Origin: Lachnospiraceae bacterium
GTDB lineage: Bacteria > Bacillota > Clostridia > Lachnospirales > Lachnospiraceae
NCBI GenBank assembly: GCA_017620255.1
Contig: JAFZQU010000028.1
Location: 186,001-250,000 of the forward strand
Length of the DNA: 64,000 nucleotides
Direction: 5' to 3'
The translations under genes and the position numbers were made by a program. Shown here piece after piece: positions 1-64,000 of this stretch; the stretch's first letter is position 1; each line of letters begins with the position of its first letter. Under the pieces are notes generated by a model. That model did not search any database and had not been told where the DNA came from. It worked only from the letters and a program-made list of their open reading frames with translations.

Positions 1-466
1 GATTCGCATTCATTTTGGGTCTTTGTGTCCAGACCTTCTCAAACAGATCGATATCGGTCCGGAATTTTCCGGGACTGATCGCATTTAGCAGTTCGTTGCA
101 ATAGGTCGCGCTGATCGTCCTTCCGTCGCAGGCAACCGTCATCCCCGCTGTGATCTCCTCTTTCAGAAATTCTTCAATCGTTGGTGTCTCCGGCAGTCCG
201 TCCTTAAACAGTTCGATCGTGGTACCGGCCAGCTGTTCCGCAGCCTGTACATGGTATCTGCCATCCGCCCACAGGATCGCACGGGATCCTGTCACCGCCA
301 TCCAGCCGGCGCTTCCCGTAAATCCGGAAAGGAATTCTCTCGTCTTGAATGCATTGTCCACGTATTCGCTTTGATGGTAATCAGATGTGAAGATGAGATA
401 ACAGTCGATCTTCTCCCTGCGCATGTTCTCTCTCAGGGCTTCCAGTCTTTTCTCAATCGTGTTCAT
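1..466 (-). CDS. Xaa-Pro aminopeptidase (M24B family), N-terminal part
   Basis: The reading frame runs off the left edge, so only about 155 N-terminal residues are visible. They match the creatinase N-terminal domain of aminopeptidase P, with the family signature HQSEYV followed by a REFLSGFTGSAG block near residues 35-55. The family removes N-terminal residues that precede proline, using two metal ions held by a C-terminal pita-bread domain that lies outside the window. I chose the ATG at 466, which has a weak GAGA upstream; an in-frame ATG at 481 is the alternative. It sits 34 bases downstream of deoC on the same strand and may be co-transcribed with it. Confidence 0.88.
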   Translation of the reverse strand, partial: MNTIEKRLEALRENMRREKIDCYLIFTSDYHQSEYVDNAFKTREFLSGFTGSAGWMAVTGSRAILWADGRYHVQAAEQLAGTTIELFKDGLPETPTIEEFLKEEITAGMTVACDGRTISATYCNELLNAISPGKFRTDIDLFEKVWTQRPKMNAN

Positions 467-500
467 ATGGTTCTCTTTCATTTACGAAATGATATATTCA

Positions 501-1151
501 TCAGATGGAATCCTTCAGCAGGGAAACAGCTGCGGATGTGCCGATCCTGTCACAGCCTGCCGCAAGAAACGCATTCAGATCTTCGATCGTGCGGATCCCG
601 CCGGCTGCTTTGATCTTAACGCCGGGTCCGATATGCTGTTTGAAGAGTTCAATGTCCGAAAGAACCGCTCCTGCAGTCCCGAATCCCGTAGATGTCTTGA
701 TATAATCCGCGCCGCCGTCTGTCACGCATTTGCACATGGCGATCTTTTCATCATCTGTCAGATAGCAGGTCTCGATGATGACTTTCAGGATCTTTTCTCC
801 GCAAAGTTCTTTCAGGGTACGGATCTCCCGGGTAACGGCATCATAGTCATGATTTTTCACATCCGTCAGATTGATCACCATATCCACTTCCGATGCGCCG
901 TCAAGAAGTGCCTGCCCGGTTTCTGCCGCTTTTCCCTCCGTTGTCTCATAACCGAGCGGGAATCCGACTACCGTGCAGATATTCAGATCCGGATACGCGT
1001 CATGGATCCTTTTGATATAGCACGGCGGTACACAGACAGATGCTGTGTGATACTTTACCGCATCTTCGCAAAGATTCTGTATATCCTCCCAGGATGCAAC
1101 AGCCTTTAACAGTGTATGATCACAATGTGTGAGAATTTCCGAATTTGTCAT
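501..1151 (-). CDS. deoC: deoxyribose-phosphate aldolase
   Basis: The 216-residue protein is full length for DeoC, a class I aldolase that splits 2-deoxyribose-5-phosphate into acetaldehyde and glyceraldehyde-3-phosphate in deoxynucleoside catabolism. Diagnostic stretches are the start CDHTLLK, VVGFPLG near residue 62, the Schiff-base lysine in YIKTSTGF near residue 150, and the phosphate-binding KAAGGIR and GTSAA segments. The start is set by an AGGAGG seven bases upstream. An extended -10 promoter lies just upstream, so the gene is probably transcribed on its own or with the aminopeptidase. It fits with the nucleoside phosphorylase and deaminase genes further along the window. Confidence 0.96.
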   Translation of the reverse strand: MTNSEILTHCDHTLLKAVASWEDIQNLCEDAVKYHTASVCVPPCYIKRIHDAYPDLNICTVVGFPLGYETTEGKAAETGQALLDGASEVDMVINLTDVKNHDYDAVTREIRTLKELCGEKILKVIIETCYLTDDEKIAMCKCVTDGGADYIKTSTGFGTAGAVLSDIELFKQHIGPGVKIKAAGGIRTIEDLNAFLAAGCDRIGTSAAVSLLKDSI

Positions 1152-1179
1152 GAGTTACCTCCTACTTGTGTTTTCAAAC

Positions 1180-1188
1180 ATTATAGCA
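1180..1188 (-). promoter_or_regulatory. extended -10 promoter of deoC
   Basis: On the minus strand the sequence reads TGCTATAAT, a perfect -10 box with the TG extension, about 29 bases before the deoC start and followed by its AGGAGG. No convincing -35 box is seen, which is usual for extended -10 promoters. Confidence 0.6.
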
Positions 1189-1287
1189 TAAAGTGTGTAA
1201 ACATTTTATGAATTTTCCCACATTTTACTTGTTACAATGTGAAAATCAATGGTAAAATCAAAGCACTACACACCAAAAGGAGATATC

Positions 1288-2655
1288 ATGACGCATAACA
1301 TCTATTCCGAGATCACACCGGAACTGAAGCGCCTAGCGGAAATATCCGAAAAGTCCTGTCTGATCGACCAGCAGCTCTATGTCGATATGGATGTTAAACG
1401 CGGACTCAGGGACTTAAGCGGCCGTGGCGTGCTTGCCGGACTCACAAACATTTCCGATGTACGCGCCAACATCATCAAAGATGATAAGCTGATACCAATC
1501 CATGGCGAACTCTTTTACCGCGGCTATAATGTGCGCGACCTGATCAAAGGCTTTACTTCGGAAGACAGATTCGGTTACGAAGAAGTAACCTATCTTCTGC
1601 TGTTCGGAAAGCTTCCGAGCGAACAGGAACTGAAGGAATTCTGTGACCTTTTGTCCTTTTACCGTACACTGCCGACCTATTTTGTCAGGGATGTCATCAT
1701 GAAAGCACCCAGCAAAGACATGATGAATACCCTTGCAAGATCCGTACTGATGCTGTATTCCTACGACAGCAATGCAGACAGTATCGAACTGCCAAATGTA
1801 TTGCGCCAGTGCCTGCAGCTGATCAGTCTGTTCCCCCTGCTCTCCGTTTACGGATATCAGGCCTACAGACATTATCATGACGGAAAAAGTCTTTATATCC
1901 ATCCGCCAAAACCTGAACTTTCCACGGCCGAGAATATCTTACGGCTGTTACGACCGAATAAAAAATATACGCCTCTGGAAGCAAAGATCCTGGATATCGC
2001 CCTTGTCCTGCATATGGAACACGGCGGCGGCAACAACTCCGCTTTTACCACGCATGTGGTCAGTTCCTCCGGTACGGACACCTATTCCGCGATCGCGGCA
2101 GCGCTCGGTTCCCTCAAGGGCCCGCGGCACGGCGGTGCCAACATCAAGGTGATCGAAATGATGAAGGATCTGAAGGAACATGTCAGGGATATCCGGGATG
2201 AAGATGAAGTTTCCGCCTATCTGAAGGCACTTTTAAACAAAGAAGCCTTTGACAGGCAGGGGCTGATCTACGGTATGGGACATGCCGTCTATTCACTCTC
2301 CGACCCGAGAGAACGGATCTTCAAGGGTTTTGTCGAAAAATATGCGGAAGAAAAAGGACTGCAGGAAGATTTCGAACTCTATTCCCTCGTGGAACGCTTA
2401 GGTCCGAAGATCATTGCCGAGGAGCGCAAGATCTATAAAGGCGTCTGCTGCAACGTGGATTTCTATTCCGGCTTTGTCTATCAGAGCCTGAATCTTCCCA
2501 AGGAGCTGTTTACGCCGATCTTTGCCATCGCCAGGATCGCGGGCTGGAGCGCGCACCGTATGGAAGAACTCTCAAACAATGGAAAGATCATCCGTCCGGC
2601 CTACAAACCGGTCTGCAGCGACGGTGTCTACCATCCGCTCAAGGAACGTGTATAA
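1288..2655 (+). CDS. citrate/2-methylcitrate synthase
   Basis: This 455-residue protein is a type of citrate synthase common in anaerobic firmicutes. It condenses oxaloacetate with acetyl-CoA (or propionyl-CoA), here probably for glutamate synthesis rather than a full TCA cycle. The three catalytic positions are visible: the His in LHMEHGGGNNS, the His in YGMGHAVYS, and the Asp in NVDFYSGF. The CoA-binding segment GPRHGGAN is also present. An in-frame ATG at 1249 exists, but AAAGGAG sits six bases before the ATG at 1288, which decides the start. The gene is monocistronic or precedes the CheY-like gene, which has its own promoter. I leave the gene symbol open because gltA, citZ and prpC are not separable here. 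Confidence 0.93.
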   Translation: MTHNIYSEITPELKRLAEISEKSCLIDQQLYVDMDVKRGLRDLSGRGVLAGLTNISDVRANIIKDDKLIPIHGELFYRGYNVRDLIKGFTSEDRFGYEEVTYLLLFGKLPSEQELKEFCDLLSFYRTLPTYFVRDVIMKAPSKDMMNTLARSVLMLYSYDSNADSIELPNVLRQCLQLISLFPLLSVYGYQAYRHYHDGKSLYIHPPKPELSTAENILRLLRPNKKYTPLEAKILDIALVLHMEHGGGNNSAFTTHVVSSSGTDTYSAIAAALGSLKGPRHGGANIKVIEMMKDLKEHVRDIRDEDEVSAYLKALLNKEAFDRQGLIYGMGHAVYSLSDPRERIFKGFVEKYAEEKGLQEDFELYSLVERLGPKIIAEERKIYKGVCCNVDFYSGFVYQSLNLPKELFTPIFAIARIAGWSAHRMEELSNNGKIIRPAYKPVCSDGVYHPLKERV

Positions 2656-2656
2656 C

Positions 2657-2685
2657 TTGAGACAGCCCCTGTAATATGCTATACT
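2657..2685 (+). promoter_or_regulatory. promoter of the CheY/CheX-like pair
   Basis: TTGAGA and TATACT are separated by 17 bases, and the -10 carries a TGC extension. The box overlaps the end of the citrate synthase gene and lies about 37 bases upstream of the response regulator ATG. Confidence 0.65.
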
Positions 2686-2722
2686 GAACAGGAAGGTTTT
2701 ATCATAAACGGAGGTTATTGAA

Positions 2723-3094
2723 ATGGAAGTCAAAGATGCGAAATTCCTGATCTGTGACGATTCGATCCTTGCAAGAAAGAGTCTGACGGCACTGCTGAAA
2801 TCATTTGGTTATACAAACATCCTGGAAGTATCCAACGGACAGGATGCAGTCAATACCTATATGCATGAACATCCGACCGTTGTGCTTCTTGACATCGTCA
2901 TGCCCATCAAAGACGGCATCACTGCGACCAAGGAGATCCTCGAATATGATCCGAAAGCCAAGATCATCATGGTTTCCTCCGTCGGCACACAGACAAACCT
3001 TCGGGAAGCGATCAAAGCCGGTGCCAGAGATTTTATCCAGAAACCCGTGGAAGAAAGCCTGCTCGAGGAAGTACTTGAGCATGTATTGAACTGA
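2723..3094 (+). CDS. CheY-like single-domain response regulator
   Basis: This 123-residue protein is a receiver domain without an output domain. The acidic pair DD occurs at residues 13-14, the phospho-acceptor Asp lies in VVLLDIVMP, a Ser of MVSSVG takes the usual Thr/Ser switch position, and the conserved Lys is in FIQKP. A GGAGGT ribosome site precedes the ATG. The next gene, 19 bases downstream, looks like a CheX/CheC phosphatase, so the pair probably forms a phosphorylation/dephosphorylation module. The input kinase is not in the immediate neighbourhood. It could act on motility or on another output; the sequence does not decide. Confidence 0.9.
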   Translation: MEVKDAKFLICDDSILARKSLTALLKSFGYTNILEVSNGQDAVNTYMHEHPTVVLLDIVMPIKDGITATKEILEYDPKAKIIMVSSVGTQTNLREAIKAGARDFIQKPVEESLLEEVLEHVLN

Positions 3095-3113
3095 GTTGCG
3101 GGAGGGATAAAAA

Positions 3114-3638
3114 ATGGATATGACAGAACAGACAAATGAGATCTTAAGCCATTCCAATTTCGAAAAGATCGCGCCAAAGCTTTCTGATTTCGTACAGGAA
3201 TACATCAAAAAACTGATCCTCGATCTTGTTACTTACGTGAACGCCGATATCTCTGTCGGTGAGATCGAGACCGTTTCCGAATATTATGCCAAAAAAGAAC
3301 TCTCTCAGGAGATCACAGGTGTTCCATCCGCTTATTCCGCGATGGATGCTGCCGAAGATGCCCTGATCTCTTTTGCGGCCGACTACTCCAAGATGGAAGT
3401 CAATGAATACGATATCCTCGTCAGAGAAGCGCTCCTTGATTTTCTGAACCTGCATAACGGCCTGTTTGTGGTACAGCTCTCCAAGCTGAACATCTGCGAG
3501 TTAAGCCTAGCGGTTCCAAAACAAAACGGGGCGTTTCTGATGACCTCTCCCGCTACCGGTGAGATCACCGTCATCCCCGTTACATTCCCTTACGGAACCA
3601 TTCGTTTTCTCTTATGCGAATTGGAGCATACCGCCTGA
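3114..3638 (+). CDS. CheX/CheC-like chemotaxis phosphatase
   Basis: The 174-residue protein resembles the CheX/CheC/FliY family, which removes phosphate from CheY. The family helix normally carries ExxN; here the corresponding segment reads DFLNLHNGLF near residues 110-118, with Asp in place of Glu. Position directly after a CheY-like receiver supports the assignment. GGAGGG seven bases upstream fixes the start. The stop codon abuts the stop codon of thrC on the other strand with no spacer. The family assignment rests on weak similarity and context, so it is less sure than that of its neighbour. Confidence 0.7.
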   Translation: MDMTEQTNEILSHSNFEKIAPKLSDFVQEYIKKLILDLVTYVNADISVGEIETVSEYYAKKELSQEITGVPSAYSAMDAAEDALISFAADYSKMEVNEYDILVREALLDFLNLHNGLFVVQLSKLNICELSLAVPKQNGAFLMTSPATGEITVIPVTFPYGTIRFLLCELEHTA

Positions 3639-5114
3639 TCAGAACAGGAACGTTGCAACGCTCTTTTGCATATCAGAGATATCACATTCCTCTTTATGAA
3701 GGATAGGAGCATTCCGGATGTCCGACACGGCTTTCGGAATGCTTCTTTTTGAAAGCATTTCGAGTCTTTTTGCCATTTCAAAATCATCCGTGCATCTGAA
3801 ATCGGGATCGATCGCATGCAGTACGGTCCCGCCGAATTTGTAAGGGCTGGCCGTTGAGATGATCACGCTCTTATTTCCCGTTCTCTCCTGCTCTTTAAAC
3901 TGTCTGTCGGCATATGCTGCCACAGCCGTATGCGGATCGATCACATATCCGTATTTCTCATACAGGTCCGCGATCGTCTTAAGGACCTGGTCCTGTGTCG
4001 CATAAGCTCCGTAAAAATCACGGATATTCTCTCTCATGCTGTCGTTTATCTCATATCTTCCCGTTTCGGCAAGCTGCTTCATGAGCTTTGCATTGGTATC
4101 CGCATCAGATCCTGCCGACAGATAGATCAGACGCTCCAGATTAGAGGAAATAAGGATATCCATGGACGGGGATGTTGTCAGTACGAAATCCCTGTTCCTG
4201 TCGTATACGCCGGTCTTGAAAAAGTCAAACAACACCTTGTTATCGTTACTTGCACAGATCAGGCGGCCGATCGGAAGTCCCATGGATTTGGCAAAATATG
4301 CCGCAAGGATATTCCCGAAGTTACCGGTCGGTACGGTAAAATCAAGCCGGTCTCCTGCCGTAATGGCGCCGTTTCGTACCATCTGCCCGTATGCATAGAC
4401 ATAATAGGCAACCTGCGGGATCAGTCTTCCGACATTGATCGAATTGGCTGATGAGAAACAGAAGCCCTTCTCATCCAGCTCGGCTTTAAACGTATCGTTA
4501 TTAAAGATCTTCTTGACGCCGGTCTGGCAGTCATCGAAGTTACCGTGGACGGCTACGACTTTCGTATTTGCGCCCTTTGTGGTCACCATCTGGCGCTCCT
4601 GGATGGAACTTACGCCGCCCTTCGGATAAAAGACGAGGATCCTTGTACCTTCCACATCGGAAAAGCCTGCAAGCGCTGCTTTCCCTGTATCGCCGGATGT
4701 GGCTGTCAGGATCACGATCTCCTTATTCACATGATTTTTCTTCATGGCTGTGGTCAGGAGATGCGGCAGCAGGGAGAGTGCCATATCCTTAAAAGCGATC
4801 GTCGGCCCGTGGAACAGTTCCAGGAAATACTGGTCTCCCGCTTCCGTCAGGGGAGCGATCTCTTTAGTATCAAACTTTTCATCATACGCTTTTGCGATGC
4901 AGTTTTTCAGTTCTTCTTCTGTATAGTCATCCAGATAATCCTTCATCACAAGATAGGCGGTCTCCTGATAGGAAAACTCCGGTAATCTTGACAAAGGTAT
5001 GGAAAGCGCCGGGATCTTATTGGGCATAAAAAGACCGCCGTCATCGGAAAGCCCCTTTAAGATGGCTTGGGATGCGGTGATCGCGTCAGATCCGCGCGTG
5101 CTTGTATAGATCAT
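3639..5114 (-). CDS. thrC: threonine synthase
   Basis: The 491-residue protein is a PLP enzyme that converts O-phosphohomoserine to threonine. The N-terminal YTSTRG is typical of ThrC, the PLP lysine lies in HGPTIAFKDMALSLLP near residue 110, and a phosphate-binding TATSGDTGKAAL follows. Length fits the long (type 2) threonine synthases. The start ATG overlaps the stop of a 42-residue membrane peptide gene as ATGA, and its GGAGG lies inside that small gene, which implies translational coupling. No other threonine biosynthesis gene is nearby. Confidence 0.96.
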   Translation of the reverse strand: MIYTSTRGSDAITASQAILKGLSDDGGLFMPNKIPALSIPLSRLPEFSYQETAYLVMKDYLDDYTEEELKNCIAKAYDEKFDTKEIAPLTEAGDQYFLELFHGPTIAFKDMALSLLPHLLTTAMKKNHVNKEIVILTATSGDTGKAALAGFSDVEGTRILVFYPKGGVSSIQERQMVTTKGANTKVVAVHGNFDDCQTGVKKIFNNDTFKAELDEKGFCFSSANSINVGRLIPQVAYYVYAYGQMVRNGAITAGDRLDFTVPTGNFGNILAAYFAKSMGLPIGRLICASNDNKVLFDFFKTGVYDRNRDFVLTTSPSMDILISSNLERLIYLSAGSDADTNAKLMKQLAETGRYEINDSMRENIRDFYGAYATQDQVLKTIADLYEKYGYVIDPHTAVAAYADRQFKEQERTGNKSVIISTASPYKFGGTVLHAIDPDFRCTDDFEMAKRLEMLSKRSIPKAVSDIRNAPILHKEECDISDMQKSVATFLF

Positions 5115-5239
5115 TTTTCTTCCTCCGCTTTAGAAGCATCTTTTGCGTCTTTCATATCACGCAGTTTCTTGCCGAGAAATACTGCAACGATAATGATCAC
5201 GATGCTGATGATCGCCAGTAAAAAATAGGTTGTAACCAT
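5111..5239 (-). CDS. small single-span membrane protein, 42 residues
   Basis: An open frame of 42 codons has AGAGGG six bases before its ATG at 5239 and overlaps the thrC start by four bases (ATGA). The peptide has a hydrophobic helix at about residues 5-22 (AIISIVIIIVAVFLG), followed by a charged Lys/Asp/Glu/Ala tail, so it should sit in the membrane with the tail in the cytoplasm. An upstream in-frame ATG at 5245 is too close to the ribosome site. I do not recognise a family. It might stabilise a partner in the membrane or mainly couple translation to thrC. Confidence 0.7.
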   Translation of the reverse strand: MVTTYFLLAIISIVIIIVAVFLGKKLRDMKDAKDASKAEEEK

Positions 5240-5278
5240 ATTCATCCCTCTTTCTGTCTGACATTTTTCAATTTAAAA

Positions 5279-5761
5279 TCATACCATTCCTGCCATCTCA
5301 TCGTCAAGCAGGTCGTCTGCGTCTGCCGCGGACGTGGCCATCTTGTCACATCTCTCATTCTGCGGATGTCCGTCATGCCCCTTTACCCAGGTAAAGGTGA
5401 CATTGTGCGGTTCCATGGCAAGCAACAGCCGCTTCCACAGATCCACGTTCAGAACATCTTTTTTCTGACTGGTCTTCCAGTTGTTCTTTTTCCAATTATC
5501 GATCCAGTGGCTGTTGAAAGCATCGGTCACATATTTGGAATCCGATATGATCTCGACATCGCAGGGTTTGATCAGCGCTTCCAGACCGATGATCACGGCC
5601 ATCAGTTCCATGCGGTTGTTGGTCGTCTTCTTATAGCCGGCACTGAAAGTGCGCTCATGTAACTGTCCCCTGGGATCAACATATTCTATGATCGTACCGT
5701 ATCCGCCGGGTCCTTCCGGATTGCTTCTGGCGGATCCGTCCGTATAGATCGTGACTTTCAT
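5279..5761 (-). CDS. rnhA: ribonuclease HI
   Basis: The 160-residue protein is a type 1 RNase H, which cuts the RNA strand of RNA:DNA hybrids. The four acidic catalytic positions are visible: Asp in IYTDGS, Glu in NNRMELMA, Asp in ISDSKYV, and Asp in NERCDKMA near the C terminus. The Trp-rich handle region ([11 protein letters not shown]) and [12 protein letters not shown] are typical. The start overlaps the stop of the MutS-like gene by four bases (ATGA), so the two are translationally coupled. Confidence 0.96.
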
Positions 5762-7446
5762 TCAATCATCTCCCACTTATTTGTCTGCCGGAAATGTTCG
5801 GCTGCCTTCGTAGCCTCTTCGATCACGTTTTCATCAAACCCGATCACGGAGAGGAGCCGGATCGCGTTATGCGTATTGGATCTGCCCTCTTTTAACACAT
5901 AGGAGAAATTCACATCCCCATCTGCGATCTCCTCTTCAAAATGATAATCCGTATAACTCTTTTTCAGGATCTTGGTCAGTTCGATATCATGTGTTGCAAC
6001 AAAGCAAAGCGCGTTCTTTTGTTCGAGTCCGTAAAGGATCCTCGCGGAAGCTGCGATCCGCTCGATCGTGTTTGTACCGCGAAGCACTTCATCCACCACG
6101 CAGAGAACGGGAGCGCCGTTTGTATCTGCCAGATCCACGATCCGTTTCAGGGATTTGATCTCTACGATAAAATAACTCTCCCCGCTTAAGATCTGATCGT
6201 TCAGCGCCATCGATGTCATCAGGCGGAACCTGCATGCTCTGTAGGATCTTGCCGGTACCACATACAGTGTCTGTGACAAGAGCGCGCACAGGGCGACTGA
6301 TTTGATGAAGGTTGATTTTCCCGAAGCATTCGAACCGGTGATCAGGACACCCGATGAGGCTGTGATTGAGTTCGCGACAGGCTCCTTTATCAGCGGATGG
6401 AACACATCCTCTATCATGACCGTCTTTTCCTCAATAAATTCCGGACGGTTGAGCCCTTTCATCGCATGCATGGAAAGTGCCACTGCGATCGCAGCGTCAT
6501 ATTTTCCGAGCATCTCAAACAGCGTCAGGATCTTATCCAGGTCCTTTTGCAGGAAATGAAGCATGCTGTTGAACTTGATGATATCCAGATGAAAGATGAT
6601 CCGGATGTATTCAAGCAGGATGTCCATAATGCTCTCGGAGAGCATGACTCCGTTTCCCAGGATAAATATATTCCGTTTGTACGATCTGCAATCGGATAAG
6701 ACCGACCGCAGTCTTTCCTGATCCTGTTTCGGGATCTTTCCGTTTTTATGTATCTCATCTGCCGCATGCAGCATACGGATCACGTAAAACAGCGTCGTAT
6801 AATACGGAGAGATCTCGCCTTTACGTCTGTAATAAGTAAATACGTTATAGGAAAGACATACGATCAGTAACAATACGCCGATCCCCGGCCGGACAAAGAT
6901 CAGACCAATGCTTGCCAACAGGCACAGATCCGCGATGATATGACGCAGATTCTTTTCGCTTTCAACATCTCTGATACGGAAGAGAACTTCCGCGACGGAA
7001 AAATGCCGGATCTTGGAAAGTTCCCCGAGGATCATCTGCATCTGCAGCCTGAAGTCATCCTCCCGGTAGAACGCATCCGTCAGATCCGTAAACCCCGGAT
7101 CCTCCGCAAGGTCCATCGTATGCATCTTATGATAGAGATACTCTTCCCCTGCCGAACTTAACGTCGCATCAAAAAGCAAAAAGACATCGTTCATGTTGAG
7201 ATCGTTCCATGTGATCTCGTCCACACGGAAACGGTCCTGATCCGGTGCCTCTTCCGATTTCAGGTCGTGGAATTTACGGATCCTGTCAAAATCTGCCTGC
7301 GTATAGTTTAATTCCGGCAATTTCCCGAGATCGTCTATCAGTTTCTGCCTGAATGCTTTCTTTTTTTGTTTCTCCCGGATCTTGCCGGCAACATACAGGA
7401 AAACAACGAACGCGGCGATCAGGATCAGGATGAAAACAGTGTTCAT
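5758..7446 (-). CDS. membrane-anchored MutS-like ATPase
   Basis: This 562-residue protein carries a C-terminal MutS family ATPase. Walker A reads [10 protein letters not shown] near residue 370, Walker B reads [10 protein letters not shown], and an ATHD motif follows. It lacks the N-terminal mismatch-recognition and connector domains of MutS1. Instead it has a hydrophobic helix at residues 3-20 and a second membrane segment pair around residues 165-210. Such membrane MutS-like proteins occur in clostridia, but their role is unknown to me; it should not be taken as the mismatch repair protein. It is coupled by four-base overlaps to rnhA downstream and to the amidohydrolase upstream. Confidence 0.85.
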
Positions 7447-8708
7447 GTCAGCCTCTTTAGGATCGCGTTCGCTTCTTTGTAGATCACTTCCGGATCGGTC
7501 CCGATGTTGAATTTTCCGTCCTCATACAGGATCTTTCCGCCTATCATCGTCATCTTGACATTCTGTTTCGAGCCGGAATAAACGATATTCCTGATCACAT
7601 CGTTTTCAGGCTGCATATTGGGCATATGCATATCGATCATGATCAGATCCGCATATTTGCCTGCAGATAACGTGTCACAGTCATGTAAGAACATGGCTTT
7701 GGCACCGTTCACGGTCGCCATCTTCAGGATATCCACGGCATCTATGGCCAGTGCGTCCTTTTCCCGGATGTTGGCAAGGCTGAATACAAGCATCATTTCC
7801 TTGAACATATCCAGGCAGTTGTTGCTGGACGGGCCGTCTGTGCCGATCGCCACATTGATGCCTTCCTGTAAGAAACGTTTGAGCGGTGCGATGCCGCTTG
7901 CCAGTTTCGTATTGGAGCCGGGATTTGTAACAACGGACAGGCCGCGCTTCTTAAACACTTCGATATCGCCATCTTCAAAATGTACGCAGTGATAACCGCC
8001 GCCGCCAAAATCAAACATGCCAAGCGAATCAAGGAACACACCCGGTGTCATGCCGTATCTGTCCACGCATTCCTTCACTTCACACTCGGTTTCGGACATG
8101 TGCGTGTATACGGGAGCTTTGTATTTATGTGCAAGTTCTGCGATCTTTTCCAGCAGTTTTCGGTCACACGTGTATTCCGCATGGAAGCCCAGCATAAAAG
8201 AAGTCAGATCGTTGACACCGTTTAATTTGTTATAACGCTCCTCAAGTACTTCCAGAGTCGGTCCGAACTTATTGATGCCGCTGACCTGAACCACGCGCAT
8301 ACCGGCCTCATAAAAGGCATCCGCAATGGTCTCGGGTGTTAAATACATATCAAAGACAGCCGTCACGCCGCTTGTCAGGTATTCAAGGATCGCGAGCTTG
8401 GAAAGCAGTGCGACCTCCTCTCCGCTCATCTTTGCTTCCAGCGGAAAGATCTTCGTGGTCAGCCATTCCTGCAGGGGAAGGCCGTCCGCATAGGTACGCA
8501 TCAGCGTCATCCCGGAATGGGTATGAGCGTTTTTAAAACCTGGCATCAGGATATTACCCATACAGTCGATCTCGCGGTCAAATGCAATACCTTCAGGTGC
8601 ATCCTTTCCGACATAAGAGATCCTGTTATCCTTTACATGCAGTTCGCCCCAAAGAAGCTTATCATCCTGCATGGTCAGGATCCTAGCATTATAAAATCGT
8701 ATATTCAT
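7443..8708 (-). CDS. amidohydrolase, SAH/MTA deaminase-like
   Basis: The 421-residue protein belongs to the metal-dependent amidohydrolases of the adenosine/guanine deaminase group. The metal ligands are visible in NAHTHSGMT, in FHAEYTCD, in YTHMSETE and in GTDGPSSNN. Relatives deaminate S-adenosylhomocysteine, methylthioadenosine or other purine nucleosides and bases. Position beside cytidine deaminase, purine nucleoside phosphorylase and a nucleoside-binding lipoprotein supports a nucleoside substrate; the exact one cannot be read from sequence. AAAGGAGG precedes the ATG. The stop overlaps the next gene by four bases. Confidence 0.87.
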   Translation of the reverse strand: MNIRFYNARILTMQDDKLLWGELHVKDNRISYVGKDAPEGIAFDREIDCMGNILMPGFKNAHTHSGMTLMRTYADGLPLQEWLTTKIFPLEAKMSGEEVALLSKLAILEYLTSGVTAVFDMYLTPETIADAFYEAGMRVVQVSGINKFGPTLEVLEERYNKLNGVNDLTSFMLGFHAEYTCDRKLLEKIAELAHKYKAPVYTHMSETECEVKECVDRYGMTPGVFLDSLGMFDFGGGGYHCVHFEDGDIEVFKKRGLSVVTNPGSNTKLASGIAPLKRFLQEGINVAIGTDGPSSNNCLDMFKEMMLVFSLANIREKDALAIDAVDILKMATVNGAKAMFLHDCDTLSAGKYADLIMIDMHMPNMQPENDVIRNIVYSGSKQNVKMTMIGGKILYEDGKFNIGTDPEVIYKEANAILKRLT

Positions 8709-8752
8709 ATCTTCCTCCTTTATGGTCTCACTCTTTCAGATGCATGTCAGGT

Positions 8753-9172
8753 TTATGAAAGATGATCCGGTCCGAAACTTTCCGGCAAAAGATCAGACAG
8801 GGTATAGACCTGATAGTCCTCCACCGATCTTGCCACAATGACCCGGAAGGTGTCCGGATCGCAGAATTCGCGCATGACCTGCCTGCAGATCCCACAGGGA
8901 AATGCGAAACCGCTCAGATGGTCTTTTGGCTCATTTTCCGGTCCGCCTGCAATGGCGATCATGGAGAATGAATGTATGCCTTCACTGACCGCCTTAAAGA
9001 AAGCCGTCCGTTCTGCGCAGTTTGTCGCTCCGTAGGATGCGTTTTCAATATTGCTGCCGGTCACGATGATATCCTCTCCGGTAAGCAGTGCCGCACCTAC
9101 CAGGTAATGTGAATAAGGTGCGTAGGAATATTCCCTTGCCAAAAGGGCTTCCCTGATCAGTTTTTCTTCCAT
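8753..9172 (-). CDS. cdd: cytidine deaminase
   Basis: The 139-residue protein converts cytidine and deoxycytidine to uridine and deoxyuridine. The catalytic zinc site is clear: CAER near residue 52 with the proton-shuttling Glu, and PCGICRQ near residue 88 with two cysteines. YAPYSHYLVGAAL at the N terminus is typical. An upstream ATG at 9181 directly abuts AAGGAG, so I take the ATG at 9172, which has nine bases of spacing. The gene lies in a same-strand nucleoside salvage run. Confidence 0.95.
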   Translation of the reverse strand: MEEKLIREALLAREYSYAPYSHYLVGAALLTGEDIIVTGSNIENASYGATNCAERTAFFKAVSEGIHSFSMIAIAGGPENEPKDHLSGFAFPCGICRQVMREFCDPDTFRVIVARSVEDYQVYTLSDLLPESFGPDHLS

Positions 9173-9198
9173 CCGGTACATCTCCTTCGTTTTTCTGT

Positions 9199-10260
9199 TT
9201 ATTCCAATGCCTCATAGAGGACCGTTGTGTTCACCAGCATCAGGTCCGCGGTCGTGCCGTCGTTTGTGGCCGCATACGGTTCGACGGAGGCATTCATCAG
9301 TTTTGTATAGATGGCATCATAGTCTTCTTTTGTAAAATTACGGAAGTCGGAATTTTCCATCTCAAGCCCGATGCCGTTGTTGGACGCGTTCATTTTGGTC
9401 GTGATGCCGCCCTTGAACCGGTCGTTGTAATAATCCGAAACGCCGTTATAGACGCTGTGCGAGAGGTTCTTCAGAGCAGAAGTGATCACGGTATCCGATT
9501 CTTCGGACTGATCCACGTCGACACCGATCACTTTTCCGCCGTTCTGCTCTGCCGCCATCATGACGGATCTGCCCATGGCACCGCCGCAGGCAAAGATCAC
9601 TTCCGTACCCATCGTGTACCATTCGGATGACATTTCAACCACATGCGCGTCTTCAAAATACGTGCCTGCATAGGTGTACTTGATCTCCACCTGTCTGCCC
9701 ATTTCGATCGCGGCATAGTCAGCGCCCTGCACGTAACCGTATCCGAAACGGATCACCGCATCTTCGGGTTCGCCGCCGATAAAGCCGAGTCTCGTATAAC
9801 CGTCACGGACAGCGGCATAGCCTGCAAGGAACCCTGCCTGCTCTTCCGCAAACACGATCTGCATGACATTCTTTTTGACAGTCATGTCCGTATAATCCGC
9901 GTTGTGCACTTCCCCGTCCAGCAGGATGAAATTCACTTTCGAATACTCTTTCTGCGCGGTAAAAACAGCTTCCTCGGGAAGATACCCGGGGCATACGATC
10001 AGTTTCGCACCGGCTTTGACTGCCTCATCGATCGAGTCAAGATAGGATTCCTTCAGTGCTTCTTTGGGCTGATAGAAAGTATGCGGGATCTCTGCTTCCT
10101 CGCAGTATTCCACGATCCCTTCCCATGCGCCCTGGTTGTAGGATCCGTCTTCTACCGTTCCCACATCGGTGATCAGCGCGACACTTCCTTTTTTATCGCT
10201 ACAGCCTGCTGAGAGCATCGCAAAAACAAGGCAGGCTGCGATCATGATCTTTCTTTTCAT
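9199..10260 (-). CDS. BMP/PnrA-type nucleoside-binding lipoprotein
   Basis: The 353-residue protein has a lipoprotein signal peptide with lipobox LSAGC at residues 16-20, then a BMP family (PnrA/TmpC) binding domain beginning SVALITDVGTVEDGSYNQGAWEG. Members bind purine nucleosides for an ABC importer. No permease or ATPase partner is encoded nearby, so they must be elsewhere, or the protein may work with the sensor kinases upstream in the same run. The start overlaps the stop of the purine nucleoside phosphorylase gene by four bases, which argues for a nucleoside ligand. Confidence 0.9.
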   Translation of the reverse strand: MKRKIMIAACLVFAMLSAGCSDKKGSVALITDVGTVEDGSYNQGAWEGIVEYCEEAEIPHTFYQPKEALKESYLDSIDEAVKAGAKLIVCPGYLPEEAVFTAQKEYSKVNFILLDGEVHNADYTDMTVKKNVMQIVFAEEQAGFLAGYAAVRDGYTRLGFIGGEPEDAVIRFGYGYVQGADYAAIEMGRQVEIKYTYAGTYFEDAHVVEMSSEWYTMGTEVIFACGGAMGRSVMMAAEQNGGKVIGVDVDQSEESDTVITSALKNLSHSVYNGVSDYYNDRFKGGITTKMNASNNGIGLEMENSDFRNFTKEDYDAIYTKLMNASVEPYAATNDGTTADLMLVNTTVLYEALE

Positions 10261-11099
10261 AAATTCCCCGTTTCAGCTCCAAATCTGATGATGGACTGTG
10301 TAACAAGATTTTTGAATTTCGGTGCAGCCGCATTGGCCGCTTCCTGTACTTCCTCATGCGTTAACGGATTTTCGGAAAGCCCTGCGGCAAGGTTGCAGAC
10401 ACAGGAGATCGCACAGATCTTCATACCGCAGTGATTCGCCGTGATCGCTTCCACAACGGTGCTCATGCCGACCGCATCAATACCGAGTTTGGAAAGCATT
10501 CTGATCTCTGCGGGAGATTCAAAGGAAGGGCCCGTCAGCTGTGCATATACGCCTTCTTTGAGGTCGATCCCGTTTTCTTTTGCAACAGTCCTGATGATCT
10601 GCTGCAGATCCTTATCATACACGGAACTCATATCCGGGAAACGGACGCCGAGTTCTTCGATATTCTCTCCGATCAGGGGATTGGGTGCGAAGCAGGAAAT
10701 ATGATCGTTTAACATCATAAAATCACCGGCACCGAAATTTGTATTGATCCCGCCTGACGCATTGGTAAGGAATAAGATCTTCGCGCCCATCATCTTCATG
10801 AGACGGATCGGGAGCACGACATCCGTGATCGGATATCCCTCATAGTAATGGACTCTGCCCTGCATGCAGACAGTCGGTACTTCTCCGACATAGCCGAATA
10901 CAAACTGTCCTTTATGTCCCGGAACGGTAGAGACCGGAAACCCGTCGATCTCCTGATAAGGAAGGGTCGATACGACACGGATATCATTTGCGTAATCGCC
11001 AAGCCCGGATCCTAAGATCAAAGCGACCTTCGGTTCGATCGGGATCCTGTCGCGGATACTTTCATAGCATTTGGTGAGTTTCTCATAAACCTTGTTCAT
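10257..11099 (-). CDS. purine-nucleoside phosphorylase
   Basis: The 280-residue protein belongs to the trimeric PNP family (inosine/guanosine phosphorylase). It splits purine nucleosides with phosphate to base and ribose-1-phosphate. The phosphate site ALILGSGLG near residue 27, the PGHKGQFV segment, the YYEGYP block and VGMSTVVEA are diagnostic. The gene is coupled by four-base overlaps to the sensor kinase upstream and the lipoprotein downstream. I leave the symbol open because punA, pnp and deoD naming differs between genera. Confidence 0.94.
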   Translation of the reverse strand: MNKVYEKLTKCYESIRDRIPIEPKVALILGSGLGDYANDIRVVSTLPYQEIDGFPVSTVPGHKGQFVFGYVGEVPTVCMQGRVHYYEGYPITDVVLPIRLMKMMGAKILFLTNASGGINTNFGAGDFMMLNDHISCFAPNPLIGENIEELGVRFPDMSSVYDKDLQQIIRTVAKENGIDLKEGVYAQLTGPSFESPAEIRMLSKLGIDAVGMSTVVEAITANHCGMKICAISCVCNLAAGLSENPLTHEEVQEAANAAAPKFKNLVTQSIIRFGAETGNL

Positions 11100-13891
11100 G
11101 TCTTGTCCTCCTGATTGATCATATTTTCCGTTTCTTCAAGCAATGCACGTACGGCGTGATAATCAAACTGTTCGTATTTGGAACGTATCTTCCTGATCTG
11201 CGTATTGTATTTCTCACCGAAATTGATCTGTGAGAGTTCTCCGATCTTTTCTTCGCAATATTTCAGGTTCACACTGGCAAGCGCCTGTTTCAGATCGGAT
11301 ATCGTCTGAAGCTCAAGCGGCTTTTCTTCGCCACCGGGGGTTCCTGCTCCGGCACCGTCATCATCAAACCGGTCATTTGCGATCAGATACTCCCGGATCT
11401 TATCTAACAGCGACTCGAACCGTAAGAAGGTTTCCGCATGATAGGTGTCAATGTAGGAACGGTTGTTTTCTTTGCCTGCCATTTCCAGTGCTTTGAAACG
11501 TTCCGATATATTTTTGGCACCGACACTGGCACTGCTGCTCTTTAGGGCATGTACATCTGTCGTATATGCCGACAGATCCTGTGCAAGCAGCGAATCGATC
11601 TGTTCGAGTTTCCTGCGTCCTTCACGGTAATAGGTGTTCAGGATGGATAAATAGACTCCCTTTTCACCGCCGACCATCTCGATCCCGCTGTCCGGATCAA
11701 ACTGCAAAAGATCGGTATTATCTTTGTCTTTTTCCTGATCCGCTACTGCAGGTTCATCGGCAGCAGTCTCTTCCGTCTCCGCGTCTGCGGTTACGAGCAG
11801 TTCCTTTGGCAGGTATGTACTTAAGATCCTGTCCAGATAGAATTCCTTGATCGGTTTTGCGATATAATCCTGGAAGCCTTCCGCGATCATCCGTTCCCGG
11901 ACATCCGCCCCGAACTCGGCTGTGATGCAGATCGCAGGGATATTGCTGTTTAAGCCGCCTCTTTTGCGGAGTTTGTGGATCGTTTCCGACCCGCTCATGC
12001 CGGGCATCAGCTGATCGAGCAGTAACAGATCGTATTTTTCTTCGGACAGGATATTGAGACATCCGTCTCCGCTGGTCGCCATATCCGCTTTGATCCCGTA
12101 GTCTGCAAGAACACTCAATGTCACTTTCAGGTTGACGATATTGTCATCCACAACGAGAACACGCGCTCCCGGGTAGGATACACGTTCCTTGTCTACGGAT
12201 TTGATATAGGCTTCCTTGTCCCAGGTGTTGTTCAGGACCTCCACCGTATTCAGACAGAATACGGGCCTGCGGATGATCCGGCAGTCATCAAAATCTTCAA
12301 AGACATGCTGGTGATCGGTCACCACATAGGTATATCTCGCACAGCCTGCATTCTCGATCGTCGGACGCAGGGCTTCATAGGCATCATCGGGGATGAAGAT
12401 ATGCGTATATTTTCTCTCTTCCATCGCAAGGCGGAAGTTGTTTGGCGATGTCGCGTAGTACGGACTGATCTTCAGATTGTCCATCAGCTGCATCCAGTAA
12501 TTGTCACCGCCTTTTTGTTCCAGATAGATCAGCACGCATTTTTCATTGGGCTTTTCGACGGTGGCGATCACTTCCTCACTGAGGATATAGTTCGTAAATT
12601 CAAATATGAGCGCCATCCCGACACCGGAAATACTCTCGATCTTCAAAGAGCCGTCCATCAGGTTCAGGAGTTCGCGGCAGATAAAGAGTTCCAGCCCCAT
12701 GCCCTTGAAGTCGGAGCGCTGGCGGCTGTCATATTCGTTATAAGCACCGAACACGGCATTCAATTCGGTTTCCGTCAGTCCTCTTCCGGTTTCTGCTATC
12801 CTGCACTGCAGCGTGATCGTATGCTCACTGTCATGTCTGGTCGCATTGATCTCAAGTGAGATCCTTCCGTACGGAAGCTGGTGCAGGGACGAAAACAGCA
12901 GATAACGGAACACCTGCTTGATGCGGATATCATCCCCGTAAAGGAAATGCGGGATCGAGGCATCCACATATGCCTGGAAATCCGTTTCATTGAGTCCGTA
13001 TTCCATGACAACGGACTGAATGACATCATCGATCAGTTTCCGGAAATCATAGCGTGTCTGCAAGAGTTCCATCTTGTTCGAATTCAGTTTGGAATAGACC
13101 AGGATATTGTTGATGATCGACAACAGTTCCGTGGAAGCGGTCTTGATCGTTTCTGCCTGTTCTCTTGCTTCATTTGACAGATCCTCTTTCAGGATCACCT
13201 CCGTCATACCGATGATCGCGTTCATCGGTGTGCGGATCTCATGCGTTAAATTGGCCAGGAATCTGCTCTTTCCCCTTCCGGCGGAATTTAAGGATCTGTT
13301 TGCAAGCAGCAGTTTTTCATGCAGTTTTTTGAATATGATCGTCTGGTAGTAAATGATAAATACGGGCATAACGGAAGCAAGCACAAAGCAGGCTGCGATC
13401 CCCTCTCCTGCATTTAAGAAACTACGGTACGGTGCAAGATCCGCACGGTAAGTATAGGTATAGAACAAAAGATAGCCGTACCAGGCAAGCTCCGTGATCA
13501 CCATGAACAGAAGTGTTTTCCCTTTCGTCAGGAAGAAGGTCAGGATCACGCCCATGGCAAAATACAGCGGTGCCCCGTTGTATATATCTCCTGTCAGGAA
13601 ATAAAACAGCGGATAACAGATGAAGTTGAACACAAGCAGATACAGGATCGTATACAGTTTGTATTCCTGTCTCAGATTCACCATATATCCCGCGCAGATC
13701 AGCAAAATCGTCAGACAGAAAGCAAGCGTGGGGATCATCGGGTTCAGGCCGGCGATCAGGAATACAAACCCCATGATCGCAGTTGCAAGAACGGCATAGA
13801 TATGCGTAAGCAAAAAGTTCTTCACCTCGATGGGGATGTTCTCATCGTTGAAATATTCAATTTTCCGTTGCAGAGTCTTTTTGAGATTCAT
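11096..13891 (-). CDS. hybrid histidine kinase with receiver and Hpt; ATPase domain degenerate
   Basis: The 931-residue protein has about six membrane helices in the first 185 residues, then a HisKA domain with the phospho-His in LTHEIRTPMNA (about residue 217). The ATPase domain is decayed. The N-box reads QVFRYLLFSSLHQL and lacks its Asn, the first glycine box reads ETGRGLTE with Glu for Asp, and only GMGLELF is normal. Next come a receiver-like domain without acceptor Asp, a true receiver (LLLLDQLMPG, about residue 590) and an Hpt domain with VHALKSSSASVG. It probably relays phosphate from another kinase rather than using ATP itself. It is four bases from the intact kinase gene upstream. 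Confidence 0.88.
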   Translation of the reverse strand: MNLKKTLQRKIEYFNDENIPIEVKNFLLTHIYAVLATAIMGFVFLIAGLNPMIPTLAFCLTILLICAGYMVNLRQEYKLYTILYLLVFNFICYPLFYFLTGDIYNGAPLYFAMGVILTFFLTKGKTLLFMVITELAWYGYLLFYTYTYRADLAPYRSFLNAGEGIAACFVLASVMPVFIIYYQTIIFKKLHEKLLLANRSLNSAGRGKSRFLANLTHEIRTPMNAIIGMTEVILKEDLSNEAREQAETIKTASTELLSIINNILVYSKLNSNKMELLQTRYDFRKLIDDVIQSVVMEYGLNETDFQAYVDASIPHFLYGDDIRIKQVFRYLLFSSLHQLPYGRISLEINATRHDSEHTITLQCRIAETGRGLTETELNAVFGAYNEYDSRQRSDFKGMGLELFICRELLNLMDGSLKIESISGVGMALIFEFTNYILSEEVIATVEKPNEKCVLIYLEQKGGDNYWMQLMDNLKISPYYATSPNNFRLAMEERKYTHIFIPDDAYEALRPTIENAGCARYTYVVTDHQHVFEDFDDCRIIRRPVFCLNTVEVLNNTWDKEAYIKSVDKERVSYPGARVLVVDDNIVNLKVTLSVLADYGIKADMATSGDGCLNILSEEKYDLLLLDQLMPGMSGSETIHKLRKRGGLNSNIPAICITAEFGADVRERMIAEGFQDYIAKPIKEFYLDRILSTYLPKELLVTADAETEETAADEPAVADQEKDKDNTDLLQFDPDSGIEMVGGEKGVYLSILNTYYREGRRKLEQIDSLLAQDLSAYTTDVHALKSSSASVGAKNISERFKALEMAGKENNRSYIDTYHAETFLRFESLLDKIREYLIANDRFDDDGAGAGTPGGEEKPLELQTISDLKQALASVNLKYCEEKIGELSQINFGEKYNTQIRKIRSKYEQFDYHAVRALLEETENMINQEDKT

Positions 13892-13895
13892 ATCT

Positions 13896-16004
13896 TCAGT
13901 TTCCCTGTTTTACAACGATCAGTTCCCTTGGTAAATGCGTTCTGAGTGCACGCTCGATCCTGTCCACTTCGATCGGTTTCGCGATATAATCATCAAACCC
14001 GGCATCTAAGAACATTTCCTTTGCACCGTTTACAACGTTTGCGGTCAGTGCGATCACGGGAAGGGATTTCATATGCGGGTCTTCCATCTCCCGGATCTTG
14101 ATCAGCGTATCGATCCCGTTCATCTCGGGCATCATATAATCCATAAATACAAGATCCACATGGTTATTCTCAAGGATATTTAAGCATTCCATCCCGGATA
14201 AGGCCGTCAGGATGGTCGCGTCATACTTCTTCAGCAGTCCGCCGGCAACCGTCAGGTTTGTCAGGTTGTCATCCACGACAAGCAGGGTTGCTCCGGGACA
14301 CGAAAATCCGCCTTTACGGATGATCTCATGCACGTAGTTGTTGCTCCTGTTTCCAAGTGCAGCCATGACGTTCAGAGCATGCGCAGGTCTTGTGATGATG
14401 CTTCCGTACTTGTTCAGCGACACGATCCTGGAAATGTCGGTGATCAGGATCAGTTTCTCGGATAAGATCATCGTATCGAGGAAACGGATATTTTCCATGT
14501 AGCGCTCGTAAGCAATGAGCAGGTGTGAGAATTTCCTTGACAGTATCATTTCCTCGAATTCTTTCGTATCCTCCGGGATCTGACAGGATACGCCAAGTGT
14601 ATTTAGTACACCAAGAAGGAACGACTGGGCCTCTTCGTTTTTTTCGTAAATGAGCACGTTCAGTCTGTCCGTTTTAAGTCCTGATAACAGAAGCGGCTCT
14701 GCCTGTACACCGAGTGCCAGTTCAAAATCAAAAACGGATCCGACGCCGTACTGGCTCTTCACGTGTATCTCTCCGTTCAGTTTGTTTAAGATCTCCTTAC
14801 AGATCGGAAGACCGAGTCCCGTTCCTTCCACGCCCCGCTGTTTCTCATCATCTTCGTGAATACGCTCATAGACTCTGAACAGTTTCGGTAAGTCCTCACT
14901 GCGGATACCGATCCCCGTATCTTCCACTTCCACGCGCAGACTGATCGTTTCATCCATCATCTCATCACAGATGACCCTTAAGATGATCTTGCCTTTCTGC
15001 GTATATTTCACGGCATTGTTCAGGATATTGATAAACAGCTGACGCAGTCTGGAAGTATCACCGTAGAGGTATTGCGGTATCTTTTTATCGATCTCCACAT
15101 ACAGGTCCACCCCCGTATCCATGAGACGCACGGAGATCATATTGATGATCTCATACAGGAACTCACCAAAGTCAAATTTAACGGTATTTACGGTGATCTG
15201 GCGGCTGTCCGCCTTGGAGACATCCATCAGCTCATTGGTGATGGAAAGAAGTGCATTACAGGAGTTTAAGATATTGTATACACTGTCCCTGACACGGTCG
15301 TTCACGTTCTGATCCAGCATCAGATTGACGGTGCCGACAATGGCGTTCATCGGTGTACGGATCTCATGCGACATGTTGAGCAGGAAAATATCTTTGGAGA
15401 TATAGTCTTCCATGATCTTTGCATGGATCGCATCGGCTTTTTTACGTTCTTCCTGCTGGATCCGGATCCTGTACCATACGGCAAGCCCGCCGAACACGCC
15501 GGCGACAGCGATCGCAATAAAGATACCGCTGTAATCCCGAAACGACTCGTCCACCTGCAGAAGCGGGGAGATCTGTCCGCGGCTCGCATAAATGATCAGC
15601 CCCAGATAGAAGATCGTCTGTATGATCGTGATGATCAGCCCCCATTTATCGTTCAGCAAAAGGACCGTGTAGAGAAGGCCGAAAATGAAATAGATCGGGA
15701 TCATACAGACCAGACGGCCGTAACTTAAATAGACCATCGCAAGAAAGATATTGTTGAACGCAAATGACATGATGACAACCGGGATCTTGGTATTATTGAT
15801 CCGGTTGGCTTCAATGGCAGTGAGCATGAAAAAAATGACGGTACCGATACAGGTATAAAACGGGACCTTACCGGGAATATAGAGATATGTCAGAATCGTG
15901 GAACAAAGCAGACCGATCACGGCGATCAGATGGATACTGTTGAACACTCTGCGGTTGTCGCTCACCTGCTCACCGAAATACCGGTCATAGATCTGATGAA
16001 ACAT
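13896..16004 (-). CDS. hybrid histidine kinase, catalytically intact
   Basis: The 702-residue protein has about six membrane helices in the first 180 residues, then HisKA with MSHEIRTPMNAIVG near residue 215. The ATPase domain is complete, with FINILNNAVKYT, EDTGIGIR and GTGLGLPI. A receiver-like region without acceptor Asp follows, then a true receiver with DLVFMDYMMPEMNG and IAKPIE near the end. There is no Hpt domain, whereas the next gene has one, so the two could form one phosphorelay. GAGAGGAT precedes the start. The upstream gene encodes an HD-GYP response regulator. The signal sensed is unknown. Confidence 0.92.
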   Translation of the reverse strand: MFHQIYDRYFGEQVSDNRRVFNSIHLIAVIGLLCSTILTYLYIPGKVPFYTCIGTVIFFMLTAIEANRINNTKIPVVIMSFAFNNIFLAMVYLSYGRLVCMIPIYFIFGLLYTVLLLNDKWGLIITIIQTIFYLGLIIYASRGQISPLLQVDESFRDYSGIFIAIAVAGVFGGLAVWYRIRIQQEERKKADAIHAKIMEDYISKDIFLLNMSHEIRTPMNAIVGTVNLMLDQNVNDRVRDSVYNILNSCNALLSITNELMDVSKADSRQITVNTVKFDFGEFLYEIINMISVRLMDTGVDLYVEIDKKIPQYLYGDTSRLRQLFINILNNAVKYTQKGKIILRVICDEMMDETISLRVEVEDTGIGIRSEDLPKLFRVYERIHEDDEKQRGVEGTGLGLPICKEILNKLNGEIHVKSQYGVGSVFDFELALGVQAEPLLLSGLKTDRLNVLIYEKNEEAQSFLLGVLNTLGVSCQIPEDTKEFEEMILSRKFSHLLIAYERYMENIRFLDTMILSEKLILITDISRIVSLNKYGSIITRPAHALNVMAALGNRSNNYVHEIIRKGGFSCPGATLLVVDDNLTNLTVAGGLLKKYDATILTALSGMECLNILENNHVDLVFMDYMMPEMNGIDTLIKIREMEDPHMKSLPVIALTANVVNGAKEMFLDAGFDDYIAKPIEVDRIERALRTHLPRELIVVKQGN

Positions 16005-16024
16005 AGATATCCTCTCAAAACGGA

Positions 16025-17080
16025 TCAGTACGCGATCCGCTCGATCTCTCTCTCAATACTTAAAAATACATCCACAAGATCCGGGTCGAAATGCGTTCCG
16101 CCCCAGAGACGGATCCGGTTCACGGCCTCTGTATGCGTAAGCGGCTTCGCGCCGTCATTCTGATGACGGAAATCATCATAACTGTTGACGATCGCAAGGA
16201 TCCTTGCCTCGATCGGTATATCCGTTGTCATCAGATTGTCGGGATATCCTTTTCCGTCCCATCTCTCATGATGATAACGGCACATATTGTATGCATAAAG
16301 CAGGAAGTTATTATGCGAAACGACATTCATGACTTTTTTAACGGCTTCCGCGCCAAGGACCGTGTGCGCGTGATTGAATTCTTTCTCCGCCAAGGACAGA
16401 TCTCCCATATCCGCAAGGCACCTGTCAGTCATACAGATCTTCCCGATATCATGCATCTTCGATGCAAACAGCAGGATCTCCGCATCTTCTTTCTTGAGAT
16501 CGAACTGTCCGACACGGATCAGCGCATCCAGATAGATATGCATGTATTTTTCAACGCGCATGGAATGCTCGGCGATCAGATGCGAACGGTTGCCCATCAG
16601 GGAAACGAACATCTCCACGATCGCATATTCCAGCTCGACGATATTATGGATCTTGTTGGACAGCGCTTTCTGCAGTGTTTCGTTGACTCTTGTCAGCCGG
16701 CGTTCGGATTCAAGGAGCCTGATATGTACATCCAGACGTTTCCGAAGGAGAACGGTTGAATACGGTTTTTTAATATAATCGACCGCACCAAGAAAATACC
16801 CTTCTACTTCCGTGGTGGGATCATCCTGTGCGGTCAGGAAAATGACCGGAATACCGGACAGCGACGGATCGTTCTTGATCTCGGATATGACATGGAATCC
16901 GTTCACTTCCGGCATTTCAACGTCAAGCAGGATCAGATCGGGCGGTTCAGGCATATCATGCAGGAATTCAAGCGCCGTCTGTCCGGATGAAACCGGAAGG
17001 ATCTCATACTCATCTTCCAGGGCCTTTTTGGCCATGATCAGATTCGTCATGTTGTCGTCTACGATCATCACTTTGTACAT
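16025..17080 (-). CDS. response regulator with HD-GYP domain
   Basis: The 351-residue protein has an N-terminal receiver (LILLDVEMPEVNG, acceptor Asp near residue 55) and a C-terminal HD-GYP domain. The motifs MHDIGKI and HHERWDGKGYP are present, so it probably hydrolyses cyclic di-GMP. In the final metal motif, usually (A/V)D-x-(Y/F)-D-A, the sequence reads VNSYDDF, an Asn for the first Asp, which may alter metal loading. It heads a same-strand run with two hybrid kinases, its likely phosphate donors. There is no Shine-Dalgarno sequence before the ATG, and a promoter lies so close that the mRNA is predicted to be leaderless. Confidence 0.9.
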   Translation of the reverse strand: MYKVMIVDDNMTNLIMAKKALEDEYEILPVSSGQTALEFLHDMPEPPDLILLDVEMPEVNGFHVISEIKNDPSLSGIPVIFLTAQDDPTTEVEGYFLGAVDYIKKPYSTVLLRKRLDVHIRLLESERRLTRVNETLQKALSNKIHNIVELEYAIVEMFVSLMGNRSHLIAEHSMRVEKYMHIYLDALIRVGQFDLKKEDAEILLFASKMHDIGKICMTDRCLADMGDLSLAEKEFNHAHTVLGAEAVKKVMNVVSHNNFLLYAYNMCRYHHERWDGKGYPDNLMTTDIPIEARILAIVNSYDDFRHQNDGAKPLTHTEAVNRIRLWGGTHFDPDLVDVFLSIEREIERIAY

Positions 17081-17086
17081 AATGTT

Positions 17087-17115
17087 ATTTTATTATAGAT
17101 TGTGCGGAAAATCAA
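17087..17115 (-). promoter_or_regulatory. promoter of HD-GYP gene, predicted leaderless start
   Basis: On the minus strand TTGATT and TAAAAT are separated by 17 bases. The -10 box ends six bases before the ATG of the HD-GYP gene, and no ribosome site is present. A seven-base inverted repeat (AGATTGT/ACAATCT, 17097-17121) overlaps the promoter and could be an operator or a weak terminator for gpsA. Confidence 0.5.
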
Positions 17116-17127
17116 CAATCTATGTGC

Positions 17128-18138
17128 TTATTCCCATGGTATGGAAGTATTTTCCAGCTTCTTGTCGCGAAGCATCAGATCGGAGACGGTCAAAGCCGCA
17201 TCTTTCCCGTGGAAAAGCACTTCGTTCACCTCAGAGATGATGGGCACTTCAACGCCGTATTTCTGCGCCAGGGCATACGCTGCTTTGGCGGAATAGACGC
17301 CTTCCACGACCATCTTTACTTCTGCCATCGCCTCTTCCGCCGTCTTACCCTGTCCGATCAGGATCCCTGCTCTCCTGTTTCTCGAATGCATACTCGCACA
17401 GGTCACGATCAGGTCCCCGATGCCGGTAAGGCCGCAGAACGTTTCGAGTTTACCGCCCATGGCCATGCCGAGTCTTGCGATCTCTCCGATGCCTCTTGTA
17501 ATGAGTGCCGCTTTGGTGTTATCACCATACCCCAGTCCGTCGGCTATCCCCGCTGCAAGAGCCACCACGTTTTTTAGTGCACCCCCGAGTTCGATCCCCA
17601 GAACATCAGGACTTGTATAGATCCGGAACACTTCATTCATAAACAGGTTCTGGATCGTCTCCGCGGTTTTTTTATCCTTTGCTCCCACAACACAGGTTGT
17701 CGGGATACCGCGTCCGACTTCTTCGGCATGTGACGGACCGGAAAGCACAGCCAAAGATGCATTCGGAATTTCTTCATGTATGATCTGCGTCAGTGTATAG
17801 AGTGTACTCTCTTCGATGCCCTTGGCAACATTCACGATGATCTGTGAATCCTTCACCATCGGGGCGATCAGATGTGCCGTGGAGCGCACATAAGGTGAGG
17901 GAACGGCTATGATCAGCACATCCCTGCCCTGAACCGTTTCCTTTAGATCCGATGTAAATACGATCTCTTCGGGTATGTGTACGCCCGGCAGTTTTTCCTT
18001 ATGCTCCCTGTTCTCACGGAGCATCTTTACTTCTTCTTCCAGGATCGACCAGACACATACCTGATGTCCGTTTTTGTGGAGGACCATCGATAATGCTGTC
18101 CCCCAGCTTCCGGCGCCGAGAATCCCGACACTAGCCAT
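17128..18138 (-). CDS. gpsA: glycerol-3-phosphate dehydrogenase [NAD(P)+]
   Basis: The 336-residue protein reduces dihydroxyacetone phosphate to sn-glycerol-3-phosphate for phospholipid synthesis. The nucleotide-binding GAGSWGTALS is at residues 8-17, NVAKGIE near residue 110, and the catalytic Lys and adjoining motif in LGGALKNVVALAAG near residue 190. Length is as expected. The start overlaps the plsY stop by eight bases, so substrate supply and the acyltransferase that uses the product are encoded together. Confidence 0.96.
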   Translation of the reverse strand: MASVGILGAGSWGTALSMVLHKNGHQVCVWSILEEEVKMLRENREHKEKLPGVHIPEEIVFTSDLKETVQGRDVLIIAVPSPYVRSTAHLIAPMVKDSQIIVNVAKGIEESTLYTLTQIIHEEIPNASLAVLSGPSHAEEVGRGIPTTCVVGAKDKKTAETIQNLFMNEVFRIYTSPDVLGIELGGALKNVVALAAGIADGLGYGDNTKAALITRGIGEIARLGMAMGGKLETFCGLTGIGDLIVTCASMHSRNRRAGILIGQGKTAEEAMAEVKMVVEGVYSAKAAYALAQKYGVEVPIISEVNEVLFHGKDAALTVSDLMLRDKKLENTSIPWE

Positions 18139-18862
18139 TTTGTTTTTCCTCCGGTGTTTCAGTTTCGGTTTCTATATCTTTTTCTTTTTCGGCTGCATCC
18201 ACATCGATCTCGGGTTTGCCGAAAATATAGGTCTTGCGCTCATTATGATGGATGAGACGTTTGATGTTTTCCCGATGCCTCAACATGGCAAGCACAAACA
18301 GGAACGCAAAGACCAGGTAAAACTCATTCAGATAGGCTCTCGCATGTTCCGCGGGAAATCCGAAATATCCCATTTCCCCGAACACAACGATCTCGATCGC
18401 AAGCGTCACATAGACAAGAATAGAACCAAGCGATACAAAATTGGTCAAAAAGAACGTCGTAAAGAACGTGATGACACCGAATAGAACAAACACAGGTCCG
18501 AGTGAGATCACAAAGCCCGCCGTGGATGCGATCCCTTTTCCGCCCCGGAACTTCATATAGACAGGATAATTATGTCCGAGGATCGTTCCGGCTGCCGCAT
18601 ACAGCTGCAGGAGACGGATATGATCTGCATAAGTGGTATGAAACAGCAGATATATGATCTCTACGGCAAGAATGCACTTCAGCGCATCCCCTAAGAAAAC
18701 GAGGATACCGTATTTTGCACCCATCGTTCTTAAGACGTTGGTCGTGCCGGCATTTTTACTTCCGTACTGCCGGATATCGATCCCTTTGATCTTTCCGATG
18801 ATGAAACCGGTCTGGATCAGGCCGCAGGCATATCCGATCAGAAGACAGATGATACGTTCCAC
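18131..18862 (-). CDS. plsY: glycerol-3-phosphate acyltransferase PlsY
   Basis: This 243-residue membrane protein transfers acyl groups from acyl-phosphate to glycerol-3-phosphate. The conserved motifs are visible: the GSKNAGTTNVLR segment near residue 35, the GGKG motif near residue 107, and several transmembrane segments. PlsY is usually about 200 residues; here the last 30 or so form an acidic Glu/Thr/Lys tail that is probably cytoplasmic. The start is GTG, overlapping the der stop by one base (TAGTG), with GAGGTG upstream. It shares a transcription unit with gpsA and der. Confidence 0.95.
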   Translation of the reverse strand: MERIICLLIGYACGLIQTGFIIGKIKGIDIRQYGSKNAGTTNVLRTMGAKYGILVFLGDALKCILAVEIIYLLFHTTYADHIRLLQLYAAAGTILGHNYPVYMKFRGGKGIASTAGFVISLGPVFVLFGVITFFTTFFLTNFVSLGSILVYVTLAIEIVVFGEMGYFGFPAEHARAYLNEFYLVFAFLFVLAMLRHRENIKRLIHHNERKTYIFGKPEIDVDAAEKEKDIETETETPEEKQNG

Positions 18863-20184
18863 TATTTTTCACCTCTTTCACGGATAATGAAACGCAGGGG
18901 CGTCCCCTTAAACCCGAACGCTTCCCGGATCTTGTTCTCGATGTATCTTGTATAACTGAAATGCATCAGGTTCTTATCATTCACAAAGATCACAAACGTG
19001 GGCGGTTTCACGCTGACCTGTGTCATATAGAACAGTTTCAGCCTCTTGCCCTTGTCGCTTGGCGGCTGCTGCATCGAAACGGCTTCCGCCATGATCTCGT
19101 TGAGCACGCCCGTCTGGATGCGCAGTGCATGATTTTCAATAACGGTATCGATCAGGTCATAAAGCTTGTTGATCCTCTGGCCGCTCTTCGCGGAGATAAA
19201 GATCAGTTCCGCATAGGGCATGAAGGAAAGCGTATTGCGGATCTTCTCCTCATACCGGTAGATCGTCTTGTCGTTTTTCTCAACGGCATCCCATTTATTG
19301 ACGGCAATGATCACGCCTTTTCCGCTTTCATGCGCGATCCCCGCGATCTTTGCTTCCTGCTCGGTCACGCCTTCCACGGCGTCGATCATCAGGATCACGA
19401 CATTGGAACGTTCAATGGCGCCGACCGTCCGGACGACCATATACTTTTCGAGTTCCTCTTTGACATTCTTTTTACGGCGAAGGCCTGCTGTATCAATGAA
19501 GATGTATTCGCGTCCGTTGTGCTTGACGGGCGTATCGATCGCATCTCTGGTCGTACCTGCAATATCCGATACGATCACGCGGTCTTCTCCGATCAGTTTG
19601 TTGAGCAGGGAAGATTTGCCGACATTCGGTTTGCCGACAATGGCGATCTTCGGTGTATCGTCCTCTTCCTCCTCTTTGGATGACTTCGGAAAATGAGAGA
19701 TCACACGGTCGAGCATATCCCCGAGACCGAGTTTGCCGGATGCCGAGATCGGAACCGGTACCCCGATCCCCAGATTGTAGAATTCATATGTGTCGTTCCC
19801 GAATTTCTCGAAATTATCGACTTTATTGACAACAAGTACCACACTTTTATGCGAGCGCCTGAGCATGTCCGCCACCTTGGAATCCGCATCCTGCAGTCCC
19901 TGTCTGACATCCACCATGAAAATGATCACATCCGCCGTATCAATGGCGATCTGTGCCTGTTCCCGCATCTTGGACAAGATGATATCCTTGCTGTCAGGCT
20001 CGATCCCGCCCGTATCGATCAGGGTAAACGTCGTATCAAGCCAGTTGACCTGTGCATAGATCCTGTCCCTGGTAATGCCCGGAGTATCTTTAACAATGCT
20101 GATCCGTTCCCCGGCCAGCGCATTAAACAATGTGGATTTTCCAACGTTGGGCCGTCCGACGATGGCCACGATCGGTTTACTCAT
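18862..20184 (-). CDS. der: ribosome biogenesis GTPase Der (EngA)
   Basis: The 440-residue protein has the two tandem GTPase domains that define Der, needed for 50S subunit assembly. P-loops [10 protein letters not shown] (residue 10) and [10 protein letters not shown] (about residue 185), the matching NKVD and NKWD base-recognition motifs, and a KH-like C-terminal domain are seen. The position between a DUF512 radical SAM gene and plsY-gpsA is a common clostridial order. A ribosome site GAGGAA precedes the ATG. Confidence 0.97.
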
Positions 20185-20190
20185 AGTTCC

Positions 20191-21525
20191 TCACCGCGAT
20201 AACAGATTTCCGCTGATTTTCTCTACAAAATCCCATCCGCTTGATTTTACAATATCTGTTTTTACTTGTAAAGTTCTTTCAAGGTCGCAAAGGCGCATAT
20301 CATCTAGCAAAATCTCCTCATCGGCCTTCAGGATATTACCCGGTAAAAAGAGAGTCTGCCCGAGTTCTTTTCCCTGTAGCTGCGCCACGATATCCTGCCC
20401 GGTAAGGAGCCCTGAAACAGTGATGCGTTCTCCGAAAAAATCATTGCGGATCGCATAGACATGCACCGTCAGTTTCGGGAACCTCTCCATCAGGCGGTCA
20501 CATAGTTTCTTTACCGTCGGATACACGAGCATACCCGTTGCGATACTGACTGTCCTCTTCTTTGCAAAAAACCTCTTTTGACGCGCATTTTCCATGGCTT
20601 CTTCAAACTCATCCAGCAGAAGCCTCAACATCCCCACACCGTTTTCCAGCTGCAGATAGCCGTCATAGGTGTCGGCAGCAGGCAGTTCCCTGCCTGTGAG
20701 CAGATAGAATTCATCAGAAGCATGGATAAAATGTGTGCCGTATTTGGAATACAGGTCAGCCTGACAGGTGTGTATTATTTCAAGCACCTCTTCCGCATCC
20801 GCACGTTCAAACGGGTCCAGCGGATACAGCCCGTCCCTGTATTTCGTGATCCCGACCGGCACAACGGATACGCTTTCCATATGCGGCAGATATGCGGATA
20901 AGTCCCCGATGCTCTTCTTCAGCTGTTCCCCGTCGTTTATGCCCTTACAGAGCACGATCTGGCCGTTCATTTTGATCTCGGCATCATATAAACGCTGTAT
21001 CTTTTTCAATGCTTCTCCGGCAAACCGGTTGTGGAGCATTTTACAGCGGAGTTCCGGATCTGTGGTATGAACGGATATGTTGATGGGTGATAAATGATAA
21101 TGGATGATCCTGTCGATGTCATGATCACTCATATTGGTCAGCGTCACGTAATTTCCCTGCAGAAAGGAAAGCCGTGAATCGTCGTCTTTGAAATAAAGAG
21201 TCTCCCGCATGCCGGGCGGATTCTGGTCGATAAAACAGAAAATGCAGCGGTTCGCACAGGACCTGTAGCGGTCCATGAAACCGTTTTCGAAGACAAGTCC
21301 CAAGTCCTCGTCTTCGTTTTTTTCAACATGAAAAGATACCTCCGCGCCGTCTTCCGCTTTCCGGATCAGAACATCCACGGACGTATCTTCCACAAGGAAT
21401 TGATAATCAAAAATATCTTCTACCGGTTTCCCGTTCAGTTGTATGAGTCGGTCGCCTGATGCAACAGGATACGAAGCGATCGGTGATCCCGTGACAACAG
21501 CCGTGATCAGATGCTCTTTTTCCAT
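20191..21525 (-). CDS. PDZ-like, radical SAM, DUF512 protein
   Basis: The 444-residue protein has an N-terminal PDZ-like segment (GDRLIQLNGKPVEDI), then a radical SAM-like cluster motif CANRCIFCF (CX3CX2C, about residue 90) and a C-terminal DUF512 region. It is regularly found next to der in clostridia, and its reaction is not known to me. The start has no recognisable ribosome site. The ATG lies three bases after the dUTPase stop, so translation probably depends on re-initiation after the upstream gene. Confidence 0.85.
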   Translation of the reverse strand: MEKEHLITAVVTGSPIASYPVASGDRLIQLNGKPVEDIFDYQFLVEDTSVDVLIRKAEDGAEVSFHVEKNEDEDLGLVFENGFMDRYRSCANRCIFCFIDQNPPGMRETLYFKDDDSRLSFLQGNYVTLTNMSDHDIDRIIHYHLSPINISVHTTDPELRCKMLHNRFAGEALKKIQRLYDAEIKMNGQIVLCKGINDGEQLKKSIGDLSAYLPHMESVSVVPVGITKYRDGLYPLDPFERADAEEVLEIIHTCQADLYSKYGTHFIHASDEFYLLTGRELPAADTYDGYLQLENGVGMLRLLLDEFEEAMENARQKRFFAKKRTVSIATGMLVYPTVKKLCDRLMERFPKLTVHVYAIRNDFFGERITVSGLLTGQDIVAQLQGKELGQTLFLPGNILKADEEILLDDMRLCDLERTLQVKTDIVKSSGWDFVEKISGNLLSR

Positions 21526-21528
21526 AAA

Positions 21529-22035
21529 CTAACTGGTTGAACCAAACCCTCCGTTGCGCACCGCATATACATCATCATCCACCGTGATCCCGTATTCCAC
21601 AAAGATCCCCTGCATAAAACCGGAGCCTGCCTGCAGGTGGATGGTGCGTCCTTCGTTCGTGTCGTTGGTGATCTTGGAGAAAATATGCCCTTCGTTGTCG
21701 GAAGCATAATAATCGCTGTCAATGATCCCGACGGTGTTGTTGAGCTGCAGCCTGTATTTAAAGCCAAGGCCTGAGCGCGGATAGAGTTTTAACACCCAGC
21801 CTTCTTCCATCCGCACACGGATCCCTGTCGGGATCTTGACGGTTTCGCCGGGATTCAGTGTCAGATCGATCGGGCAGAAAAAATCATACCCCGCACTGCC
21901 TGCCGTTGCACGCCTCGGAAGCATGATCCCGTCATAGATCGCTGCGATCTCACTGTCCGTGGATCCGAAGCAGTCCTTCCATCCGTTATAAAACTGACCG
22001 TATGATACTTTTTCAAACTGAGCTATGCGGCGCAT
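21529..22035 (-). CDS. dut: dUTP diphosphatase
   Basis: The 168-residue protein shows all five trimeric dUTPase motifs in order: AGYDFFC, PRSGLGF, NTVGIIDSDY with the catalytic Asp, AGSGFMQGIF, and the C-terminal arm NGGFGSTS. The enzyme hydrolyses dUTP to dUMP, keeping uracil out of DNA and feeding dTMP synthesis. An N-terminal extension of about 40 residues precedes motif I. The gene follows nrdG, consistent with deoxynucleotide supply. Confidence 0.95.
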   Translation of the reverse strand: MRRIAQFEKVSYGQFYNGWKDCFGSTDSEIAAIYDGIMLPRRATAGSAGYDFFCPIDLTLNPGETVKIPTGIRVRMEEGWVLKLYPRSGLGFKYRLQLNNTVGIIDSDYYASDNEGHIFSKITNDTNEGRTIHLQAGSGFMQGIFVEYGITVDDDVYAVRNGGFGSTS

Positions 22036-22060
22036 ATCCTGACCTCACCTTATCTGTGAT

Positions 22061-22645
22061 CTATGCATGACAGGAATTGATGTTATCATCCTGTTTTTCC
22101 AAAGTACATGTCTGTACACCGGCTGTGTACTGTCCGTCGTAGTAATCGGCGCAGTGCAGGACGGGAGTCAGCGGATCAGACGATGCAAGGGTAGCCTTTA
22201 CATCGATCACCCTCTGGTTGGCACTTCCCTTCCAGAGCAGTTTCACATCCTTCGTTTCTTCTTCAAACTCGCCGTCGACCAAAACATCGACATAGCGAAT
22301 AAAGGGCAGTTTCCAAATCTCTTCCCAGCTGCTTCCGGTATAGAGCCAGATCGTTTTGTCCGGGTACTTCTCCCTGATCTCATCGATCAGTTCGCGAACG
22401 CCTGTTAAATTGGCCGTATGCAAAGGGTCTCCGCCGCTGAATGTGATGCCGGATATATAGGGAAGATCCAGCTGTTCGAAGATCTCCTTCTTGGCATCTT
22501 CATCAAAAGGCAGTCCGCCTTCCGGATCCCAGGTGATCGGATTCTGACAGCCTTTGCAGTTGTGGGAACAGCCCGACAGCCACAGTACCACACGCAGGCC
22601 GTCACCGTTGAGCATGTCGGCCTTGGTAATATTATGGTATCTCAT
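22061..22645 (-). CDS. nrdG: anaerobic ribonucleotide reductase activating protein
   Basis: The 194-residue radical SAM enzyme makes the glycyl radical on NrdD. The cluster motif CSHNCKGCQNP (CX3CX2C) is at residues 26-36, and a SAM-binding SGGDPL follows near residue 72. It starts two bases after the nrdD stop, the normal order for this pair. The ribosome site is weak, so coupling to nrdD translation is likely. Confidence 0.96.
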   Translation of the reverse strand: MRYHNITKADMLNGDGLRVVLWLSGCSHNCKGCQNPITWDPEGGLPFDEDAKKEIFEQLDLPYISGITFSGGDPLHTANLTGVRELIDEIREKYPDKTIWLYTGSSWEEIWKLPFIRYVDVLVDGEFEEETKDVKLLWKGSANQRVIDVKATLASSDPLTPVLHCADYYDGQYTAGVQTCTLEKQDDNINSCHA

Positions 22646-22647
22646 GG

Positions 22648-24828
22648 CTACATGCTCTTCCTTTCCGCGATCTCGACCATCTTCGCTTCATTCAGTCTGG
22701 TATCGCCGTGTACGCGTGAATAGGAAAGATATCCGTTCATGCGGTCGATCTTGGTCAGGTTCCTGCTTCCGCATTTCGGGCAGACATCCATCTCCAGTTC
22801 CTGATGTCCGCAGTCATCGCAATAGGCAAGCGACATATTGACGCCTTCATAGAAGCCCATTTCCATTGCCCTGCGGATCAGCGTCTTGATCGCTTCGAGG
22901 TTATAATCGATCGGATATTTCACATACTGTATCTTGCCGCCGTTACACAGCTCCCAGAACCTGCCTTCCAGATCCTGCTTTTCGATCGGCGTGATGTCTT
23001 CCGTTACGTGACAGTGGAAACTGTTGGATACATATTCACGGTCGGATACGCCTTCAATGATGCCGTATTTGGCGCGGAACTGTTTGACCTGCAGGCCGCA
23101 CAGGCTCTCGGCAGGTGTTCCGTAGATCGCATACAGATTACCGTCTTCTTCTTTAAACTGTGCGATCTTCTGATTGATATGTTCAAGGACTTCGAGCGCA
23201 AACGCGCCGTCCTCCACGAGTGATTTCCCGTTATAGAGTTCCTGCAGTTCATTGAATGCGGTGATCCCGAACGAGGCGGTCGCATATTTGAGCAGCGGTT
23301 TGATCTTATCCGTCAGTTTCAGATGTCCCTGGTAGAAGCCGCCTTCGCAGTATGCAAGAGGGTTCGTGGATGCACGCATTTCCCCAAGGTATGCGTAGGT
23401 CCTGATATGTAAGCCCCTGATCAGCTCGAGGTAATAATCGAGCACCTCGTAGAAATCCCTGCTCTCATGACGCGCCTTGGCTAAGATCATGGGGAGGTGC
23501 AGGGAGATCGCGCCGATATTGAACCGGCCGACAAATACAGGCACATCGTCATCATCCGCGGGATGCATGCCGCCTCTTTCATACCAGGGTGACAAAAACG
23601 CCCTGCAGCCCATCGGCGAGATGATCTTGCCGTACCGTTTATACATGCTGGCGATATAGCCTTTTCCGGTCAGGCTCAGCCAGTCGGGATACATGGATTT
23701 GGAAGAACAGCGTACACCGGCTTCGAAAACATCCTCGAGTTCCTTCCCGGGTCCGTGCAGGTTCTCGTCATACAGGAATACGATCTTCGGGAAGAGAACG
23801 GGTTTCTTGCATTCCTCCTTGCCCTGTCCCTTGCGTCTGACGTTTAAGAGCTGGATCGTTGCCATCTTCTCGAAACGGCTCGTTCCGGTTCCGGCCGTGA
23901 CCGTGATAAACGGATAATCGCCGCGCGAACTTGCAACGGTATTGAACTTGTATTCCCAGCCCTGGAAACCCTGTTCAAAATCACGCTCGATGTCTTTGAT
24001 CGTCTCCTCCTCGGCACGCTCTTCATCGATGCCGAGTGCGCGGTATTTTTCAAGATACTTCTTGTATGATTTTTCCGCATAGGGTTTCAGGATCGTCTCG
24101 ACGCTTGGGATCGTAAACCCGCCGTACTGCTGGGATGCTGCGGATAAAACGATATCTCCGATCACGTCGAAGGCAACGTCTAAGGTCTTTGGTTCGTTGT
24201 ACCAGATGTTGCCCATCTCAAAACCGCCGGAGAGAACGTTTGCCACATCGAACAGGCAGCAGTTCATCGTATCGCGCCTTGCGGACATATCATGCACATA
24301 GATATAACCGTCGCGGCAGGCCTGGATCTCTTCCGTCGTCATAAAGAACTTCTGGTAAAGTTCTTTGTTCAGCTGGTTAAAGATCAGAGAACGCTTTGTG
24401 GAGACAAGCGCGGAATCCGTGTTGGAATTCTCCTTGTCGCCGATGTACATGATCGACTGGGATTTCTTATAAACATCATCCAGCATCCGGACGAAATCCT
24501 GCTTGTAGTTGCGGTAATCGCGGTAACTCTTGGCCACGATCGGCTTGATATCCTCAAGGACCGTTTCCACGATATTGTGCATGACCGGGATCGGGATCTC
24601 TTCCGCATCCAGCTCGTTCACCTTATCCACAACGCCCTGACAGATCAATTCTTTCTCATGCGGCGTGAATTTGGTCAGGGCACGGTAAGCGCTTTTCCCG
24701 ACCGCATCGATCACCTTCTGCACGTTGAAAGGTTCTCTGGTCCCGTCTTTTTTGATCATTTTGACCGGCCGGTTCGGCTGAAACCTGACCGAGTAATCTT
24801 CGTTGTTGACTTTCTCCTGTGTTTCCAT
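22648..24828 (-). CDS. nrdD: anaerobic ribonucleoside-triphosphate reductase
   Basis: The 726-residue class III enzyme reduces ribonucleoside triphosphates under anoxic conditions. It has an N-terminal ATP-cone regulatory domain (KKDGTREPFNVQKV), a zinc site made of CDDCGH and CPKCGS near the C terminus, and the radical-bearing glycine in RMNGYLSYSR. It lies directly after the WYL regulator gene (two bases apart) and before nrdG, so the regulator may control it. Confidence 0.97.
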   Translation of the reverse strand: METQEKVNNEDYSVRFQPNRPVKMIKKDGTREPFNVQKVIDAVGKSAYRALTKFTPHEKELICQGVVDKVNELDAEEIPIPVMHNIVETVLEDIKPIVAKSYRDYRNYKQDFVRMLDDVYKKSQSIMYIGDKENSNTDSALVSTKRSLIFNQLNKELYQKFFMTTEEIQACRDGYIYVHDMSARRDTMNCCLFDVANVLSGGFEMGNIWYNEPKTLDVAFDVIGDIVLSAASQQYGGFTIPSVETILKPYAEKSYKKYLEKYRALGIDEERAEEETIKDIERDFEQGFQGWEYKFNTVASSRGDYPFITVTAGTGTSRFEKMATIQLLNVRRKGQGKEECKKPVLFPKIVFLYDENLHGPGKELEDVFEAGVRCSSKSMYPDWLSLTGKGYIASMYKRYGKIISPMGCRAFLSPWYERGGMHPADDDDVPVFVGRFNIGAISLHLPMILAKARHESRDFYEVLDYYLELIRGLHIRTYAYLGEMRASTNPLAYCEGGFYQGHLKLTDKIKPLLKYATASFGITAFNELQELYNGKSLVEDGAFALEVLEHINQKIAQFKEEDGNLYAIYGTPAESLCGLQVKQFRAKYGIIEGVSDREYVSNSFHCHVTEDITPIEKQDLEGRFWELCNGGKIQYVKYPIDYNLEAIKTLIRRAMEMGFYEGVNMSLAYCDDCGHQELEMDVCPKCGSRNLTKIDRMNGYLSYSRVHGDTRLNEAKMVEIAERKSM

Positions 24829-24830
24829 CT

Positions 24831-25832
24831 TTATTCTCCTGCTTTTGTTCCGTTGATCTTATTGATCAAAGACAACAGATGCTCTTTGTATTCTTCTGCA
24901 ACCTCCGCCGGGGATACGATCTCGAATTCGCCGCCCAGTCCGCACAGCCATCCGAAGAAATGATTGCTGACTGCGATCTGCGTTCTGACAAGGCAGTGAT
25001 CCAGGCCGTCCGCGCGGATATTGATCTCTTTCCCGAAACGGTCGATCAGGATACCGATCCGGTTCATCGGACAGCGGATCGTCACATCCTGCAGCTTCCC
25101 GCCGAACATCCCGAACATACGCTTTGAATACAGGGCGGGATCGATCTCGATCTCGGGATTCTTGGCATCCTCGTCAAGCACCGTGATGTTCTTCATCTTA
25201 TCGACGCGGAAATGCTTGCAGATGCCGGCTTCCGGATCCCAGGCGACCAGATAGTAGTTCTCGTCATCCCAGAGAAGCGTCTTGGGACTGATCTTATACA
25301 GAGCGCCGTCTCTCCTGACCATCAGGCGTTTGCTCGCGTTCCATTCCATATACTGGAAGGAGATCATCTTTTTATTCTGCAGCGCCATGTGGATCGCATC
25401 GATCTGATACAGCACCTGCTCGTTAACGGTCTTGACCCGGTTGGCCACGCAGACCTGACGGTCCAGTTTCGCGGCATCATAGGAAGATGTCAGCTGTGAC
25501 AGTTTCCTGATCAGTTCTCTCGTCTTCTTCTCGGATATGAACTTGGACGCACTGATCGCATCAACCAGCAGTTTCAGTTCCGCCAGTTCAAACGTACGGG
25601 CGCCGACATAATAGCCCTGGTTCTTCTTTCCGCCGCACTTGATGATGTCCAGGCCGTAAAACGTCAGTTCCTCGAGGTCCGAATAGATACTCTTCCGCTC
25701 CGCATCAATGCCGTACTGAGCAAGCGCATCGATCAGCTGCTGCGTCGACAGGGGATGCTGTTCATCGGTCCTGTTCAGCAGAATATCCATCAACCGTAAC
25801 AGTTTCAGTTTTTGGTTGCCCGTTCTTGCCAT
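24831..25832 (-). CDS. WYL-domain transcriptional regulator
   Basis: The 333-residue protein has an N-terminal helix-turn-helix (STQQLIDALAQYGIDAERKS, residues 24-43) and a central WYL domain, a ligand-sensing fold often tied to nucleotides or DNA damage. The gene leads a same-strand run into nrdD, nrdG and dut, so control of deoxynucleotide synthesis is a reasonable guess. Start: ATG at 25832, with a -10 box six bases upstream and no Shine-Dalgarno sequence, so the transcript is probably leaderless. Confidence 0.88.
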   Translation of the reverse strand: MARTGNQKLKLLRLMDILLNRTDEQHPLSTQQLIDALAQYGIDAERKSIYSDLEELTFYGLDIIKCGGKKNQGYYVGARTFELAELKLLVDAISASKFISEKKTRELIRKLSQLTSSYDAAKLDRQVCVANRVKTVNEQVLYQIDAIHMALQNKKMISFQYMEWNASKRLMVRRDGALYKISPKTLLWDDENYYLVAWDPEAGICKHFRVDKMKNITVLDEDAKNPEIEIDPALYSKRMFGMFGGKLQDVTIRCPMNRIGILIDRFGKEINIRADGLDHCLVRTQIAVSNHFFGWLCGLGGEFEIVSPAEVAEEYKEHLLSLINKINGTKAGE

Positions 25833-25838
25833 ACATTA

Positions 25839-25847
25839 AATATAGCA
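25839..25847 (-). promoter_or_regulatory. extended -10 of WYL gene, predicted leaderless start
   Basis: The minus strand reads TGCTATATT, ending six bases before the ATG of the WYL regulator. A possible -35 (TTGTGG) is 19 bases upstream. No ribosome site lies between. Confidence 0.55.
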
Positions 25848-25873
25848 TATTTTTATAGAAAAACCACAACATA

Positions 25874-25902
25874 TTGATATTTTTTTCCTGTTTTTGTAAA
25901 CT
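25874..25902 (+). promoter_or_regulatory. candidate promoter of the AP2/HNH-like gene
   Basis: TTGATA and TAAACT are separated by 17 bases in the AT-rich gap between the divergent WYL and AP2/HNH-like genes. The predicted start leaves about 30 bases of leader with AAAAGGA eight bases before the ATG. Confidence 0.45.
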
Positions 25903-25937
25903 GTTGTATGTAAAGAAATACCCGAAAAGGATCGGAA

Positions 25938-26717
25938 ATGTCCAAAGCAGGCGTATATAAAACAAGTAAAAAAAACGGCGAGATCTATTACCGCTCTTCT
26001 TTTACCTTCCGGAACAAACACATCAGTCTCGGAAGCTTTCCGAAAGAGGCGCAGGCAAACAGGGCTTACCGCGAGGCAAAGAAGCTTGCGGATTCATCCC
26101 TGACGATCCTGGATTATCAGGAAGAGAAATATAAGCTTCCGTTTGAAAAATACGTTTCCATCGTCAATTTCCGTGATAACGGCGTCTATTTTGCCAATCC
26201 GATCTACTTGCGGAAACGCTATTTTGAATATTATTTTTCCAAGACCCTCTGCTATAAGTTCGATATCGACGATCTGTTCTATTTTGCAGGGCATAAGATC
26301 TCAAGGCGCGGCAACCATCTCTTCGTTGCCGATTACGGGATGCAGGTGAATTTCCTGCACCGTTACGGGATCAAGAGCCATGCCGTAGCTGACAGGGATT
26401 ACCGGTTTATCAACGGGGATCCTACAGATTTCAGATATGAAAATATCGAGATCATCAATCCGTATTACGGGGTACAGATGATCCGTAAAGACGGGGATGT
26501 CAGATATAAGTCTACCATCCTCATCAACGGCACATATGTGATCGGCTATTATGACACGCCGGAACTGGCAGCCATTGCTTACAACAAAGCGGTCGACAGG
26601 CTTTCCAAACGGCCCGGGCACAGGGAATACCGCCAGAATTACATCGAATCCCTTACCCCCAGAGAATATGCCGATCTCTACGGTCAGATCAGGATATCAA
26701 ACAGACTTCCGAAATAA
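25938..26717 (+). CDS. AP2-like DNA-binding protein with decayed HNH core
   Basis: The 259-residue protein has an AP2-like segment at each end. Residues 5-50 contain YYRSSFTFRNKHISLGSF and AYREAKKLA, and residues 180-230 contain RYKSTILINGTYVIGYYDT and AYNKAVDRLS. Between them a segment around 135-175 resembles the HNH nuclease core of phage and homing endonucleases, yet the usual DHINGD reads YRFINGD and the later DNR reads DFR, so catalytic residues seem lost. I infer a former mobile endonuclease retained as a DNA-binding protein. It is the only plus-strand gene for several kilobases and ends at a strong bidirectional terminator. Function unknown. Confidence 0.65.
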   Translation: MSKAGVYKTSKKNGEIYYRSSFTFRNKHISLGSFPKEAQANRAYREAKKLADSSLTILDYQEEKYKLPFEKYVSIVNFRDNGVYFANPIYLRKRYFEYYFSKTLCYKFDIDDLFYFAGHKISRRGNHLFVADYGMQVNFLHRYGIKSHAVADRDYRFINGDPTDFRYENIEIINPYYGVQMIRKDGDVRYKSTILINGTYVIGYYDTPELAAIAYNKAVDRLSKRPGHREYRQNYIESLTPREYADLYGQIRISNRLPK

Positions 26718-26722
26718 AAAAA

Positions 26723-26747
26723 CCTCTGCAGATGACCTGCAGAGGTT
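26723..26747. terminator. bidirectional Rho-independent terminator
   Basis: ACCTCTGCAG and CTGCAGAGGT form a ten-base-pair stem around a five-base loop, flanked by A-rich sequence on one side and TTTT on the other. It lies between the convergent AP2/HNH-like gene and the SleB-like gene and can serve both. Confidence 0.85.
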
Positions 26748-26762
26748 TTGATCTTATTCGTA

Positions 26763-27410
26763 TTATTTATAGAAAGAATGATTTCCGTAACGGAACAGGA
26801 ATTCATAATCGCCCCAGATGGTTGCAGCACTCTTTTGGAAATACAGAGCTCCCTGCGATGCATCTTCGCCGCTCAGTGCTCTGATCACGGCTTCTTTGGC
26901 TTCATCTGTGGGTTCTGCGCTGTAAAAGGCACCTGTCATGACCGGATCAAACTGTCCGGGTGAAAGGATCACTTCCTCAACTGTATCGGGGAAAATATCG
27001 GATTTCACACGGTTCATGACCACATTCGCGATCAGCATCTGTCCTTCCACATCTTCGGAACCTGCTTCCGTAGTAACGATCCTGCAAAGCATGTCATATT
27101 CTTCCATGGAAACCGGAAGATCATGATTTTCATTCACACTCACTACTTCAAGGGTCCGGTCGATGTTGATCCCGGGTGTTTCCACACCCTCGCTCAGCTT
27201 GGTGCTGATGTTATAAACTTCAGGATCTTCTGCTTCTTTTTCTGCAGCATTCACACGGTTGCCGCGTGAAAAGAAATCGCTGTTAAAGGGTTCGAGGTAG
27301 AAGCTGACGCTTAAGATCACCGATCCGACAAGCACGCCGATCACCCATAAATGGGTGTCTTTAGACACGACTGAAAGGAAATCCCGTGCCCGGCTAAACT
27401 TCGATTTCAT
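26763..27410 (-). CDS. cell wall hydrolase, SleB/CwlJ-like
   Basis: The 215-residue protein has one membrane helix at about residues 22-40 and a C-terminal hydrolase domain of the SleB/CwlJ family. Marks are IVTTEAGSEDVEGQMLIANVVMNR with the catalytic Glu near residue 117, and GALYFQ. SleB-type enzymes are lytic transglycosylase-like and cut spore cortex, but vegetative homologues exist, so sporulation is not implied. A good promoter and GGAGAG precede the start. The next gene upstream also encodes a membrane-anchored protein of cell wall type. Confidence 0.87.
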   Translation of the reverse strand: MKSKFSRARDFLSVVSKDTHLWVIGVLVGSVILSVSFYLEPFNSDFFSRGNRVNAAEKEAEDPEVYNISTKLSEGVETPGINIDRTLEVVSVNENHDLPVSMEEYDMLCRIVTTEAGSEDVEGQMLIANVVMNRVKSDIFPDTVEEVILSPGQFDPVMTGAFYSAEPTDEAKEAVIRALSGEDASQGALYFQKSAATIWGDYEFLFRYGNHSFYK

Positions 27411-27471
27411 AAACTCTCCTTCCCCTCTTCCACTGCTTCCCCCAAAACAATGGCGAGGTTTCGCATTAGAG

Positions 27472-27499
27472 ATTATAGCACATAGAAATAATTTTTCAA
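27472..27499 (-). promoter_or_regulatory. promoter of the SleB-like gene
   Basis: TTGAAA and TATAAT are separated by 16 bases on the minus strand, with a TGC extension before the -10. The predicted leader is about 55 bases. Confidence 0.7.
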
Positions 27500-27544
27500 T
27501 GTTTTTTTACAAATTTGATAAAAAAATATTACCAAAATATTACA

Positions 27545-28720
27545 TCAAGGTTGTTCATTATTCACAAAAGAAAGACTGAGTCCGACATCGCTGTTTAAAC
27601 CGGTAACGGAACTGCCGTCTCCGTAGCTCCAGATGGCGTAAGAATAAGGATAATCCGTGAAGTACGGATGCCCGTCGCTGTCAGCTCCGTCATCCTTTAC
27701 CCATACTTCATAGGCCGTCAGATCTTCCATATTCAGGCGGGCGATCAGGTCTGCTTTTCTCGCACAGATCATCGGTGTCATCCCGTAACTTCTGACCTGG
27801 TTACAGAAGGCCGTCACGATCTTTGTCCTGACATCATTTGTCAGGCCGCTCATCCGGTTGTCGCTGTCACTTAAGTCCGGCAGACAGATCGCGACCGGGT
27901 ATTTCGCTCCGATCGTGGTCGCGGATGCGATCGCATAATTTGCTTCCTCTACGGCTTCATTCTCATTGGAGGCGTTGGAATCCACGTAAACGCCAACGGT
28001 CATTTCTTCCTTTTTGGCAGATTCCGCCAAAGTATTAAAGGAAGCATCCGGCAGCACCAGACCGCTTTCCCGGTCCCTGTTGACCGCTCTCAGCATGACA
28101 TAATCGATCCCGAGTTCCTTCAGGGGATGCAGATCCGTAAAGGAACTTGCGCTGCTGAGGCTTGCCCCCTCTGTTGCTTTCTTTCCGTTCTCATCATAGG
28201 TTAAGAGCCCGTTATCCGATCTTTTTACAAAAGTCGCGGAATAGGGTGATTTTGCGATATCCAGGATCTCATACCAGGTCTTTTTCCCGTCTTTATCCGT
28301 GATCGCGATATGCGTGCCCTCATTTGGCTCCCCGTTTTCCCATTTTGTATCACCGGAATCGTTCACGCCTTCCTTGATCTTATCAGGCCTCGGTCCCTGT
28401 TCCGTAAAGACCGCGGGTTTGCCTTCGGAATGATCCGCCGTCTCCGCATCATGATCTTGCTCATCATCTGAAAACATGTCCCAGAAATCAAAATCCTTGG
28501 ATGTTTTGTTGCTCTTGCCGATGACGATATCGTCTTCTTCCGTCTCTGCGGATGCTTCTTCCTGCGCCTGATCCTTTGCTGACGGGTCCGTATGCTTTTT
28601 GGTCGTCTGGTAAAGGAGTAACAAAAACGCAAAGAAAACAAGACTGGCCGCAAGGATCGCTCCTACCACCGTCTTTTTGATCGTTTTGTCTTCTCCTGTT
28701 TCGTCATAGAATCCGGACAT
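27545..28720 (-). CDS. membrane-anchored GH25-like protein, catalytic residues apparently lost
   Basis: The 391-residue protein has a short cytoplasmic N terminus, one membrane helix at residues 16-40, an acidic linker to about residue 130, and a C-terminal domain. That domain follows the GH25 lysozyme layout: LGIDYVMLRAVNRD, then FNTLAESAKKEEMTVGVYV, then a strand PVAICLPDLSD and a final YAIWSYGDG. In active GH25 enzymes the strand carries Asp-x-Glu (for example VxFDxE); here those positions read Cys and Pro. I infer a non-catalytic wall-binding or scaffold protein. GGAGG precedes the ATG. It is divergent from apbE with a 51-base gap. Confidence 0.65.
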   Translation of the reverse strand: MSGFYDETGEDKTIKKTVVGAILAASLVFFAFLLLLYQTTKKHTDPSAKDQAQEEASAETEEDDIVIGKSNKTSKDFDFWDMFSDDEQDHDAETADHSEGKPAVFTEQGPRPDKIKEGVNDSGDTKWENGEPNEGTHIAITDKDGKKTWYEILDIAKSPYSATFVKRSDNGLLTYDENGKKATEGASLSSASSFTDLHPLKELGIDYVMLRAVNRDRESGLVLPDASFNTLAESAKKEEMTVGVYVDSNASNENEAVEEANYAIASATTIGAKYPVAICLPDLSDSDNRMSGLTNDVRTKIVTAFCNQVRSYGMTPMICARKADLIARLNMEDLTAYEVWVKDDGADSDGHPYFTDYPYSYAIWSYGDGSSVTGLNSDVGLSLSFVNNEQP

Positions 28721-28735
28721 GACCTGCCTCCGATT

Positions 28736-28765
28736 TTGACACTAAAACATGAAATATGTTAGCAT
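28736..28765 (+). promoter_or_regulatory. promoter of apbE, predicted leaderless start
   Basis: TTGACA (perfect) and TAGCAT are separated by 18 bases. The -10 ends six bases before the apbE ATG, and there is no Shine-Dalgarno sequence, so transcription should start at or next to the ATG. Confidence 0.6.
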
Positions 28766-28771
28766 ACTCAC

Positions 28772-29743
28772 ATGAAAAAATATCTGCTGATTCTAATATG
28801 CCTGCTTCTTTCCCTGTGTTTCACGGGCTGTGAAAGACAGGCTCCCTATACAAGATCCGGTTTTGCACTGGATACCTTTATCACGATCACGGTCTATGAT
28901 ACGGACAAGGCCCATGCTCAGGCCGTGCTTGACGAAGCCTTTGACAAATGCCTGTATTATGACCGTCTCTTTAACATTTCCGATCCGTCCGGAGACATTT
29001 ACCGGCTGAACCATGCAAACGGGGCAAAGACCGCAGTTTCCGAGGAAACCTACGAACTGCTGCAACTGGCCGTTTCCTATGCCGGGATTTCAGGCGGTCT
29101 GCTCGATGTGACCATCCAGCCCGTTTATGCCCTCTGGGATTTTACGAACACAGAGACCCCTTCCCTGCCTGAGCCCTCTTCGATCGAAGATGCGCTCAAG
29201 TCTGTCGATTATCACAATATCCGTTTTGAAGGCAATGGGGAGATCTCCCTGACAGATCAGGCCGGGGTCAATCCCGGTGCGATCGCAAAAGGATATATCG
29301 CAGACCGGCTGAAGGAGCTTCTGATCAGTAAAAACATCACATCAGCCATGATCAATCTGGGCGGGAACGTACAGACGATCGGAACAAAACCCGGTGACCG
29401 GCCGTTTGTGATCGGTCTGCAGAAACCCTTTGATGAAAACGGCGCCATCCTGACAGAAGTATCCGTATCAGACAGATCCGTTGTAACAAGTGGCATCTAT
29501 CAGCGTTGTTTCACCATAGACGGTAAGATCTATCATCACATCCTCGATCCGAATACCGGATATCCTGCGGATAACGGCCTGAATGCTGCCGTGATCATTG
29601 CGGATTCATCCGTGGAAGCAGATGCATTAAGCACGATCTGCATGCTTATGTCTAAAGAAGATGCCATGGCATTTCTTAAAACAAGAGAAAACGTGCAGGC
29701 CATCTTCATCGATCATGCCAATCACTTTACTGCCTGGCCGTGA
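28772..29743 (+). CDS. apbE: FAD:protein FMN transferase
   Basis: The 323-residue lipoprotein (lipobox FTGC at residues 16-19) attaches FMN to threonines in partner proteins outside the membrane. Family marks include FALDTFITITVYD, GGLLDVTIQPVY, NPGAIAKGYIADR near residue 170, INLGGNVQTIG, and HHILDPNTGYP. Its natural targets are encoded next door: RnfG and RnfD carry the flavin-accepting motifs. The last 17 bases overlap the end of rnfB on the other strand, with no terminator between. No ribosome site is visible at the start. Confidence 0.95.
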   Translation: MKKYLLILICLLLSLCFTGCERQAPYTRSGFALDTFITITVYDTDKAHAQAVLDEAFDKCLYYDRLFNISDPSGDIYRLNHANGAKTAVSEETYELLQLAVSYAGISGGLLDVTIQPVYALWDFTNTETPSLPEPSSIEDALKSVDYHNIRFEGNGEISLTDQAGVNPGAIAKGYIADRLKELLISKNITSAMINLGGNVQTIGTKPGDRPFVIGLQKPFDENGAILTEVSVSDRSVVTSGIYQRCFTIDGKIYHHILDPNTGYPADNGLNAAVIIADSSVEADALSTICMLMSKEDAMAFLKTRENVQAIFIDHANHFTAWP

Positions 29744-30521
29744 TCGCACCTTTCGGGCATTTCTCCACACAGGACATACAACCGGTACAGAGATTCTGAT
29801 CGATATGCGCAAGCGCATCCGTAACCGTGATCGCACTGCTCTCACAAACCTTTGCGCAAAGACCGCAGCCGATACAGCCTGCGCTGCAGACTTTCATGAC
29901 AGCGGGCCCCTTGTCGTGTGAAGAGCAGGCAACTGCCGTATGCGCACTGTAAGGGATCAGCTCGATCAGATTTCTGGGACAGGTTTCCACACATTTTCCG
30001 CAGGCCTTACATAGTTCGGCATCGACGGATGCAACGCCGTCCAGGATCCGGATCGCATCAAACTGGCACACCTGCACACAACTTCCGAAACCGAGGCAAC
30101 CGTATGCACATGCTTTGGCACCGCCATCCGGTACAAAAGACATCATCCGGCAATCCTGTGTTCCGTAGTATTCATATTTGCTCTGTGTCTTGTCGCAGGT
30201 CCCGGCACATTTGACAAAAGCAGTCATCCTGACGGACTCTCCCGCTTCCACACCCATGATCTCACCGATCGTGGCTGCTACCTGCGCACCGCCGACAGGA
30301 CATCCGTTTACCGGTGCTTCTCCTTTCGCGATGGCTGCAGCCAGGCCTGAACAGCCCGGATAGCCGCATCCGCCGCAGTTATTTCCGGGGAGCGCATCCA
30401 GAACCGCTTCTTCTCTCGGATCGGTCTCGACTTTAAAGTATCTGCCGAATACCCCCAAAAAGATCCCTATAAACAGTCCGACACCGCCAACGGTGGCGAT
30501 TGCTATGACAATTCCGTTCAT
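29727..30521 (-). CDS. rnfB: Rnf complex subunit B
   Basis: This iron-sulfur subunit passes electrons from ferredoxin into the Rnf complex. One N-terminal membrane helix (to about residue 25) is followed by a Fe-S domain with CGGCGYPGCSG, then clustered ferredoxin-type CX2CX2CX3C motifs, ending in CTGCMSCVEKCPKGA. I use the ATG at 30521; a TTG six bases further upstream has better spacing from AGGAGG and is a real alternative. It is the last gene of rnfCDGEAB and overlaps apbE tail to tail. Confidence 0.95.
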   Translation of the reverse strand: MNGIVIAIATVGGVGLFIGIFLGVFGRYFKVETDPREEAVLDALPGNNCGGCGYPGCSGLAAAIAKGEAPVNGCPVGGAQVAATIGEIMGVEAGESVRMTAFVKCAGTCDKTQSKYEYYGTQDCRMMSFVPDGGAKACAYGCLGFGSCVQVCQFDAIRILDGVASVDAELCKACGKCVETCPRNLIELIPYSAHTAVACSSHDKGPAVMKVCSAGCIGCGLCAKVCESSAITVTDALAHIDQNLCTGCMSCVEKCPKGAITARQ

Positions 30522-30551
30522 ATCCAAAAAATCCTCCTACCAAACAACGGC

Positions 30552-31151
30552 TTATTTCAGTCCGGAAAATCCGAAAAACGCGATCGCCATCAGACCGGCT
30601 GTGAGCAGTACATGCGGCATGCCGCGCAGTGCTTTCGGAATATTGTTATATTCCATGCTCTCGCGGAGTCCGGCCATGATCGTGATAGAGATCAGGAATC
30701 CGAAGGCAACGGCAAATCCGTTGACAACACTCTTTAAGATCGCATCGGAAAATGCGGGTTCCATTGCATAACCCTTCTGCACATTGGTCAGGGCAACGCC
30801 CAGTACCGCGCAGTTTGTTGTGATCAGCGGCAGATATACGCCGAGTGCCTGATAAAGTCCCTTCATTGATTTTTTCAGGAACATTTCCACAAACTGTACG
30901 AGTGCCGCAATGACCAGGATGAACACGATGGTCTGCAGATAGGTGATCTGCAGCGGTGCAAGCACAAACCTGTATATGATGGTTGCGACCGCGGATGCGA
31001 GTGTGATGACAAATACGACCGCAGAACCCATGCCGAGGGCCGTCTTGACTTTCTTGGAAACGCCAAGGAACGGACAGATCCCGAGGAACTGGCTCAATAC
31101 GACATTACTGATAAACGCGGATCCGATCGCGATGGTTAAAAGATTACCCAT
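30552..31151 (-). CDS. rnfA: Rnf complex subunit A
   Basis: The 199-residue integral membrane protein has six predicted helices and is homologous to RnfE and to NqrE. Marks are SNVVLSQFLGICPFLGVSKK near the N terminus, including the Cys proposed to help hold an intramembrane iron-sulfur centre with RnfE, and TTNCAVLGVAL mid-protein. It begins right after the rnfE stop codon with no gap. Confidence 0.96.
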   Translation of the reverse strand: MGNLLTIAIGSAFISNVVLSQFLGICPFLGVSKKVKTALGMGSAVVFVITLASAVATIIYRFVLAPLQITYLQTIVFILVIAALVQFVEMFLKKSMKGLYQALGVYLPLITTNCAVLGVALTNVQKGYAMEPAFSDAILKSVVNGFAVAFGFLISITIMAGLRESMEYNNIPKALRGMPHVLLTAGLMAIAFFGFSGLK

Positions 31152-31847
31152 TTATTTGTCCTCCTTTGTCACAAGAAGATTTCTTCCCGCACAGGAACGG
31201 TTCGAGCATTCCGCGCAGAGCTGGTCGCAGTTGCCGCCTTTACCGGTCGGCTTGCCGCGTTTGATGTTGATGGCATTCATGATCGCGATCAGGAAAGCCA
31301 GTACAAAGAAGGCACCGGGTGCCAGGATAAAGATCGTTAACGGTTCGTAGGCTGCAGGCAGTACCCTGTATCCGAATACGGCGCCTGTCCCGAGCAGTTC
31401 CCTGATGGAACCGATCAGCGTAAGTGCGATCGTAAAGCCAAGACCCATGCCGAGTCCGTCAAACAGGGAAAGGATCACGTTGTTCTTGGAGGCATAAGCT
31501 TCCGCCCTGCCGAGGATGATGCAGTTTACAACGATCAGCGGGATATAGAGGCCAAGCGACTTATAAAGCGACGGCAGATAGCCTTCCAGCAACAGTTCCA
31601 CTACCGTTACAAAGCTTGCGATGACCACGATGAAGGCGGGAATACGTACACCGTCCGGAATGATCTTACGAAGCATCGAGATCAGCATGTTGGATAAGAT
31701 CAGGACCACCATCGTTGTCAGCCCCATGCCGAGTCCGTTGATGGCAGATGTGGTGACCGCCAGTGTCGGACACATGCCGAGGATCAGCACAAATGTCGGA
31801 TTTTCCTTTAAGATGCCATTATACAGGCGTTCAAATATCTTTCCCAT
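31152..31847 (-). CDS. rnfE: Rnf complex subunit E with Cys-rich C-terminal tail
   Basis: The 231-residue membrane protein pairs with RnfA. The core has LILGMCPTLAVTTSAINGLGM near residue 20 and VVNCIILGRAEA mid-protein. After the last helix comes a hydrophilic tail with CDQLCAECSNRSC near residues 207-219 (CX3CX2CX4C), which could bind a metal or Fe-S centre and adds length to the family core. The gene overlaps rnfG by one base (TAATG). Confidence 0.95.
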   Translation of the reverse strand: MGKIFERLYNGILKENPTFVLILGMCPTLAVTTSAINGLGMGLTTMVVLILSNMLISMLRKIIPDGVRIPAFIVVIASFVTVVELLLEGYLPSLYKSLGLYIPLIVVNCIILGRAEAYASKNNVILSLFDGLGMGLGFTIALTLIGSIRELLGTGAVFGYRVLPAAYEPLTIFILAPGAFFVLAFLIAIMNAINIKRGKPTGKGGNCDQLCAECSNRSCAGRNLLVTKEDK

Positions 31848-32455
31848 TATTCAGCACCTCCCTGCACGGTATTCGCATAGTAAAGTCCGGCGTTAACGGC
31901 TTTCACAACGGCTTTCGTAGTGATCGTTGCACCGGATATGGCGTCGATCTCATACTCGTTCACCGCGCCTGTTTTGGTATAGGTAAACTGTGCGACTTTC
32001 TTATCCGAAAACTGACCTTTGAATTCAGGTGTGGTGGCTTTCATACCCAGACCCGCCGTTTCGGAGATATCTAAGATCTCTATCCCGTTCAGCGTTCCGT
32101 CATTCTTTACACCCATGGCAATGGTGATATCTCCGCCGTAACCTTCCGATTCGGTGACTGTCATGACAAGACCGATGGGATTCCCGGATGCATCTTTTGC
32201 AACCAGCGCTTCATCGATGGCAACGCCTACGGCACCGACCTCGTCAAGCAAGGCGTCCGCATTGGCAACATGCGAAGCATCTCCCTCTTCAAAGGACTGT
32301 GCATCCGCAAAGACTGCACGGTAGGCATCCTGTTTGGCCTGCTCCCGGGAATGCTCGATGGGCTCTTTGGTGATATCGTATACGTAGCCTAAGCACAATC
32401 CCGCGATCACGGTGATGATGGTTAAGATCAGTGTATCCTTAATGATCTTCTTCAT
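31847..32455 (-). CDS. rnfG: Rnf complex subunit G, flavinylated
   Basis: The 202-residue protein has one N-terminal membrane helix and an extracytoplasmic FMN-binding domain. The acceptor Thr for covalent FMN lies in DAISGATITT near residue 178, the motif recognised by ApbE, whose gene is adjacent to the operon. It overlaps rnfD by four bases and rnfE by one. Confidence 0.95.
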   Translation of the reverse strand: MKKIIKDTLILTIITVIAGLCLGYVYDITKEPIEHSREQAKQDAYRAVFADAQSFEEGDASHVANADALLDEVGAVGVAIDEALVAKDASGNPIGLVMTVTESEGYGGDITIAMGVKNDGTLNGIEILDISETAGLGMKATTPEFKGQFSDKKVAQFTYTKTGAVNEYEIDAISGATITTKAVVKAVNAGLYYANTVQGGAE

Positions 32456-33393
32456 CTGTTCTCACCTCCTTTGCCAAAGCACTTGGGAATGGTGAATCTC
32501 TCGATCAGGGGAACGAGCAGGTTACTGATCACGATCGCGTAACTGACGCCCTCTGCGGATGAGGAAAAGACTCGGAAGATACCGGTTAAGAGTCCCAGAA
32601 TGATACCGAATATGATCTTGCCGAGCGGTGTGATCGGGCTTGTTGCATAGTCTGTTGCCATAAAGAAGGCACCCAGCATCAGACCGCCGCCGGCAAGCTG
32701 AGCCGTCAGATAATAAGGATCCCATCCGTTTGGTCCGAACAGACCGATGAAGATCACAAAAGTCAAAAGATAAGTGAACGGAATGCGCATATCGATCACA
32801 TCGAAAAGGATCAGGAAGATCGCGCCCACCATGATGGCGATCGCACTTGTCTCGCCGATGGTTCCGGGGATCTTACCGATCACCATATCCCATGTATTGA
32901 CGTCTTCGCCTGCTTTCAGCATTGCAAGCGGGGTCGCGGTCGTGACGCCGTCAAGCGTAAAGGTCGTCATGCGCGCCGTAAAGCAGATCACCAGGAAGCA
33001 TCTGCCGCCGAGAGCCGGATTCATGAAGTTCTGGCCGATCCCGCCGAAGAACATCTTCACAACAAGGATCGCAAATACACCGCCGATCACAGCCATCCAC
33101 CAGGGAACGCTGACGGGCAGGTTCAAAGCAAGCAGCAGTCCCGTTACGATTGCGCTCAGATCTCCTACCGTAACCGGCATTTTCATGATCTTTTCATACA
33201 GGAATTCCGTCAGGACGGTTGTCGCTATACTGACAGCGATCAGAATGGCTGCCTGATAGCCGAATTGATAGATTCCAAACCCCGTTGCGGGAAGTAATGC
33301 TATGATCACCAGAAGCATGATGCGTCCGGTGGATTCCTTACTGCGTATATGGGGTGTGACTGACACGTTCATCATATCGCTCACAATAGTCAC
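32452..33393 (-). CDS. rnfD: Rnf complex subunit D
   Basis: The 313-residue membrane protein is the probable ion-conducting flavoprotein of Rnf. It has many hydrophobic helices, and the segment TLDGVTTATPLAML near residue 167 contains the Thr that receives covalent FMN in this family. The start is GTG with AAGGA upstream; an ATG six codons later is possible. It overlaps rnfG by four bases. Confidence 0.95.
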   Translation of the reverse strand: MTIVSDMMNVSVTPHIRSKESTGRIMLLVIIALLPATGFGIYQFGYQAAILIAVSIATTVLTEFLYEKIMKMPVTVGDLSAIVTGLLLALNLPVSVPWWMAVIGGVFAILVVKMFFGGIGQNFMNPALGGRCFLVICFTARMTTFTLDGVTTATPLAMLKAGEDVNTWDMVIGKIPGTIGETSAIAIMVGAIFLILFDVIDMRIPFTYLLTFVIFIGLFGPNGWDPYYLTAQLAGGGLMLGAFFMATDYATSPITPLGKIIFGIILGLLTGIFRVFSSSAEGVSYAIVISNLLVPLIERFTIPKCFGKGGENR

Positions 33394-33404
33394 CCGTATC
33401 CTTT

Positions 33405-34727
33405 CTATTTGTTTTTCTTACGATTTGCAAGAATCGTTCTTCTCTGATATTTGATGCTCTGTACAAGCTGCCGTTTGGCCGGGCAGGTGTAGGAGCAGCT
33501 GCCGCATTCCACACATTCCATGCCGTTGTACTTGACGAACTGTTCTTCGTCTCCGTTTTCGGCAAAATCAGCAAGTTTGGAAGGCATCAGCCTTGCCGGG
33601 CATACCTCCAGGCATTTCCCGCATTTGATGCACTGGCTCGGTTTCCACTTAGCCACTTCGTCCTTGCTCATGCATAGCAGCGCGGAACTGGTCTTTGTGA
33701 CCGGCACGTTTATGTCGAACAGGGCAAATCCCATCATGGGACCGCCTGAAACGATCTTCTCGGGTTTGACTTTGAAGCCGCCTGCCGCATCGATGAGCTG
33801 TGCGTAATTGGTACCGATCGGCACGATGAAGTTTCTCGGATCGTTCACCGCATCTCCCGTTACGGTCACAACCCTGTACATCAGCGGATGGCCTTCGATC
33901 ACGGCCGAAAAGACGGCACAGATCGTATCCACGTTGTTTACGATACAGCCTGCATCGGCAGGAAGCATGGAGGAGTTGATGGCACGCTTTGTGGTCGCAT
34001 AGATCAACTGGCGCTCGGAACCCTGCGGATACTTGGTCTTTAAGACCTTCACGCTGATACGGGGCTCATCGATCACAAGTTCCTTCAGTTTGCGGATACA
34101 GTCGGGTTTATTGTCTTCCACTGCCAGAATGCCCTTTGCATGGTCAAACAGCAGCAGGATGATCTTAAGACCCAGGACCAGACGCTCGGGAACTTCCATC
34201 ATGCGTCTGTAGTCACTGGTCAGATACGGTTCACACTCGGAACAGTTTGCAATGACGTAGTTGATCTTGTCAGGCTCTTTCGGTGAAAGCTTTACATGCG
34301 TCGGGAATCCCGCACCGCCCATGCCGACGATACCGGCTTCTCTGATCAGTGTCAGGATATCTTCCTTTGTCATATCTTCCACGGGTTTGACAGGCATCGG
34401 CGGCGCTTCCTCATACAGGCCGTCGTTGTCTATGATAATGCAGTCCACACGGTCTCCCGTGACGGTCAGACGTTTCTCGATCGTACGTACCGTGCCGGAT
34501 ACGGAAGCATAGACAGGCGAGGACACAAAGCCGGCCGCTTCTGCGATCTTCTGCCCTTTCAGTACCCTCTCTCCCGCTTCCACGATCGGTGTGGCAGGCG
34601 CGCCGATATGCATGGACAGGGGATATACCATCTCTCCCTGCGGAACGATCTCCTGGATCGGTTTGTCTTTGGAAAGATCTTTGCCGTCATACGGATGAAT
34701 ACCGCCTTTAAAAGTTAATGTCGCCAT
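33405..34727 (-). CDS. rnfC: Rnf complex subunit C
   Basis: The 440-residue soluble subunit faces the cytoplasm and exchanges electrons with NAD+. The family start FKGGIHPYDGKDL, the nucleotide-site segment GIVGMGGAGFPTHVKL near residue 131, and two C-terminal 4Fe-4S motifs (CIKCGKCLEVCP and CVECGSCSYTCP) are present. It leads the operon after a TGTTATAAT promoter and has GGAAGGG as ribosome site. Confidence 0.97.
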   Translation of the reverse strand: MATLTFKGGIHPYDGKDLSKDKPIQEIVPQGEMVYPLSMHIGAPATPIVEAGERVLKGQKIAEAAGFVSSPVYASVSGTVRTIEKRLTVTGDRVDCIIIDNDGLYEEAPPMPVKPVEDMTKEDILTLIREAGIVGMGGAGFPTHVKLSPKEPDKINYVIANCSECEPYLTSDYRRMMEVPERLVLGLKIILLLFDHAKGILAVEDNKPDCIRKLKELVIDEPRISVKVLKTKYPQGSERQLIYATTKRAINSSMLPADAGCIVNNVDTICAVFSAVIEGHPLMYRVVTVTGDAVNDPRNFIVPIGTNYAQLIDAAGGFKVKPEKIVSGGPMMGFALFDINVPVTKTSSALLCMSKDEVAKWKPSQCIKCGKCLEVCPARLMPSKLADFAENGDEEQFVKYNGMECVECGSCSYTCPAKRQLVQSIKYQRRTILANRKKNK

Positions 34728-34761
34728 CTTTTACCCTTCCTGATTCAAATATTGTCGAATT

Positions 34762-34770
34762 ATTATAACA
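34762..34770 (-). promoter_or_regulatory. extended -10 promoter of the rnf operon
   Basis: The minus strand reads TGTTATAAT about 35 bases upstream of rnfC. No good -35 box was found at normal spacing. It lies in the 117-base gap shared with the divergent gene at 34845. Confidence 0.6.
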
Positions 34771-34785
34771 CATATCAAACATTCC

Positions 34786-34814
34786 TTGTCATTTTTTTCA
34801 AACAATCGTATCAT
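34786..34814 (+). promoter_or_regulatory. promoter of the 168-residue unknown gene
   Basis: TTGTCA and TATCAT are separated by 17 bases, about 30 bases before the ATG, which has GAGGAGA upstream. Confidence 0.6.
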
Positions 34815-34844
34815 GGAAATGCACCGTTTCAAAGAGGAGAAAAA

Positions 34845-35351
34845 ATGCGCTACGAATGCCTGATGGATCTGAAAATTCAATATCTGTCGCATACAGAGCA
34901 TCCCTATACGGACCTTTTGGGGAATGATCAGAAAGAACTGCTGATCACCTATGAAACAACAGAGGCTCCCGAAAAGATCATCCTGTTCCGCGATCCCTTT
35001 TGCATGGTCTATCACGGGACTGTCCTCAAGTTGCGTCTTCCGATCCTGAACGCCGAGTTGAAACGGTTCTTCGAAAACTACAAGGACTACTGCTACCTGC
35101 CGGATGAAGATACCTGCATTTTAAAAGAACTGGCCGGCGGCGTGGATCCCGCACACATCCAAAATGCAAAAAAAGAAACCTGCTATATCAGATACAGAGG
35201 TCTCTTTATTCCGCAACTTCATACCAATGTGGCCGCATTCCGGCAGGATTATAAAAGCAGGATCACTTATCAGATCTATGATCCGGGAGAGATCACAAAA
35301 GAATTCAGCGAAGAGATCGCTCCTGCCGTGATCGGTTATCTCAACCGTTGA
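34845..35351 (+). CDS. conserved hypothetical protein, 168 residues
   Basis: I do not recognise a family. The protein is soluble, without signal peptide or membrane segment, and rich in aromatic and acidic residues; it contains CYLPDEDTCILKEL and GLFIPQLHTNVAAF. The start at 34845 is chosen because GAGGAGA lies seven bases upstream; a longer in-frame start at 34752 would overlap the promoter. Its stop codon directly abuts the stop of cheR on the other strand. Divergent from the rnf operon. A link to chemotaxis or Rnf is possible by position only. Confidence 0.75.
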   Translation: MRYECLMDLKIQYLSHTEHPYTDLLGNDQKELLITYETTEAPEKIILFRDPFCMVYHGTVLKLRLPILNAELKRFFENYKDYCYLPDEDTCILKELAGGVDPAHIQNAKKETCYIRYRGLFIPQLHTNVAAFRQDYKSRITYQIYDPGEITKEFSEEIAPAVIGYLNR

Positions 35352-36134
35352 TCATTTCGTCTTCTTCTGATAATAGAACGAATTCCGTCTCTCGTAGCCA
35401 TGACTCTTATGATTCATGATCTGTTCCGTGCTTCCGATGAACAGGATCCCGTCCTCCACAAGCGCATCGTTGAATTTATCATAAACCTCTGCTTTGGATT
35501 CCTCGGTAAAATAGATCAGTACGTTTCTGCATACGATCATATTGCATTTATCCGGATACGGATCCTTTAACAGATTGTGCTGTTTGAATTCCACACGGGA
35601 TTTGATCTCATCCGCGATCTGATAGGAATTCCCGATCTTCTTGAAATACTTTTCTTTCAGATCCTTGGGCACAGCCGCGATACTCTTTTCGGCATACAGT
35701 CCGGTCTTGGCCTGCGCGATCACCTGTTTGTCAAGGTCCGTTGCAAGGATCCTGATCTGGTTTAAAGGCATATGCCTCGACAGAGCCATAACAAGTGAAT
35801 ACGGTTCGTCACCTGTGGAACAGGCGGCACTCCAGATCTTTAAGTTTTTGCCAAACGCCTTGATCAGTTCCGGTATAAATGTCTTGTCCATCAGTTCCCA
35901 CTGATCCGGATTCCTGTAGAACTCGGAAACGTTGATCGTGAGATAATTGACAAACTCTTCGAACAGATCCTTGTCAGACTTGATCGCACTTACAAAAGCA
36001 TCATATCCCTCAATATGATGCTTTCTGATCAGTGTATCGATCCTGCGCTTCATCTGCGCTTCTTTATAAGCTGAAAGATCAATACCTGTAAGACGTAAGA
36101 TCGCGCCTTTGAATCCTTCGTAGTCGTAAGCCAT
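35352..36134 (-). CDS. cheR: chemotaxis protein methyltransferase CheR
   Basis: The 260-residue enzyme methylates glutamates in chemoreceptors using S-adenosylmethionine. It has the N-terminal helical domain (residues 1-80), then the SAM-binding IWSAACSTGDEPYSLVM near residue 102, ILATDLDKQVIAQA, and MIVCRNVLIYF near residue 207. AGAGGAAT is the ribosome site. It follows rpsA by five bases. With the CheY/CheX-like pair at 2.7 kb it suggests a motile or at least chemosensory organism, but no flagellar genes are seen. Confidence 0.95.
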   Translation of the reverse strand: MAYDYEGFKGAILRLTGIDLSAYKEAQMKRRIDTLIRKHHIEGYDAFVSAIKSDKDLFEEFVNYLTINVSEFYRNPDQWELMDKTFIPELIKAFGKNLKIWSAACSTGDEPYSLVMALSRHMPLNQIRILATDLDKQVIAQAKTGLYAEKSIAAVPKDLKEKYFKKIGNSYQIADEIKSRVEFKQHNLLKDPYPDKCNMIVCRNVLIYFTEESKAEVYDKFNDALVEDGILFIGSTEQIMNHKSHGYERRNSFYYQKKTK

Positions 36135-36139
36135 GAATC

Positions 36140-37375
36140 TTATTCCTCTTTTGCTGTCTCTTCTTCAGGATCTTCTGCCGTCTCAGCAGGCTCTTCGGTT
36201 GCTTCCGCAACAGCTTCTTCAGCTTTTTCTACAGGCTCTTCTGCTGCAGCTTCTTCTGCAGCTTCCTCAGCCGGTGCATCTGCTGTATCTTCAGCCGCCT
36301 CTTCCGCAGACTTCTCTTCCGGCAACGGCTCAAGCAGGGCCTTCACACTCAGGCTGATCTTCTTGTCATCCAGGTTAAAATCAACGATCTTGGCGGTCAC
36401 TTCATCGCCCACATGCAGCGCATCACTCGGTTTCTCGATATGTTCCCTGCTGATCTGTGAAACATGAAGCAGTGCGTCGATCCCGGTCTCCAGTTCTACA
36501 AATGCGCCAAAATCAGTCATGCGTGCAACTTTACCGGTCACTACATTCCCGATCGCGAATTTGTTCTCTGCGCCGATCCAGGGATTCTCATCTTCAAACT
36601 TCATGGAAAGGGCGATCTTGCTGCCGCTGATATCTTTGATAAATACTCTTACGTTCTGGCCGGGCTTGAAGACTTTCTTCGGGTTCTCCACGCGTCCCCA
36701 GGACATTTCGGAGATATGGAGCAGGCCGTCCGCACCTCCGATATCGATGAATACACCGAAATCCGTAACGTTCTTGACAACGCCTTCCACTACATCGCCC
36801 ACAGCGATCTTCTCGAACAGTTCCTTCTGGATCTTTTCCTTCTCGGCCATCAGAAGCTGTTTTCTGTCGCCGATGATCCTGCGCTTGCGGGGATTGAACT
36901 CCGTTAATACAAATTCGATCTCCTGTCCCATGTATTTGGTCAGGTCTTTTTCATAGGTGTCACTGACAAGACTTGCAGGAATGAATACTCTGGATTCATC
37001 CACGGTCACATTCAGTCCGCCGTCCACAACAAGCGTTACGGGCGCTTTCAGGATCTCATGGTTGTTAAACGCATCCTCAAGACGCTTATTGCCCTTGTCT
37101 GCTGCGAGACGCTTATAGGATAAGAGCACCTGTCCTTCCCCGTCATTCACCTTTAAGACCTTTGTTTCCATCGTATCACCGACTTTGACACAGGTTGTCA
37201 GGTCAACGGGTGTGTTGGAATACTCGCTCCTTGTTACGATACCATCGGATTTGTAGCCGATGTTCAGGATGATCTCATCGGGCTTAACATCGATGACAGT
37301 GCCTTCAACTACCTCTCCGTTGTGTATTGTTTTGAAAGATTCTTCAAGCATTTGTTCAAAAGTCAGTTCTGACAT
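36140..37375 (-). CDS. rpsA: S1 RNA-binding domain protein (ribosomal protein S1-like)
   Basis: The 411-residue protein has four S1 domains (about 15-80, 100-165, 185-255, 272-340), with strong ones such as GVVKNVTDFGVFIDIGGADG. Firmicute S1 proteins are usually of this four-domain type. The last 65 residues are a Glu/Ala-rich acidic tail of low complexity. The start ATG at 37375 has GGAGG nine bases upstream, inside the end of ispH. The first 20 bases overlap ispH in another frame. It probably assists translation initiation or mRNA binding. Confidence 0.93.
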   Translation of the reverse strand: MSELTFEQMLEESFKTIHNGEVVEGTVIDVKPDEIILNIGYKSDGIVTRSEYSNTPVDLTTCVKVGDTMETKVLKVNDGEGQVLLSYKRLAADKGNKRLEDAFNNHEILKAPVTLVVDGGLNVTVDESRVFIPASLVSDTYEKDLTKYMGQEIEFVLTEFNPRKRRIIGDRKQLLMAEKEKIQKELFEKIAVGDVVEGVVKNVTDFGVFIDIGGADGLLHISEMSWGRVENPKKVFKPGQNVRVFIKDISGSKIALSMKFEDENPWIGAENKFAIGNVVTGKVARMTDFGAFVELETGIDALLHVSQISREHIEKPSDALHVGDEVTAKIVDFNLDDKKISLSVKALLEPLPEEKSAEEAAEDTADAPAEEAAEEAAAEEPVEKAEEAVAEATEEPAETAEDPEEETAKEE

Positions 37376-38210
37376 ATTTTTGAACCTCCTCAATAATAGT
37401 TTTTGGGGTGGAAGCCCCGGCGGTAATACCTACACAAGAGATAGAATCGGGTGACCTCTTCAAGTCATCAAGTGTTTCTATATGCTGCGTGTTTTCACAT
37501 TCACGCTTACATATTTCGTACAGTTTCTGCGTGTTGGAGCTGTTATACCCTCCGATCACGATCATCGCATCCACACGCGAAGCAATTTTTTGAGCTTCAT
37601 TTTGGCGCTCAAAAGTAGCATTGCAAATAGTATTCACAACAATAACATGATAACCTTTTTTCTCGAAAATAGCAACAAATTCTTGAAATTTCTTTTGGTT
37701 GAAAGTTGTCTGTGAAACGATACAAATGTCACGTTTTTCGGGGTTTGTAAACCGGTTGGCATCTTCTATCGTTTCCACCACGACTGCGGGCAGTGATTCG
37801 TCACACCACCCCTTGATCCCTTCCACTTCCGGATGGGAATCCGTTCCGATGATCACGACCTGCTGTCCCTTGGCCGTTGCGTCCATGACCACATGATGTA
37901 TCTTCTTTACGAACGGACAGGTCGCATCCACGATATTAAGGCCCTGTGCGGCTATCAGATCCTGGATCCTTTTGGATACGCCGTGTGACCGGATGACCAC
38001 GGTCCCTTCGGTAAGACTGCGCAGCTGTTCCTCGTTCTCGATCACCGTGACGCCCTTTTGCTGCAGGTCTTTTACCACCTGGTCATTGTGGATGATCGGT
38101 CCGTAAGTATAGATCTTCTGCGTCTTGAGCGTCTGCTCGTAGACCATGTTGACGGCCCGTTCCACACCGAAGCAGAAACCCGCGGTTTTGGCAAGGATCA
38201 CTTCAGCCAT
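37356..38210 (-). CDS. ispH: 4-hydroxy-3-methylbut-2-enyl diphosphate reductase
   Basis: The 284-residue iron-sulfur enzyme makes IPP and DMAPP in the last step of the MEP isoprenoid pathway. Three cluster cysteines are visible in TAGFCFGVERAV (residue 12), VDATCPFVKK (about 96) and NTICNATFERQ (about 196). In some clostridia ispH is fused to the S1 gene; here the two remain separate and overlap by 20 bases in different frames. It overlaps cmk by eight bases. Confidence 0.96.
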   Translation of the reverse strand: MAEVILAKTAGFCFGVERAVNMVYEQTLKTQKIYTYGPIIHNDQVVKDLQQKGVTVIENEEQLRSLTEGTVVIRSHGVSKRIQDLIAAQGLNIVDATCPFVKKIHHVVMDATAKGQQVVIIGTDSHPEVEGIKGWCDESLPAVVVETIEDANRFTNPEKRDICIVSQTTFNQKKFQEFVAIFEKKGYHVIVVNTICNATFERQNEAQKIASRVDAMIVIGGYNSSNTQKLYEICKRECENTQHIETLDDLKRSPDSISCVGITAGASTPKTIIEEVQKYVRTDF

Positions 38211-38862
38211 TGGAGATCTCCAGGATCTTTTCGATCACTTCTTCGATCGTAAGATCCGATGTATCGACTAAAACCGCATCCTCAGCCTGTCTTAAGGGAG
38301 AGGCTGCACGGTTCATATCTCTGTGATCACGTTCTTTAATGTCTTCTTCGATCTTTGCAAGGTCGCATGCGACCCCTTTTTCCGTGAGCTCATCGAAGCG
38401 TCTTTTTGCACGCACTTTTGTGCTGGCGGTCAGATAGATCTTTGTATGTGCATCCGGCAGGACGACCGTCCCGATATCCCTGCCGTCCATTACGACGTCT
38501 TTCTCTTTCGCAAGCTGCTGCTGTCTTGCGACCATGATCTCGCGGACCCTTGCAATGGCAGAGCAGGCGGAAGCCATGTTACCGACCGCTTCCGTACGGA
38601 TCAGACCGTTCACGTTTTCTCCGTCAAGGAGCACGACCTGTTCGCCGTTTTCAAAGGCGATGGATACATCCGCACTCTCACAGGCCTTGATCACGGCATC
38701 CTCATCGTTTACATCGATCTCATTTCTCAGTAAAAACAGACCGAACGCACGGTACATAGCGCCCGTGTCCACATAGATCAGCCCTTTTCTCTTCGCAAGT
38801 GCTTTGGCGATCGTACTTTTTCCGGCGCCCGCAGGCCCGTCAATGGCAATATGACGATTCAA
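38203..38862 (-). CDS. cmk: cytidylate kinase
   Basis: The 219-residue enzyme phosphorylates CMP and dCMP. The P-loop GPAGAGKSTIAK is at residues 9-20, with YVDTGAMYRAFG and MDGRDIGTVVLP following. The start codon is TTG at 38862, with GGAGG seven bases upstream; no in-frame ATG lies near. It heads the cmk-ispH-rpsA block, a well-known firmicute gene order. Confidence 0.95.
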   Translation of the reverse strand: MNRHIAIDGPAGAGKSTIAKALAKRKGLIYVDTGAMYRAFGLFLLRNEIDVNDEDAVIKACESADVSIAFENGEQVVLLDGENVNGLIRTEAVGNMASACSAIARVREIMVARQQQLAKEKDVVMDGRDIGTVVLPDAHTKIYLTASTKVRAKRRFDELTEKGVACDLAKIEEDIKERDHRDMNRAASPLRQAEDAVLVDTSDLTIEEVIEKILEISNG

Positions 38863-38874
38863 TGCGCATCCTCC

Positions 38875-40104
38875 TCAATCAATTCCTACGGAACTTCCGC
38901 TCAGATGTCCCGTGCTCCATGCGATCTGCAGGTTATAGCCGCCTGTCTGTGCATCCACATCTATCATTTCCCCGGCGACATATAAGCCTTTGTATTTTTT
39001 AACGGCCATCGTTGCAGGATCGATCTCTTTGACCGATACGCCGCCCCTTGTGATGATCGCTTCAGGTAGTCCGCGGTTTCCGTTTACCGTGCAGGTAAAA
39101 TGCTTTAACAGATATAGCAGGCGTTTTCTCTCTTCCCGTGTTATCTCGTGTACGGGCTTATCCGCCGGTATCTCAGACCGTTTAATGATAACGGGTATCA
39201 TTTTCGATGGCAGGAGCCCTGACAGGGCGTTTTTAAACTGTTTATTCTGCACCGAGGCAAAATCACGCAGGATCCGTTCATCCAGTGTCTTTTCATCAAG
39301 CGCGGGCTTTAAATCGATGCTAACAAGCGGTTTCTTCTGATAATCCGCCTTCGAAAGATAACAGCTGGCGCTTAAGATGAGCGGGCCGCTGAGTCCGAAA
39401 TGCGTAAAAAGCAGTTCCCCGAACTCTTCAAAGACAGTTTTCCCATCCACCGTGACAGAAAGCCTGACATTTTTCATGGACAGGCCCTGCAGATCCGGAA
39501 TGTCTGTTTCCGCGACCTCAAACGGCACCAGAGACGGGAACGGGTCTGTAACGTTTATCTGCAGTTCCCGCATGATCTTCCAGCCGTCATCCACGGCACC
39601 GCATCCGGGGTAGGAAGGACCGCCGAGCGCAAGGATCACAGCATCACAACTGTATTCTCCCTGATCGGTCGTAACGCCGGTGACACGGTCTCCCGATACG
39701 TTCACATGTAACACGCGGCAGTTCAGCCTGATCTTGACGCCAAGTCTCTTCAGATGTTCAGACAGCGTTTTGATCACATCGGATGAATGGTCGGATCTCG
39801 GGAATACACGGTTTCCGCGTTCCACCTTATATGGCAGACCGTGTGATGCAAAATAATCCATCACACAGTTGTTATCAAATCCGTAGATCGCACTGTATAA
39901 AAACTTCGGGTTCGAGATCACATGCTCAAACAGTTCGGATGTTTCACAGGCATTCGTGAAATTACATCTGCCCTTGCCGGTGATAAAGAGTTTTTTCCCG
40001 AGTTTTTCGTTCTTTTCAAGAAGCAGGACTTCCTGTCCCGCTTCTGCGGCCGTAACAGCCGCCATCATTCCCGCGGCGCCGCCGCCGGCAACAATGATCT
40101 TCAT
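38875..40104 (-). CDS. NAD(P)/FAD-dependent oxidoreductase, HI0933/BaiN family
   Basis: The 409-residue flavoprotein has the FAD dinucleotide site IVAGGGAAGMMAAVTAAE at the N terminus, GKGRCNFTNA near residue 43, and a C-terminal VAGEMIDVDAQTGGYNLQ. The family is widespread (YhiN, HI0933); one member, BaiN, acts in bile acid 7-dehydroxylation, but that role cannot be assumed here. It sits between a TetR gene and cmk on the same strand. Confidence 0.9.
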   Translation of the reverse strand: MKIIVAGGGAAGMMAAVTAAEAGQEVLLLEKNEKLGKKLFITGKGRCNFTNACETSELFEHVISNPKFLYSAIYGFDNNCVMDYFASHGLPYKVERGNRVFPRSDHSSDVIKTLSEHLKRLGVKIRLNCRVLHVNVSGDRVTGVTTDQGEYSCDAVILALGGPSYPGCGAVDDGWKIMRELQINVTDPFPSLVPFEVAETDIPDLQGLSMKNVRLSVTVDGKTVFEEFGELLFTHFGLSGPLILSASCYLSKADYQKKPLVSIDLKPALDEKTLDERILRDFASVQNKQFKNALSGLLPSKMIPVIIKRSEIPADKPVHEITREERKRLLYLLKHFTCTVNGNRGLPEAIITRGGVSVKEIDPATMAVKKYKGLYVAGEMIDVDAQTGGYNLQIAWSTGHLSGSSVGID

Positions 40105-40105
40105 A

Positions 40106-40660
40106 TCATTCCCTGCTGAATTTCGTAACGGCTTCTTCCAGCATCGGGATCACTTCTTCCCTGGAAAGGTCAAATTCCCCGTTCGTGGCCATACATGCCA
40201 TTCCATGCATAAAGATAAAGATCTTCATGAAGATATCTCCCGCATGGTTCATGTTCAGGTTCGGGATCCGCTTGATCTCCTGAATCACGAAGCTGTGTTC
40301 TTTGCCGTTGATGAGATCGTACATGGTGTTCTCATCATCATGTTTTGTAAGGAATAACATACGGAACAGATTCAGTTCTTCTTTTGCGAACTGGATATAG
40401 CAGAGGCCGAGATCAACAAACGGGATCACATTATTTTTTTCAAAGCGCAGGCAGTAATCCTCATAATATGCCTTTGCCTTGTCAAACAGATCTGTATAGA
40501 GTTCGTCCATGTTTTTATATACACGAAAGATCGGCTGCGTGGAACACCCGATATAGGCGGCCAGTTTTCTCGCCGTTACCATGTTGATGCCCTGTTCCCG
40601 GAGCAGTCCGAACGCTCCGTCTAATATGATCTGTTTTGTGATCTGTTCTTTTCTTGCCAT
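40106..40660 (-). CDS. TetR-family transcriptional regulator
   Basis: The 184-residue protein has an N-terminal helix-turn-helix (INMVTARKLAAYIGCSTQPIF, residues 20-40, shown to be TetR-like by its position and the following YKNMDELYTDLFDKA) and an all-helical ligand domain. It ends one base before the flavoprotein gene, its likely co-transcribed partner. Two abutting palindromes 60-85 bases upstream are candidate operators for autoregulation. GGGAGGGAG precedes the start. Confidence 0.85.
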   Translation of the reverse strand: MARKEQITKQIILDGAFGLLREQGINMVTARKLAAYIGCSTQPIFRVYKNMDELYTDLFDKAKAYYEDYCLRFEKNNVIPFVDLGLCYIQFAKEELNLFRMLFLTKHDDENTMYDLINGKEHSFVIQEIKRIPNLNMNHAGDIFMKIFIFMHGMACMATNGEFDLSREEVIPMLEEAVTKFSRE

Positions 40661-40688
40661 GATCTCCCTCCCGTATGTGTAGAATTGA

Positions 40689-40716
40689 AAACGGGCAGTC
40701 TGCTGACTGCCCGTTT
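40689..40716 (-). terminator. terminator of the oadA-containing operon
   Basis: AAACGGGCAGTC and GACTGCCCGTTT pair over 12 bases around a TGCT loop, and the minus strand continues with TTTTCAATT. It lies 44 bases past the oadA stop. Confidence 0.85.
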
Positions 40717-40720
40717 ATTG

Positions 40721-40744
40721 TAACACATGTTATGCAATTATGCA
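40721..40744. promoter_or_regulatory. two abutting palindromes, candidate TetR operators
   Basis: TAACACATGTTA (40721-40732) and TGCAATTATGCA (40733-40744) are adjacent 12-base palindromes. The first overlaps a minus-strand TACAAT (-10-like) upstream of the TetR gene. Confidence 0.45.
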
Positions 40745-40759
40745 CTTATTTTTTTCACT

Positions 40760-42193
40760 TTATACCGGGTATGTCTTGTCATCCTGATTTGCTTTCGTTA
40801 AGTCCACCTTGGACTGCTGGGCTTCACGATACTTGAAGAAGTCCGTTGCAACCTGCGGGAATAACGCATAAGACAAAACATCCTCGTCCTGCTGTTTCCA
40901 TTCAGCCATCTCCGATTCAAGCTTATCCAGCTCGTTCGTAAGACCTGCCGCATCGGCAGAACGTTCCGTGAAACGCTGCTCGCCCGGGATGACCTTGTCG
41001 ATGACTTCCTGGCTCATCGGCTTGATCGTCTGGCCGTATTTACCGCGGAGCATATCCTTTGTCTCCTTGGTAGCCATCTTATATCTCTCACCGTAAAGAA
41101 CGTTGAATACTGCCTGTGTACCGACGATCTGTGAAGAAGGTGTAACAAGAGGCGGCTCACCCAGATCCTTACGCACTCTCGGGATCTCCTTCAGCACTTC
41201 TTCGTACTTATCTTCCGCGTTCTGCTCTTTCAGCTGGCTGATCATGTTGGAAAGCATGCCGCCCGGTACCTGGTAAAGCAGTGTCTTGATGTTCACGCCG
41301 AGCGACTTCGTGCTCATCAGGCCGCTGGATAAGCATTCTTCCCTGTAAGGTCTGAAGTAATCAGCGATCTCTGCAAGCAGGTTCTGATCATATCCGGTAT
41401 CATAAGGGGTTCCCTTGAATGTTTCGACCATAACTTCCGTAGCGGGCTGGGATGTACCAAGCGCAAACGGGGAGATCGCACAGTCGATCACATCCACACC
41501 GGCCTCAACAGCCTTTAAGTATGTCATGCTTGCAACACCGGATGTATAGTGCGTATGTAGCTGGATCGGCAGTTTGGTCTGTGACTTCATGGCCGTGATC
41601 AGCTCTGTAGCACGGTAAGGAACAAGCAGGCCTGCCATATCCTTGATGCAGATGGAATCAGCACCCATCTCCTCGATCTTCTTGGCTGTATCTGCCCAGT
41701 AATCCAGTGTATAAGCATCACCAAGCGTATAGGACAGTGCGATCTGCGCATGCCCTTTTCCGCTTCTCTCTTTTTCCTTGTTGGTCGCATCGACTGCAGC
41801 CTTTAAGTTACGCAGGTCGTTTAAGCAGTCAAAGATACGGATGATATCGATACCGTTTGCGATGGACTTCTGTACGAAGTATTCTACAACGTCATCTGCA
41901 TACGGACGGTATCCGAGGATATTCTGTCCTCTGAAAAGCATCTGCAGCTTCGTCTTCTTAACGCCGTCCCTGATCTTTCTTAAACGGTCCCAGGGATCTT
42001 CTTTTAAGAAACGTAAGGATGCGTCAAACGTTGCGCCGCCCCAGCACTCCAGTGAATGATAGCCAACCTGATCCAGTTTACTGAGAATGGGAAGCATGAT
42101 CTCGGTAGGCATTCTGGTTGCGATCAGAGACTGGTGTGCATCACGCAGGATGGTTTCAGTGATCTTGATTGGTTTCTTCTCTATTTCTGACAT
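40760..42193 (-). CDS. oadA: oxaloacetate decarboxylase/transcarboxylase alpha (5S-type) subunit
   Basis: The 477-residue protein is a pyruvate/oxaloacetate carboxyltransferase. It starts ITETILRDAHQSL, has the metal site around LHTHYTSGVA and the carbamylated or catalytic Lys region ICIKDMAGLL near residue 183, and ends with a PYC_OADA domain. It has no biotinyl domain; that is supplied by the separate carrier encoded two genes upstream. The enzyme moves CO2 between oxaloacetate and biotin. AAAGGAG is the ribosome site. A structured 125-base element separates it from oadB. Confidence 0.92.
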   Translation of the reverse strand: MSEIEKKPIKITETILRDAHQSLIATRMPTEIMLPILSKLDQVGYHSLECWGGATFDASLRFLKEDPWDRLRKIRDGVKKTKLQMLFRGQNILGYRPYADDVVEYFVQKSIANGIDIIRIFDCLNDLRNLKAAVDATNKEKERSGKGHAQIALSYTLGDAYTLDYWADTAKKIEEMGADSICIKDMAGLLVPYRATELITAMKSQTKLPIQLHTHYTSGVASMTYLKAVEAGVDVIDCAISPFALGTSQPATEVMVETFKGTPYDTGYDQNLLAEIADYFRPYREECLSSGLMSTKSLGVNIKTLLYQVPGGMLSNMISQLKEQNAEDKYEEVLKEIPRVRKDLGEPPLVTPSSQIVGTQAVFNVLYGERYKMATKETKDMLRGKYGQTIKPMSQEVIDKVIPGEQRFTERSADAAGLTNELDKLESEMAEWKQQDEDVLSYALFPQVATDFFKYREAQQSKVDLTKANQDDKTYPV

Positions 42194-42230
42194 GATTTTC
42201 TCCTTTTGTTATTTTATATCATCGTAGGTA

Positions 42231-42355
42231 TAAGTCGTGCGAATTCGAAATTGCTGCGCGATTTCTCATCGCGGGCTGCGCCCTATGTGTCTGCAACGAT
42301 CCGTCTTCCATCGTGCAAGCACGGGAAGCCGATCGTTACATCCACGCACGACTTA
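42231..42355. repeat. structured palindromic element between oadB and oadA
   Basis: An 11-base perfect inverted repeat (TAAGTCGTGCG at 42231-42241 and CGCACGACTTA at 42345-42355) closes a 125-base unit. Inside are two arms. Arm 1 is CGCGAT-TTCTC-ATCGCG (42257-42273), with GGGC-TGC-GCCC as an alternative pairing. Arm 2 is AACGATC (42295-42301) with GATCGTT (42331-42337), then CTTCC/GGAAG, then CGTGC-AA-GCACG. The right end includes the oadB stop codon. It looks like a small palindromic repeat element (MITE- or REP-like) or an intercistronic RNA structure. Confidence 0.7.
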
Positions 42356-43504
42356 GAATACTCCGAATATGGCCATGAATGTACCTGCGGCTACCGCAGT
42401 ACCGATGACGCCTGCTACGTTCGGGCCCATGGCATGCATGAGCAGGAAGTTGGAAGGATCCGCTTCCGCACCTACCTTCTGAGATACACGTGCTGCCATC
42501 GGTACGGCCGAAACGCCGGCGGAACCGATCAGCGGATTGACTTTTCCTTTGGTAGCAAGGCACATCAGTTTTCCGAATAACACACCTGCCGCTGTACCGA
42601 ATGCAAATGCAACAAGACCGAGTACGACGATCTTTAACGTATCCAGGTTCAGGAATGCTTCCGCACTTGTCGTAGCACCTACGGAAGTACCAAGCAGGAT
42701 AACAACGATATACATCAGCGCATTGCTGGCTGTCTCTGTCAGCTGTCTTACCACACCGGATTCCTTGAACAGGTTACCGAGCATCAGCATACCTACCAGG
42801 GGAGCTGTTGTCGGAAGGATCAGGCAGACAACGATGGTGATGATGATCGGGAATAAGATCTTCTCCAGTTTGGAAACCGGACGAAGCTGTTCCATCTTGA
42901 TCTTGCGTTCCTTTTCGGTCGTCAGCAGCTTCATGATCGGCGGCTGGATGATCGGAACCAGTGACATATAGGAATATGCCGCTACGGCGATGGGACCGAG
43001 CAGTGTCGTCTGTCCCAGTTTGCCGGCAAGGAAGATCGATGTCGGGCCGTCTGCACCGCCGATGATCGAGATGGCGGCAGCTGCCTTATCATTGAATCCC
43101 ATGGCGATGGCGCCGAAGTATGCGGCATAAATACCGAACTGTGCGGCAGCGCCAAGCAGAAAGCTCTTCGGATTGGCGATCAGCGGACCGAAGTCGGTCA
43201 TCGCACCTACGCCCATAAAGATCAGGGACGGCAGGATCGCCCATTCATCCAGAACATAGAAATAGTATAACAGTCCGCCCGCACCGGTTGCTGATTCCTC
43301 GATCGACATGATGATGTCAGGATAGATATTTACAAGCAGCATACCGAATGCGATCGGCGTTAAGAGCAAGGGCTCAAACCCTTTGCGAATCGCTAAGTAT
43401 AGGAAAACACACGCAACGGCAATCATGACAAAGTTACCACCGGTAAGTCCGAAGAATGCCGTCTGATGTAACAAATTTCCTACTGTATTTGCTACATATG
43501 ACAT
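42353..43504 (-). CDS. oadB: Na+-translocating decarboxylase beta subunit
   Basis: The 383-residue integral membrane protein belongs to the OadB/GcdB/MmdB family, which decarboxylates carboxybiotin and exports Na+. Marks are [15 protein letters not shown] and the ion-site segment [17 protein letters not shown] near residue 165, plus [16 protein letters not shown] toward the end. It has about nine or more membrane helices. ACGGAGGT precedes the ATG. Its stop lies in the right arm of the structured element. Confidence 0.95.
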
Positions 43505-43520
43505 TTTATGACCTCCGTAA

Positions 43521-43886
43521 TCAGTTTAATGTTGCCAGTACCGTTCCTGCATCCACACTGTCGCCGACAGCAACGTCCACGCTTGCGATCGTGCCGTCCT
43601 GCGGAGCAACCATGGGGATCTCCATCTTCATGGCTTCCAGAATGATGACTGTATCACCCTTCTTAACTGCTGCGCCTACATTGGTTTCAATCTTGAACAC
43701 TTTACCTGCAGCGCCGGCTTCGATCTTAACGGAGCCTGCTCCTGCGCTAGTGCTCTTCTTTGCAGGTGCCTCAGCCTTCGGAGCTGCTGCCTTGGGTGCA
43801 CTGACTACAGGTACATCCGCACCTGCGCCTTCTTCAACTGTTACATCATACACGTTACCGTTTACGGAAATGGTATAGTTTTTCAT
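43521..43886 (-). CDS. biotin carrier (1.3S/gamma-type biotinyl subunit)
   Basis: The 121-residue protein has an N-terminal strand domain (residues 1-20), an Ala/Pro-rich flexible linker (about 25-50) and a C-terminal biotinyl domain with EAMKMEIPM, whose Lys carries biotin. It shuttles CO2 between the carboxyltransferases and OadB. AGGAGGA sets the start. The Ala/Pro linker is typical of swinging-arm carriers. Confidence 0.94.
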
Positions 43887-43908
43887 CTTTATCGTCCTCC
43901 TGTCTTCT

Positions 43909-44739
43909 CTATCTTCTTCTCTTGATACTTCTTACAACAAAATCATCTGTGCTGACCGGCACACCCTTTGCGGATTCATACGCATGGATCGCCGCCGTGA
44001 TGACAGCCACAAGTTCGAGATCATCTGTTTCAGACATTTCTTCTTTCTCAATGATATGCGCGATGGGCTGATCGATCGCAACTTCTTTACTCTTCCTGCT
44101 CTTCCTGTTCCGCATGGCTGCTTCCACTTTCGGGAAGATACCGAAACAGCTGATGATCAGACACAGCAGGATCAAGATTGAAAATACCGTTCCCATACCG
44201 ATCAATGTGTTGAGTCCGGCGTTTTCCATCTTCTCGCCAAACGTCAGGATCACATTGGTCGCACAGGACGTAAGTGTCTTATAATAATTGTCTTTAAATA
44301 CAAATTCAACTTCTGCCTCTCTCGGTGCATTCAGGCTGTTCAGTTTGTCACCGAGTACCGAAACGGTTACGATGATGGAAGTCCCCTTGGAATCATATTC
44401 CGAACGTGTTCCGGTGATCTCTTTCAGATTGCCGAGCTGCTCTGAACCTCTGATATAAGACTGCACACCTGAAAGCATTGCGTCACCTTCCACGTAAACG
44501 CCCATGCTTTCAAACTGAAGCTCATATTCTTCCGGGGACAGGTTCAGCAGATATTCGGAAAACTGCTCATCGTTTGTCTGGGAAAGGATCTGCGATACAA
44601 GCGAGTAGGCAACTCCCTCCAGGGTCTGTGCCGTCTCCGGATCCACCGGCTTGCTCTCGGCAAGGATACTGCAACCGTTCAACGCTATCAAAGCTAAAAG
44701 GCAGGCTGTAATACATAATAAGTTTTTGATCTTCTTCAT
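43909..44739 (-). CDS. OadG-family subunit with extracellular lipoprotein domain
   Basis: The 276-residue protein combines a lipoprotein signal (lipobox LNGC at residues 20-23), about 150 extracellular residues, a membrane helix (about 183-205, VFSILILLCLIISCFGIF) and a cytoplasmic tail ending FVVRSIKRRR, as in OadG. OadG usually is a small one-helix protein that anchors the complex; here an added outside domain resembles DUF3887-like modules. It sits between mmdA-like and biotin carrier genes in the operon. Confidence 0.8.
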   Translation of the reverse strand: MKKIKNLLCITACLLALIALNGCSILAESKPVDPETAQTLEGVAYSLVSQILSQTNDEQFSEYLLNLSPEEYELQFESMGVYVEGDAMLSGVQSYIRGSEQLGNLKEITGTRSEYDSKGTSIIVTVSVLGDKLNSLNAPREAEVEFVFKDNYYKTLTSCATNVILTFGEKMENAGLNTLIGMGTVFSILILLCLIISCFGIFPKVEAAMRNRKSRKSKEVAIDQPIAHIIEKEEMSETDDLELVAVITAAIHAYESAKGVPVSTDDFVVRSIKRRR

Positions 44740-44759
44740 ATTACCTTATCCTATCCTTT

Positions 44760-46133
44760 CTAAACGGTTCCGTGTTTTTTGGCCGGAATTTCCTCTCTTT
44801 TCGTGAAAAGCATCTCAAATGCGCCGATCACATATTTTCTGGTGTCGACCGGAGCAATGATGGTGTCCACATATCCTCTGCGTGCAGCGGAAAGAACCGA
44901 ATTCTGCAGTTCGTCGTATTCGCCTGCTTTCTCATTCAGCACGTCCGTACCGGAACCCGCGTACATCACTTTTGCGGCAAGTTTGCCGTCCATCATACCG
45001 ATCGACGCATCTTCCCATGCGAAGGTCATATCACAGCCAAGGGATTTGGAGTTCATGACATTGACAGCGTTTCCGAAAGCCTTTCCGGTAACCACATTCA
45101 CTTTGGGAACGGTGGCGTTGGCGAAAGCAAAAGCAAGTTTTGCGGCAGCTTTGGCCATCTTCTTTTCCGCTTCAACCGTTGCCTCAAACCCGGTCACGTT
45201 CGTAAGTGTCAGGACGGGGATCTCGAAAGCATCGCAGAAGTTAACGAAATCAGCAGCCTTTACACAGCCGTAAGGGCTCAGTTTCTCTTCGCAGTTTGCA
45301 ACCGCACCGACGGTCACGCCGTTCAGTTTCATCAGGCCGCAGGTGATATCTTTTGCGTATGCGCTCTGTACTTCCACATATGCATTGTCATCCGCGATCT
45401 GCTTCAGGACTTCCACTGCACTGTCATTCTGTGCAATGCCGCGGTTCAGATCGTCCGTGCATTCTGTAAATGTATCGTTTGCCTCATTGTTATCGGGAAG
45501 CATGGAAACAAGTTCTCTGATGCGGTCGAAAAGTTCCGTTCCCTTTCCGACAAAATCTACCGTGCCGCATTCGCCGCTCTGGAATGTAGCGGAAGCTGTG
45601 TCGTTCTTCGCTTCATAATTCTCATCCAGTGCATTCGGAGCGTTCACGAATAACTTTGCATCTTCTTCCATGAACGTGAAATCCGTCAATGTCGGGATCA
45701 GTGCCAGACCGCCACCGCAATTGCCGAATAATGCAGAGATCTGCGGGATCACACCGCTTGCCAGGGACTGTTTCCTGTAGATCTCACCAAATGCATACAG
45801 AGCATCTGTGCCTTCCTGCAAACGCAGTCCCGCGCAGTCGATCAGACCGATCACCGGTGCACCGACCTTGAGCGCAAGATCATAAAGACCGCAGATCTTC
45901 TTCGCATGCATCTCACCGACAGATCCGCCAAGGACCGCCGCATCCTGACTGTATACGTACACAAGCCTGTCATTGATCAGGCCGTATCCGGTCACAACGC
46001 CGTCCGCAGGAGTATCTTTCGGTTCCAGATTAAAATCGGTCGCACGGGCTGTCACCTTGCCGCCGATCTCAACAAAACTGTTTTCATCAAGCAAAGATTG
46101 GATTCTCTCACTTGCTTTAGAATTCGTACTCAT
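44760..46133 (-). CDS. acyl-CoA carboxyltransferase, MmdA/12S type
   Basis: The 457-residue protein is a carboxyltransferase of the methylmalonyl/propionyl-CoA class. The N- and C-halves repeat the crotonase fold; visible are DAAVLGGSVGEMHAKKI near residue 65, FGNCGGGLALIPTLTDF with the oxyanion glycines, and GKAFGNAVNVM. It is a paralogue class of MmdA, smaller than the usual 510 residues. In operon with biotin carrier, OadG, OadB and OadA-type subunits. Ribosome site GGGAGG is 11 bases before the ATG, with a tiny three-codon frame between. Exact acyl-CoA is not clear. Confidence 0.85.
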   Translation of the reverse strand: MSTNSKASERIQSLLDENSFVEIGGKVTARATDFNLEPKDTPADGVVTGYGLINDRLVYVYSQDAAVLGGSVGEMHAKKICGLYDLALKVGAPVIGLIDCAGLRLQEGTDALYAFGEIYRKQSLASGVIPQISALFGNCGGGLALIPTLTDFTFMEEDAKLFVNAPNALDENYEAKNDTASATFQSGECGTVDFVGKGTELFDRIRELVSMLPDNNEANDTFTECTDDLNRGIAQNDSAVEVLKQIADDNAYVEVQSAYAKDITCGLMKLNGVTVGAVANCEEKLSPYGCVKAADFVNFCDAFEIPVLTLTNVTGFEATVEAEKKMAKAAAKLAFAFANATVPKVNVVTGKAFGNAVNVMNSKSLGCDMTFAWEDASIGMMDGKLAAKVMYAGSGTDVLNEKAGEYDELQNSVLSAARRGYVDTIIAPVDTRKYVIGAFEMLFTKREEIPAKKHGTV

Positions 46134-46141
46134 TTTGCCAT
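46130..46141 (-). other. three-codon upstream frame overlapping the mmdA-like start
   Basis: ATG GCA AAA TGA lies between the ribosome site and the mmdA-like ATG. Its TGA overlaps that ATG, and its own spacing from GGGAGG is close (three bases). It could be incidental or act as a minimal coupling frame. Confidence 0.3.
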
Positions 46142-46173
46142 ACGCCTCCCTTTCTTTTTTCGCAATTATTGAG

Positions 46174-46182
46174 ATTATAACA
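46174..46182 (-). promoter_or_regulatory. extended -10 promoter of the decarboxylase operon
   Basis: The minus strand reads TGTTATAAT about 40 bases before the mmdA-like start. A -35 box is not obvious. Confidence 0.6.
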
Positions 46183-46230
46183 CAACCGCTATTTAATTGG
46201 TAGCATTTTTGAAAAAAAACATAAAGAAAA

Positions 46231-46252
46231 CCCGCTCCGTTTTCGGAGCAGG
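46231..46252 (-). terminator. terminator of scpAB
   Basis: GCTCCG-TTTT-CGGAGC with two further outer pairs, followed on the minus strand by TTTTCTTTATG and a run of eight T. It lies 18 bases past the scpB stop. Confidence 0.8.
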
Positions 46253-46269
46253 CTTCGTGATTTTTAGCC

Positions 46270-46935
46270 TTAAATATCCAGGTCCACTTTGACTTCTTTG
46301 GCGGCTTCCTCCTTGAACTCTTCCAGCCGTTCCGGAGAGACGTCCGGCAGCTCGTCTAAGGATTTGACACCGAAAGATCTTAAGAACTGTTCCGTCGTAC
46401 CGAACAGGATCGGTTTACCGGGTGCATCCAGCCTTCCGAGTTCCTGTATCAGGTTCAGTTCCAGCAGCTTATTTACCGCATGATCGCAGGATACGCCCCT
46501 GATCTTCTCGATCTCCAGCCTCGTCACCGGCTGCTTGTATGCGATGATCGAAAGTGTCTCAAGCGTTACATCCGTCAGGGAATAGTTCTTCGGCGCCTTG
46601 GCGACTTTGACGATGTGCTCGAACATTTCGCTCTTGGAACACAGCTGTACGTGGTCTTCCAGGAAAGTCAGCGTGATGCCGCCGTCGCGGTTCTTATCGT
46701 ATTTCTCCTGCATGGACTTTAAGATCTCAAGCGTTTCTTCTGTATCCCGTCCGATCACGGCCGCAAGCTGCCTGATCGATACGGAATCTCCCATGGAAAA
46801 CAGGATGGCTTCGATCGCAGCCTTCGGATGCTCGATGGGTTCCAGGACCTGTTCTGTCTCCTGCACCTGCTCTTCCGGCTGTTCCTCCACGCGGTTTTGT
46901 TCGATCTTATCTGTGATATTGACTACATTGCTCAT
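46270..46935 (-). CDS. scpB: segregation and condensation protein B
   Basis: The 221-residue kleisin-partner protein forms two winged-helix domains and binds ScpA in the SMC-ScpAB condensin. Marks are AAIEAILFSMGDSVSIRQLA near residue 40, DVTLETLSIIAYKQPVTR near 140, and RGVSCDHAVNKLLE. The N terminus has a Gln/Glu-rich run. It starts two bases after scpA stops. Confidence 0.95.
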   Translation of the reverse strand: MSNVVNITDKIEQNRVEEQPEEQVQETEQVLEPIEHPKAAIEAILFSMGDSVSIRQLAAVIGRDTEETLEILKSMQEKYDKNRDGGITLTFLEDHVQLCSKSEMFEHIVKVAKAPKNYSLTDVTLETLSIIAYKQPVTRLEIEKIRGVSCDHAVNKLLELNLIQELGRLDAPGKPILFGTTEQFLRSFGVKSLDELPDVSPERLEEFKEEAAKEVKVDLDI

Positions 46936-46937
46936 GT

Positions 46938-47684
46938 TTATGCTACCTTGGATGTGATCCTGATGTCATCGAAGAGTTCTTCCTGCGCGATCACGATCTT
47001 GCCAACCTTGATCATCTCGAGAATGATCAGAAACGTGACGACCACATCCATCTTGGATTTCTGATTCTGTAAAAGTTCCCTGAAGCTGAAGGATTTATGG
47101 AAACGGATATAGTTCTCAATATATTCCGTCTTCTCTTCCAGGTTGACCTCGTCCTTTTCGATCTTACCGAACTGCGAACGCACGGGATCCACCTTGTCCA
47201 CCTGCCGCTTCATAACGGACTTGAAAATATGGTTCAGTTTCGAAAGATCCAGATCCCCGATCAGTTTCTCATAATCGATGGGCTCTTTATAGTCCGCGAT
47301 CTCTTTCGGAAGCGTTGCACCCTTAAACCAGGTCCTGTTCGCATCGATCTGCATATCCTTGAGTTCGAAAGACATATATTTGTACATCTTGTACTCGATC
47401 AGTTTCTCGACCAGTTCCGCTCTCGGATCTTCTTCCTCGCCTTCCTCGTTCACTTCGGCAGGCAGCAGCATCTTGCTCTTGATGGATAAAAGCGTTGCAG
47501 CCATGACAAGGAATTCACTGGCTACGTTCAGATCCTCTTTCTTCATCATGCGGATGTAATCCAGATACTGGTCCGTGATCAGTGCGATCGGAATATCGTA
47601 GATATCCACTTTATTCTTTTCGATCAGATGTAACAGCAGGTCCAGCGGACCTTCGAATACCTGAAGTTTGACATTCAGACTCAT
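46938..47684 (-). CDS. scpA: segregation and condensation protein A
   Basis: The 248-residue kleisin bridges SMC heads. The N-terminal FEGPLDLLLHLIEKNKVDIYDIPI is diagnostic, and a C-terminal winged helix ends the protein (VVTFLIILEMIKVGKI). A longer in-frame start exists at 47714, but AAAGGGGTAAAG lies just before the ATG at 47684. It begins two bases after the metallophosphoesterase stop. Confidence 0.95.
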   Translation of the reverse strand: MSLNVKLQVFEGPLDLLLHLIEKNKVDIYDIPIALITDQYLDYIRMMKKEDLNVASEFLVMAATLLSIKSKMLLPAEVNEEGEEEDPRAELVEKLIEYKMYKYMSFELKDMQIDANRTWFKGATLPKEIADYKEPIDYEKLIGDLDLSKLNHIFKSVMKRQVDKVDPVRSQFGKIEKDEVNLEEKTEYIENYIRFHKSFSFRELLQNQKSKMDVVVTFLIILEMIKVGKIVIAQEELFDDIRITSKVA

Positions 47685-47686
47685 CT

Positions 47687-48544
47687 TTACCCCTTTTTGT
47701 CGATCGTAATGCAAACGATCTCCGCTTTATTGTTGATCCTGATGGGAATGGTATGTGACCCGATCCCCCTGCTGAGGAGCATGGTCGAACTTCCCTCGTG
47801 GAACAGGCCTGCATCATATTTCGGAAACAGCTTGAATCCGGGAGAGATCACGCCGCCGATCAAAGGCAGATTGACGATCCCGCCATGATGATGTCCTGCA
47901 AGGACCAGATCCGCGCCCCAGACCGCATATTCCGGAAAATACTCGGGATTATGCGCCAACAGGATCGAATAGTGTTCCTTGTCCACCGCTCCCAGATCTT
48001 CTTCCATCTGGCCCTCTGCCATCGGACGCAGTTTAAACCTGCGGTAGTACGGCATTTCCAGATTCAGTCCGTATACCGTGATGCCAAGATCATCCATGAC
48101 CGTATGCGCATTGTCGAGCAGTTTCACGCCCATTGCATTCAGCGCACTCTGCAGTTCCCCAAAGGATCTGGCATAGTTTTCTTCATGATCACGGTAATAG
48201 CGTTCATGATTGCCGAACCCGTAGAAAACGGGATATTTCTTCGCAAGCTTCTCAATGAACCGCAGGGTTTTGCCGTAATCCATGTGAAAATCATACCCGG
48301 AGGTGATCATGTCTCCGGACATGCAGACAAGATCCGGCGAAAACGAATCGATCGCCTGTACCAGCGGCTCATTCTCATCGCCGTAATCTTTATTGTGCAG
48401 GTCAGAGAGCATAACGATCTTAAGGCTCTCCCGGTTTATTCTGTCTGTCTGCAGATTATAATACACACAGCGAAAGCCACTGCTCTCAACGATCACATAG
48501 ATGATAAACAGTAAAACGATCACCGCGATGATCACATACACCAT
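47687..48544 (-). CDS. membrane-anchored metallophosphoesterase
   Basis: The 285-residue protein has an N-terminal membrane helix (residues 1-20) and a calcineurin-like phosphoesterase domain. All metal-site motifs are seen: MLSDLHN, CMSGDMI, FGNHERYY and GHHHGG. Relatives include YkuE-type enzymes with lipid or nucleotide substrates, so the substrate is open. I take ATG 48544, because a consensus promoter ends seven bases upstream and longer frames would cross it. There is no ribosome site, so a leaderless transcript is predicted. It leads scpA-scpB. Confidence 0.87.
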   Translation of the reverse strand: MVYVIIAVIVLLFIIYVIVESSGFRCVYYNLQTDRINRESLKIVMLSDLHNKDYGDENEPLVQAIDSFSPDLVCMSGDMITSGYDFHMDYGKTLRFIEKLAKKYPVFYGFGNHERYYRDHEENYARSFGELQSALNAMGVKLLDNAHTVMDDLGITVYGLNLEMPYYRRFKLRPMAEGQMEEDLGAVDKEHYSILLAHNPEYFPEYAVWGADLVLAGHHHGGIVNLPLIGGVISPGFKLFPKYDAGLFHEGSSTMLLSRGIGSHTIPIRINNKAEIVCITIDKKG

Positions 48545-48551
48545 ACAAGAT

Positions 48552-48580
48552 ATTGTATTATGAGGGGGTATTTTTGTCAA
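48552..48580 (-). promoter_or_regulatory. consensus promoter of metallophosphoesterase-scpAB, predicted leaderless
   Basis: TTGACA (perfect) and TACAAT are separated by 17 bases on the minus strand. The -10 ends seven bases before the ATG, and no Shine-Dalgarno sequence is present. Confidence 0.75.
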
Positions 48581-48600
48581 GAAAAGAACTAAATGTTGTA

Positions 48601-48633
48601 AAAAAGAGAGCCGCATCATGCGGCTCTCTTTTT
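48601..48633 (-). terminator. terminator of the shorter Ala-rich repeat gene
   Basis: A 15-base-pair stem (AAAAAGAGAGCCGCA with TGCGGCTCTCTTTTT) closes on a TCA loop and ends in T on the minus strand, 20 bases past the stop codon. Confidence 0.9.
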
Positions 48634-48652
48634 CACCGGTAAACGGGACCGG

Positions 48653-49168
48653 TTATTTCTTGATCGTAACGGAATCCAGATATGCCTGAGCTGCTGCAAG
48701 ACCTGCGGCTGCCTTTGCATCTCTGTCAGCTGCTGCTGTCTGAAGTGTCTTGAGTGCTGCGTCCAGGTTAGCCTGTGCAGATGCAAGACCTGCGGCTGCC
48801 TTTGCGTCTCTGTCAGCTGCTGCTGCCTTCAGTGCTGCAAGTACTGCTGCTGCCTGCGGATCCTTTGTCAGATCAGCCTGCTCCAGTGTAGCGATCGCTG
48901 CATCCAGGTATGCCTGTGCAGATGCAAGACCTGCGGCTGCCTTTGCGTCTCTGTCAGCTGCTGCTGCTTTCAGTGTAGCCTGTGCTGCATCCAGATTAGC
49001 CTGTGCCTTTGCAAGGCCTTCTGCTGCCTGACGGTCTCTGTCAGCTGCTGCTCTCTGCAGTGTTGCCTGTGCGTCTGCCATAGCGTCAGCCTTAACGGGT
49101 GCTACAAATACAGAACCTGCTAATGCGATGGCTGTGATCCCTGCAAGTAACTTACCTAATTTCTTCAT
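48653..49168 (-). CDS. secreted Ala-rich 29-residue-repeat protein, short form
   Basis: The 171-residue protein has a signal peptide (MKKLGKLLAGITAIALAG, likely cut after VKADA near residue 29), then four 29-residue units starting at residues 39, 68, 115 and 144. Each unit contains AAADRD, then a Gln/Lys-Ala stretch, GLAxAQAxLD and a linking TL. An 18-residue partial unit sits at 97-114 between units two and three. The sequence should form long Ala-rich amphipathic helices. AGGAGG eight bases upstream fixes the ATG. I recognise no family; the adjacent longer gene is a paralogue. It has its own promoter and terminator. Confidence 0.85.
   Translation of the reverse strand: MKKLGKLLAGITAIALAGSVFVAPVKADAMADAQATLQRAAADRDRQAAEGLAKAQANLDAAQATLKAAAADRDAKAAAGLASAQAYLDAAIATLEQADLTKDPQAAAVLAALKAAAADRDAKAAAGLASAQANLDAALKTLQTAAADRDAKAAAGLAAAQAYLDSVTIKK
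48674..49054 (-). repeat. 87-base coding repeats (four units plus an 18-codon partial)
   Basis: The coding sequence repeats with an 87-base period (29 codons). The partial unit between units two and three is 54 bases, which is 11 codons short of a full unit, so the helical register can be kept. Confidence 0.85.
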
Positions 49169-49203
49169 TATACTATCCTCCTGATAAACTTTAAAAATAA
49201 AAT

Positions 49204-49233
49204 CATCCGAATGCAATTATATCATCCGGATGA
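49204..49233. promoter_or_regulatory. direct repeats flanking the -10 box of the short repeat gene
   Basis: TCATCCGAATG (49204-49214) and TCATCCGGATG (49223-49233) are direct repeats 19 bases apart, one on each side of the -10 box. They may be binding sites of a regulator. Confidence 0.45.
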
Positions 49234-49244
49234 AAAAAGGCAAG
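49217..49244 (-). promoter_or_regulatory. promoter of the short repeat gene
   Basis: On the minus strand TTGCCT and TATAAT are separated by 16 bases, about 50 bases before the ATG. Confidence 0.7.
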
Positions 49245-49260
49245 TGTAAAAAACAACAAA

Positions 49261-49290
49261 ACGGAGAAGCGTGATCTTACGCTTCTCCGT
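49261..49290 (-). terminator. terminator of the longer Ala-rich repeat gene
   Basis: ACGGAGAAGCGT and ACGCTTCTCCGT form a 12-base-pair stem with a six-base loop, followed by TTTTGTTGTTTTTT on the minus strand. Confidence 0.9.
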
Positions 49291-49321
49291 CATTTTGTTG
49301 AATGTGTTCGGATGGTTCCGA

Positions 49322-50539
49322 TCAGAATGCTGCAAGAACAGCTTCTGCTTTTGCTACAGCCGCTTCTGCTTCAGCGATCCACGATGTATATGCAGGATTT
49401 ACTTTTGCAAGATCCTTGCATGCTGCAACGTTACCCTTTGCAATGCGGATGTACTCTTTCAGCAGGCTGATCATGCCGGCTCTTGCCTGGGAAAGGTTCC
49501 AAGCCTGTGCTGTGATCAGTGTAGCCTGAGCTGCATCCAGGTTTGCCTGCGCTGCTGCAAGACCGGCTGCTGCTTTTGCATCTCTGTCAGCTGCTGCGGT
49601 CAGAAGTGTTGCATATGCTGCATCCAGATTTGCCTGAGCTGCTGCAAGACCGGCTGCTGCTTTCGCATCTCTGTCGGCTGCTGCTGTCTTCATGGTAGCA
49701 AGTGCTGCATCCAGATTAGCCTGTGCCTTTGCAAGGCCTTCTGCTGCCTGACGGTCTCTGTCAGCTGCTGCAACTTTCATGGTAGCAAGTGCTGCATCCA
49801 GATTTGCCTGTGCTTTTGCAAGGCCTTCTGCTGCCTGACGGTCTCTGTCAGCTGCTGCAACTTTCATGGTAGCAAGTGCTGCGTCCAGGTTAGCCTGAGC
49901 CTTTGCAAGGCCTTCTGCTGCCTGACGGTCTCTGTCAGCTGCTGCTGTAACCATGGTAGCAAGTGCTGCATCCAGGTTTGCCTGCGCTTTTGCAAGACCT
50001 TCTGCTGCCTGACGATCTCTGTCAGCTGCTGCAACGAGCATCGTAGCCTTCGCTGCATCCAGATTAGCCTGTGCCTTTGCAAGGCCTTCTGCTGCCTGAC
50101 GGTCTCTGTCGGCTGCTGCAACAAGCATTGTCTGATAAGCTGCATCCAGGTTAGCCTGAGCCTTTGCAAGACCTGCGGCTGCCTGTGCATCTCTGTCAGC
50201 TGCTGCGGTTACCATGGTTGCATAAGCTGCATCCAGGTTAGCCTGTGCTGCTGCAAGACCTGCTGCTGCCTGACGGTCTCTGTCAGCTGCTGCTGTCTGC
50301 AGAGTTGCAAGTGCTGCGTCCAGATTTGCCTGTGCTGCTGCAAGACCTGCTGCTGCCTGCGCATCTCTGTCTGCTGCTGCGGTTACCATCGTAGCCTGAG
50401 CTGCTTTCAGATAAGCCATTCCGCTTTCATAACCGGCCTGGGCTTCTGCGATCGCATCGGCTTTTGCAGGAACTACGAAAACGAGGCCCGCCAGAGTCAG
50501 AGTAGCAACTCCGGCTAAAACTTTGCCTAACTTCGTCAT
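49322..50539 (-). CDS. secreted Ala-rich 29-residue-repeat protein, long form
   Basis: The 405-residue protein starts with a signal peptide similar to its neighbour (cut probable after PAKADA near residue 29), followed by ten 29-residue units at residues 53-342. A unit reads roughly TAAADRDxQAA, then xGLAxAQANLDAA, then a variable T(M/L)xx. The 63-residue C-terminal part is different and includes YIRIAKGNVAACKDL with the only Cys and a final Ala/Glu/Lys helix. A period of 29 equals eight helical turns of 3.6 residues, as 7+11+11. GGAGGA precedes the ATG, and a strong promoter lies 60 bases upstream. Extracellular structural, adhesive or surface-coating roles are possible; none is shown. Confidence 0.85.
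   Translation of the reverse strand: MTKLGKVLAGVATLTLAGLVFVVPAKADAIAEAQAGYESGMAYLKAAQATMVTAAADRDAQAAAGLAAAQANLDAALATLQTAAADRDRQAAAGLAAAQANLDAAYATMVTAAADRDAQAAAGLAKAQANLDAAYQTMLVAAADRDRQAAEGLAKAQANLDAAKATMLVAAADRDRQAAEGLAKAQANLDAALATMVTAAADRDRQAAEGLAKAQANLDAALATMKVAAADRDRQAAEGLAKAQANLDAALATMKVAAADRDRQAAEGLAKAQANLDAALATMKTAAADRDAKAAAGLAAAQANLDAAYATLLTAAADRDAKAAAGLAAAQANLDAAQATLITAQAWNLSQARAGMISLLKEYIRIAKGNVAACKDLAKVNPAYTSWIAEAEAAVAKAEAVLAAF
49514..50383 (-). repeat. ten tandem 87-base coding repeats
   Basis: Ten in-frame units of exactly 87 bases. Several neighbouring units are nearly identical at DNA level (for instance the stretch around 49750, 49837 and 49924), which suggests recent expansion by recombination or slippage. 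Confidence 0.9.
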
Positions 50540-50600
50540 TTCTATTCTCCTCCTTCAAAAAGAATGAATATGAAAATATTTAATTAAATATTTGCTAATC

Positions 50601-50629
50601 ATTATAAACAAGAATAGGCGTTATGTAAA
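50601..50629 (-). promoter_or_regulatory. strong promoter of the long repeat gene
   Basis: TTTACA and TATAAT are separated by 17 bases on the minus strand, with AT-rich sequence downstream. The predicted leader is about 55 bases. This is close to consensus and suggests high expression. Confidence 0.8.
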
Positions 50630-50682
50630 GGTTTTATGAGATTTTTTTTCATTTTTTGCTATTCTTTTTGCCTGTAAACAAA

Positions 50683-50707
50683 ATCCCGGAGAACATCTCT
50701 CCGGGAT
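50683..50707 (-). terminator. terminator of rpsU
   Basis: ATCCCGGAGA and TCTCCGGGAT form a ten-base-pair stem with a five-base loop, followed by TTTTGTTT on the minus strand, 24 bases past the rpsU stop. Confidence 0.85.
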
Positions 50708-50730
50708 CGTTTGTCTGAAATTATTCAATA

Positions 50731-50907
50731 TTAATTATATTTGCGCTTTCTGGCAGCTTCGGATTTTTTCTTCCGCTTTACGCTCGGCTTCTCGTAATGC
50801 TCTCTCTTGCGGATCTCCTGCTGGATACCGGCCTTCGCGCAATTTCTCTTAAAACGGCGCAGTGCGCTGTCTAAGGATTCGCCTTCTTTAACCGTTACAC
50901 TTGACAT
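50731..50907 (-). CDS. rpsU: 30S ribosomal protein S21
   Basis: A 58-residue, strongly basic protein with the S21 pattern: [11 protein letters not shown] at the start, [17 protein letters not shown] in the middle and a Lys/Arg tail ending KRKYN. S21 binds the 30S platform near the anti-Shine-Dalgarno region. AGGTAAG and GGGAGG lie upstream of the ATG. It has its own promoter, a leader hairpin and a terminator. Confidence 0.95.
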
Positions 50908-50930
50908 CTCTTACCTGACCTCCCCTCGAT

Positions 50931-50953
50931 CCTACAATTCAGCCGGATGTAGG
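50931..50953 (-). promoter_or_regulatory. leader hairpin upstream of rpsU
   Basis: CCTACA and TGTAGG pair over six bases with an 11-base loop in the untranslated leader, 24 bases upstream of the start. It could be an autoregulation site for S21 or incidental. Confidence 0.35.
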
Positions 50954-50980
50954 GTATTTATGTCTTGCGACACAAACAGT

Positions 50981-51008
50981 ATTATAGCATAAAATCAATA
51001 TACGTCAA
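50981..51008 (-). promoter_or_regulatory. promoter of rpsU
   Basis: TTGACG and TATAAT are separated by 16 bases on the minus strand, with a TGC extension. The leader is about 70 bases long. Confidence 0.8.
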
Positions 51009-51038
51009 CAATAAAATCGTTTTGTGACGATCCCGTCT

Positions 51039-53720
51039 TTACTGTATCTGTGTGCCGAGCACTTTTTGCGCTTCTTTGAGACAGGCTTCCACACCGGAAG
51101 GATCTTTTCCGCCGGCCTGAGCCATGTTCGGTCTTCCGCCGCCGCCACCGCCGATGAGACCGGCGATCCCCTTGATCAGGTTGCCGGCATGCGCGCCTTT
51201 CTTTTGCGCGGAATCTGTCGCGGTCGCGATCAGGTTGACTTTGTCGCCCTGTACGGACGCGATCACGACCACACCGTCCGTGAGCTTCTCTCTGAGCTGA
51301 TCACCCAGATCACGCAGTCCGTTCATATCCACGTTATCCACGCTGATCGCAAGCAGCTTGACGCCGTTTACGTCCACTGCCTGTTCCAGCACATCGCCTA
51401 CCGCTTCCTTGGCTGCTTTCGACTTCAACGATTCCAGTTCGCCGTTTAAGGACTTGATCTCTGCCTGCAGATGCGCGATCTTCTCCACCAGTGTTGCCGG
51501 TGTTGCTTTTGCGGCTTTTGCGGCATCGTTCACGGTCTGCTCGATCTGGCGGTAATACGCAAACACGCCGTTGCCCGTCAGGGCTTCTATTCTTCTGACG
51601 CCGGAAGCCACACCGTTTTCAGATAAGATCTTAAAAGCCGTGATGGAACCGGTATTGGATACATGCGTTCCACCGCAAAGTTCCACGGAAAACGCATCGG
51701 CATAAGCTTTTTCGATATCCGCTGCGTCCGATCTTCCCATGGAAACAACGCGTACGCTTTCCCCGTATTTTTCACCAAACAGCGCCATTGCGCCGGTTTT
51801 CTTTGCATTCTCGATGGGCATTTCTTCCGTATTGACAGGAAGATCTGCACTGATCTCTTCGTTTACGATCCGCTCAACCTCTGCAAGCTGCTCAGCCGTC
51901 ATGGCTTCAAAATGGGAGAAGTCGAAACGCAGACGGTCCGCATTCACAAGGGAGCCCTTCTGCTCAACATGATTGCCGAGTACCGTCTTCAGTGCCTTCT
52001 GTAAAAGATGCGTTGCCGAGTGATTTTTACATGTATTCGCTCTTTTTGCAGCGTCAACGGATGCTTTGGCAGCGTCTCCTGTTTTGATCATACCCTTTGT
52101 CACGCATCCCACATGGCCGATCTTTGTACCTGTCAGATGGATCGTCTCATCCACGCGGAATTCGCCCTCGGCTGTCGTGATCAGGCCGCTGTCGCCTTCC
52201 TGTCCGCCCATGGTCCCGTAAAACGGCGTCTCATCCAAAACGATCGTACCCTTCTGTCCGTCTGTCAGGCAGTCGGTAACTTCCGTTTCGGTCGTCAGGG
52301 CGATCACCTTTGCATCGCTTGTCAGCTTATCATATCCGACAAAACGTGAATTTAAGGAAAGATCCAGATCATCGTAGACATTCCGCTCTCTGCCCGCCAT
52401 GTGCTCGGCGCCCTTATAGGTTCCGCTGCTCTGCTCTTTGGCGGCTGCCTTTGCGGCTTCAAAACCTTCCTGATCATAGGTAAGGCCTTTTTCTTCAAGG
52501 ATCTCAACCGTTAAGTCGATCGGGAATCCGTAAGTATCGTATAAACGGAATGCATCCTGGCCGGACAGGACCTTTTCGCCCTTTGTTGCCATGTCCGCTT
52601 CCAGTTTTGCCAGAATGGACAGCCCCTGGTCGATGGTCTTGTTGAACTGCGCCTCTTCTTTGGCAATGACATTAAAGATGAAGTCTTTCTTCTCTTCCAG
52701 TTCCGGATAACCGTCCTTCGAACCCTCGATCACGGTCGCGGCAAGATCCGTTAAGAACGTGCCTTCAATGCCAAGGATTCTTCCGTGCCTGCAGGCTCTG
52801 CGGAGCAGACGCCTTAAGACATAGCCTCTGCCACCGTTTTCCGGCATGATGCCGTCGCTGACCATAAAGGTGACGGAACGGATATGATCCGTAACAACGC
52901 GCAGGGAAATATCTGTCTGCGTATCCTCGCCGTATTCCTTGCCCGCCAGGCGGCAGACATGATCGCGCAGGGCTTTCATGGTGTCGATATCAAACATCGA
53001 ATCCACATCCTGCACGGCGCAGGCCAGACGCTCCAGCCCCATGCCCGTATCGATGTTCTTCTGGGACAGTTCGGAGTAATTGCCTTTGCCGTCGTTGTAG
53101 AACTGGGAGAATACATCGTTCCAGATCTCCATGTAACGGTCACAGTCACAGCCTACCGTACATCCGGGTTTACCGCAGCCGTATCTTTCGCCGCGGTCGT
53201 AATAGACTTCCGAACAGGGACCGCAGGCACCTTCGCCATGCTCCCAGAAATTGTCTTCCTTGCCGAAACGGAAGATCCTCTCCGCAGGGATGCCGATCTT
53301 CTTATTCCAGATCTCGAACGCCTCATCGTCTTCCTCGTAAACGGACGGATACAGCCTGTCTTTATCAAGGCCTACCACTTCCGTTAAGAAATCCCATGTG
53401 AACGAGATCGCTTCTTCCTTAAAGTAATCACCGAAGGAAAAGTTTCCGAGCATCTCAAAAAAAGTTCCGTGCCTTGCGGTTTTACCGACATTGTCGATAT
53501 CGCCCGTACGGATACATTTCTGACAGGTCGTCACCCTTCTTCTCGGCGGGATCTCTGCTCCCGTGAAATATGGTTTGAGCGGAGCCATACCCGAATTGAT
53601 CAGCAGCAGGGACGCATCATTGTGCGGCACCAGCGAGAAACTGTTCATCCGAAGATGCCCGTTCTTTTCAAAATAGTCGAGAAACATCTTTCTCAGTTCA
53701 TTTACACCATACTTTTGCAA
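51039..53720 (-). CDS. alaS: alanine--tRNA ligase
   Basis: The enzyme charges tRNA-Ala and has about 893 residues with the start chosen here. Class II catalytic motifs (SFSLVPHNDASLLLINSGM, RVTTCQKCIRTGD), the editing domain with HSATHLLQKAL and CGGTHVSNTG, and a glycine-rich C-terminal C-Ala domain are present. Start choice is uncertain. The TTG at 53720 has GGAGG at eight-base spacing and gives MQKYGVNELRKMF, which fits the family. The ATG at 53726 is only two bases from GGAGG, and the ATG at 53762 has no clear ribosome site. Confidence 0.96.
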   Translation of the reverse strand: MQKYGVNELRKMFLDYFEKNGHLRMNSFSLVPHNDASLLLINSGMAPLKPYFTGAEIPPRRRVTTCQKCIRTGDIDNVGKTARHGTFFEMLGNFSFGDYFKEEAISFTWDFLTEVVGLDKDRLYPSVYEEDDEAFEIWNKKIGIPAERIFRFGKEDNFWEHGEGACGPCSEVYYDRGERYGCGKPGCTVGCDCDRYMEIWNDVFSQFYNDGKGNYSELSQKNIDTGMGLERLACAVQDVDSMFDIDTMKALRDHVCRLAGKEYGEDTQTDISLRVVTDHIRSVTFMVSDGIMPENGGRGYVLRRLLRRACRHGRILGIEGTFLTDLAATVIEGSKDGYPELEEKKDFIFNVIAKEEAQFNKTIDQGLSILAKLEADMATKGEKVLSGQDAFRLYDTYGFPIDLTVEILEEKGLTYDQEGFEAAKAAAKEQSSGTYKGAEHMAGRERNVYDDLDLSLNSRFVGYDKLTSDAKVIALTTETEVTDCLTDGQKGTIVLDETPFYGTMGGQEGDSGLITTAEGEFRVDETIHLTGTKIGHVGCVTKGMIKTGDAAKASVDAAKRANTCKNHSATHLLQKALKTVLGNHVEQKGSLVNADRLRFDFSHFEAMTAEQLAEVERIVNEEISADLPVNTEEMPIENAKKTGAMALFGEKYGESVRVVSMGRSDAADIEKAYADAFSVELCGGTHVSNTGSITAFKILSENGVASGVRRIEALTGNGVFAYYRQIEQTVNDAAKAAKATPATLVEKIAHLQAEIKSLNGELESLKSKAAKEAVGDVLEQAVDVNGVKLLAISVDNVDMNGLRDLGDQLREKLTDGVVVIASVQGDKVNLIATATDSAQKKGAHAGNLIKGIAGLIGGGGGGRPNMAQAGGKDPSGVEACLKEAQKVLGTQIQ

Positions 53721-53775
53721 AATCATTTCCTCCGTTTCTATGTAAGACGTATCGCTCTGCATACGGCTGCTTTCT

Positions 53776-54795
53776 TTATAACAGGTTTACGCCGTGTGCG
53801 GCTGCGTATTCCAGGACTTCATCCGTCCAGATGGAACTCTGCACCTCTCCGATATGCGCCCTGCGCAGGAAGAACATACAGATCCTCGACTGTCCGATGC
53901 CGCCGCCGATGGTATAAGGAAGTTCCTTATTCAGAACGGCCTTTTGGAACGGAAGTTCGGCACGTTCCATGCAGCCTGCTTTCTTCAGCTGTTTCTTCAG
54001 GGAATTCTCATCCACACGGATCCCCATACTGGATAATTCAAGTCCGATGTCCAGAACCGGATAGTATACGATGATATCGCCGTTCAACTCCCAGTCGTCA
54101 TAGTCGGGAGCTCTGCCGTCATGCCGTTCTCCGGAATTCAGCGTTTTACCGATCTGCGTAAGGAATACCGCCTTGTATTCCTTTGCGATCTCGCGCTCAC
54201 GCTCTCTCGGTGTCAAGTCAGGATACCTGTCTTCGAGTTCCTGTGTGGAAACAAAGGTGATCTCATCCGGCAGGATCTTTTTGATCTGCGGATAACGGGC
54301 GTTGATGAACACTTCCGTATTCTTTAAGGCTTCATAGACTTTCCGCACGGTTTCACGAAGCGTCTTTTCATTGCGTTCCTTTTTGTCTATGATCTTCTCC
54401 CAGTCCCACTGGTCCACATAGAGCGAATGCAGATTGTCCGTATCTTCATCACGCCGGATCGCGCTCATATCCGTATAGAGGCCTTCGCCGTGCGCAAATC
54501 CGTATTTGGCAAGCGCCATGCGTTTCCACTTTGCCAGGGAATGCACGATCTCAACCTGTGCATCGTTCTGCTCCCTGATCCCGAAGGATACCGGTCTTTC
54601 CACACCGTTTAAGTTATCGTTCAGACCGGATTCCGGCCTTACGAACAGCGGTGCCGAAACACGGGTCAGGTTCAGTTCTTTGGCGAGTGCTCTCTCAAAA
54701 TAGTCCTTTACGTCTTTGATCGCTATTTCCGTTTCCTTAATGGACATGGGGCTTTTATAGCCCTTCGGAACGGTAATGCTCTTTACCTTTTTCAT
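53776..54795 (-). CDS. asnA: aspartate--ammonia ligase (asparagine synthetase A)
   Basis: The 339-residue enzyme forms asparagine from aspartate, ammonia and ATP and is related to class II tRNA synthetases. Marks include SIKETEIAIKDVKDYFE-like start, LFVRPESGLNDNLNGVERPV and HDGRAPDYDDWELNGDI. The ATG at 54795 has GGAGG five bases upstream. It lies between alaS and a hybrid kinase on the same strand. Confidence 0.96.
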   Translation of the reverse strand: MKKVKSITVPKGYKSPMSIKETEIAIKDVKDYFERALAKELNLTRVSAPLFVRPESGLNDNLNGVERPVSFGIREQNDAQVEIVHSLAKWKRMALAKYGFAHGEGLYTDMSAIRRDEDTDNLHSLYVDQWDWEKIIDKKERNEKTLRETVRKVYEALKNTEVFINARYPQIKKILPDEITFVSTQELEDRYPDLTPREREREIAKEYKAVFLTQIGKTLNSGERHDGRAPDYDDWELNGDIIVYYPVLDIGLELSSMGIRVDENSLKKQLKKAGCMERAELPFQKAVLNKELPYTIGGGIGQSRICMFFLRRAHIGEVQSSIWTDEVLEYAAAHGVNLL

Positions 54796-54810
54796 AATCT
54801 CCTCCAAAGA

Positions 54811-57237
54811 TCACTGCACATCCGTATCCAGATACTGTCTCATATGCAGCGGTACGTATTTATACATGATCTTTTTTAATTCTTCCAGTTTGACGGGCTT
54901 GGCCAGATAATCGTTCATGCCGCAGGAAAGAAGCGTTTCTTTCGTGCCGCTTAAGACATCCGCCGTCAGTGCCACGATCGGGAGTTCCTGCGGACTGCAT
55001 CCGTTCAGTTTTCTGATCTCCATCGTAGCTTCCCTGCCATCGATCTCAGGCATCATATAGTCCATAAAGATCAGATTGTATTTCGGATTGTTCTGTACCA
55101 TTTCAATCGACTGTTTTCCGCCGGAAGCGGTATCGGCTTCGATGCCGTACTGCTTCAGCAGTTCCGTGATGACTTTCAGGTTGACGCGGTTATCGTCAAC
55201 GGCAAGCACACGGAAGGCCGGTGCACGGAATTTGCCGAGTTCTTCGACTTCCGTTTTCTTCTCTTCCGTCTTCCCGGATGGCGACCGGTCAATCTCCTGA
55301 GTCACGAATGCGGCAAACGTCGAACCTTTTCCGTATTCACTGCTGACGGTGATACGGCCGTCCATCAGTTCCGCAAGCTGCCTTGCAATGGCAAGGCCAA
55401 GGCCCGTTCCTTCCTTGCTGCGGTTTTTGCGCACATCCACCTGCGTGAACTCATCAAAGAGTTTCCGAAGATCCTCTTCCTTGATCCCGACGCCGGAATC
55501 GGCGACGATGAAGATCAGTTCTGCGTGCTGGTCATCAAGCGGCCTGAATCCGACCTTCAGGTCCACAAAACCTTCATCCGTATATTTCACTGCATTATTT
55601 AACAGATTCAGTACGATCTGTCGGACACGTCCCTCATCCCCGATCATCCTCTTCGGGATCCTGCTGTCCGTGGAAACCGTGAGCGTCAGGCCCTTTTCCC
55701 TGGCCTTCACAACAAGCATCTTCTCTATATCGGAGATCATCTTGAGCGGTTCGTAGGATTCTTTGACCAGATCGTATTTTCCTGCCGAGAACTTGGAATA
55801 GTCAAGGATATCGTTGATGATCTCAAGCAGGTTCCTGGATGCGGAATAGATCGTATTGACATAGTCCCATTCCGTGTCATTGAGCGTCTCCGATTCCGAA
55901 AGGAGTTCGGACATACTCATGATCGCGTTCATGGGCGTACGGATCTCATGGGACATATTCGCAAGGAATATGCTCTTATCCCAGCTTTCCTTGACCGCTT
56001 CTTCCTTTTCGCGCTGCAGTATCAGCAGTCCCCTGACACTGTCATACACCTGAACAAACAGGAAAAGAGCGATCGCAATGGCAAACAGCGTGCCCGTACT
56101 CTTGTAATCTTTCCGCCAGTACCGCTTTAAGATCTCCGCGAGCGTAAACGGCACAAGGATCAGAAGACCGAAGAACATCGCCTTCAGATCCTTATCCCTG
56201 TATCTCAGGAAACTCCATACGGTGGTAAACAGCACGGTGAGGACCGTCAGGACCAGTCCGATGTGCACGAGGATAAGGGTCTCCTGAAGATCCAGGATAT
56301 GAAAGATCTGCAGGATCATATACAGGAAGCCCATGATACAGGTGAACATCTCCAGTATGAAAAAGAGCTTCGTGTACCGTTTCTTCTGCACCTGATCCAC
56401 ATATGCCAGGAATGCGCCCGGGATCAGTGAGAGCGAAATAAAAGTCAAGGCATAGATCGCGTACGGGTTTCCGATCCTGAACTGTGTCAGTTTCCCTTCC
56501 GTCAGAAGCCAGGTACAGCTGAATATGATGAAAAGACCGAGCGTGAGCAGTTTATTGTCTCTTTCCTTATTGCCGATCCAAAACGCCAGATAAAGCGTGA
56601 GCATGATAAAGCCGACGAAAACAAGCGCTCTTGCAAGCACATAGCGGACGCTGTATGTTTCCTCGAGCATCTTATAGATCTCCCAGCGTGTCCCGATGTA
56701 AAAATCAGGGATCCTCCCTCTTTCGTGGTCATACACGCAGTCTACGGAGACTTCGATCTTTTTTCCCGCGTCCGTCTTGGCGAGCGGCACAAATACATAG
56801 TAACGCCCGTCCGTTTTCCATAACGGATTGCTGTCATCATATCCGAAGGAAGCTGCTGTCCTGCCGTCGATCACGACGCGTACGTTCCTGTCAGAGATCC
56901 GGAACGCCAGTTCATCGCCGTCCGTGGTATCTTGCGGCACAATGCTCTCAAGTACATAGGAACGCTGCCCCTCTTCCAGATAGGGCTTCAGGTCCGTGTC
57001 GGAGTTACACGGGATCACGACCTGGCCGTTATGCAGAAACCAGGTGTCCATGGTGCGGACATTCGTATCTTTATAGGTAACGTCCAGATGCTTCGTAAAC
57101 GCCGCCACGAAAAGCATCCCGACACCCATCGCGATGATGATCGCATAAAAGATCTTAAAGATCCATATTCTCTTGTTAAATGCAACTCCCGACTTTTGCA
57201 TGTTCGTTTTGCCTTTTGTCTGACTTTTAAATACCAT
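54811..57237 (-). CDS. hybrid histidine kinase with 7TM-type sensor and receiver
   Basis: The 808-residue protein has an N-terminal membrane helix (about 24-46), an extracellular domain of about 150 residues, then about seven membrane helices (200-400), as in 7TMR-DISM sensors. HisKA reads MSHEIRTPMNAIMS near residue 440. The ATPase domain is complete (IVLNLLNNAVKYT, ADSGVGIK, GTGLGLAI), and a receiver follows with LIFMDYMMPEIDG near residue 730. No Hpt is fused; a lone Hpt protein is encoded at 62.4 kb. ATG 57237 has no clear ribosome site; ATG 57201 is possible. It follows an ABC exporter pair. Confidence 0.9.
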   Translation of the reverse strand: MVFKSQTKGKTNMQKSGVAFNKRIWIFKIFYAIIIAMGVGMLFVAAFTKHLDVTYKDTNVRTMDTWFLHNGQVVIPCNSDTDLKPYLEEGQRSYVLESIVPQDTTDGDELAFRISDRNVRVVIDGRTAASFGYDDSNPLWKTDGRYYVFVPLAKTDAGKKIEVSVDCVYDHERGRIPDFYIGTRWEIYKMLEETYSVRYVLARALVFVGFIMLTLYLAFWIGNKERDNKLLTLGLFIIFSCTWLLTEGKLTQFRIGNPYAIYALTFISLSLIPGAFLAYVDQVQKKRYTKLFFILEMFTCIMGFLYMILQIFHILDLQETLILVHIGLVLTVLTVLFTTVWSFLRYRDKDLKAMFFGLLILVPFTLAEILKRYWRKDYKSTGTLFAIAIALFLFVQVYDSVRGLLILQREKEEAVKESWDKSIFLANMSHEIRTPMNAIMSMSELLSESETLNDTEWDYVNTIYSASRNLLEIINDILDYSKFSAGKYDLVKESYEPLKMISDIEKMLVVKAREKGLTLTVSTDSRIPKRMIGDEGRVRQIVLNLLNNAVKYTDEGFVDLKVGFRPLDDQHAELIFIVADSGVGIKEEDLRKLFDEFTQVDVRKNRSKEGTGLGLAIARQLAELMDGRITVSSEYGKGSTFAAFVTQEIDRSPSGKTEEKKTEVEELGKFRAPAFRVLAVDDNRVNLKVITELLKQYGIEADTASGGKQSIEMVQNNPKYNLIFMDYMMPEIDGREATMEIRKLNGCSPQELPIVALTADVLSGTKETLLSCGMNDYLAKPVKLEELKKIMYKYVPLHMRQYLDTDVQ

Positions 57238-57255
57238 TATTCAACTTATCACAAA

Positions 57256-59052
57256 TCATGCCGACCTGTAAAGTTGTGCATAAAATCCGTTCTGTTCCAT
57301 CAGGGTTTCATGTGTGCCCTGTTCAATGATACTGCCATCCCGCATGACAAGGATCAGATCCGCATCCCGGATCGTAGAGAGGCGGTGCGCCACGATAAAG
57401 GTCGTCTTTCCTTCCATCAGCGCATGAAAAGCACTCTGGATACGCATCTCCGTTCTTGTATCTATGGAAGAAGTCGCTTCATCGAGTATCAGCATGGGCG
57501 GCTTGTTCAGCATGAGCCTTGTGATACAGAGCAGCTGCTTCTGTCCCTGGGATAACATCTCCCCGTCTTCCCCGATGTAGGTATCATATCCGTTCGGCAG
57601 TCTTCTGATAAAGGAATGTGCATGCGATTCCATGGCGGCGGCTCTGATCTCCTCATCCGTTGCATCCGGTTTTCCAAAGAGGATGTTTTCCCGTATCGTC
57701 CCTGCAAACAGCCAGGTATCCTGCAGGACCATACCGTAAGCGCTTCTAACATCATTCAGCCTGAACCTGTCTGTCTCCTGCCCGTCAAGCAGGATCTTTC
57801 CGGCGTCTGTTTCATAGAAGCGCATCAGGAGATTTATAAGCGTTGTTTTGCCGCAACCCGTCGGACCGACGATGGCAACTTTCATACCGGGTCTGACGGA
57901 TACATTCAGATGGCGGATCAGTTCCTTTGTCTTATCATAGGAAAAATCAACATCCTTAAGTTCCACGGCTCCCTCTATGGCAGGAAGCTTGGCAGGTTCA
58001 TCCGTTTCCGTCTCAAACGTCTGATCATCGATGACTTCAAACACCCTTGCTGCACAGACGATCGCGTTCTGCAGTTCCGTGACAACGGAGGTGATCTCGT
58101 TGAAAGGCTTCATATACTGATTGGCATAACTGAGGAATGCACTCAGCACACCGATCGAAAGCGCTCCGAATATCGCGGAGTTTCCGGAAAATACGGCGAT
58201 CGCACCCACACAGGCAACGAGCGCATATACGATGTTATTGACAAAACGAGTCGAAGGATTCGTCAGGGAAGAAAAGAACAGTGCACGCAGCGAAGAACTC
58301 TGCAAACGCGTATTGATCTCGTCGAACCGCCTGATCACGTCCTCTTCCTTTCCGTAGGCCTTGACCGTTTTCTCGTTGGTCATCATCTCGTCCACAAGGG
58401 CGACCTGCTCTCCTCTTTCCATACTTTGCAGCCGGAACATATCATAGGTGTGGCCTGCAATATATCTGGCAACAAACAGGGAAAGGGGCGTCAGTAAGAC
58501 CACGATCAGCGCGATCGATACGTTCATGGAAAACATGAACAGCAGGGTGCCGATGATCGTAACGATCCCTGTAAAGAGCTGCGTAAAGCCCATCAGGAGT
58601 CCGTCCGCAAACTGTTCCGTATCCGCGGTCAGTCTGCTTACAAGATCTCCCTGCGGATGGGAATCAATATAAGAAAGCGGAAAACGCTGTAATCTCGAAA
58701 AAGCCGTGTTTCTGATCTCCCGTACGGTATGATAGACCACATGATTATTGATCAGGTTCATGCCATATTGGGAAAGTGCCGCAAGCAAGGCAAACAGGGC
58801 GGCAAATACCAGCCTGTTTACAAGTGCCCTGTCAAATACGCCTTCCGTGATCAGATCGATCGCATTTCCGATCCGGATGGGCACAAGCAGTGTGAAAACG
58901 ACAGACGATACGGCTAGCAGCAGGGACAGGATAATGAGCGGCAGATAGCGTTTCTCCTGTCTGAGCACGCGTCTGATCACCGTTGTTTTTGCGATCTTTT
59001 TATCCTCATGGATGTTGCCGTGCGGCATATAGCCGAAAAGATTTCCGCTCAT
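57256..59052 (-). CDS. ABC exporter, catalytic-Glu half
   Basis: The 598-residue half-transporter has six membrane helices and a nucleotide-binding domain with Walker A GPTGCGKTTLINL, signature LSQGQKQLL (noncanonical, Gln for the first Gly), Walker B LILDEATSSID with the catalytic Glu, and H-loop VAHRLSTI. It overlaps the other half-transporter gene by four bases. With it, it forms a heterodimer of the LmrCD/TM287-288 type, which typically exports drugs or lipids. Confidence 0.92.
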   Translation of the reverse strand: MSGNLFGYMPHGNIHEDKKIAKTTVIRRVLRQEKRYLPLIILSLLLAVSSVVFTLLVPIRIGNAIDLITEGVFDRALVNRLVFAALFALLAALSQYGMNLINNHVVYHTVREIRNTAFSRLQRFPLSYIDSHPQGDLVSRLTADTEQFADGLLMGFTQLFTGIVTIIGTLLFMFSMNVSIALIVVLLTPLSLFVARYIAGHTYDMFRLQSMERGEQVALVDEMMTNEKTVKAYGKEEDVIRRFDEINTRLQSSSLRALFFSSLTNPSTRFVNNIVYALVACVGAIAVFSGNSAIFGALSIGVLSAFLSYANQYMKPFNEITSVVTELQNAIVCAARVFEVIDDQTFETETDEPAKLPAIEGAVELKDVDFSYDKTKELIRHLNVSVRPGMKVAIVGPTGCGKTTLINLLMRFYETDAGKILLDGQETDRFRLNDVRSAYGMVLQDTWLFAGTIRENILFGKPDATDEEIRAAAMESHAHSFIRRLPNGYDTYIGEDGEMLSQGQKQLLCITRLMLNKPPMLILDEATSSIDTRTEMRIQSAFHALMEGKTTFIVAHRLSTIRDADLILVMRDGSIIEQGTHETLMEQNGFYAQLYRSA

Positions 59053-60785
59053 GATGCAACACCGCCTTCCGTTTCGCTCATGCTGCCCTGCGATCTGTAT
59101 ATCTCCGCATAAACATCACATGTCTGAAGCAGTTCTTCGTGTGTTCCGTGCCCCACCATCCTGCCGTCATCAAGCACGATGATATGGTCGCAGTCCTGTA
59201 TGGAGACGGTACGCTGCGAGATCATGATGATCGTCGGTCTCTCTGAAAGGGTGCTTAAGTTGCTCCGAAGCTTCCTGTCCGTCATATAATCCAGTGCCGA
59301 AAACGAATCATCCAGGATCAGCACTTTTGGTTTCTTCACAAGTGCTCTGGCGATACAGAGCCTCTGTCTCTGACCGCCGGAATAGTTTCTGCCGCCCTGA
59401 TTGACAACGGCTTGCAGCCCGCCGTGTTCTTCCAATACGTTTTCACAGCAGGCCATCCTGACTGCTTCCATCAGTTCCGGGTCTTTTGCTTCTTCCCTTC
59501 CCCACTTCAGGTTATCGGCGATCGTTCCCTGAAACAGCACGGGTTTTTGCATGGCAATACCGATCATATCCGTGAGCTGTTCCGGTTTATACTCTTTGGT
59601 CTCCCTGCCGAGGATCCGTACCTGGCCGGCCGTCGGTCTGTAAAAACCGGCAATGAGATGTGCCAGGCTTGTCTTTCCGGCGCCTGTGCCGCCGATGATA
59701 CCGACCGTTTCGCCTTCTTTGATCACCAGATCGATGTCTGAGAGGACTTCATCGGCGTCTTCATGATATTTGAGGGATACATGATCAAATACGATCAGAT
59801 CTGCAGCAGGATCCGGCACGGCTTCTTCCGTGACCGTTCCGGTTTCTTTCATATGCAGTATGTCTGTGATACGTTTCCAGCCGGAAAACGCCTTATTCAC
59901 CGTGATCAGCAGGTTTGCGAATTTGACCAGTTCCAGCAGGATCTGTGACATGTAGTTATACAAAGCCACAACAGAGCCGGCAGTCAATGTGCCGTTTCCA
60001 ACCTGTATCGCGCCGATACGGATCAGCTGCACAATGAACAGATTGATGACTATATAAGTGATGGGATTTAAGAGCGCGGTACGGACGCCCGCCTTCTTTT
60101 GTGCCAGAAACAGCGCGTGATTTTTATCCTGAAACGATCCTGTCTGTTCCTCCTGCCTGCAAAAAGCACGGATGACACGTGTGCCGGATAGATTCTCCCG
60201 GATCGCTTCCGTGATCTTATCGAGTTTCTGCTGCGCGATAAGCAGCAGTGAAATGTTGGAATAGGCAAGAACAGCCACGATGAGGGCCAGGACAAAGATC
60301 AGCAGGACAAACAGCAGGGCGGATCTTGTATCGATCAGAAAAGCCATGATCGTGGCACCGATCACGATATAGGGAGACCTTAGGAACAGGCGCAGGATCA
60401 TATTGACACCCGCCTGGACGCTGTTCACATCGGAGGTCAGTCTGGTGATCATGGTGGAACTGCCGACTTCATCGATCTTGGAAAAAGACAGATGCATGAG
60501 TTTCGAGAACAGGTCATGCCGTAAATTGGTACTGAGACCTACAGCCGCTTTGGCCGCAAAATACTGCGCCAGAATGGCGCAGGCAAAGCCTACGAAAGCA
60601 AGGATCGCCAGAAAGAAGCCGCATCTGATGATAAACGACCCGTCCTGATCGGGGATCCCTTTATCTATCATGCGTGCGATCACGAGCGGCACAAGCAGTT
60701 CAAACCCTGCTTCCAGTGCTTTGAACGCAGGGGATAAGATGCACTCTTTTTTGTAATCTTTCAGATACTTAAACAATTCCCGCAT
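59049..60785 (-). CDS. ABC exporter, degenerate-site half
   Basis: The 578-residue half-transporter has six membrane helices and a nucleotide-binding domain with Walker A GGTGAGKTSLAHL, signature YSGGQRQRL (canonical), Walker B LILDDSFSALD with Asp for the catalytic Glu, and ISQRTVSI with Gln for the H-loop His. This is the usual pattern of the subunit that contributes the degenerate ATP site. Coupled by a four-base overlap to the other half. Located between thiN and a sensor kinase, so control by that kinase is possible. Confidence 0.92.
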   Translation of the reverse strand: MRELFKYLKDYKKECILSPAFKALEAGFELLVPLVIARMIDKGIPDQDGSFIIRCGFFLAILAFVGFACAILAQYFAAKAAVGLSTNLRHDLFSKLMHLSFSKIDEVGSSTMITRLTSDVNSVQAGVNMILRLFLRSPYIVIGATIMAFLIDTRSALLFVLLIFVLALIVAVLAYSNISLLLIAQQKLDKITEAIRENLSGTRVIRAFCRQEEQTGSFQDKNHALFLAQKKAGVRTALLNPITYIVINLFIVQLIRIGAIQVGNGTLTAGSVVALYNYMSQILLELVKFANLLITVNKAFSGWKRITDILHMKETGTVTEEAVPDPAADLIVFDHVSLKYHEDADEVLSDIDLVIKEGETVGIIGGTGAGKTSLAHLIAGFYRPTAGQVRILGRETKEYKPEQLTDMIGIAMQKPVLFQGTIADNLKWGREEAKDPELMEAVRMACCENVLEEHGGLQAVVNQGGRNYSGGQRQRLCIARALVKKPKVLILDDSFSALDYMTDRKLRSNLSTLSERPTIIMISQRTVSIQDCDHIIVLDDGRMVGHGTHEELLQTCDVYAEIYRSQGSMSETEGGVAS

Positions 60786-60806
60786 AACATTACTATTATA
60801 CAGGGT

Positions 60807-61436
60807 TTACACTTCATTCTCAATAGGAACGCTACATTCCATGATGAGCATGATCCCCCGCCCCATGGTGATCCTGATCTCTTCCGTTTCCCAGGCATTG
60901 CTCAAACCCAGCGGAAACGTATTTTTCAGGGTTATATCCTCCGCATCGTATTTTGCACCGCTTATGGACACATGTTCACAGGAATCGGAAAGTGAAAACA
61001 GGGACAGGACACAGCCTTCTTTTTTCGGAAGAAGGATCTCTCCACCCGTAAAAGTCAGGAGATGCGCCTCATCATCAAAGATCTCACAGGCACAGCCATA
61101 GGATGCGGCATAGGCCATGGACTGGATATTTGCAAACAGATGATCTATCCTTCCGCCAAGCGCACAGAGGATCCCGATGTGATCGTATCCGTTTTCGATC
61201 GCATATTTAACGGCAAGCATCGTATCACTGTCGTCCTTGCGTACGGGATGCTTTAAGAGGGGGATATATACAGAATCAGCATGGATCGAGTCAAGATCGC
61301 CGATCAGGATATCCGGATTGATCCCGAGTGCGATCGCATGATCATATCCGTGGTCACAGGCGATCACAAACGAATAGGTAAAATCCGGTTTTTTCATGCA
61401 GCGTGCGCCGCCTGTGATGATGAGACAGTTTTTCAT
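60807..61436 (-). CDS. thiN: thiamine diphosphokinase
   Basis: The 209-residue enzyme converts thiamine to thiamine diphosphate with ATP. Marks are CDHGYDHA, the acidic ILIGDLDSI near residue 46, RKDDSDTMLAVKYA near 67, and GGRIDHLFANIQ near 93. It overlaps thiT by four bases, so uptake and activation of thiamine are made together under the TPP riboswitch. Confidence 0.95.
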   Translation of the reverse strand: MKNCLIITGGARCMKKPDFTYSFVIACDHGYDHAIALGINPDILIGDLDSIHADSVYIPLLKHPVRKDDSDTMLAVKYAIENGYDHIGILCALGGRIDHLFANIQSMAYAASYGCACEIFDDEAHLLTFTGGEILLPKKEGCVLSLFSLSDSCEHVSISGAKYDAEDITLKNTFPLGLSNAWETEEIRITMGRGIMLIMECSVPIENEV

Positions 61437-62260
61437 GATCTTGCCTCTTTCCTCCCTTTATGAGCAGATACATAGAACAGGATCAGCGCTGCTGCAACAG
61501 ACAGCAGGGTCACTGTCAGGACGATGGGCCAGTTCACGGTCGAAAGGCCCAAAATATCGAACTCGCCCGTCTCCGCATTCTGCAGATTCGCAAAGATCGT
61601 TCGCACATCAAAAAACAGCGCGGCAAGGAGCAGCAGGGATGCGGCCCAGCCAAGCACAGGCGATCCGCTCTTCTCTTTTTTTTCAAGCTGTCTGATGGTA
61701 AGTCCCCTGAAATCCAGCATGGAGCCGATCATATAAGCTGCGCACGCCGTCACGATCGTTTCGGGGATCATATAGGTTGCGTTGTAGATAAAGGAATAGA
61801 TGAGTGCTGCGTTTGTCGGTATGGACAGGCCCGCCCACACTGTCGCACCTGAGATCACATGGCAGGCATACCGCAGGGCACAGACAAAAAGCGTTCCATA
61901 AAGCAGTGCCAGCGGCTGTGAACGCATCTTCCTAAACAGGCCGCCAAGGCCTATCACCATAAACGCCACGATATAGTCGAGCACGATCACGGCAACGACC
62001 GATTGCCAGGTCGTAACATAGGAAAGCGTGTTCAGGGAAAGCAGCTGCTGAATGATCCCGAACACAAAACCCGTCAGCAGGCCGAAACGCAGGCCGTGTC
62101 TGTAGGAAATGATAATGACCGGCAGCATGCTTGCGATCGTGACCGTGCCGCCATATGGCAGATCCAGCAGTTTGATCAGGGACAGGACGGTGGCGACAGC
62201 CACCATGACAGCGGACTCAACGAGCCGCCTTGCATTGGTTGATACTTCGTTTTGTGACAT
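61433..62260 (-). CDS. thiT: thiamine-specific ECF transporter S component with C-terminal extension
   Basis: The protein binds thiamine in the membrane and works with a shared ECF module not in this window. Family marks are PYGGTVTIASMLPV near residue 37, YRHGLRFGLLTGFVFGI and WAGLSIPTNAALIYSFIYN. ThiT is about 190 residues; here the chain is 275, and the extra 80 residues hold two more hydrophobic segments (about 203-220 and 243-262). ATG 62260 has AGGAGG exactly seven bases upstream. A longer start at 62296 would run into the riboswitch. Confidence 0.92.
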   Translation of the reverse strand: MSQNEVSTNARRLVESAVMVAVATVLSLIKLLDLPYGGTVTIASMLPVIIISYRHGLRFGLLTGFVFGIIQQLLSLNTLSYVTTWQSVVAVIVLDYIVAFMVIGLGGLFRKMRSQPLALLYGTLFVCALRYACHVISGATVWAGLSIPTNAALIYSFIYNATYMIPETIVTACAAYMIGSMLDFRGLTIRQLEKKEKSGSPVLGWAASLLLLAALFFDVRTIFANLQNAETGEFDILGLSTVNWPIVLTVTLLSVAAALILFYVSAHKGRKEARS

Positions 62261-62286
62261 AAAAAAACCTCCTTGCACGCAGGAGG
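62261..62286 (-). promoter_or_regulatory. riboswitch expression platform: hairpin that contains the Shine-Dalgarno
   Basis: CCTCCT and AGGAGG pair over six bases with a seven-base loop, and seven T follow on the minus strand. The AGGAGG is also the ribosome site of thiT. The hairpin can therefore hide the ribosome site and resembles a terminator. Confidence 0.7.
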
Positions 62287-62296
62287 GGCTATACAT

Positions 62297-62375
62297 GCTT
62301 CCCTACGCCGGCATTAACCGGATCAGGTAATGAGGGTTCGCCAAACGGCGATCTCAGCGTACGCTCCCCTAGCTT
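62297..62375 (-). ncRNA. TPP riboswitch (THI element)
   Basis: On the minus strand the aptamer core reads GGGGAGC near the 5' end, then GCTGAGA, later ACCCTCATTACCTGATC, and ends with AATGCCGGCGTAGGGAAGC. These are the conserved pyrimidine- and pyrophosphate-binding sensors of the thiamine pyrophosphate aptamer. It precedes thiT-thiN and should lower their expression when TPP is abundant. Confidence 0.97.
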
Positions 62376-62441
62376 TGTAAAATATATATATTCAGTTACG
62401 CTGCCATTTGCAGCGTCCATATCATAGCATAACCTTGCGGA

Positions 62442-62789
62442 CTATACAAGTACGCGGTTCAGCATGTTCAGGACATCCGTGTACTTTTCGATCATAAGCT
62501 CGTGCAGGTCGAGTGCCGGACCGAAATCCATATCCTTCAGCGGCTCTTCGATCGCTTTGGCGATCTGGTACAGATCGGTGGCGCCGATCGTCTGCGAGGA
62601 TGATTTGACGGCATGCGCACTGATGCGGTAGCGTTCCCAGTTGCGCTCCCTGAAGAAACCGTTCAGTTCGTCTCTTCTGTCGTCTTTTCGGAACTCATCC
62701 AGAATATCCATATACACTTCTTCGCTGTCTGCGCAGAATTCCAGTCCGCTTTTCGTATCCAGTTCCAGTCCCTGCGGTAATAATGACAT
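62442..62789 (-). CDS. stand-alone Hpt phosphotransfer protein
   Basis: The 115-residue protein is an Hpt four-helix domain with the phospho-His in ISAHAVKSSSQTIGATDL near residue 58. It can shuttle phosphate between a hybrid kinase receiver and a response regulator. No partner is encoded adjacent; the hybrid kinase at 54.8-57.2 kb lacks Hpt and is a candidate. AAGGAGG sets the ATG, eight bases away. Confidence 0.9.
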   Translation of the reverse strand: MSLLPQGLELDTKSGLEFCADSEEVYMDILDEFRKDDRRDELNGFFRERNWERYRISAHAVKSSSQTIGATDLYQIAKAIEEPLKDMDFGPALDLHELMIEKYTDVLNMLNRVLV

Positions 62790-62832
62790 CCGTCATTCCT
62801 CCTTTTTCGGAAACGGTACTAATATTACATTC

Positions 62833-62861
62833 AGTATATGAAAAACAGAGTGCCAATGCAA
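62833..62861 (-). promoter_or_regulatory. promoter of the Hpt gene
   Basis: TTGCAT and TATACT are separated by 17 bases on the minus strand, about 44 bases before the ATG. Confidence 0.6.
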
Positions 62862-62875
62862 GATTTATATAAAAA

Positions 62876-63295
62876 TCAATGCGGATGGATCAGGTGTGCC
62901 GCCGTAAGAATGTCATGAAGCAGGGATGTTTCAAAGTGCGGGGCGACCACCGGCGAACCAAAGATATGGCGCAGGACAAAACAGATCAGAAGCAGCGCGC
63001 CGACCGTATAGACCGCGGCATTAACGAGCCGTTTGGAAGGATGGATCAGATGAAGCTGTTTCAGGATACAGAGGATCGCCGCAAGGATCACAAGCGGCCA
63101 TAACGGGTGGTAATAAAACGCCGCTGCAAGATCAAGGCGCAAAACACTCTTCAGCGCCCGCGTCATCCCGCAAAGCATGCAGGGGATCCCAAAGATCCGT
63201 TCAAATGGACAGCTGTATAAACGAAGCGTTGATAAAAGGGCAAAAAACAGCAGCAGTCCCGCTATGAGCAGATTGTATTTCCATTGTTTATCCAT
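62876..63295 (-). CDS. DUF2752 membrane protein
   Basis: The 139-residue protein has about three membrane helices (10-25, 60-80, 88-106) and the DUF2752 signature CPFERIFGIPCMLCGMTRA near residues 29-47. The function of the family is unknown. The ribosome site is weak (GGAT). It lies downstream of the TM2 gene, with a terminator between them; the promoter is not clear. DUF2752 and TM2 genes often occur together. Confidence 0.85.
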   Translation of the reverse strand: MDKQWKYNLLIAGLLLFFALLSTLRLYSCPFERIFGIPCMLCGMTRALKSVLRLDLAAAFYYHPLWPLVILAAILCILKQLHLIHPSKRLVNAAVYTVGALLLICFVLRHIFGSPVVAPHFETSLLHDILTAAHLIHPH

Positions 63296-63331
63296 GCAAT
63301 AACCGATCCGTGATCTTTCCGTAAAATGAAA

Positions 63332-63359
63332 ATGCAGCCTGCTAAATGACAGGCTGCAT
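63332..63359 (-). terminator. terminator of the TM2 gene
   Basis: ATGCAGCCTG and CAGGCTGCAT form a ten-base-pair stem with an eight-base loop, followed by TTTTCATTTT on the minus strand. Confidence 0.8.
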
Positions 63360-63380
63360 GATCATGTATGTGTTCAATCT

Positions 63381-63623
63381 TTATTTAGCATACTGTCCGT
63401 CGATGAACACGATCTCCTGCTCATTACCGAAAGCAGCAGCACCGTATGCCTTGGTCAGAGCGATGATCCAGTCGATCATAGCCCAGATGCCGCAACCGCC
63501 ACATGTAAGAAGCTTAACGACGCCTAAACCAACCTGACCTCTGATAAATCTGTCAACGCCGAATGCGCCAAGAAGCCATGCATATAACCATACATACAGA
63601 TTCTTATCAACTCTTTTTTCCAT
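63381..63623 (-). CDS. TM2-domain membrane protein
   Basis: The 80-residue protein has the TM2 pattern: a first helix [19 protein letters not shown] near residues 12-30 with the conserved Gly-x-x-Asp/His-Arg-Phe, a [16 protein letters not shown] second helix with Cys/Gly, and IDWIIAL. GAGGGAGG precedes the start. Such proteins are of unknown role. It is transcribed from a consensus promoter and ends at a terminator. Confidence 0.9.
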
Positions 63624-63667
63624 TTTGAGTCCTCCCTCAAATTTTTTTGGTATTTAAGCCAAATATA

Positions 63668-63696
63668 ATATTATTACACCCACCGCTCTTTGTCAA
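63668..63696 (-). promoter_or_regulatory. promoter of the TM2 gene
   Basis: TTGACA (perfect) and TAATAT are separated by 17 bases on the minus strand, with a leader of about 38 bases. Confidence 0.75.
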
Positions 63697-63720
63697 CGGT
63701 TTTATCACGTTTAAGCCACA

Positions 63721-63749
63721 TTGTATCTTCCGTCCCATTCTGTTATCCT
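63721..63749 (+). promoter_or_regulatory. candidate promoter of the DUF4317 gene
   Basis: TTGTAT and TATCCT are separated by 17 bases, about 50 bases upstream of the ATG. Confidence 0.5.
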
Positions 63750-63801
63750 AATAGGGTACGCGCGCAGGCAAAAGCGTGACAATATTTGCGGAGGCAAGAA
63801 C

Positions 63802-64000
63802 ATGAATAAAAAAGAAATAGCCGAGATCAAAAAACAGTTCAGCGAGCGCCACTGCTCCATTTCAAAGATCTGCGGATGCTATGTCGACGGGGAGAAAAAC
63901 ATCAAGACAACCTTTAAGCAGGCCTTTCTGTCTCTTGATACGGAGGAAATGTTCAAATACTTTGAACTCTTCAGGAAATCTCTCTCCGGGAGCATCGGAA
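63802..64000 (+). CDS. DUF4317 family protein, N-terminal part
   Basis: The frame continues past the right edge; 66 residues are visible. They begin MNKKEIAEIKKQFSERHCSI and include ICGCYVDGEKN and MFKYFELFRKSLSG, which match the start of DUF4317 proteins of clostridia. The function is unknown. GCGGAGG lies eight bases before the ATG. Confidence 0.9.
   Translation, partial: MNKKEIAEIKKQFSERHCSISKICGCYVDGEKNIKTTFKQAFLSLDTEEMFKYFELFRKSLSGSIG

Follow-up and report, generated by a model that had tools for sequence, protein, structure and literature searches.

Two neighbouring genes in a contig of a Lachnospiraceae bacterium encode proteins in which a signal peptide is followed by tandem alanine-rich units of 29 residues. 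The question raised by this locus is what structure a unit of that length would build, and what role such a protein would have once it has left the cell. The original prediction, made from a stretch of 64,000 nucleotides that we refer to as the window, read the unit as eight turns of a long continuous helix and the proteins as abundant surface or matrix components.

Our preferred reading, which we hold tentatively but consider quite possible, is that the repeat family consists of abundant Sec-secreted, nearly straight helical rods that pack through small residues and build an extracellular coat or matrix. A more specific version, possible but doubtful, is a genus-restricted, self-assembling helical rod or matrix protein that is among the most abundant products, with an eight-turn unit, a Gly/Ala stripe and a length set by the number of units.

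The gene pair and its setting

The two genes, P0001 and P0002, and the elements associated with them are as follows.

49322..50539, minus strand: P0001, secreted Ala-rich repeat protein of 405 aa, with a signal peptide, one degenerate and ten AAADRD 29-residue units and a C-terminal helical hairpin
48653..49168, minus strand: P0002, secreted Ala-rich repeat protein of 171 aa, with four AAADRD units spaced 29, 47 and 29
49325..49522, minus strand: C-terminal hairpin of P0001 (residues ~340–405), its best-modelled part, with pLDDT block means of 66–85 from residue 341
50601..50629, minus strand: candidate promoter of P0001, TTTACA-17-TATAAT, a consensus match only
49216..49243, minus strand: candidate promoter of P0002, TTGCCT-16-TATAAT with TG before the second hexamer, a consensus match only
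49260..49291, minus strand: terminator hairpin of P0001, from consensus scan and RNA folding
48598..48636, minus strand: terminator hairpin of P0002 with an 18-pair stem, from RNA folding

The adjacent genes lie between putative rpsU and alaS genes and a putative metallophosphoesterase gene (named by reading the ORFs), and are the only copies of the family in their own genome. The start of P0002 is the ATG at 49168, not the TTG upstream at 49216, and a strong Shine-Dalgarno sequence is visible in the DNA of both genes. The candidate promoter of P0001 matches 11 of 12 consensus positions and that of P0002 matches 10 of 12 plus the TG, in a region with seven promoter-like sites against a shuffle mean of 1.6. 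Both terminator hairpins are strong, folding at −26.6 and −29.3 kcal/mol (z −8.0 and −9.2). A near-consensus promoter and a strong terminator for each gene, as had been proposed, hold as candidate sites and by hairpin folding, but the consensus terminator scan lists the hairpin of P0001 and misses that of P0002. The arrangement is not unique: adjacent pairs occur in the window and at loci L049 and L057, and elsewhere the family genes are single.

An antisense ORF of 415 aa (49271–50518, plus strand) probably arises only as a side effect of the repeats, because in its frame the mean dN of 0.25 exceeds the dS of 0.18 (45 pairs).

Anatomy of the repeat unit

The motif P[VA][KRQ]A[DEMS], which we read as a Sec-type signal-peptide cleavage site, occurs within the first 45 residues of all 25 members examined. 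P0001 contains ten AAADRD units with nine spacings, every one of 29 residues, in addition to a degenerate unit at the N-terminus and a non-repeat C-terminal hairpin of ~60 residues. In P0002 an 18-residue unit lies between units 2 and 3, hence the spacing of 47. At lag 29 the identity reaches 0.73 in P0001 and 0.51 in P0002, against maxima of 0.26 and 0.33 respectively over lags 2–60 in 100 shuffles, and Tandem Repeats Finder gives a period of 87 bp with 10.2 copies for P0001. Motif, spacing and shuffle tests thus bear out two adjacent genes that each combine a signal peptide with 29-residue units; the exact count of ten regular units is correct for P0001, but the four units of P0002 are not all regularly spaced. 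Extra identity at lags 7, 47 (18-type) and 51 (22-type) fits quasi-periods of 7 and 11 residues. The units of P0001 differ mostly by synonymous changes, with a mean dN of 0.136 and dS of 0.580 over 36 pairs among nine of the ten units (dN/dS ~0.23); it is therefore the protein that is selected, and the repeat units are under purifying selection.

Across the family we used a set of 193 unit windows from 25 proteins, 174 of them non-redundant. Of 190 anchor spacings, 153 are of 29 residues, 16 of 22, three of 18, three of 51, two of 47 and one each of 58 and 80, with the remaining 11 at 25–27. The common value of 29 equals 7+11+11, while 22 equals 11+11 (29 minus 7) and 18 equals 7+11 (29 minus 11), and spacings of 51, 47, 58 and 80 are sums of these three numbers. 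Accordingly 26 of the 37 irregular spacings are 22, 18 or such sums, and the 11 at 25–27 fall outside the 7/11 scheme. All 22-residue spacings carry an NP-type break with Pro, and probably represent one or two inherited breaks instead of independent events.

Pro is also present in 25 of the 153 regular units. The non-redundant units contain 63 Pro residues, 44 of which occupy positions 25, 27 and 29, and Asn is found most often at position 24. From position 24 to 29 the AAADRD units of P0001 and P0002 are free of Pro, Gly and Asn. The family consensus has a conserved face of A2, R5, A9, G12, G16, L20, I23 and T27, and 85–89% of units carry Ala or Gly at positions 9, 12 and 16. Of the 25 members, 16 retain a C-terminal motif of the IH[ASV]..G[AL] type despite the varying number of units; it is absent from P0001 and P0002.

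Two relatives depart from the common pattern. At the window's own site in genome G012 the gene (L005/L044) alternates units of 29 and 26 residues, the short type having DNG where the long has DRDAKA. A strongly diverged acidic relative of 185 aa (L087, contig C66 of genome G007, ORF 1408–1965) has two recognised anchors 80 residues apart, and its divergence suggests rapid sequence turnover in the repeat family.

Variation in unit number

Three proteins encoded at one common site (L008, L025 and L009 at loci L051, L055 and L053) have 13, 12 and 10 anchors respectively, and so differ by whole units. The copy-number variation that had been suggested as possible between strains is thus found between species at syntenic loci. 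Unit identity within a protein is higher than to the closest other protein in five of 21 cases (P0001, with 0.78 against 0.63, and L005, L006, L012 and L018), equal in two and lower in 14. On these values, units have probably been homogenised in the subfamily of the window, but this does not hold for the family in general.

Codon usage

Codon weights were set with 12 genes read as ribosomal-protein genes from the same genome as the window. P0001 and P0002 score z values of 9.0 and 6.9 over the window background and rank first and second of 53 window genes, while the 12 weight-setting genes themselves score 2.1–6.5. Among the 21 repeat genes at 19 loci of relatives, 17 take first place and the other four take second, in two cases after a sister repeat gene, with z values from 1.6 to 9.6 (the low values including 1.6 at L058, 2.7 at L061 and 2.9 at L063). 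The bias in relatives is a consistent trend and not a calibrated measure, since their ORFs were called mechanically, with 3–15 scored per locus, and the weights came from the window's genome. A codon bias like that of ribosomal-protein genes supports indirectly the proposal that the repeat proteins are abundant.

Evidence for a helix

Family-wide conservation of unit columns peaks at harmonic 8, or 3.625 residues per turn, the best of 14 harmonics (n=174 non-redundant units, permutation p for the maximum 0.008). Among the 59 window-type units, which have D at position 4, harmonic 8 of conservation is not significant (p 0.18) and harmonic 4 leads, and for bulky hydrophobic residues harmonic 8 gives p 0.008 with a p for the maximum of 0.10. 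Taken separately, the first and second halves of the unit agree in phase, at 41 and 38 degrees, the second alone being significant (p 0.32 and 0.001), and the segment that wraps across the unit joint, from 24 to 10, has a conservation phase of 52 (p 0.06). Amphipathicity is weak, because harmonic 8 of Eisenberg hydrophobicity is not significant family-wide (p 0.4). The 3.63-type conservation and the 7/11 steps would place the family as a whole among heptad/hendecad helical rods, which is a class and not a homology, although the window-type subset alone is not significant. Mature P0001 and P0002 have a mean helix-propensity cost of 0.29, compared with a lowest value of 0.33, probably the P0002 ORF itself, and a median of 0.55 for 54 window ORFs scored whole.

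AlphaFold2 models of the single chains, from alignments of six and five sequences, are helical almost throughout P0001 and P0002, at low confidence (mean pLDDT 54.4 and 45.2). In P0001 the helix is broken twice within the repeats, at 147–152 and 255–261, and the C-terminal hairpin turns at an NP sequence (VNPAYT). The equation of 29 residues with eight helical turns is hence backed family-wide by the 3.625 harmonic and by the irregular 22- and 18-residue units, but the models, at this confidence, do not establish a continuous helix. PMC9858780 gives 3.63 residues per turn for an undistorted helix, and describes hendecads as hardly supercoiling and hendecad dimers as needing a small core residue such as Ala. 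This rule of little supercoil and small core residues fits the small-residue stripe of the 29-residue units.

Distribution, anchoring and neighbours

With P0001 as query or with profile A1 the family was found in 20 of the genus's 37 genomes, including 10 of the 17 of good quality, so it extends beyond one strain. Profile A4, which lacks the signal peptide, matched the window's own genome only, both in a family draw of 397 genomes (334 genera) and in an order draw of 392 (173 genera) that overlaps with it. The search for the 29-residue unit across broader groups thus yielded relatives in the genus but, with profile A4, none in these draws. The full profile A1 matched six further genomes in the family draw, with one locus, L034, that may be a distant relative, and the repeat family appears to be largely restricted to one genus. 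Among the matches listed, named relatives include at least four Lachnospiraceae MAGs, three with titles referring to sheep, goat and water buffalo rumen and the fourth without a source. No relatives were found in viral contigs, plasmids or phages.

The original prediction recognised no named family, and the searches agree. For P0001 and P0002, Pfam gave only Prokineticin, below cut-off (E 0.054), NCBIfam gave no match at E up to 1, and no convincing relative was present among PDB sequences. Pfam searches of 23 A1 members gave scattered weak matches, the best being NLRC4_HD (8 of 23, E 7.2e-5) and Terminase_5 (6 of 23, E 2.3e-4), which we read as low complexity.

The proposed surface or matrix location gains no support from anchors: an LPxTG-like motif is absent from the last 60 residues of all 25 members, and the maximum 19-residue hydropathy of the mature parts is 1.35. 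The own genome has sortases, and no SLH domain was found in it (E up to 0.001) or in P0001 and P0002. Family genes sit at different chromosomal sites and their neighbours differ between subfamilies; therefore the repeat genes stand alone. Locus L048 (G012) shares both flanks with the window's site, and L050 (G015) shares the alaS flank on a contig that ends inside the repeat gene. No neighbour gene common to all subfamilies was found, and a cNMP-binding protein adjoins the repeat gene on three of 20 fetched loci (L056, L058 and L063).

A possible helical rod and its rivals

If the preferred rod reading is correct, Sec would export the mature P0001-type protein, and each 29-residue unit would form eight alpha-helical turns (7+11+11), so that successive units would continue a single nearly straight, hardly supercoiled helix. 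The conserved stripe of small and medium residues would let helices pack closely side by side, and gain or loss of whole units would tune the length of the rod, with 350 residues giving ~52 nm by arithmetic at 0.15 nm per residue. The secreted rods would then assemble without a covalent anchor into a coat or matrix around the cell. This continuity, the lateral packing and the coat or matrix role are what we infer; because no anchor was found, the secreted protein could just as well be freely soluble. Were the model true, codon usage like that of ribosomal proteins would be spent on a secreted protein without any Pfam or NCBIfam model, and the family would be a natural example of a modular alpha-helical rod, almost straight and lengthened or shortened by 29 residues at a time. 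It would bear on lineage-specific coats of rumen Lachnospiraceae and could provide a design template for straight helical fibres.

The main rival, which we consider unlikely, is an antiparallel zigzag in which each unit is a helix of 24–26 residues with a turn at 24–29 (SINEAT or VNPSLVP type), the chain folding back as a sheet or bundle. The positions of Pro and Asn in other subfamilies could fit such turns, protein L006 of genome G028 has Pro at position 29 in several units, and the best-modelled part of P0001, its hairpin, has a similar NP turn. However, the AAADRD units of the window lack Pro, Gly and Asn at these positions, and from one unit to the next the conservation stays close to a single phase. 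Nor is a hairpin with two symmetric arms likely, because there are unequal numbers of spacings ahead of and behind the mid-protein break (6 and 5 in L008, 6 and 3 in L024).

Rather improbable is an amphipathic protein, surface-active or LEA-like, that would protect the cell and be mostly unfolded in solution and helical on membranes, lipid or other surfaces. Group 3 LEA proteins are Ala-rich with 11-residue quasi-repeats, and the high Ala content and few aromatics, the 7- and 11-residue quasi-periods and the low pLDDT would suit this explanation. It is at odds with the weak hydrophobic moment, the very high intrinsic helix propensity and a family-wide stripe to which G12 and G16 belong, which differs from a plain division into charged and hydrophobic residues; the strict 29-residue period and the secretion signal also set the family apart from Group 3 LEA proteins. 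We regard as very unlikely a soluble secreted rod acting as a spacer or ligand carrier instead of a matrix polymer, with a conserved C-terminus recognised by a cell-wall or polysaccharide partner. The persistence of the C-terminal motif would be explained, but P0001 and P0002 lack it and the neighbouring genes offer no constant partner, the cNMP-binding protein being present on three of the 20 fetched loci. Streptococcal antigen I/II also has Ala-rich helical A-repeats, which form the stalk of a secreted surface protein; it is a sortase-anchored adhesin with longer repeats, whereas no LPxTG-like motif was found in the 25 members of this family. FilP and Scy of actinobacteria resemble the family as long hendecad-containing helical rods with an Ala-rich core, and PMC9858780 presents them as proteins of cell division that carry a DivIVA-like motif at the N-terminus. 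The repeat family differs in its signal peptide and 7+11+11 unit, and neither P0001 nor P0002 has a Pfam match to DivIVA at E up to 1.

Other observations in the genus

The AlaRS sequences of the genus (L103–L131 and L050; 51042–53762 in the window) form two groups with a very long branch between them, at 45–50% and 65–88% identity to that of the window, partial copies aside; alaS may have been exchanged horizontally long ago. Two AlaRS copies in genome G021 are both of the distant type (48 and 49%), and contamination could also account for them. Finally, a secreted protein of 245 aa in contig C164 of genome G007 (L023/L067) does not contain 29-residue repeats and has an N-terminal region resembling the C-terminal hairpin of P0001, with an INP turn and 36% identity to residues 327–401; its downstream neighbour has a Big_2 domain.
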